Positions 1-17,397 of a stretch of DNA of 17,397 bases are shown here, one piece after another. Position 1 is the stretch's first letter. Each line of letters starts with the position of its first letter. The translations under genes were made by a program, and so were the position numbers. The DNA comes from Chloroflexota bacterium (GTDB lineage: Bacteria; Chloroflexota; Dehalococcoidia; SHYB01; JACPQI01): NCBI GenBank assembly GCA_016190545.1, contig JACPQI010000198.1:1-17397 (forward strand). The letters run 5' to 3'. The notes under the pieces are model-generated. The model was given only the letters and a program-made list of their open reading frames with translations, was not told the DNA's origin and did no database searches.

Positions 1-240
<240 letters not shown>

Positions 241-251
241 ACCGAGTAATC

Positions 252-280
252 ACTATACTGCGGAGGCAGCCAATTTTCAA
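252..280 (-). promoter_or_regulatory. Sigma-70-type promoter of groEL
   Basis: On the minus strand, TTGAAA (280-275) and TATAGT (257-252) are separated by exactly 17 bases. The expected start site falls at the edge of the CIRCE operator. Both boxes match the consensus at five of six positions. Confidence 0.85.
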
Positions 281-331
281 GAGGCAGGGGAGCTCAGCCC
301 TGTTCGGCCCGAGAGGACGTGCGGGCGGCGC

Positions 332-556
332 TTACTTTTGCTCGTACAGCTTCACAACACGGACGGTCCCCGGAGGGGCCGCCTGAACGCACAGGTCGCA
401 GAGGGTGCATTCATCGACGTTCTCTTCCCGGATGCGCAGCTTCTGGTCTTTCTCTTGAGCGAAGATATCGACGGGGCATACTTCCGCAAGCTTCTTGACC
501 AGGTCAGGCTGGGCAGCGACCTTAGCATCTACCTCGATACGTATAAACATGCCCAT
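332..556 (-). CDS. Small single-cluster [4Fe-4S] ferredoxin-like protein
   Basis: About 74 residues. With the start chosen here the candidate iron-sulfur ligands are C27 (in EVCPVDIF) and C50, C53, C56 (in CTLCDLC). This is the second-cluster half of a bacterial 2[4Fe-4S] ferredoxin: the distal CP cysteine is kept, but the position that would serve the first cluster reads AAPPG, so one [4Fe-4S] cluster is predicted. FixX-type proteins have a comparable layout. Start choice: the ATG at 565 directly abuts the AGGAGG, so the ATG at 556 (9-base spacing) is preferred. The Shine-Dalgarno overlaps the stop codon of the preceding ligase gene, which suggests translational coupling. It is the last gene of the hydratase-lyase-ligase operon. 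Its redox partner is not visible, so its role there is unknown. Confidence 0.85.
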   Translation of the reverse strand: MGMFIRIEVDAKVAAQPDLVKKLAEVCPVDIFAQEKDQKLRIREENVDECTLCDLCVQAAPPGTVRVVKLYEQK

Positions 557-565
557 CGTAGCCAT

Positions 566-571
566 CCTCCT
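566..571 (-). promoter_or_regulatory. Ribosome-binding site that decides the ferredoxin start
   Basis: A full AGGAGG overlaps the TAG stop of the upstream ligase alpha gene (572-570). It touches the ATG at 565 with zero spacing but stands 9 bases before the ATG at 556, which favours the second ATG as the start. Confidence 0.7.
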
Positions 572-1463
572 AGAGCCGCCGCTTGACTAGCCCTGGGATC
601 TCAGATATCCCTTCGGCCACCAGAATGCCTGATTCTTGCAGCAGCCGGATCTTCTCTGTTGCGGTGTCTGACTTGCCTTCCACGATGGTCCCGGCGTGCC
701 CGAACCGCATTCCCGGCATCTTGTCCATGAAGCGCCCGGCCATGAAGGCGACGATGGGCAGCCGGGTGTTGTGCTCTCGTATGTGCCGAGCAAGCTGGGC
801 CTCCATGGGGCCGCCCGGCTCGGAGTAGATGACGATGGCTTTGGTCTCCGGGTCTTTTTCGAATAGCGGGAGCAGCTCGGCGTAGGTGTTGCCGATGATA
901 GGGTCGCCCCCGATGCTGATGGCGGTGCTCTGCCCCAACCCCGCCGCTGTGAGGGCGTTGCATATCTCCGTGGTCATCCCGCCGCTGCGGGACATGACCC
1001 CGACCGCGCCGGGCGCGAAGGCCTTGCGCGTGTCTGCCGCCGTCCCCCCGATCCCTCCCATTTTGGCCTTGCCCGGCGAGATGATGCCAAGGGTGTTCGG
1101 CCCGATGATGCGAGCGCTCTTCATGTTCGCGATCTCGATGAACTCGGCGACCTCGCCCCTGGGTATCCGCTCCGTGACCACGACGATGAGTTTGATCCCG
1201 GCGTCCAGCGCCTCCAGGACGGCGTCCCGGGCGAAGGCCGGAGGCACGACGACGACGGAGCCATCCACGCGTGTCTGCTCCGTGATCTGACGCACGGTGT
1301 CGTAGACCGGGACCCCATACACATCTCGTCCTTTTCGACCGGGGGTGACGCCGCCTACGACTTTGGAGCCGTAGTCCAGGCATTCCCTGGTCATGCTCAC
1401 CGCTTCCCGGCCGGTGATCCCCTGAATGATAAACGCAGTCTGTTTGTCTACGAGGATGGACAT
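570..1463 (-). CDS. Acyl-CoA ligase (NDP-forming), alpha subunit, SucD/MtkB-like
   Basis: 297 residues, the normal length for the alpha subunit of succinyl-CoA or malate-CoA ligase. The N-terminal CoA-binding Rossmann domain shows QGITGRE and GGVTPGRKG. The ligase domain has IGGDPIIG and the phosphohistidine loop RFGHAGTIV, with H256 as the predicted phosphorylated residue. Divergent points: the usual GPNCPG reads GPNTLG, the usual SRSGTL reads SRSGGM, and the IGEIGG loop is YSEPGG. The SRSGGM form recalls ATP-citrate lyase. Start: the ATG at 1463 follows AAGGAG inside the end of the beta gene, one base after its stop. An upstream in-frame ATG at 1508 lies inside the beta gene and was rejected. 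Context with a CitE/Mcl-type lyase suggests malate, citramalate, mesaconate or citrate rather than plain succinate as substrate; this is inference. Confidence 0.88.
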   Translation of the reverse strand: MSILVDKQTAFIIQGITGREAVSMTRECLDYGSKVVGGVTPGRKGRDVYGVPVYDTVRQITEQTRVDGSVVVVPPAFARDAVLEALDAGIKLIVVVTERIPRGEVAEFIEIANMKSARIIGPNTLGIISPGKAKMGGIGGTAADTRKAFAPGAVGVMSRSGGMTTEICNALTAAGLGQSTAISIGGDPIIGNTYAELLPLFEKDPETKAIVIYSEPGGPMEAQLARHIREHNTRLPIVAFMAGRFMDKMPGMRFGHAGTIVEGKSDTATEKIRLLQESGILVAEGISEIPGLVKRRL

Positions 1464-1464
1464 G

Positions 1465-2670
1465 TTATGCTCCTTGCATCTTGGCTGCCGCCCGCCGGGC
1501 CGCCTCATCCATGGAGACGGAGCGGTCGACGTAGTCTACCCCGTACTTCCTGAGGATTTTGAATCCTTCCTCCTCCCAGGAACCGGGGATGCGAAAGACG
1601 GCGATTTTCTCCGCAGGGTCGTGGCCGGCCTCCACCACGGCTTTGATGACGCCGCGGGCCACGATGTCCACTCGGGTGTTGCTGACCACATTCATCATGA
1701 CCGCTATCTTCTTTACCCCAGGCTTGGAGAGGATGAGTTTGGTCAGCCCGTAGGCCTTGCGTACACTGGGGTTCCCGCCGATTTCGCAGTAGTTGGCGGC
1801 GCGGCCCCCATGCTTGCGGACGGCGTCGAACAGGGTCAGGCTGCCGCCGCCGGCGCCGATGATGAGGCCCAGGTCGCCGTCGAACTCGACGACGCGACCC
1901 GCCACTCCGCGCGTGTCGACAGCATCCACTTTCATCCCGGCGACCTCGAACGGCGTTGGCGGGCGGGCCTGCCGCACGTCTTCCGCCCCCATGCCAAGCT
2001 CAGCCAGGAGGGAAGAGTGGCGGGTCCGGGCTTCCTCCTCCATGTCTATGTGGCAGTCCAGGCAGACCACATTCCCGTTCTGCAACTGGGCCAAGGGGTT
2101 GATTTCAGCGAGGGTCAAGCTGTATTGACGGAACAGGTTCACCAGGCGGACCAAGATGGGTGTGAGGCGGGTCAATTCGTTTCCGGTGATGCCTAGTGAA
2201 GCGACAGTCTCCTTGGCTTTGTAATCGGAGAAGGGGAGCACGTTTGATATGTGGACGCGGGCCAGGTGCTTGGGGTGCTTTTCGGCGACCTCTTCGATGT
2301 CGATCCCGCCCATGTCGCTGAAGAGGACCACCGGCCTTTTGGCCAGGGCATCGTAGGTGACGCCGAGGTAGTACTCCTTGGCGACCGGCGCTTTGGCTTC
2401 CACCAGGACAGAGCGCGGCAACTGGCCGCTGATGGGCAGCTTGAGGATGGCGGCAGCCGCGTCCCGGGCCTGCTCCGGCGTGTCGGCGAACTTCACTCCT
2501 CCCGCTTTCATGCGGCCACCGCTCAGCACCTGGGACTTCAGCACGATGGGGCCGCCGATCTCTTGGGCTTTCTTCTCCGCTTCGTCCGGCGTTTGGGCCG
2601 TTCCGCCTTTCGGCAGCGGCAGCCCGGCCTTCGCCAAGAGGTTCTTTGCCTCAAACTCGTAGAACCGCAT
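1465..2670 (-). CDS. Acyl-CoA ligase (NDP-forming), beta subunit, SucC/MtkA-like
   Basis: 401 residues with an N-terminal ATP-grasp domain and a C-terminal CoA-ligase domain. Family marks are the opening MRFYEFEAKNLLAKAG, the GGRMKAGGVKF loop (51-61), EYYLGVTYD (99-107), GGIDIEE (121-127) and AEINPL (188-193). The C-terminal domain departs from ordinary SucC: where SucC usually has an NGAGLAM loop and a following NFLDVGG, this protein has IGAGGGSLTLFDA (271-283) and ANYCEIGGNPS (292-302), a form I associate with ATP-citrate lyase. The ATG has an AAGGAGG site 6-7 bases upstream, and the gene sits 25 bases after the lyase. It should work with the alpha subunit, 1 base downstream, to form a CoA thioester with NTP hydrolysis. 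Exact substrate is not readable from sequence. Confidence 0.88.
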   Translation of the reverse strand: MRFYEFEAKNLLAKAGLPLPKGGTAQTPDEAEKKAQEIGGPIVLKSQVLSGGRMKAGGVKFADTPEQARDAAAAILKLPISGQLPRSVLVEAKAPVAKEYYLGVTYDALAKRPVVLFSDMGGIDIEEVAEKHPKHLARVHISNVLPFSDYKAKETVASLGITGNELTRLTPILVRLVNLFRQYSLTLAEINPLAQLQNGNVVCLDCHIDMEEEARTRHSSLLAELGMGAEDVRQARPPTPFEVAGMKVDAVDTRGVAGRVVEFDGDLGLIIGAGGGSLTLFDAVRKHGGRAANYCEIGGNPSVRKAYGLTKLILSKPGVKKIAVMMNVVSNTRVDIVARGVIKAVVEAGHDPAEKIAVFRIPGSWEEEGFKILRKYGVDYVDRSVSMDEAARRAAAKMQGA

Positions 2671-2695
2671 GTTCCCTCCTTGGAAGAGCAGCCCC

Positions 2696-3730
2696 TTAGG
2701 CGATCCGGCGCATCATCTCGAGAATGTCGTACCCGGTGACCTCTTTGGACTTGGCCGCCTGGGCAGCCAGGTACTCCGGGTCCACCTTGCCGGCCTGGAC
2801 CGCTTTGGCCAGGAGCATGAGCTTCCCTTTGATGGTAGCCTCATCGTGGAACTCCCCCGTCTCCGGGTCAGCCAGGGCGCCGCCGCCTAGCTTGTGATAA
2901 ATATCGACCGCACGCTTGGCGGACTTGATCTGTTCATCGCTGGGGGTAAAGCACTCGTTCGCAATCTCGGCCTGTTGGGGGTGAATGACCCAGGTGCCGT
3001 CCATGCCCAGGCTGGCGACCTCCTGGTTCTTGGCCCTGAGGGCCTGTTTGATTTTCTCTGCATCCGCCTCGGAAGCGTCCTTCCGAATGATCTCCAGGAA
3101 TGCGTTATCGATGGCATGAAGGCCGGCGGCCTTGGCGGCCACCGCCGTGGCCTGTTTCGCGTAGTGGAAGTTCTTGTTCTGGTCCTTGACCATCTCAGGG
3201 ACTCCCATGGCCGCCGAGAAGTCGGCGATGCCAAAGATGAGTCCAACCATTCGGTCGGAGGCTGCTCCAATCTTGTAGGCGTTGGTCAGCCCCAGGGGGG
3301 TTTCGATGAGGGCCTCAATCATGACGCGGGTCTTCCAGCCGCCCTCTCGCTCGAGGCTGTCAAGCAACGTTGCGACGTAGACGATTTCGCTGGGGTCGTT
3401 CACCTTGGGAAGAATGATCCCATGAAAGCGGTCCGGCGCTCCCAGCATGATGGCTTGCATATCGCCGAGGAAGAACTTGGACTTGATGTTGTTGGGGCGA
3501 ATCGTTATCACCCGGTGTCCGAAGTCCACGGTATTCAGGGCCTCTACCATTGTCTTGCGGGACTGCTCCCCCTTGAACTCATAGGGGCAGGCGTCTTCGA
3601 AGTCCGCCATAATGTGGTCCACCGGCGCCTTGGCTGCATTCTGGTGCATCTTCAGCGTGTGGCACGGGTAGGTGAGCTCAGTTCTGGGAACAACAAACCG
3701 TGTGACTCCTTTGGCGTTGATGACAAACAT
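2696..3730 (-). CDS. CitE/HpcH-HpaI family lyase, malyl-CoA / beta-methylmalyl-CoA / citramalyl-CoA lyase type
   Basis: 344 residues, close to Chloroflexus-type Mcl length. It is a TIM-barrel lyase that reversibly cleaves a 3-hydroxyacyl-CoA into acetyl- or propionyl-CoA plus glyoxylate or pyruvate. Seen in order: acidic motif MADFEDA (41-47), substrate arginine in ITIRPN (75-80), ILPKV (106-110), E143 in IETPLG and D170 in FGIADFSAAMG (predicted Mg2+ ligands), and DGTWVIHPQQAE (244-255). A C-terminal stretch of about 60 residues past the barrel fits the lid found in malyl-CoA lyases. The ATG is preceded by AGGAGG. It lies between the mesaconyl-CoA-type hydratase and the ligase genes, which supports the CoA-ester lyase role over the ACP-linked citrate lyase beta chain. 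Which hydroxyacyl-CoA is used is open. Confidence 0.87.
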   Translation of the reverse strand: MFVINAKGVTRFVVPRTELTYPCHTLKMHQNAAKAPVDHIMADFEDACPYEFKGEQSRKTMVEALNTVDFGHRVITIRPNNIKSKFFLGDMQAIMLGAPDRFHGIILPKVNDPSEIVYVATLLDSLEREGGWKTRVMIEALIETPLGLTNAYKIGAASDRMVGLIFGIADFSAAMGVPEMVKDQNKNFHYAKQATAVAAKAAGLHAIDNAFLEIIRKDASEADAEKIKQALRAKNQEVASLGMDGTWVIHPQQAEIANECFTPSDEQIKSAKRAVDIYHKLGGGALADPETGEFHDEATIKGKLMLLAKAVQAGKVDPEYLAAQAAKSKEVTGYDILEMMRRIA

Positions 3731-3850
3731 GCTCTCCTCCTTTTCAACAATGTGCCATCTGGGCTGGCGCCGCCTCGAGTTCCCAAGGATGCTCGGAGTG
3801 CCCGCAGGCCCGCATTATCGCGCTTCAATGAGGGGGCAGCGGCAGCACCC

Positions 3851-4813
3851 TCACATTCTCTTTGTGGGCACAGCGATAAAGTTGTCCAACGTTAACACTT
3901 CAACCGTATCGCCTTTGAACTTGTCACGTTCCTTCTCGGCCACGGGTCGCTCAGCAAACAGCCGCAGCCGCACGACTTCCAAGCCGGGCCTGTCTTTTGC
4001 CTGCCATGTGCCCAGGACTTCGTAGCCCGCCTTGACCTTCTGGCCTGGGTAGGTGGGAGCGGTATGGCGGCCTGTGTTCCAGCCCAGGTGTAAATGCCAG
4101 GGCAGCGCCCGGGACAGCCGCGAAAAGGCCGCTGAAATGATGGCGCCGCCGTACACCAGGTGGTCGTCCTGGAAGTGGACCTTGGCGTTGTTCATCGTCA
4201 TGACAGGGATCTGCGTCGCCAAGATGATGTCGATCTCCTGCTCCTCCGGGTGCAGGTACCGCGTGCCGTGGGCGAGGGTGGCCAGGGTGTTTGCCGGCGC
4301 GGGCCTGGCCGCAGGGATGTGGAGTTCGTCCAGCGATAGCTCGCGGCTGATGGCGGGGATGCTCTCGTGCTGGTCCGGCACCCGGCCCGCGTCCTGGTAG
4401 ACCATTACCCAGCGCTGGTACTCCAGCACTCGCTCGCCGGAGCCGTTCTGCCCCCAGGTCCGCACGTAAACGATGCCGCGCTGCGGCCCCTTCCCTTGCT
4501 TCCCCGTGATCTCCGAGAAGGCATGCACCATCTCGCCTTCTTGCAGGGGTTTCAGGAACCGGAGCCGCGCATACTCCAGGTTGGCCTGAGCATTGTAGGA
4601 GATGTCGTGGACGGAGAGGCCGAAAACGGTGTGGAAGAGAAAGAGGGGGTGGACGGTCTTGCCGGACGGAGGCGCGTAGGCCTGGTTCTGGTCTTTCGTC
4701 AACTCCCAATAGTGGCGGTGCCGCTGCGGGGTGACGAGAACCGCCCCATGGTCCAACTTCTCCCCAATAACAAAGTCCTGGAAATACTTGGTGGCTTTCG
4801 GCAGGAATTGCAC
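3851..4813 (-). CDS. MaoC-type (double hot-dog) hydratase, mesaconyl-CoA hydratase-like
   Basis: 320 residues with two hot-dog halves. The N-terminal half has the block FHTVFGLSVHDISYNAQANL (61-80) followed by YVRTWGQNG and VLEYQRWVMV. The C-terminal half carries the hydratase-type NNAKVHF (208-214, H213 likely catalytic), LVYGGAIIS and NTGRHTAPTYPG. From memory these blocks match mesaconyl-CoA hydratases of the 3-hydroxypropionate bicycle and ethylmalonyl-CoA pathway, which interconvert mesaconyl-CoA and beta-methylmalyl-CoA. The start is GTG at 4813, chosen because GAGGAG stands 5 bases upstream and a promoter lies just before it. It is the first gene of the operon and its product would feed, or be fed by, the lyase next door. 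An itaconyl-CoA or mesaconyl-C4-CoA hydratase activity (giving citramalyl-CoA) is also possible. Confidence 0.82.
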   Translation of the reverse strand: MQFLPKATKYFQDFVIGEKLDHGAVLVTPQRHRHYWELTKDQNQAYAPPSGKTVHPLFLFHTVFGLSVHDISYNAQANLEYARLRFLKPLQEGEMVHAFSEITGKQGKGPQRGIVYVRTWGQNGSGERVLEYQRWVMVYQDAGRVPDQHESIPAISRELSLDELHIPAARPAPANTLATLAHGTRYLHPEEQEIDIILATQIPVMTMNNAKVHFQDDHLVYGGAIISAAFSRLSRALPWHLHLGWNTGRHTAPTYPGQKVKAGYEVLGTWQAKDRPGLEVVRLRLFAERPVAEKERDKFKGDTVEVLTLDNFIAVPTKRM

Positions 4814-4845
4814 ACCCGCTCCTCGCCTGGAAGATGCCGTCGGAA

Positions 4846-4874
4846 AGCATAGGTGAAAGCGGCGGTTGGGTCAA
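4846..4874 (-). promoter_or_regulatory. Sigma-70-type promoter of the hydratase-lyase-ligase operon
   Basis: On the minus strand, TTGACC (4874-4869) and TATGCT (4851-4846) are separated by 17 bases. The predicted start site is about 25 bases before the GTG of the hydratase gene, a leader just long enough for the GAGGAG ribosome-binding site. It makes the five downstream genes one transcription unit separate from the CoA-transferase operon. Confidence 0.75.
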
Positions 4875-5107
4875 GGCTACATTGGTGGTCGGCCTCTGGA
4901 AGCGGGTTCCTTCACCGCCGCAAGCGAACATCTAGCCCTAAGCAAGCTTTCAACGCAGTTCGCCGCCCGCTGACCGGCTGCCTGACTTGCCGTGTGGCAG
5001 GAGCAGGACCCCGGTCAGTTTTTCAGGGGAGCATCCCACCTTTCCCGCCCGTGTTCACCGGGGGTATGATAGATACATCGGGACGCCTTGTGCGGCTGCG
5101 GTTGTGT

Positions 5108-5136
5108 GAAAGAGGCCCGGGAATCTGGCCTCTTTC
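5108..5136 (-). terminator. Hairpin, probable terminator after the CoA-transferase operon
   Basis: A perfect 10-bp stem, GAAAGAGGCC paired with GGCCTCTTTC, encloses a 9-base loop, 26 bases past the stop of the beta subunit gene. The tail on the minus strand is only weakly T-rich, so the terminator call rests on the stem and its position. Confidence 0.55.
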
Positions 5137-5162
5137 TCTTGTGCCTGAGCTGCGCAGGGCTA

Positions 5163-5837
5163 CTAGCCCAACGTCATCTCTTTGACCGTCCGGGGAATGC
5201 GCAGCGTCGCCTCTGTGATGGACTGGACCATTTCGGGCGTCCAGCCCGGCGCAACCTCCAGCAGCGTCATCCCCCGCCTATCGATGGCGATGACGGCCAC
5301 ATCCGTCACCACCAAGTCCACGCAGCGCCGCGCCGTCAGGGGGTAGGTGCAGCGCTTGACCAGGCGCGGAGTCCCTTTCTTATCGGTGTGTTCCATGACA
5401 ACGATGAGCGTGTTCGCGCCCACGGCGATGTCGGCAGCGCCGCCCACACTGCCGATGCCGCGTGAGGGGATCATCCAGTTAGCCAGGTCGCCTTTCTCCG
5501 AGACTTGGAAAGAGCCGAGGACCGCGAAGTCCACGTGTCCGCCGCGCAGCATGGCGAATGACGTGGCCTGGTCGCACACGGACCCGCCTGGCCCCAGGCG
5601 GGCTGGCCGCCCCAGGGCATCCACCACGTCCGGTTCCGCTTCTTCCAGTGTTTCCACGCCCTGAATACCCAAGGCCCCGTTCTCGGTTTGGAAGGTGACC
5701 GCCTCCTTATCCGGGATGAAGGTGGCTACCAGGCTGGGGATGCCTACCCCCAGATTCGCGACGGTGCCACGGGGCAGTTCGCGGGCCACCCGCATGGCCA
5801 TGACCTCTTGCGTCAGCCGTGGCGGTAGCTCCATCAT
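5163..5837 (-). CDS. scoB: 3-oxoacid CoA-transferase, beta subunit
   Basis: 224 residues, typical for ScoB/AtoA-type beta subunits. These heterodimers move CoA from succinyl-CoA or acetyl-CoA to a 3-oxoacid or short fatty acid through a glutamyl-CoA intermediate. The catalytic glutamate lies in TENGALGIQG, and further family blocks are LGVGIPSLVA, SFAMLRGGHVDFAVLG, VSEKGDLANWMIPSRG and VMEHTDKKGTPRLVKRCTYP. The start overlaps the alpha gene's stop by four bases (ATGA), so the two subunits should be translationally coupled. A hairpin follows. Substrate is not fixed by sequence; the symbol follows the best-known family member. Confidence 0.92.
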   Translation of the reverse strand: MMELPPRLTQEVMAMRVARELPRGTVANLGVGIPSLVATFIPDKEAVTFQTENGALGIQGVETLEEAEPDVVDALGRPARLGPGGSVCDQATSFAMLRGGHVDFAVLGSFQVSEKGDLANWMIPSRGIGSVGGAADIAVGANTLIVVMEHTDKKGTPRLVKRCTYPLTARRCVDLVVTDVAVIAIDRRGMTLLEVAPGWTPEMVQSITEATLRIPRTVKEMTLG

Positions 5838-6541
5838 GACCCGCCCTCCGTCTTGACGATGCGGTCCACGAAGATGTACGGCGTCATGACCGTGTCCGGG
5901 TCAAGCTCTCCGTACGGCACAATCCTGTCCACCTCGGCGATGGTCACCCGGCCAGCCATGGCCATGAGGGGATTGAAGTTGCGCGCCACCCGGTGGTAGA
6001 TGAGGTTGCCTTTGGTATCCGCCACTGAGGCCCGCACCAGGGCGAAGTCCGCCTTCAAGGGAAGCTCTAAGAGATAGGTCTTGCCCTGCGCGCGCACCGT
6101 CCGTTTCCCAGTAGCGAAGAGCGTGCCTACGCCTACGGGCGTGAGAAAGCCGCCCAGCCCTGCGCCGCCGGCCCGGATCCGCTCCGCCAGGGTGCCTTGC
6201 GGCACCAATTCCACCTCCAATGTCCCCTCTTTGAACTGCTGCTCCACGGCGTTGACCATGGATGGGCGTCGCGGCACGGCAAAGCTGGCGATGAGCTTCT
6301 TGGCCATGCGGTTCGTGATGATCTGGTAACCGTCCTCCCAGTTGAGCTTGTCGCCCAGCATCTGGTTGGCGATGACCGTCAGGCCCTTGGGGCCGCGCGC
6401 CACCAGGGCTTTGACCAGGCCGACGGGCGTGCCCACGCCCGCGAACCCGCCCACCATGATGGTGGCGCTGTCCTGGACGTCACGGACCGCCTCGGCCAGG
6501 CTGGCGCAAATCTCCCCCCGTGTTGGTTGATTGACGATCAT
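5834..6541 (-). CDS. scoA: 3-oxoacid CoA-transferase, alpha subunit
   Basis: 235 residues, full length for a ScoA/AtoD-type alpha subunit, which supplies the CoA-binding part of the transferase. Seen: the glycine-rich loop MVGGFAGVGTP, the block QGTLAERIRAGGAG followed by GFLTPVGVGT, then ARNFNPLMAMA and the C-terminal ELDPDTVMTPYIFVDRIV. The ATG at 6541 has an AAGGA site about 9 bases upstream. It lies 30 bases after the nfo stop with no promoter seen between, so it is probably transcribed with nfo. The neighbouring but separately promoted mesaconyl-CoA-type operon raises the possibility that this transferase activates a dicarboxylate there, but family features point to an ordinary 3-oxoacid or short-chain acid transferase. 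Confidence 0.92.
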   Translation of the reverse strand: MIVNQPTRGEICASLAEAVRDVQDSATIMVGGFAGVGTPVGLVKALVARGPKGLTVIANQMLGDKLNWEDGYQIITNRMAKKLIASFAVPRRPSMVNAVEQQFKEGTLEVELVPQGTLAERIRAGGAGLGGFLTPVGVGTLFATGKRTVRAQGKTYLLELPLKADFALVRASVADTKGNLIYHRVARNFNPLMAMAGRVTIAEVDRIVPYGELDPDTVMTPYIFVDRIVKTEGGS

Positions 6542-6571
6542 GCTCTTGTTCCTTTGTAAAAGCCGCGACGC

Positions 6572-7429
6572 TTAAGGGTCCAGGCCCAACTTCTCCCGGA
6601 TGTCTTTCAAGATGCCCACGTTCTGCTGGTCCGGTCCCTGGTGTTCAAACCCAGGCACCTCCAGGAGGAACGGCAAGGCCTTGAAGGCCGGGTGGCCCAT
6701 GATGGTCTCGAAGCCTTTCACACCGATATGCCCCTGGCCGATGTTCTCGTGCCGGTCCACGCCCCAGCCCATGACGCCCTTGGAATCGTTGGCGTGCACC
6801 GCCACCAGCTTATCGACGCCGACCTCCTTATCGAATTCGTCCATGGCGCGATTGAGGCCGTCTTTGCTCGCCACGTCATAGCCCGCCGCCCAGCTATGCT
6901 CTGTATCGAGGCACACCTTCACGCGCGGGCTGCCGATGGTCCGGATGACGGTGCCGATGTCCGAGAAGCGGGCGCCTACGTGCTGGCCCATGCCTGCGCT
7001 GTTCTCGATGACCAGCCACACGTCCGGCGGTGTGGCCTCCAGCACCTCGATCATGGCGTCCGCCACCTGCTTGAGCACAGCGTCGTAGCCCGCTCCCTTG
7101 TGGCTTCCGATGTGAAAGATGACGCCCTTGGCTGCGACGGCGTGTGCCAGCTCCATGTACTCCTTCAGGGAGTGAACGGCCTTGGGCAGGTTGCCCGGCG
7201 TCTGGGTAGCCAGGTTGATGAGGTAGATGCCGTGCAGGTACGTGGGGCCGATGTTGTGGTCGGCGGCTTTGCGCTTGTAGGCCGCCGTCTGCTCGGGTGG
7301 CGGCATCTTGAACCGCCAGCTTTGCGGCCCGGAGCCGAAGATTTGGACTGCCTCCGCGCCGATCTCCCTTGCGCGGTCCACGGCCTGGTCTATGCCGCCG
7401 GACGTGGACACATGGGCGCCAATCTTCAT
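6572..7429 (-). CDS. nfo: Endonuclease IV (apurinic/apyrimidinic endonuclease)
   Basis: 285 residues, the family norm. It incises DNA 5' to abasic sites in base-excision repair using three zinc ions in a TIM barrel. All nine metal ligands known from E. coli Nfo have counterparts: H66 (LHGIYLINLA), H106 (FHIGSH), E142 (IENSAG), D175 and H178 (CLDTEHSWAAGYD), H212 (HANDSK), D225 and H227 (DRHENIGQGHIG) and E257 (LLEVPG). The usual Cys in DTCH is Glu here, which is not a ligand. The ATG has GGGAGG 7 bases upstream. It is the first gene of a likely nfo-scoA-scoB transcription unit and is divergent from pabB. Confidence 0.96.
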   Translation of the reverse strand: MKIGAHVSTSGGIDQAVDRAREIGAEAVQIFGSGPQSWRFKMPPPEQTAAYKRKAADHNIGPTYLHGIYLINLATQTPGNLPKAVHSLKEYMELAHAVAAKGVIFHIGSHKGAGYDAVLKQVADAMIEVLEATPPDVWLVIENSAGMGQHVGARFSDIGTVIRTIGSPRVKVCLDTEHSWAAGYDVASKDGLNRAMDEFDKEVGVDKLVAVHANDSKGVMGWGVDRHENIGQGHIGVKGFETIMGHPAFKALPFLLEVPGFEHQGPDQQNVGILKDIREKLGLDP

Positions 7430-7481
7430 TCCCGCGCCTCCCAGGTAGTCGGTAGGTGAGTGACTGCGGTATTGCCGCCGG

Positions 7482-7509
7482 TTTCTAAGCCTCGCGCCGC
7501 CCCTATAAT
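7482..7509 (+). promoter_or_regulatory. Candidate promoter of pabB-pabC
   Basis: A perfect TATAAT lies at 7504-7509 on the plus strand, with a poor -35 candidate (TTTCTA, 7482-7487) 16 bases upstream. It is about 40 bases before the pabB ribosome-binding site. Confidence 0.55.
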
Positions 7510-7529
7510 GAGCCCATAGTGAGTGGCAA
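7502..7529 (-). promoter_or_regulatory. Candidate promoter of nfo (overlaps the pabB promoter)
   Basis: On the minus strand, TTGCCA (7529-7524) and TATAGG (7507-7502) are separated by 16 bases. The -35 box is good and the -10 box moderate. It is the best promoter match upstream of nfo. Confidence 0.5.
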
Positions 7530-7546
7530 ACAAGTGTAACATACGT

Positions 7547-7555
7547 GGAGGGAGG
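7547..7555 (+). promoter_or_regulatory. Strong ribosome-binding site pointing to an ACG codon
   Basis: GGAGGGAGG at 7547-7555 is the strongest Shine-Dalgarno in this intergenic region. Five bases later comes ACG (7561), in frame with pabB. The first ordinary start codon, TTG at 7597, is 41 bases away, too far for this site. Confidence 0.65.
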
Positions 7556-7596
7556 CTCCCACGGCCACCTATCCTGACACTCCGCTCATCGAAGAG

Positions 7597-9006
7597 TTGC
7601 CCTTCACCGTACAGCCTGAGCAGGTGGCGCACGGGCTAGCCCGCCGTCCCCTCGCCTTCTATCTGGACAGCGCTATGGGCAAGGAGAGGCTTGGACGATT
7701 TTCCTTCTTCGGGCTTGACCCCTTCCTCAGCGTTCGTGCCCAGGGCCGGAGGAGCGAAGTGCTGGGCCGCCACGGCTACCGCATTGTCCATGGCGACCCC
7801 TTCGATCTACTCAGGGGCTTGCTGGTCCAATATCAGGTGCCGCCGGGCGACTTTCCGATGCCGCTCGTGGGCGGCGCCGTCGGGTACTTGGGCTACGGCC
7901 TCCGCCACTGTATCGAAAAGCTACCTTCCCGCGCTCACGAGGACCTCCATCTGCCCGATCTCTATCTCGGCTTCTACGATGTGCACGTCGCCCTTGACCA
8001 CCTGCTGGGCAAAATGTACGTGGTCTCCACCGGCCTTCCGGAGGGTAGCTCGGCAGGCCGGCGACAGCGGGCCTACACTCGGGCGAGAGAGATGCGGCGC
8101 TGGCTGGAGCGGTTGGCCCAGGCTTCGCCCGCTGTGGAGCAGATGTTCCCTGCGGTGGCGGCACGAATGGAAAGCAACATGACGCGGGAGGCCTATGTGG
8201 GCATGGTGCAGCAGGCCCGCCGCTACATTGAGGAGGGCGAGGTCTACCAGGTCAACCTCTCCCAGCGGTTCCGGGCGCCGCTTGCGGCCCCGTCTCACCA
8301 GCTTTATGCGCGGCTTCGCCAATTGAACCCGGCCCCCTTCGCCGCCTACCTGCGCTTCCCTGGACTCGCCATCGCCAGCTCCTCGCCTGAGCGCTTCCTG
8401 CGGCTGCGCGGCTCCACCGCCGAGACGCGGCCCATCAAGGGTACCATCCGCCGCGGCAAGACCCAGACGGCGGACGCGGCCCTGGCCGCGGCCCTGCGCG
8501 ACAGCCACAAGGACCGGGCCGAGCACATCATGATCGTAGACTTGGAGCGCAACGACCTGGGCCGGGTCTGCGAGACCGGCTCTGTCCAGGTGAGCGAATT
8601 CATGGCGCTGGAGCGGTACGCCACTGTGCACCACCTGACCTCCACTGTCGAGGGTGTGCTCCGCACAGACAAGGACCGCATCGACCTACTTCGGGCCTGC
8701 TTTCCCGGCGGCTCCATCACCGGCGCGCCGAAAGTGCGGGCGATGGAGATTATCGACGAGTTGGAGCCCACGGCCCGCGGCATCTATACCGGCGCCATCG
8801 GCTATTTCAGCTTTGACGGCGGCCTGGACATCAACATCGTTATCCGTACAATTGTAGCTACTGGTGGCTACGCCTACTTTCACGTGGGCGGCGGCATCGT
8901 CTATGACTCCGACCCCGAGAAAGAATACCAGGAGAGCTTGGACAAAGGTGAAGCCCTCATGGACGCCCTTGGTGGGAACGTCCCCAGCGTAGTCCCAGGG
9001 AGATGA
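7597..9006 (+). CDS. pabB: Aminodeoxychorismate synthase component I
   Basis: 469 residues from TTG. It adds ammonia to chorismate to give 4-amino-4-deoxychorismate for folate; the glutaminase partner PabA is not in the window. Seen: GRFSFFGLDP (33-42) in the N-terminal domain, then the chorismate-binding domain with PIKGT (279-283, K281), IVDLERNDLGRVC (313-325), FPGGSITGAPKVRAMEIIDE (369-388) and GGGIVYDS. The lysine in PIKGT separates PabB from TrpE, which has Ala there. Start: TTG at 7597 is the first standard codon, but the frame stays open upstream to 7540, the ribosome-binding site at 7547-7555 points to ACG at 7561, and the residues in between (TYPDTPLIEEL) look like a normal PabB N-terminus. 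The true start is therefore probably 7561. The stop overlaps the pabC start. Confidence 0.93.
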   Translation: MPFTVQPEQVAHGLARRPLAFYLDSAMGKERLGRFSFFGLDPFLSVRAQGRRSEVLGRHGYRIVHGDPFDLLRGLLVQYQVPPGDFPMPLVGGAVGYLGYGLRHCIEKLPSRAHEDLHLPDLYLGFYDVHVALDHLLGKMYVVSTGLPEGSSAGRRQRAYTRAREMRRWLERLAQASPAVEQMFPAVAARMESNMTREAYVGMVQQARRYIEEGEVYQVNLSQRFRAPLAAPSHQLYARLRQLNPAPFAAYLRFPGLAIASSSPERFLRLRGSTAETRPIKGTIRRGKTQTADAALAAALRDSHKDRAEHIMIVDLERNDLGRVCETGSVQVSEFMALERYATVHHLTSTVEGVLRTDKDRIDLLRACFPGGSITGAPKVRAMEIIDELEPTARGIYTGAIGYFSFDGGLDINIVIRTIVATGGYAYFHVGGGIVYDSDPEKEYQESLDKGEALMDALGGNVPSVVPGR

Positions 9007-9884
9007 CTGTGGCGGAGCAGAGCGGCGGCGTATTCCTCAATGGGCGTATCGTGCCCGCCGGCGAGGCGGCGGTGTCCGTTTTCGACGCTGGTTACACCTA
9101 TGGCTATGGTCTCTTCGAGACGCTACGCGTTGTCGGCGGCGCGTCATTCCGTTTGGCCCAACACATCGCCAGGCTGGAGGACGGGGCGCAGCTCCTCCAC
9201 CTTCCTTCGCCCTCCACCGTCTGCGACCTTCCTGCTGCTATCGCCGCCGTCCTCGCCGCCAATGGCCTGCGGGAGGCCCGTGTCCGCATCTCCGTCTCTC
9301 TCCAGGCCCAGGAGGCGCTACCTGCCCTCCCGCGTGAGCGGCGTCTGACCGTTCTGGTCGTCGCGATGGCTCCCCAGCCGCTTTCGCTGTCACAGTACCA
9401 GCGCGGCTATAGCGCCATCGTCAGCGCCATCAGGCGGAACAGCGCTTCACCCCTGGCCCGCGTCAAGAGCCTGAACTATCTGGACAACCTGCTCGCCTAC
9501 GATGAGGCCCGGGCGGCGGGCGTCGACGAAGCCGTGCTGCTCAACGAGCACGGCCACGTGGCCTGCGGAAGCAGGGCCAACGTTTTTCTCGTATCGCACG
9601 GCCGCCTGGCGACGCCGTCCGTGGCATCCGGCGTTCGGGCTGGCGTCACACGCGAGGCGGTCCAGGAACTGGCGGCGGCGGGCCGCATCCGGGTGGAAGA
9701 GCGTGCGGTCGAGTCCTCTGAACTGCACGATGCCCAGGAGGCTCTCCTTACCAACTCCGTCATCGGCGTCATGCCGCTCACGGGGCTTGACGGCCGCCCG
9801 ATAGGGGACGGCAGGCCAGGCCCACTCACGCGCACCATCATGGCTGCGTACGAGGAGTTGGTGGAACGGGAGACGCGCCGCTAG
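9003..9884 (+). CDS. pabC: Aminodeoxychorismate lyase-like, class IV PLP enzyme
   Basis: 293 residues, fold-type IV PLP family (ADC lyase, branched-chain and D-amino acid aminotransferases). Its start overlaps the pabB stop by ATGA, so its likely job is release of pyruvate from aminodeoxychorismate to give p-aminobenzoate. Seen: VFDAGYTYGYGLFETLR (26-42), the PLP lysine K155 in ARVKSLNYLDN, NVFLV (193-197) and TNSVIGVMPL near the C-terminus for phosphate binding. Odd: the conserved glutamate before the N-x-F motif, which contacts the PLP ring nitrogen in relatives, is replaced by Cys (C188 in GHVACGSRANVF). A D-amino acid or branched-chain aminotransferase remains possible on sequence alone, but the pabB coupling favours PabC. 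The stop shares the CTAG with the convergent exporter gene. Confidence 0.85.
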   Translation: MTVAEQSGGVFLNGRIVPAGEAAVSVFDAGYTYGYGLFETLRVVGGASFRLAQHIARLEDGAQLLHLPSPSTVCDLPAAIAAVLAANGLREARVRISVSLQAQEALPALPRERRLTVLVVAMAPQPLSLSQYQRGYSAIVSAIRRNSASPLARVKSLNYLDNLLAYDEARAAGVDEAVLLNEHGHVACGSRANVFLVSHGRLATPSVASGVRAGVTREAVQELAAAGRIRVEERAVESSELHDAQEALLTNSVIGVMPLTGLDGRPIGDGRPGPLTRTIMAAYEELVERETRR

Positions 9885-10774
9885 CGGCCATGCGCTTGAG
9901 CGGCGGCGGTATGGTCGCCGGGCTCCACATGAATGGTCACAGTTGTGTTAGGCAATCGGTCCTTGATGTCCCGCTCCAGGAGGTCGCATACGTCATGGGC
10001 CTCCAGCACGCTCATCTGTGGCGGTACCACTAAAGTGAACGCCACATCGCGATGCCGCCCGGCGCTGCGGGTGCGCAGGTGTCGATACGTGACATAACGG
10101 TCGCGATGGGTTTGTAATACCGCTAAGACCGCCTCCTGCTGCTTTGCTGGTAAGCTTACGTCCAGGAGCACCTGTGCTGACGGCCATACAAGGCTGAAGA
10201 CGGCCATGCGGAGTACCAGGGCCGCTACGATGATTGCGACGATGGGGTCGATGATATGGATATCTGTGACTTTGACCAGAGCGAGTCCAGCCAGCACGGC
10301 CAAGGACGTGAAGACATCTGAGAGGCGGTGGCTCGCTGCGGCTTTGAGTGCCACGGAGCCGTGCCGCTCGGCGACCTTGCCCAAGTGCCAGGACACGCCT
10401 AAGTTGACTGCCAGGGAAACGACCATGGCGGCAATGCCCACCTCCGCTGCTTGCACCTCCCCGCCCGTCTGGAGGCGGTCAACCGCTCGGTAGAGGATCA
10501 GCCCGACACCCACGGTGATGAGGGCGCCTTCCACAACGGCGCTGGCGTTCTCCATCTTCCCATGCCCGAACTGGTGCTCCGGGTCTGGAGGGCGCTCGGC
10601 GGCTTGGATGCTGAGAAGCCCGATGACAGCAGCGACCAGGTCGAAAGCGCTGTCCAGCCCGTCAGAGAGGACGGCGACGCTGCCGATGGCGATGCCGACT
10701 CCGAACTTCAGCCCGGCGATGAGCAGGTTGGAGAAGATGGGAAGACGGGCGGCGCTTTGAGGCGTGTGAAACAG
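9881..10774 (-). CDS. Cation diffusion facilitator (CDF) metal exporter, start codon abnormal
   Basis: The conserved frame spans about 297 residues, normal for an inner-membrane CDF metal/proton antiporter. TM2 carries DSAFD (D41, D45) and TM5 carries HRLSD (H149, D153), matching the DxxxD/HxxxD tetrahedral site of YiiP/FieF-type Zn/Fe/Cd exporters, and the loop signature QFGHGKMENAS is present. The C-terminal cytoplasmic domain (about 205-297) holds CDF-like histidines. The first ATG inside the frame is at 10555, but that would delete TM1, TM2 and half the metal site. Upstream there is only CTG at 10774. An ATG at 10801 is in the same frame but followed by TGA six codons later (10783-10781). 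I extend to the CTG; translation from CTG, a recent nonsense mutation, or a sequence error are all possible. It is convergent with pabC. Confidence 0.75.
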   Translation of the reverse strand: MFHTPQSAARLPIFSNLLIAGLKFGVGIAIGSVAVLSDGLDSAFDLVAAVIGLLSIQAAERPPDPEHQFGHGKMENASAVVEGALITVGVGLILYRAVDRLQTGGEVQAAEVGIAAMVVSLAVNLGVSWHLGKVAERHGSVALKAAASHRLSDVFTSLAVLAGLALVKVTDIHIIDPIVAIIVAALVLRMAVFSLVWPSAQVLLDVSLPAKQQEAVLAVLQTHRDRYVTYRHLRTRSAGRHRDVAFTLVVPPQMSVLEAHDVCDLLERDIKDRLPNTTVTIHVEPGDHTAAAQAHGR

Positions 10775-10805
10775 GGCACCTCACCCCCTGGTCTTGCTCA
10801 TAGAT

Positions 10806-10830
10806 GAAGAGGGGGCATCGCCCCCTCTTC
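10806..10830 (-). terminator. Strong hairpin after secF, probable terminator
   Basis: A perfect 11-bp stem, GAAGAGGGGGC paired with GCCCCCTCTTC around a 3-base loop, starts 9 bases after the secF stop. There is no T-tract on the minus strand. On the plus strand the hairpin is followed by TACCTTTCTTT, so it may also stop plus-strand readthrough. Confidence 0.65.
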
Positions 10831-10839
10831 TACCTTTCT

Positions 10840-12894
10840 TTACGACGCCTTTGCAGGCGCTCCTTTTCCACCCCGCCTGCCGCGTATCCAGCGGACCGGC
10901 GCTGTCGCAAAGCGCGCCGGCTTAGCCAGCTCGCCCTTTTCCCAGGCCACCAGCAGTTGCGCGGCGATGAAAATGGAGCTGTACGTCCCTGTAATAACGC
11001 CTACCAGGAGCACCAGCATGAAGTCGCGTAACGTCGCGCCGCCGAAAAGCAAGATGGCAACGACGGTGAAGACCAGGGTGAGGCTGGTGCTGATGGAGCG
11101 GGCCGCCGTCTCCACGATACTCACGTTCACGACGGTATCGAAGCTGGTGGAGACACCCCGCGCCATGTTTTCCCGCAGCCGGTCGAACACCACGATGGTG
11201 TCATGCACGCTGAAGCCCACCACCGTCAGAATGCCGGTGATGAACATCAGGTTCACCTCGGCGCCTATGGCCTTGCCCAGCAGGGAGAAGGCGCCTAACG
11301 TGATGATCACGTCATGGCCCAGCGCGACCAGGGCCGCCATGCCCCAGCGGAACGGCCGCGGCATGCGCCGGAAGGCCCACGTGATGTACAGCACGATGCC
11401 AATGGTGGCCACCACCACGGCGATAGCGGCGATACGCGTGGTCCGCGCCGCCACCAACGGCGATACGGAGTTGAACTCCAGGGTGGGGATGTTGCCGAAA
11501 GCCGCCTCCAGGCCATTGAGCAGGTTGGCTTTTTCGCCGGGGAAGATGACCTCGTAGGTGTTGAGGGCGCCCGGCTTCAAGATGAGGTTGGGGACCGGGA
11601 GAGCCGACACTAAGGGGCGAAGCTGTTCCAGCGTCAGGTCCCGCTTGAAGGTCACGTCGTAGACAGCCACACCGGTCCGCTGCACTGTGAAGGCGCTTTT
11701 CTGCATGAGCTGTTCCACCGCATCCCGGACTTTCTGTATATCAGCAGGTGCAGGGAAGGTGACATCAGCGGCAGTCTCATTGACTTGAGTAAAAGCTACC
11801 TCTCCCTCGGCGAGTGGTGTGAGGGCCTGCTTCAGGTCCGCTTCAGGGAGCGCAAATTGCGTCTGGATGCGGTAGCTATTCGCCTGGCTCCTGGGCTCCA
11901 CCGTGACCACGCCAGGAGGCAGTTCGGCCAGCTTCTCGCTCAGTGCCGCTTCGCTTACAGGACGCTTGTAACGCACCTCAAAGCTACTTGGCTCACTTCC
12001 CTGCCGCAACAGAAAGTCGTTCTGCAGCGGAGTGGAGATGGCGGTCCGCAGCGCTTCCTGGTCCACTGTCTCCGGGAAGCTCAGTGTGTAGGTGCGGTTG
12101 TCGACGGCCTGCACCTGGCCCTTCCCGCCAGCGATGCCGGAGATAGCGCTCTTGACCAGCGTCTCTTGTACCGGGCGGTCGAAGGAGACTTTGAACGTGT
12201 TTCCTTCCTGCGGCTCCAGCGCGAACTGCTCCGGGTCCACCTCCGCCAGCTTCTGGCGTAGCGTCTCCGGCACAGTGCCCTTGGCGGTGATGAGATAGAC
12301 ATCCTGGCCGCTTTGCTCCAGCGTGTAGTCGTCGCCCAGGACGGCATGGAGTTGCTCCCGGATGCTTGCCTCCGGCACAGCTTTCTTGAGAGTGAGGGTC
12401 TGCTGGAGCGTGCCAGCCGGACTCATCGCAAAATCGTCATTGATCAATGTGTGGAGCCGGTCCTGGAAGGCCCTGGCCGTAAGGTTCTGCTTGAAGCGGA
12501 TAGCTAGCGTATCGCCGCTGGCCTTTTCGGCTGTGCCGTTATCCGGTGCCAGTGCAGCAACAGCGCTTTCCAGGTTTGTCTGGGCGGATGGGTCAATTTG
12601 CCCTTCGACTAGGGCCCGTGTCTGGACGACGAAACGATTGCCTCCAGATGTTTGGACAATGGCCTCTGGGTAGCCAAGCTCCGCCAGCTTCGCCCGCAGG
12701 TCAGTCTGACTGACCTGCTTCTCGAACTGGGCTTCCATGATGGCGCCGCTCTCGAAGTCGATGCCCACCTTTAATCGGGGCGGGATCAAGAGAGACACTA
12801 CAGCGACGGCGATTACGATGAAGCTGAAAGCGAAGTACCAGTACCGCTTGCCAACGAAGTCCAGGATGGTTTTGCGTTCGCCAGAAGGTCGCAT
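10840..12894 (-). CDS. secF: Protein translocase subunit SecF with greatly expanded extracytoplasmic repeat domain
   Basis: 684 residues, more than twice the usual roughly 300. With SecD it uses the proton-motive force to help pull secreted proteins out of the SecYEG channel. The core is intact: TM1 (about 18-38), GIDFESG (44-50), then TM2-6 from about 486 to 650, with the RND-type motif FSVHDTIVVFDRLREN (561-576) and SIVETAARSISTSLTLVF (592-609). Between TM1 and TM2, residues about 125-475 are a run of about ten diverged repeats of about 35 residues, each helix then two strands, with a pattern like V-x-E-x-x-L-x-x-x-L, then f-x-l, then Y-x-V-x-F. This replaces the single short P4 domain. The ATG comes 3 bases after the secD stop. 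The frame is continuous with no sign of gene fusion at DNA level. Confidence 0.95.
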   Translation of the reverse strand: MRPSGERKTILDFVGKRYWYFAFSFIVIAVAVVSLLIPPRLKVGIDFESGAIMEAQFEKQVSQTDLRAKLAELGYPEAIVQTSGGNRFVVQTRALVEGQIDPSAQTNLESAVAALAPDNGTAEKASGDTLAIRFKQNLTARAFQDRLHTLINDDFAMSPAGTLQQTLTLKKAVPEASIREQLHAVLGDDYTLEQSGQDVYLITAKGTVPETLRQKLAEVDPEQFALEPQEGNTFKVSFDRPVQETLVKSAISGIAGGKGQVQAVDNRTYTLSFPETVDQEALRTAISTPLQNDFLLRQGSEPSSFEVRYKRPVSEAALSEKLAELPPGVVTVEPRSQANSYRIQTQFALPEADLKQALTPLAEGEVAFTQVNETAADVTFPAPADIQKVRDAVEQLMQKSAFTVQRTGVAVYDVTFKRDLTLEQLRPLVSALPVPNLILKPGALNTYEVIFPGEKANLLNGLEAAFGNIPTLEFNSVSPLVAARTTRIAAIAVVVATIGIVLYITWAFRRMPRPFRWGMAALVALGHDVIITLGAFSLLGKAIGAEVNLMFITGILTVVGFSVHDTIVVFDRLRENMARGVSTSFDTVVNVSIVETAARSISTSLTLVFTVVAILLFGGATLRDFMLVLLVGVITGTYSSIFIAAQLLVAWEKGELAKPARFATAPVRWIRGRRGGKGAPAKAS

Positions 12895-12897
12895 CAG

Positions 12898-14259
12898 TTA
12901 CGTCCTAAACAGAGCTACATAGTTCCGAAGTCGAGAACGGGACATCACCCGCATGAATGTACGAGTAACGAAGATGGCTGTGAACATGCTGACCGCCACG
13001 CCGATGAACAGGGTGACAGCGAACCCGGTGATGACTGATTCGCCCAGCCGGTCACCGAACCAGAACAAGATGGCGCAGGTGATGAAGGTGGAGATGTTGC
13101 TATCTCGTATGGACGGCCAGGCCCGGTCGAAGCCAGCTTCAATAGCCGCGACCAGGCTTTTGCCTGCCCGCCGCTCCTCCTTGGTCCGCTCGAAGATGAG
13201 GATGTTGGCGTCTACTGCCATACCAATAGAGAGGATGAATCCGGCTACGCCAGCCAGCGTCAGGGTCACCGGGATGGTCTTGAAGATGGCCAGGACAATG
13301 AGCGTGTACACCACCAGAGCGGCGCCTGCCAGGAAGCCTGGGATACGGTAGATGGCGATCATGAAGCCCAGTACCATGGCCAGGCCGATGGCCCCCGCCA
13401 GCAGGCTCTTGTCCACCGAGTCTTGGCCTAATGTGGCGTCCACCGTGCTCTCGCGGACCAGGTTGAGGAGCAACGGGAGGGCGCCGGAGTTGAGCTGAAT
13501 AGAAAGGATGCGAGCTTCGTCCAGGGACAGGCCTGTGATTACGCCGTTGGTGCCGATCTCCGCCTGCACGGTGGGGGCGGAGATGACCTGCCCGTCCACG
13601 ATGATGCCCAACGGGCGTCCGCGGTTGCGGCGGGTGATCTGGCGGAACATATCGCCGCCCTCGTTGGTGAACTCGAAGGCCACCTCAGGAAGGCCGGTCT
13701 GAGGGTCGGCCACCACCGTGGAGTTGCGCTTGAGGAAGCGGCCTGTCAGCGGAATCTCGTTGCCCTGGCTGTCGCGGGCCAGCGCTGGCGCGAACGTGCC
13801 CTCGGGGTTGAGCTCATGGAACTCCAGGTTGGCTGGGCGTCCGATGAGCCGTTTCGCCTCTTCTACGTCCTTGATGCCCGGCAACTGGACTTGGACCTTG
13901 TTGCCGCCGATGCGCTGGATGATAGGCTCCGCCACGCCGAAGGCGTTGACCCGGCGTTCGATGCTGTCAATCACACCTTCCATGTCCGCGTCGCTCACCG
14001 AACTGCTGCCTGGGGGTGGCTCCGCCTCATAGAGCAGGCGTGTCCCGCCCTTCAGGTCCAGGCCCAAGCGGAGGCCCAGCACCGTGTCGCTGGAGCCGCG
14101 CTTCCAATCGCCGAGGGTGATCTCTTTGTCGACCAACGCCCAAGCGCTCACGGCCGCCAGGGCGACGATGACCAAGGACCTGGCCGCGTTGGGGCGTCGC
14201 AGGAACCGCAACACGAGCGTTCCCAGGGCTATCAGCAGATTCTTCAGGCCGTTCAGCAT
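12898..14259 (-). CDS. secD: Protein translocase subunit SecD
   Basis: 453 residues, a normal length for short bacterial SecD. It is the inner-membrane partner of SecF. Seen: TM1 (about 27-43), the LGLDLKGGT signature (65-73), SIERRVNAFGVAEP of the P1 domain, GQVISAPTV and GLSLDEARILSIQLNSGALP at the end of the periplasmic part, then five membrane spans with the RND motif SIGMAVDANILIFERTKEE and DSNISTFIT. Unlike SecF, its periplasmic region is not enlarged. The ATG at 14259 is 3 bases after the nucleotidyltransferase stop and the gene ends 3 bases before secF, so all are in one operon. Confidence 0.96.
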   Translation of the reverse strand: MLNGLKNLLIALGTLVLRFLRRPNAARSLVIVALAAVSAWALVDKEITLGDWKRGSSDTVLGLRLGLDLKGGTRLLYEAEPPPGSSSVSDADMEGVIDSIERRVNAFGVAEPIIQRIGGNKVQVQLPGIKDVEEAKRLIGRPANLEFHELNPEGTFAPALARDSQGNEIPLTGRFLKRNSTVVADPQTGLPEVAFEFTNEGGDMFRQITRRNRGRPLGIIVDGQVISAPTVQAEIGTNGVITGLSLDEARILSIQLNSGALPLLLNLVRESTVDATLGQDSVDKSLLAGAIGLAMVLGFMIAIYRIPGFLAGAALVVYTLIVLAIFKTIPVTLTLAGVAGFILSIGMAVDANILIFERTKEERRAGKSLVAAIEAGFDRAWPSIRDSNISTFITCAILFWFGDRLGESVITGFAVTLFIGVAVSMFTAIFVTRTFMRVMSRSRLRNYVALFRT

Positions 14260-14262
14260 CGG

Positions 14263-15819
14263 CTACTCACCATGTCCACGAACTCGTTCAACGGCTACCT
14301 CGCTCTGCCAGGTGCGCCTGGCAAGGTCTATTGCATCCTCTTTCGTGCGGACCTCTCCCGCAGCGTGCGCCTCGTTCACCTTCTCCAGCAACCGACCGAT
14401 GACCGGCCCCGGCGGCAAGCTGATGGCTTGCATTAGGTCGTCGCCAGTCACCAGCCTGGGCGGACGTGCCGCCGGCTCAGGGCCGAGACCGCAGGACAAA
14501 ACGTGTCTTATTTTACCCGCATAATCCCGCCACGCAAATGGGTCAAGCAGCGGGCCTCGCGCCGCCAGATAGTCCGCCAGACTCAAGAAGAGCACGTCGT
14601 AGGCTGCGTCCTCCAGGTCGCGGAAGTAGCGGTAGACGGCCCGGCGCGTGGGCAGAGGCTGGTCGCCGCTCATGAGGCCGGGGCGCAGGTGGTGTAGCAC
14701 TATTCGCTCGACTAGGCCAACCTCTTTGTTGCTGAAGCGCAGGCGGCGCATGATGTCGGCGGCCATCTCCGCGCCCTTTTCCGAGTGGCCGATGAACCGG
14801 GCCCGGCCGTTCGGCTCCACCGTCTTGGTCAGCGGTTTTGCCACATCGTGCAGCAGAGCGGAGAGCTTGAGAAGCACCGCTCGGGTGTGGCCGCCCGCCA
14901 CCTCCTGTCGGAAGTGGGATGAGAGCTCGGCGGTCCACGGTATGCCCAAGAGCGCGGGTGCGGAGCGCGGGCCGCTGCGCAGCACCAGCCCCGCCATACG
15001 CACGGTGTGGACGGAGTGCTCAAAGACATCCCAGTAGTGCTCAAAGGGTTGGTCCACGCCTCTGGCGGCTTCGAGCTCAGGTATGAGTCGGGTCAACAGC
15101 TGTAACCGGTCCAGCACCCACAGCGCGCCTTCCGCTGTGGGCAGCGCCAGCATATTATAGAGCTCTTCCCGCGCCCGCTCCGGCACGGCCCTGGGCATCA
15201 GCGGGGCGTCCCGGCGTACCATCTCCTTGGTTCCGGGCTCTAGCCCAAAGCCGAGCTGCGCCGAGAAGCGGACGGCGCGCAGGAGCCGCACCGGGTCGTC
15301 GCGAAAGATGCCGTCGTTCATCGCCCGAATCGTCTTACGTTGCAGGTCGGCTAGTCCTCCGCAGGGGTCTACCACCGCCTCGGTACGGCCAGCGAGGGCG
15401 GCATCCAGTGGGATAGCGAGGGCGTTCACGGTAAAGTCGCGCCGCGCCAGGTCCTGCTCTAAGCCGCCTTGCAATGCTGAGATATCGATAAACCACCGCT
15501 GGTTTTCCCACTGAAGCACCACCCGGGCCACCTGGCGCTCCTCATGCATGAGCACGTAGGCGCCGCCCAGGTGGTCCGCCAGCTCGCGGGCCAGCCCCAA
15601 AGCGTCACCGGCGATGGCAACGTCGATGTCCCGGTTGGGCTGTCGCGCCAGCAATGTGTCGCGAAGGAATCCGCCGACCACGTAGGACTGAGGGGCGCGC
15701 GACGAGAGAAAAGCGTGAAGGCGCTCCAGGAGAGGCACGGCTTCCTTGGGAATAGTCATTCGCGGTGGGCTGGAAAAGGCGCGCTCGGGCAGTCCGCCGA
15801 GCAGGTAAGGGCTACGCAT
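14263..15819 (-). CDS. CCA tRNA nucleotidyltransferase / poly(A) polymerase family protein with HD domain
   Basis: About 518 residues. Class II nucleotidyltransferase head: VGGFLRD (48-54), the catalytic pair D64 and D66 in RDIDVAI, RRDFTVNALAI, then DPCGGLADLQRKTIRAM and FRDDPVRLLRAVRFSAQLGF typical of CCA-adding enzymes and bacterial poly(A) polymerases. The C-terminal half holds an HD phosphohydrolase domain (LLHDVAKPLTKT, H324-D325, then GHSEKG and HHLRPG). The likely role is adding or repairing the 3' CCA of tRNAs. Start is uncertain: TTG at 15828 directly follows the def stop, ATG at 15819 is used here, and ATG at 15759 would begin closer to the conserved domain; none has a clear Shine-Dalgarno, and coupling to def is probable. 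CCA-adding versus A-adding specificity cannot be told by eye. Confidence 0.9.
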   Translation of the reverse strand: MRSPYLLGGLPERAFSSPPRMTIPKEAVPLLERLHAFLSSRAPQSYVVGGFLRDTLLARQPNRDIDVAIAGDALGLARELADHLGGAYVLMHEERQVARVVLQWENQRWFIDISALQGGLEQDLARRDFTVNALAIPLDAALAGRTEAVVDPCGGLADLQRKTIRAMNDGIFRDDPVRLLRAVRFSAQLGFGLEPGTKEMVRRDAPLMPRAVPERAREELYNMLALPTAEGALWVLDRLQLLTRLIPELEAARGVDQPFEHYWDVFEHSVHTVRMAGLVLRSGPRSAPALLGIPWTAELSSHFRQEVAGGHTRAVLLKLSALLHDVAKPLTKTVEPNGRARFIGHSEKGAEMAADIMRRLRFSNKEVGLVERIVLHHLRPGLMSGDQPLPTRRAVYRYFRDLEDAAYDVLFLSLADYLAARGPLLDPFAWRDYAGKIRHVLSCGLGPEPAARPPRLVTGDDLMQAISLPPGPVIGRLLEKVNEAHAAGEVRTKEDAIDLARRTWQSEVAVERVRGHGE

Positions 15820-15828
15820 TCCCAACAA

Positions 15829-16356
15829 CTAGCTGCTCACGACTGCGGCAGGCTTGGCGGAGGCAGCTACCTCAGGTATCGTTTCTTCCTGCTCCACTTT
15901 TTGGAGCTTGTCCGGGCTGTCCAGCAGGTCGATGTACAGTTTCCCGTTCAGGTGGTCGATTTCGTGCTCCAACGCCTGGGCCAGCAGGCCGTCCGCCTTC
16001 AACCGGAGCTCCTTGCCGGTACGGTCTAGGGCCTTTACTTTCACCTTCTCAGCGCGGGTGAGTTCCGCCCGGTAGCCGGGGAGGCTCAAGCAGCCCTCCA
16101 GCACTGATCGTTCGCCCTCTTTTTTGATGAGTTCGGGGTTCACCAGCACAATGGGTTCTTCCTCCGGCAGTCCGATGACGGCGATGCGAAGCGAAATGCC
16201 GATCTGCGGCGCCGCGAGGCCGACGCCTTCTGCAGCGTGCATCGTCTCAATCATGTCGTTGAACAGTCGCTGCAAGCGGTCGTCGATCTTCGACACCCGC
16301 TTCGCCTTCTGGCGCAGCACCTGGTCCGGGAAATACCGGAGGGGCAGCACCGCCAT
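15829..16356 (-). CDS. def: Peptide deformylase
   Basis: 175 residues. It removes the N-formyl group from nascent proteins. All three metal-site motifs are intact: GVGLAAPQ (44-51), EGCLSLP (87-93, Cys89 a metal ligand) and HEIDH (131-135, two His ligands and the catalytic Glu132). A tail of about 25 residues past the catalytic domain is rich in Ala, Glu and Pro and probably flexible. The start at 16356 is chosen because GGAGG stands 7 bases upstream and the protein then begins MAVLPLRYFPDQVLRQ, as usual for the family. A longer frame to 16470 would run through the promoter and was rejected. First gene of the def-CCA-secD-secF operon. Confidence 0.96.
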   Translation of the reverse strand: MAVLPLRYFPDQVLRQKAKRVSKIDDRLQRLFNDMIETMHAAEGVGLAAPQIGISLRIAVIGLPEEEPIVLVNPELIKKEGERSVLEGCLSLPGYRAELTRAEKVKVKALDRTGKELRLKADGLLAQALEHEIDHLNGKLYIDLLDSPDKLQKVEQEETIPEVAASAKPAAVVSS

Positions 16357-16410
16357 AGCCAGTCCTCCCATCGGCAGCCCCCAGGGCAAACCTGAGGCGC
16401 TGTTCTGCGT

Positions 16411-16440
16411 ATTATAGCTAACGTAGGGCGCATAGCACAA
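16411..16440 (-). promoter_or_regulatory. Sigma-70-type promoter of the def-CCA-secDF operon
   Basis: On the minus strand, TTGTGC (16440-16435) and a perfect TATAAT (16416-16411) are separated by 18 bases. The leader to the def ATG would be about 50 bases. Confidence 0.8.
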
Positions 16441-16507
16441 GCAGAAGAGGTGTGATTGTGTGGTGGACACCTACACTGAGCGCGGCCGAGATGGAATGAA
16501 GGCGCCT

Positions 16508-17397
16508 CTACAGCACGCTGATGGGGTCGATGTCCACCGACCATCCGCTCGGCAGCGACAGGTCGCGAAGCAGCCCGCCCGGGTCCGCCCCCCGCACTAC
16601 GATATGCCAGCGGAACCGCCCCTTCACCCGGGGCGGGTGGGCTGGTGCCGGCCCCAGCACCTGGGTGTCTGGAACGCCGCCGCGCACGACCTGTATCTTT
16701 AGATCTGTGGCCAGGCGCGCCGCCTCCCGAAAGCTATAGGCCTCATTCGTATGGGCGAAGAGGAGCTGGGCCAGTCGCACAAATGGTGGCTGCTGCAGCA
16801 GGCGGCGGTTGGAAAGCTCCTTCTGGTAGAAAGCGCGGTAGTCCTGGGTCGCCGCCGCCTGGATGGCATAGTGTTCGGGCGTGTAGGTCTGGATGACCAC
16901 GCGGCCCTCGCGCTCGCCGCGCCCCGCCCGGCCCGCCACCTGGCACAGGAGCTGGAAAGTGCGCTCGCCGGCCCGGAAGTCCGGCAGGTGCAGGCCCACG
17001 TCGGCGTTCACTACTCCCACCACCGTCACCCGCGGCAGGTGCAGCCCCTTGGCGATCATCTGCGTCCCGACCAGGACGTCGATCCTGCGGGCCTCGAAGT
17101 CGTCCACAATCCGCTGATAGTGCGTCCGGTGACTCATCGTGTCACTGTCCACGCGCTGCATCCGCGCCTTGGGGAACAGCTCGGCCAGGATCGACTCGAC
17201 CCGTTGCGTCCCCAGCCCGACCTGCACCAGTTTCTCGCCGCAAGTCACGTTCGGGCAGACGGTGGGCGTGACCACGCGACTGCGGCAGTAGTGGCAGATC
17301 GATTGCCCGATGGCCGTGTGCACGACAAGTCCGACGTTGCAGTTCGGACAGGTCAAGCGCGTCCGGCACGCGGGACAATACACGCGATGAGCGAACC
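16508..17397 (-). CDS. priA: Primosomal protein N' (PriA helicase), C-terminal part
   Basis: The last 296 or so codons of PriA; the 5' part, with the DNA-binding and Walker A/B domains, lies beyond the right window edge. PriA restarts stalled replication forks as a 3'-5' helicase. Visible from the edge: FAHRVYCPACRTRLTCPNC, continuing the NRRG-type family block, then CHYC and CPNVTC, giving the eight zinc-binding cysteines. Helicase motifs V and VI follow: VGTQMIAKG, NADVGLHLPDFRAGERTFQL and QVAGRAGRGE. The C-terminal domain ends at 16508. Oddities: the last cysteine pair is C-x4-C (CPNVTC) where the family normally has C-x2-C, and the usual KGHDFP is KGLHLP. The GTG at 17383 is inside the conserved zinc region and is not the real start. 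Confidence 0.95.
   Translation of the reverse strand, partial: FAHRVYCPACRTRLTCPNCNVGLVVHTAIGQSICHYCRSRVVTPTVCPNVTCGEKLVQVGLGTQRVESILAELFPKARMQRVDSDTMSHRTHYQRIVDDFEARRIDVLVGTQMIAKGLHLPRVTVVGVVNADVGLHLPDFRAGERTFQLLCQVAGRAGRGEREGRVVIQTYTPEHYAIQAAATQDYRAFYQKELSNRRLLQQPPFVRLAQLLFAHTNEAYSFREAARLATDLKIQVVRGGVPDTQVLGPAPAHPPRVKGRFRWHIVVRGADPGGLLRDLSLPSGWSVDIDPISVL

What the first reader, a model, noticed from the sequence alone, without database searches (positions are those of the whole stretch)
332..4874. Self-contained operon for activation, hydration and cleavage of a CoA-linked dicarboxylate, with a private ferredoxin
One promoter (4846-4874) drives mesaconyl-CoA-hydratase-like, malyl-CoA-lyase-like, NDP-forming ligase beta and alpha, and a one-cluster ferredoxin, tightly spaced. 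Known pathways use parts of this set: malate-CoA ligase plus malyl-CoA lyase in the serine cycle; mesaconyl-CoA hydratase plus Mcl in the 3-hydroxypropionate bicycle, ethylmalonyl-CoA pathway and methylaspartate cycle; and CoA-transferase, hydratase and lyase for itaconate. I do not know a described pathway with exactly this five-gene order. A plausible scheme is free acid (mesaconate, itaconate, citramalate or malate) + CoA + NTP to acyl-CoA, hydration to a methylmalyl- or citramalyl-CoA, then cleavage to acetyl- or propionyl-CoA plus glyoxylate or pyruvate, or the reverse for carbon assimilation.
Basis: partly seen in the sequence, partly recalled or inferred. Interest (0 to 1): 0.7.

Follow-up and report, generated by a model that had tools for sequence, protein, structure and literature searches.

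The report
Malate–CoA ligase, lyase and ferredoxin operon
Five genes from an uncultured Chloroflexota-like bacterium look like the end of a known acetate-using pathway (the ethylmalonyl-CoA pathway), but where the known version simply splits malyl-CoA they carry an unstudied enzyme that could save that energy as ATP, followed by a small ferredoxin gene whose role is unknown.

Summary
The five minus-strand genes are real: Mch-like hydratase, malyl-CoA-lyase-family protein, SucC-like, SucD-like, one-cluster ferredoxin. The named promoter is near chance level. The five-gene order was seen only here, but a four-gene core (lyase, ligase beta, alpha, ferredoxin) recurs: ferredoxin follows the ligase in 22 of 22 genomes with sequence there; an HpcH/HpaI lyase lies nearby in 25 of 29. 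The ligase is neither succinyl-CoA synthetase (10 of 11 genomes have a separate one) nor the serine-cycle malate–CoA ligase; its beta acid loop resembles citryl-CoA synthetase. Partner lyases are of two types: the window's, which in Binatota sits with methylsuccinyl-CoA dehydrogenase and a MeaA-like mutase, and the Chloroflexus malyl-CoA lyase type. One close relative has crotonyl-CoA carboxylase/reductase, lyase, ligase, ferredoxin, dehydrogenase, hydratase and mutase in one cluster. Best reading: the tail of an ethylmalonyl-CoA pathway in which malyl-CoA becomes malate through an ATP-conserving ligase instead of the known thioesterase. Substrate, direction and ferredoxin role are inferred; the window's own genome is not available. 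New variant of a known kind.

The parts
3851..4813 (-). Divergent double-hotdog hydratase of the mesaconyl-CoA hydratase (Mch) type, 320 aa, GTG start
   Evidence: PF19315 38 bits; 108 bits to PDB 8hgn 'beta-methylmalyl-CoA dehydratase' (residues 9-292) and 89 bits to 4e3e. Keeps NNAKVHF, but the YGGH His is Ala, so activity is uncertain. No homologue above 34% identity.
2696..3730 (-). [quoted passage not shown]
   Evidence: 117 bits to 5ugr, 108 to 4l9y, 92 to 4l7z. The seven active-site positions checked are D43, E45, D46, R78, E143, D170, D296. D296 is Asp as in lyases, not the Glu of the malyl-CoA thioesterase group (PMC3832036 passages).
1465..2670 (-). NDP-forming acyl-CoA ligase beta subunit (SucC-like, ATP-grasp), separate clade; predicted malate-CoA ligase beta
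   Evidence: Below the cut-offs of NCBIfam succinate-CoA ligase beta (264.5 vs 370) and malate-CoA ligase beta (196.5 vs 604). The split {SCS, Mtk, Azospirillum pair} | {CCS, L131, L130, window clade} has UFBoot 100, and so has the branch to the window clade.
570..1463 (-). Ligase alpha subunit (SucD-like); conserved His in FGHAG (the phospho-His of SCS, recalled)
   Evidence: SRSGGM in 24 of 24 clade rows, with a short insertion before it, EPGG, and FGHAG in 23 of 23 with data; succinate- and malate-CoA ligase rows have SRSGTL-like, EIGG and MGHAG. Position numbers are one too high because the query began one codon early.
332..565 (-). Single-cluster ferredoxin, 77 aa (or 74 aa from the ATG at 556)
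5163..6541 (-). Two-subunit 3-oxoacid CoA-transferase (B 5163-5837, A 5834-6541), 349 nt upstream; possible feeder of acetoacetyl-CoA, membership in the operon not shown
   Evidence: TIGR02428 256.6 bits (cut-off 243.55) and TIGR02429 253.6 (cut-off 128.5); no hit to it in the 32 related loci.

Best explanation
The lyase, ligase and ferredoxin are the exit end of an ethylmalonyl-CoA (EMC) type pathway. Inferred chemistry: the hydratase makes beta-methylmalyl-CoA from mesaconyl-CoA; the lyase cleaves it to propionyl-CoA and glyoxylate and condenses glyoxylate with acetyl-CoA to malyl-CoA; the SucCD-like ligase turns malyl-CoA + ADP (or GDP) + Pi into malate + CoA + ATP (GTP), where Rhodobacter uses a malyl-CoA thioesterase. 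The ligase is a clade distinct from succinyl-CoA synthetase and serine-cycle malate-CoA ligase, and its beta acid loop resembles citryl-CoA synthetase. The ferredoxin is a constant partner of the ligase; whether it carries electrons for the methylsuccinyl-CoA dehydrogenase step or is a structural or regulatory subunit is unknown. Shown here: gene content, conserved linkage, placement in trees, active-site residues, co-occurrence. Inferred: substrate, direction, ferredoxin role.
For: In 30 genomes examined (L012 and L152 are one locus, G144's gene lies on two contigs) the ferredoxin comes after alpha in 22 of 22 with sequence there (8 cut by contig ends; in L008, L009 and L166 an alpha/beta hydrolase gene lies between); an HpcH/HpaI lyase lies within 1.5 kb upstream in 24 of 29 and just downstream of the ferredoxin in 1. 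Of the 24, 15 are the window's lyase type; of the other 9, 7 were placed in the tree and carry the Chloroflexus-group Asn, and the one searched scores 447 bits to 4l7z. L148 holds Ccr (553.6 bits, cut-off 378.55), CitE-like lyase, lyase, ligase, ferredoxin, acyl-CoA dehydrogenase, MaoC hydratase, mutase and SDR in one cluster; L149 is similar, Ccr 573 bits on the other strand. L010, L012 and L151 hold mutase, hydratase, Mcd-type dehydrogenase, lyase, ligase (mutase partial in L151, ferredoxin cut off in L012); the L010 hydratase scores 333 bits to 8hgn. In Binatota L031 the same lyase lies between a dehydrogenase best matched by 8ciw (2S)-methylsuccinyl-CoA dehydrogenase (400 bits) and a mutase 62.8% identical to Ruegeria 'protein meaA'. 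Among 148 class genomes, ligase 23: Ccr in 16 of 23 against 20 of 125 (Fisher 5e-7); Mcd in 13 of 23 against 3 of 125 (3e-10); malate synthase in 2 of 23 against 22 of 125 (not significant). Isocitrate lyase over cut-off in 0 of 11 module genomes (weak partial hits in 6), malate synthase in 1 of 11.
Against: No enzyme was assayed. No genome is held for the window, so Ccr, mutase and dehydrogenase are not shown in its organism. Seven of 23 ligase genomes lack Ccr over cut-off, among them relatives whose ligase is 77-78% identical to the window's (G001, G002, G011), and G001 has malate synthase; of the first 11 module genomes 5 have Ccr over cut-off. 12 of 23 lack the window's lyase type. In L017 the Ccr-like gene scores below cut-off (281 bits) and has Asp and Thr where the CO2 pocket has Glu and His (pocket residues recalled). 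The Fisher values treat related genomes as independent; genome completeness is not told. The cluster mutase is a large subunit without a B12 domain and could be methylmalonyl-CoA mutase. Mcd and the window's lyase also occur together without the ligase (G036, G066). Tepidiforma (Dehalococcoidia) isolates cannot use acetate as sole carbon source (PMC10284905 passage); whether they carry this ligase was not tested. The window hydratase lacks one His conserved in Mch.
Confidence: 0.56

Rival explanations
1. Same enzymes, opposite direction: malate + CoA + ATP to malyl-CoA, then acetyl-CoA + glyoxylate, as in the serine cycle (with EMC regenerating glyoxylate) or the 3-hydroxypropionate bicycle.
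For: The known serine-cycle operon has the same order, lyase - malate-CoA ligase beta - alpha (L142 Phyllobacterium, L144 Aminobacter). Some partner lyases are of the Chloroflexus 3HP-bicycle type. The reactions are reversible in principle.
Against: None of the class V aminotransferase, D-glycerate dehydrogenase and glycerate kinase genes that flank mtk in L143/L144 was noticed beside this ligase, though they were not used as queries. Glycerate 2-kinase in 2 of 23 ligase genomes (16 of 125 others), PEP carboxylase in 0 of 23 (8 of 125 others): rare throughout the sample, so only weak evidence; PEP carboxykinase could replace the latter and was not tested. 3HP-bicycle key enzymes were not searched.
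Confidence: 0.22
2. The ligase activates another C4-C5 dicarboxylate (citramalate, itaconate, mesaconate or methylsuccinate) for catabolism to acetyl-CoA + pyruvate or propionyl-CoA + glyoxylate.
For: CitE/RipC-like second lyases neighbour the module in L001, L003, L148 and L162; CaiB-type CoA-transferases in L017; MaoC proteins with RipB/Ich similarity. The relatives nearest the window lack Ccr over cut-off.
Against: The lyases next to the ligase are mostly malyl-CoA-lyase types, and the four lyases tested score 94-172 of the 375-bit RipC cut-off. CoA-transferases would make a ligase redundant for activation.
Confidence: 0.13
3. Two-step ATP-dependent citrate cleavage: citryl-CoA synthetase-like ligase plus CitE-like lyase.
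For: The beta subunit shares loop indels and motifs with citryl-CoA synthetase, 6hxq.
Against: At the column matching ACLY Arg379 (citrate-binding; recalled) citryl-CoA synthetase has Arg, but 0 of 27 window-clade sequences with data do (26 Ile, 1 Val). The adjacent lyases are malyl-CoA-lyase types.
Confidence: 0.04
4. A duplicated or divergent succinyl-CoA synthetase with incidental neighbours.
For: Family membership and catalytic His as in SCS; the SucCD + ferredoxin pairing recalls sucCD near a 2-oxoglutarate synthase ferredoxin in Sulfurovum (L146).
Against: Separate canonical SCS over cut-off in 10 of 11 genomes; distinct acid loop and alpha motifs in all clade rows with data; lyase nearby in 25 of 29.
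Confidence: 0.05

Closest known systems
Ethylmalonyl-CoA pathway, Rhodobacter/Methylobacterium type (Ccr, Ecm, Mcd, Mch, Mcl1, malyl-CoA thioesterase Mcl2)
   Same: Same kinds of enzyme around the module in relatives: Ccr, mutase, methylsuccinyl-CoA dehydrogenase, mesaconyl-CoA hydratase, malyl-CoA lyase
   Different: The lyase belongs to another family and an ADP/GDP-forming ligase stands where the known pathway has the thioesterase (PMC3832036, PMC2948502 and PMC8307300 passages); an added ferredoxin
Serine-cycle mcl-mtkA-mtkB (malate-CoA ligase with malyl-CoA lyase)
   Same: Gene order lyase-beta-alpha and probable reaction pair
   Different: Ligase in another clade (UFBoot 100), other alpha motifs, different neighbours, ferredoxin follows
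Citryl-CoA synthetase of Hydrogenobacter (6hxq; organism recalled) / ATP-citrate lyase
   Same: Beta acid-loop indels GGNP...TK.ILSKPG...N-TR-D; alpha SRSGGM/FGHAG resembles ATP-citrate lyase (recalled)
   Different: Lacks the second Arg; partner lyase is HpcH/HpaI, not a citrate-synthase-like citryl-CoA lyase (recalled)
Chloroflexus malyl-CoA lyase and 3-hydroxypropionate bicycle
   Same: A Chloroflexus-type lyase precedes the same ligase in part of the relatives
   Different: Chloroflexus activates malate by a succinyl-CoA:malate CoA-transferase (recalled); the window's lyase is another family
Itaconate degradation RipABC
   Same: CoA activation, MaoC hydratase, CitE-like lyase
   Different: RipA is a CoA-transferase (recalled); scores far below RipB/RipC cut-offs

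Membership tests
Ethylmalonyl-CoA pathway | Crotonyl-CoA carboxylase/reductase in the same genome | tested here: inconclusive
   16 of 23 ligase genomes, in the same cluster in L148 and L149; not testable in the window's own genome
Ethylmalonyl-CoA pathway | (2S)-methylsuccinyl-CoA dehydrogenase and mesaconyl-CoA hydratase beside the lyase | tested here: inconclusive
   Met in relatives L010, L012, L151 (homology to 8ciw and 8hgn); the window itself has only a divergent hydratase
Ethylmalonyl-CoA pathway | Malyl-CoA thioesterase releasing malate | tested here: inconclusive
   Not searched genome-wide; the 49 lyases kept in the alignment (window included, of 167 collected) all carry Asp, not the thioesterase Glu
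Malyl-CoA lyase (CitE-like superfamily) | Arg, Mg-binding Glu/Asp, Glu-Asp pair and lid Asp | tested here: met
   D43, E45, D46, R78, E143, D170, D296; roles from PMC3832036 passages
Malyl-CoA lyase (CitE-like superfamily) | Activity on malyl-CoA or methylmalyl-CoA | not testable with these tools
   Needs purified enzyme
Serine-cycle malate-CoA ligase (NF010647) | Beta subunit over family cut-off | tested here: not met
   196.5 of 604 bits; separate clade
Succinyl-CoA synthetase (TIGR01016/TIGR01019) | Both subunits over cut-off | tested here: not met
   251.9 of 375.55 and 292.8 of 353.2 bits
Citryl-CoA synthetase | Beta acid-loop indels of CCS type | tested here: met
Citryl-CoA synthetase | Second Arg for the extra carboxylate (by analogy to ACLY Arg379, recalled) | tested here: not met
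   0 of 27 window-clade sequences with data
Mesaconyl-CoA hydratase | Conserved residues of both hotdog halves | tested here: inconclusive
   NNAKVHF kept, YGGH His is Ala
Bacterial [4Fe-4S] ferredoxin | Four Cys ligands per cluster and ferredoxin fold | tested here: met

The most novel reading that the evidence does not exclude
A three-subunit, iron-sulfur-associated malate-CoA ligase akin to citryl-CoA synthetase that closes an energy-conserving ethylmalonyl-CoA pathway in Chloroflexota, with the ferredoxin coupling or gating ligation by redox state.
Probability: 0.2. Interest if true: 0.75.

Novelty: new variant of a known kind. Interest (0 to 1): 0.52.

Why it matters
If right, a set of uncultured Dehalococcoidia/SAR202-type bacteria, few of which have malate synthase (2 of 23 ligase genomes), assimilate C2 units through an EMC pathway that recovers one NTP at malyl-CoA instead of losing it to a thioesterase. 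It also names a ligase clade for which I found no assay and which automatic annotation would probably call succinyl-CoA synthetase, and a ferredoxin that stays with an enzyme that has no redox step, which is a clear biochemical puzzle.

Tried and rejected
Only-SCS idea: rejected in relatives. Citrate cleavage: disfavoured by the missing Arg. Promoter: near chance. Homologues of the window hydratase: none close. Ferredoxin by sequence against PDB: only weak hits, best LctC of a lactate dehydrogenase-ETF complex, E 0.0065, its four Cys aligned; not enough to assign an ETF role. Foldseek gave no match with E at or below 0.001. An HMM built from the lyases found none in L153, L158, L160 or L164. 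Mechanical ORF calling on G+C-rich loci gave wrong-strand calls, so gene orders rest on tblastn. Dropped rows: L007 and L011 (lyase followed by a ligase cut at the contig end) were not; ligase rows under 300 residues were left out of the tree; four ligase hits at 36-41% identity were not counted as the clade; lyases were thinned from 167 to 49 before the tree.

Papers: the ten searches listed nothing that by title or start of abstract describes this gene set; several lists were cut (12 of 28, 145, 37 and 384 papers), and only open-licence PMC text is held. Seen as passages only: PMC3832036, PMC8262859, PMC2948502, PMC8307300, PMC10284905; PMC9088039 was searched and held none of the terms. All other papers were seen as listings only.
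Full report
What is there. The window's minus strand holds, in order, an Mch-like hydratase (4813-3851), an HpcH/HpaI lyase (3730-2696), a SucC-like beta (2670-1465), a SucD-like alpha (1463-570) and a 77-residue ferredoxin (565-332). Spacing is tight from the lyase on (25, 1 and 4 nt), with 120 nt between hydratase and lyase and 349 nt between an upstream two-subunit CoA-transferase and the hydratase. A CIRCE-like repeat and, by eye, a groEL start lie downstream. The proposed promoter is a 9-of-12 match among 3 sites in 7 kb, against 1.4 +/- 1.2 expected.

Conservation. A genome-contig scan with the lyase kept the best 80 of 90 loci (57-80% identity), titled mainly Chloroflexota/Dehalococcoidia/SAR202, Binatota, Dadabacteria and Deltaproteobacteria. 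The ligase follows the lyase in part of the Chloroflexota loci and in L043. A search of 148 genomes of the class of G001 gave 27 ligase genomes at 1e-60; I counted 23 (59-78% identity) as the window clade and dropped four at 36-41%. In 30 genomes examined the ferredoxin comes after alpha in all 22 with sequence there; 8 are cut by contig ends; in L008, L009 and L166 an alpha/beta hydrolase gene lies between. Of 29 with upstream sequence, 24 have an HpcH/HpaI lyase within 1.5 kb upstream on the same strand (15 of the window's type, 9 other), 1 has it downstream of the ferredoxin (L162), and 4 have none nearby (L153, L158, L160, L164).

The ligase. It is not the organism's only succinyl-CoA synthetase in relatives: 10 of 11 genomes carry a separate canonical beta subunit over cut-off; in G008 only this one was found, and the assembly's completeness is not told. 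It scores far below the malate-CoA ligase model. In an unrooted tree, SCS, serine-cycle Mtk and an Azospirillum pair are split from citryl-CoA synthetase, L130, L131 and the window clade with UFBoot 100, and the window clade stands on its own branch with UFBoot 100. Its beta acid loop has the same indels as citryl-CoA synthetase; its alpha subunit has SRSGGM (24 of 24), a short insertion, EPGG and FGHAG (23 of 23 with data) instead of SRSGTL-like, EIGG and MGHAG. At the column of ACLY Arg379 (recalled as citrate-binding) 26 of 27 have Ile and 1 Val, where citryl-CoA synthetase has Arg. I read this as a site for a hydroxy-dicarboxylate rather than succinate or citrate; that is inference.

The lyases. 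The window lyase keeps the seven active-site positions taken from PMC3832036 (passages), with Asp rather than the thioesterase Glu, but forms a family set apart from the other lyases in the tree by a long branch (UFBoot 100). A second lyase type, directly upstream of the same ligase in other relatives, is Chloroflexus-type: 447 bits to 4l7z for the one searched, with the Asn that PMC3832036 reports as fully conserved in that group in 7 of 7 placed in the tree; two further ones (L155, L159) were not placed. Pairing of one ligase with two malyl-CoA-lyase types is the strongest argument for malyl-CoA/malate as the shared metabolite.

The pathway. In Binatota L031 the window's lyase family sits between a dehydrogenase, on the other strand, whose best PDB match is (2S)-methylsuccinyl-CoA dehydrogenase (400 bits) and a mutase 62.8% identical to Ruegeria 'protein meaA', itself near ccrA (MeaA as ethylmalonyl-CoA mutase is recalled). 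Binatota were already proposed to use the EMC pathway (PMC8262859 passages). In Chloroflexota L010, L012 and L151 the order is mutase, hydratase (333 bits to 8hgn for L010), Mcd-type dehydrogenase, lyase, ligase, with ferredoxin where not cut. L148 has Ccr, a MaoC hydratase, CitE-like lyase, lyase, ligase, ferredoxin, acyl-CoA dehydrogenase, MaoC hydratase, mutase and SDR in one cluster. In the 148-genome sample the ligase co-occurs with Ccr (16 of 23 against 20 of 125) and Mcd (13 of 23 against 3 of 125); malate synthase is in 2 of 23 against 22 of 125, not significant. Relatedness inflates these P values.

Against it. The window's own genome is not available; its near ligase relatives G001, G002 and G011 lack Ccr over cut-off and G001 has malate synthase, while G084 and G088 (76% and 73% identity) have Ccr beside the module, so the window's lineage may or may not be complete or may use another entry. 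Mcd and the window's lyase type also sit side by side without this ligase (G036, G066). The window hydratase is divergent and lacks one His. Direction is not shown: malate formation fits scarce malate synthase and the EMC neighbours, yet the serine-cycle operon has the same gene order, and serine-cycle markers are rare in the whole sample (glycerate 2-kinase 2 of 23 against 16 of 125, PEP carboxylase 0 of 23 against 8 of 125), so their scarcity says little.

Verdict. A real, conserved module: probable malate-CoA ligase with malyl-CoA lyase and ferredoxin, in an EMC-type context in several relatives. A new variant of a known kind; substrate and direction need assays.

Noticed in passing
window 5163-6541 (-): 3-oxoacid CoA-transferase subunits A and B just upstream; could feed acetoacetyl-CoA into an EMC-type pathway.
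   Followed up: partly
window 10840-12894 (-): By eye, a SecF-like protein of 684 aa, much longer than usual SecF (recalled, about 300 aa), with what look like repeated segments in the insertion.
   Followed up: no
window 205-245: CIRCE-like inverted repeat (TTAGCACTC-N9-GAGTGCTAA) ahead of what by eye is a groEL start, directly downstream of the operon.
   Followed up: no
L047: Record titled Klebsiella pneumoniae MAG carries a lyase of this family (61% identity); the label looks doubtful.
   Followed up: no
L130 (G029), L131 (G056), L145 (Azospirillum plasmid): Further SucCD-like ligases outside SCS and Mtk in the tree; L145 lies beside tripartite tricarboxylate transporter genes.
   Followed up: partly
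L146 3001-7110: Sulfurovum sucCD followed by a 4Fe-4S ferredoxin and 2-oxoglutarate synthase alpha: a possible model for how the ferredoxin came to sit beside a SucCD-like pair.
   Followed up: no
L148, between the MaoC hydratase and mutase genes: Two small ORFs (118 and 142 aa) with a DTGS motif like retropepsin-type aspartyl proteases (motif recalled), inside an EMC-type cluster.
   Followed up: no
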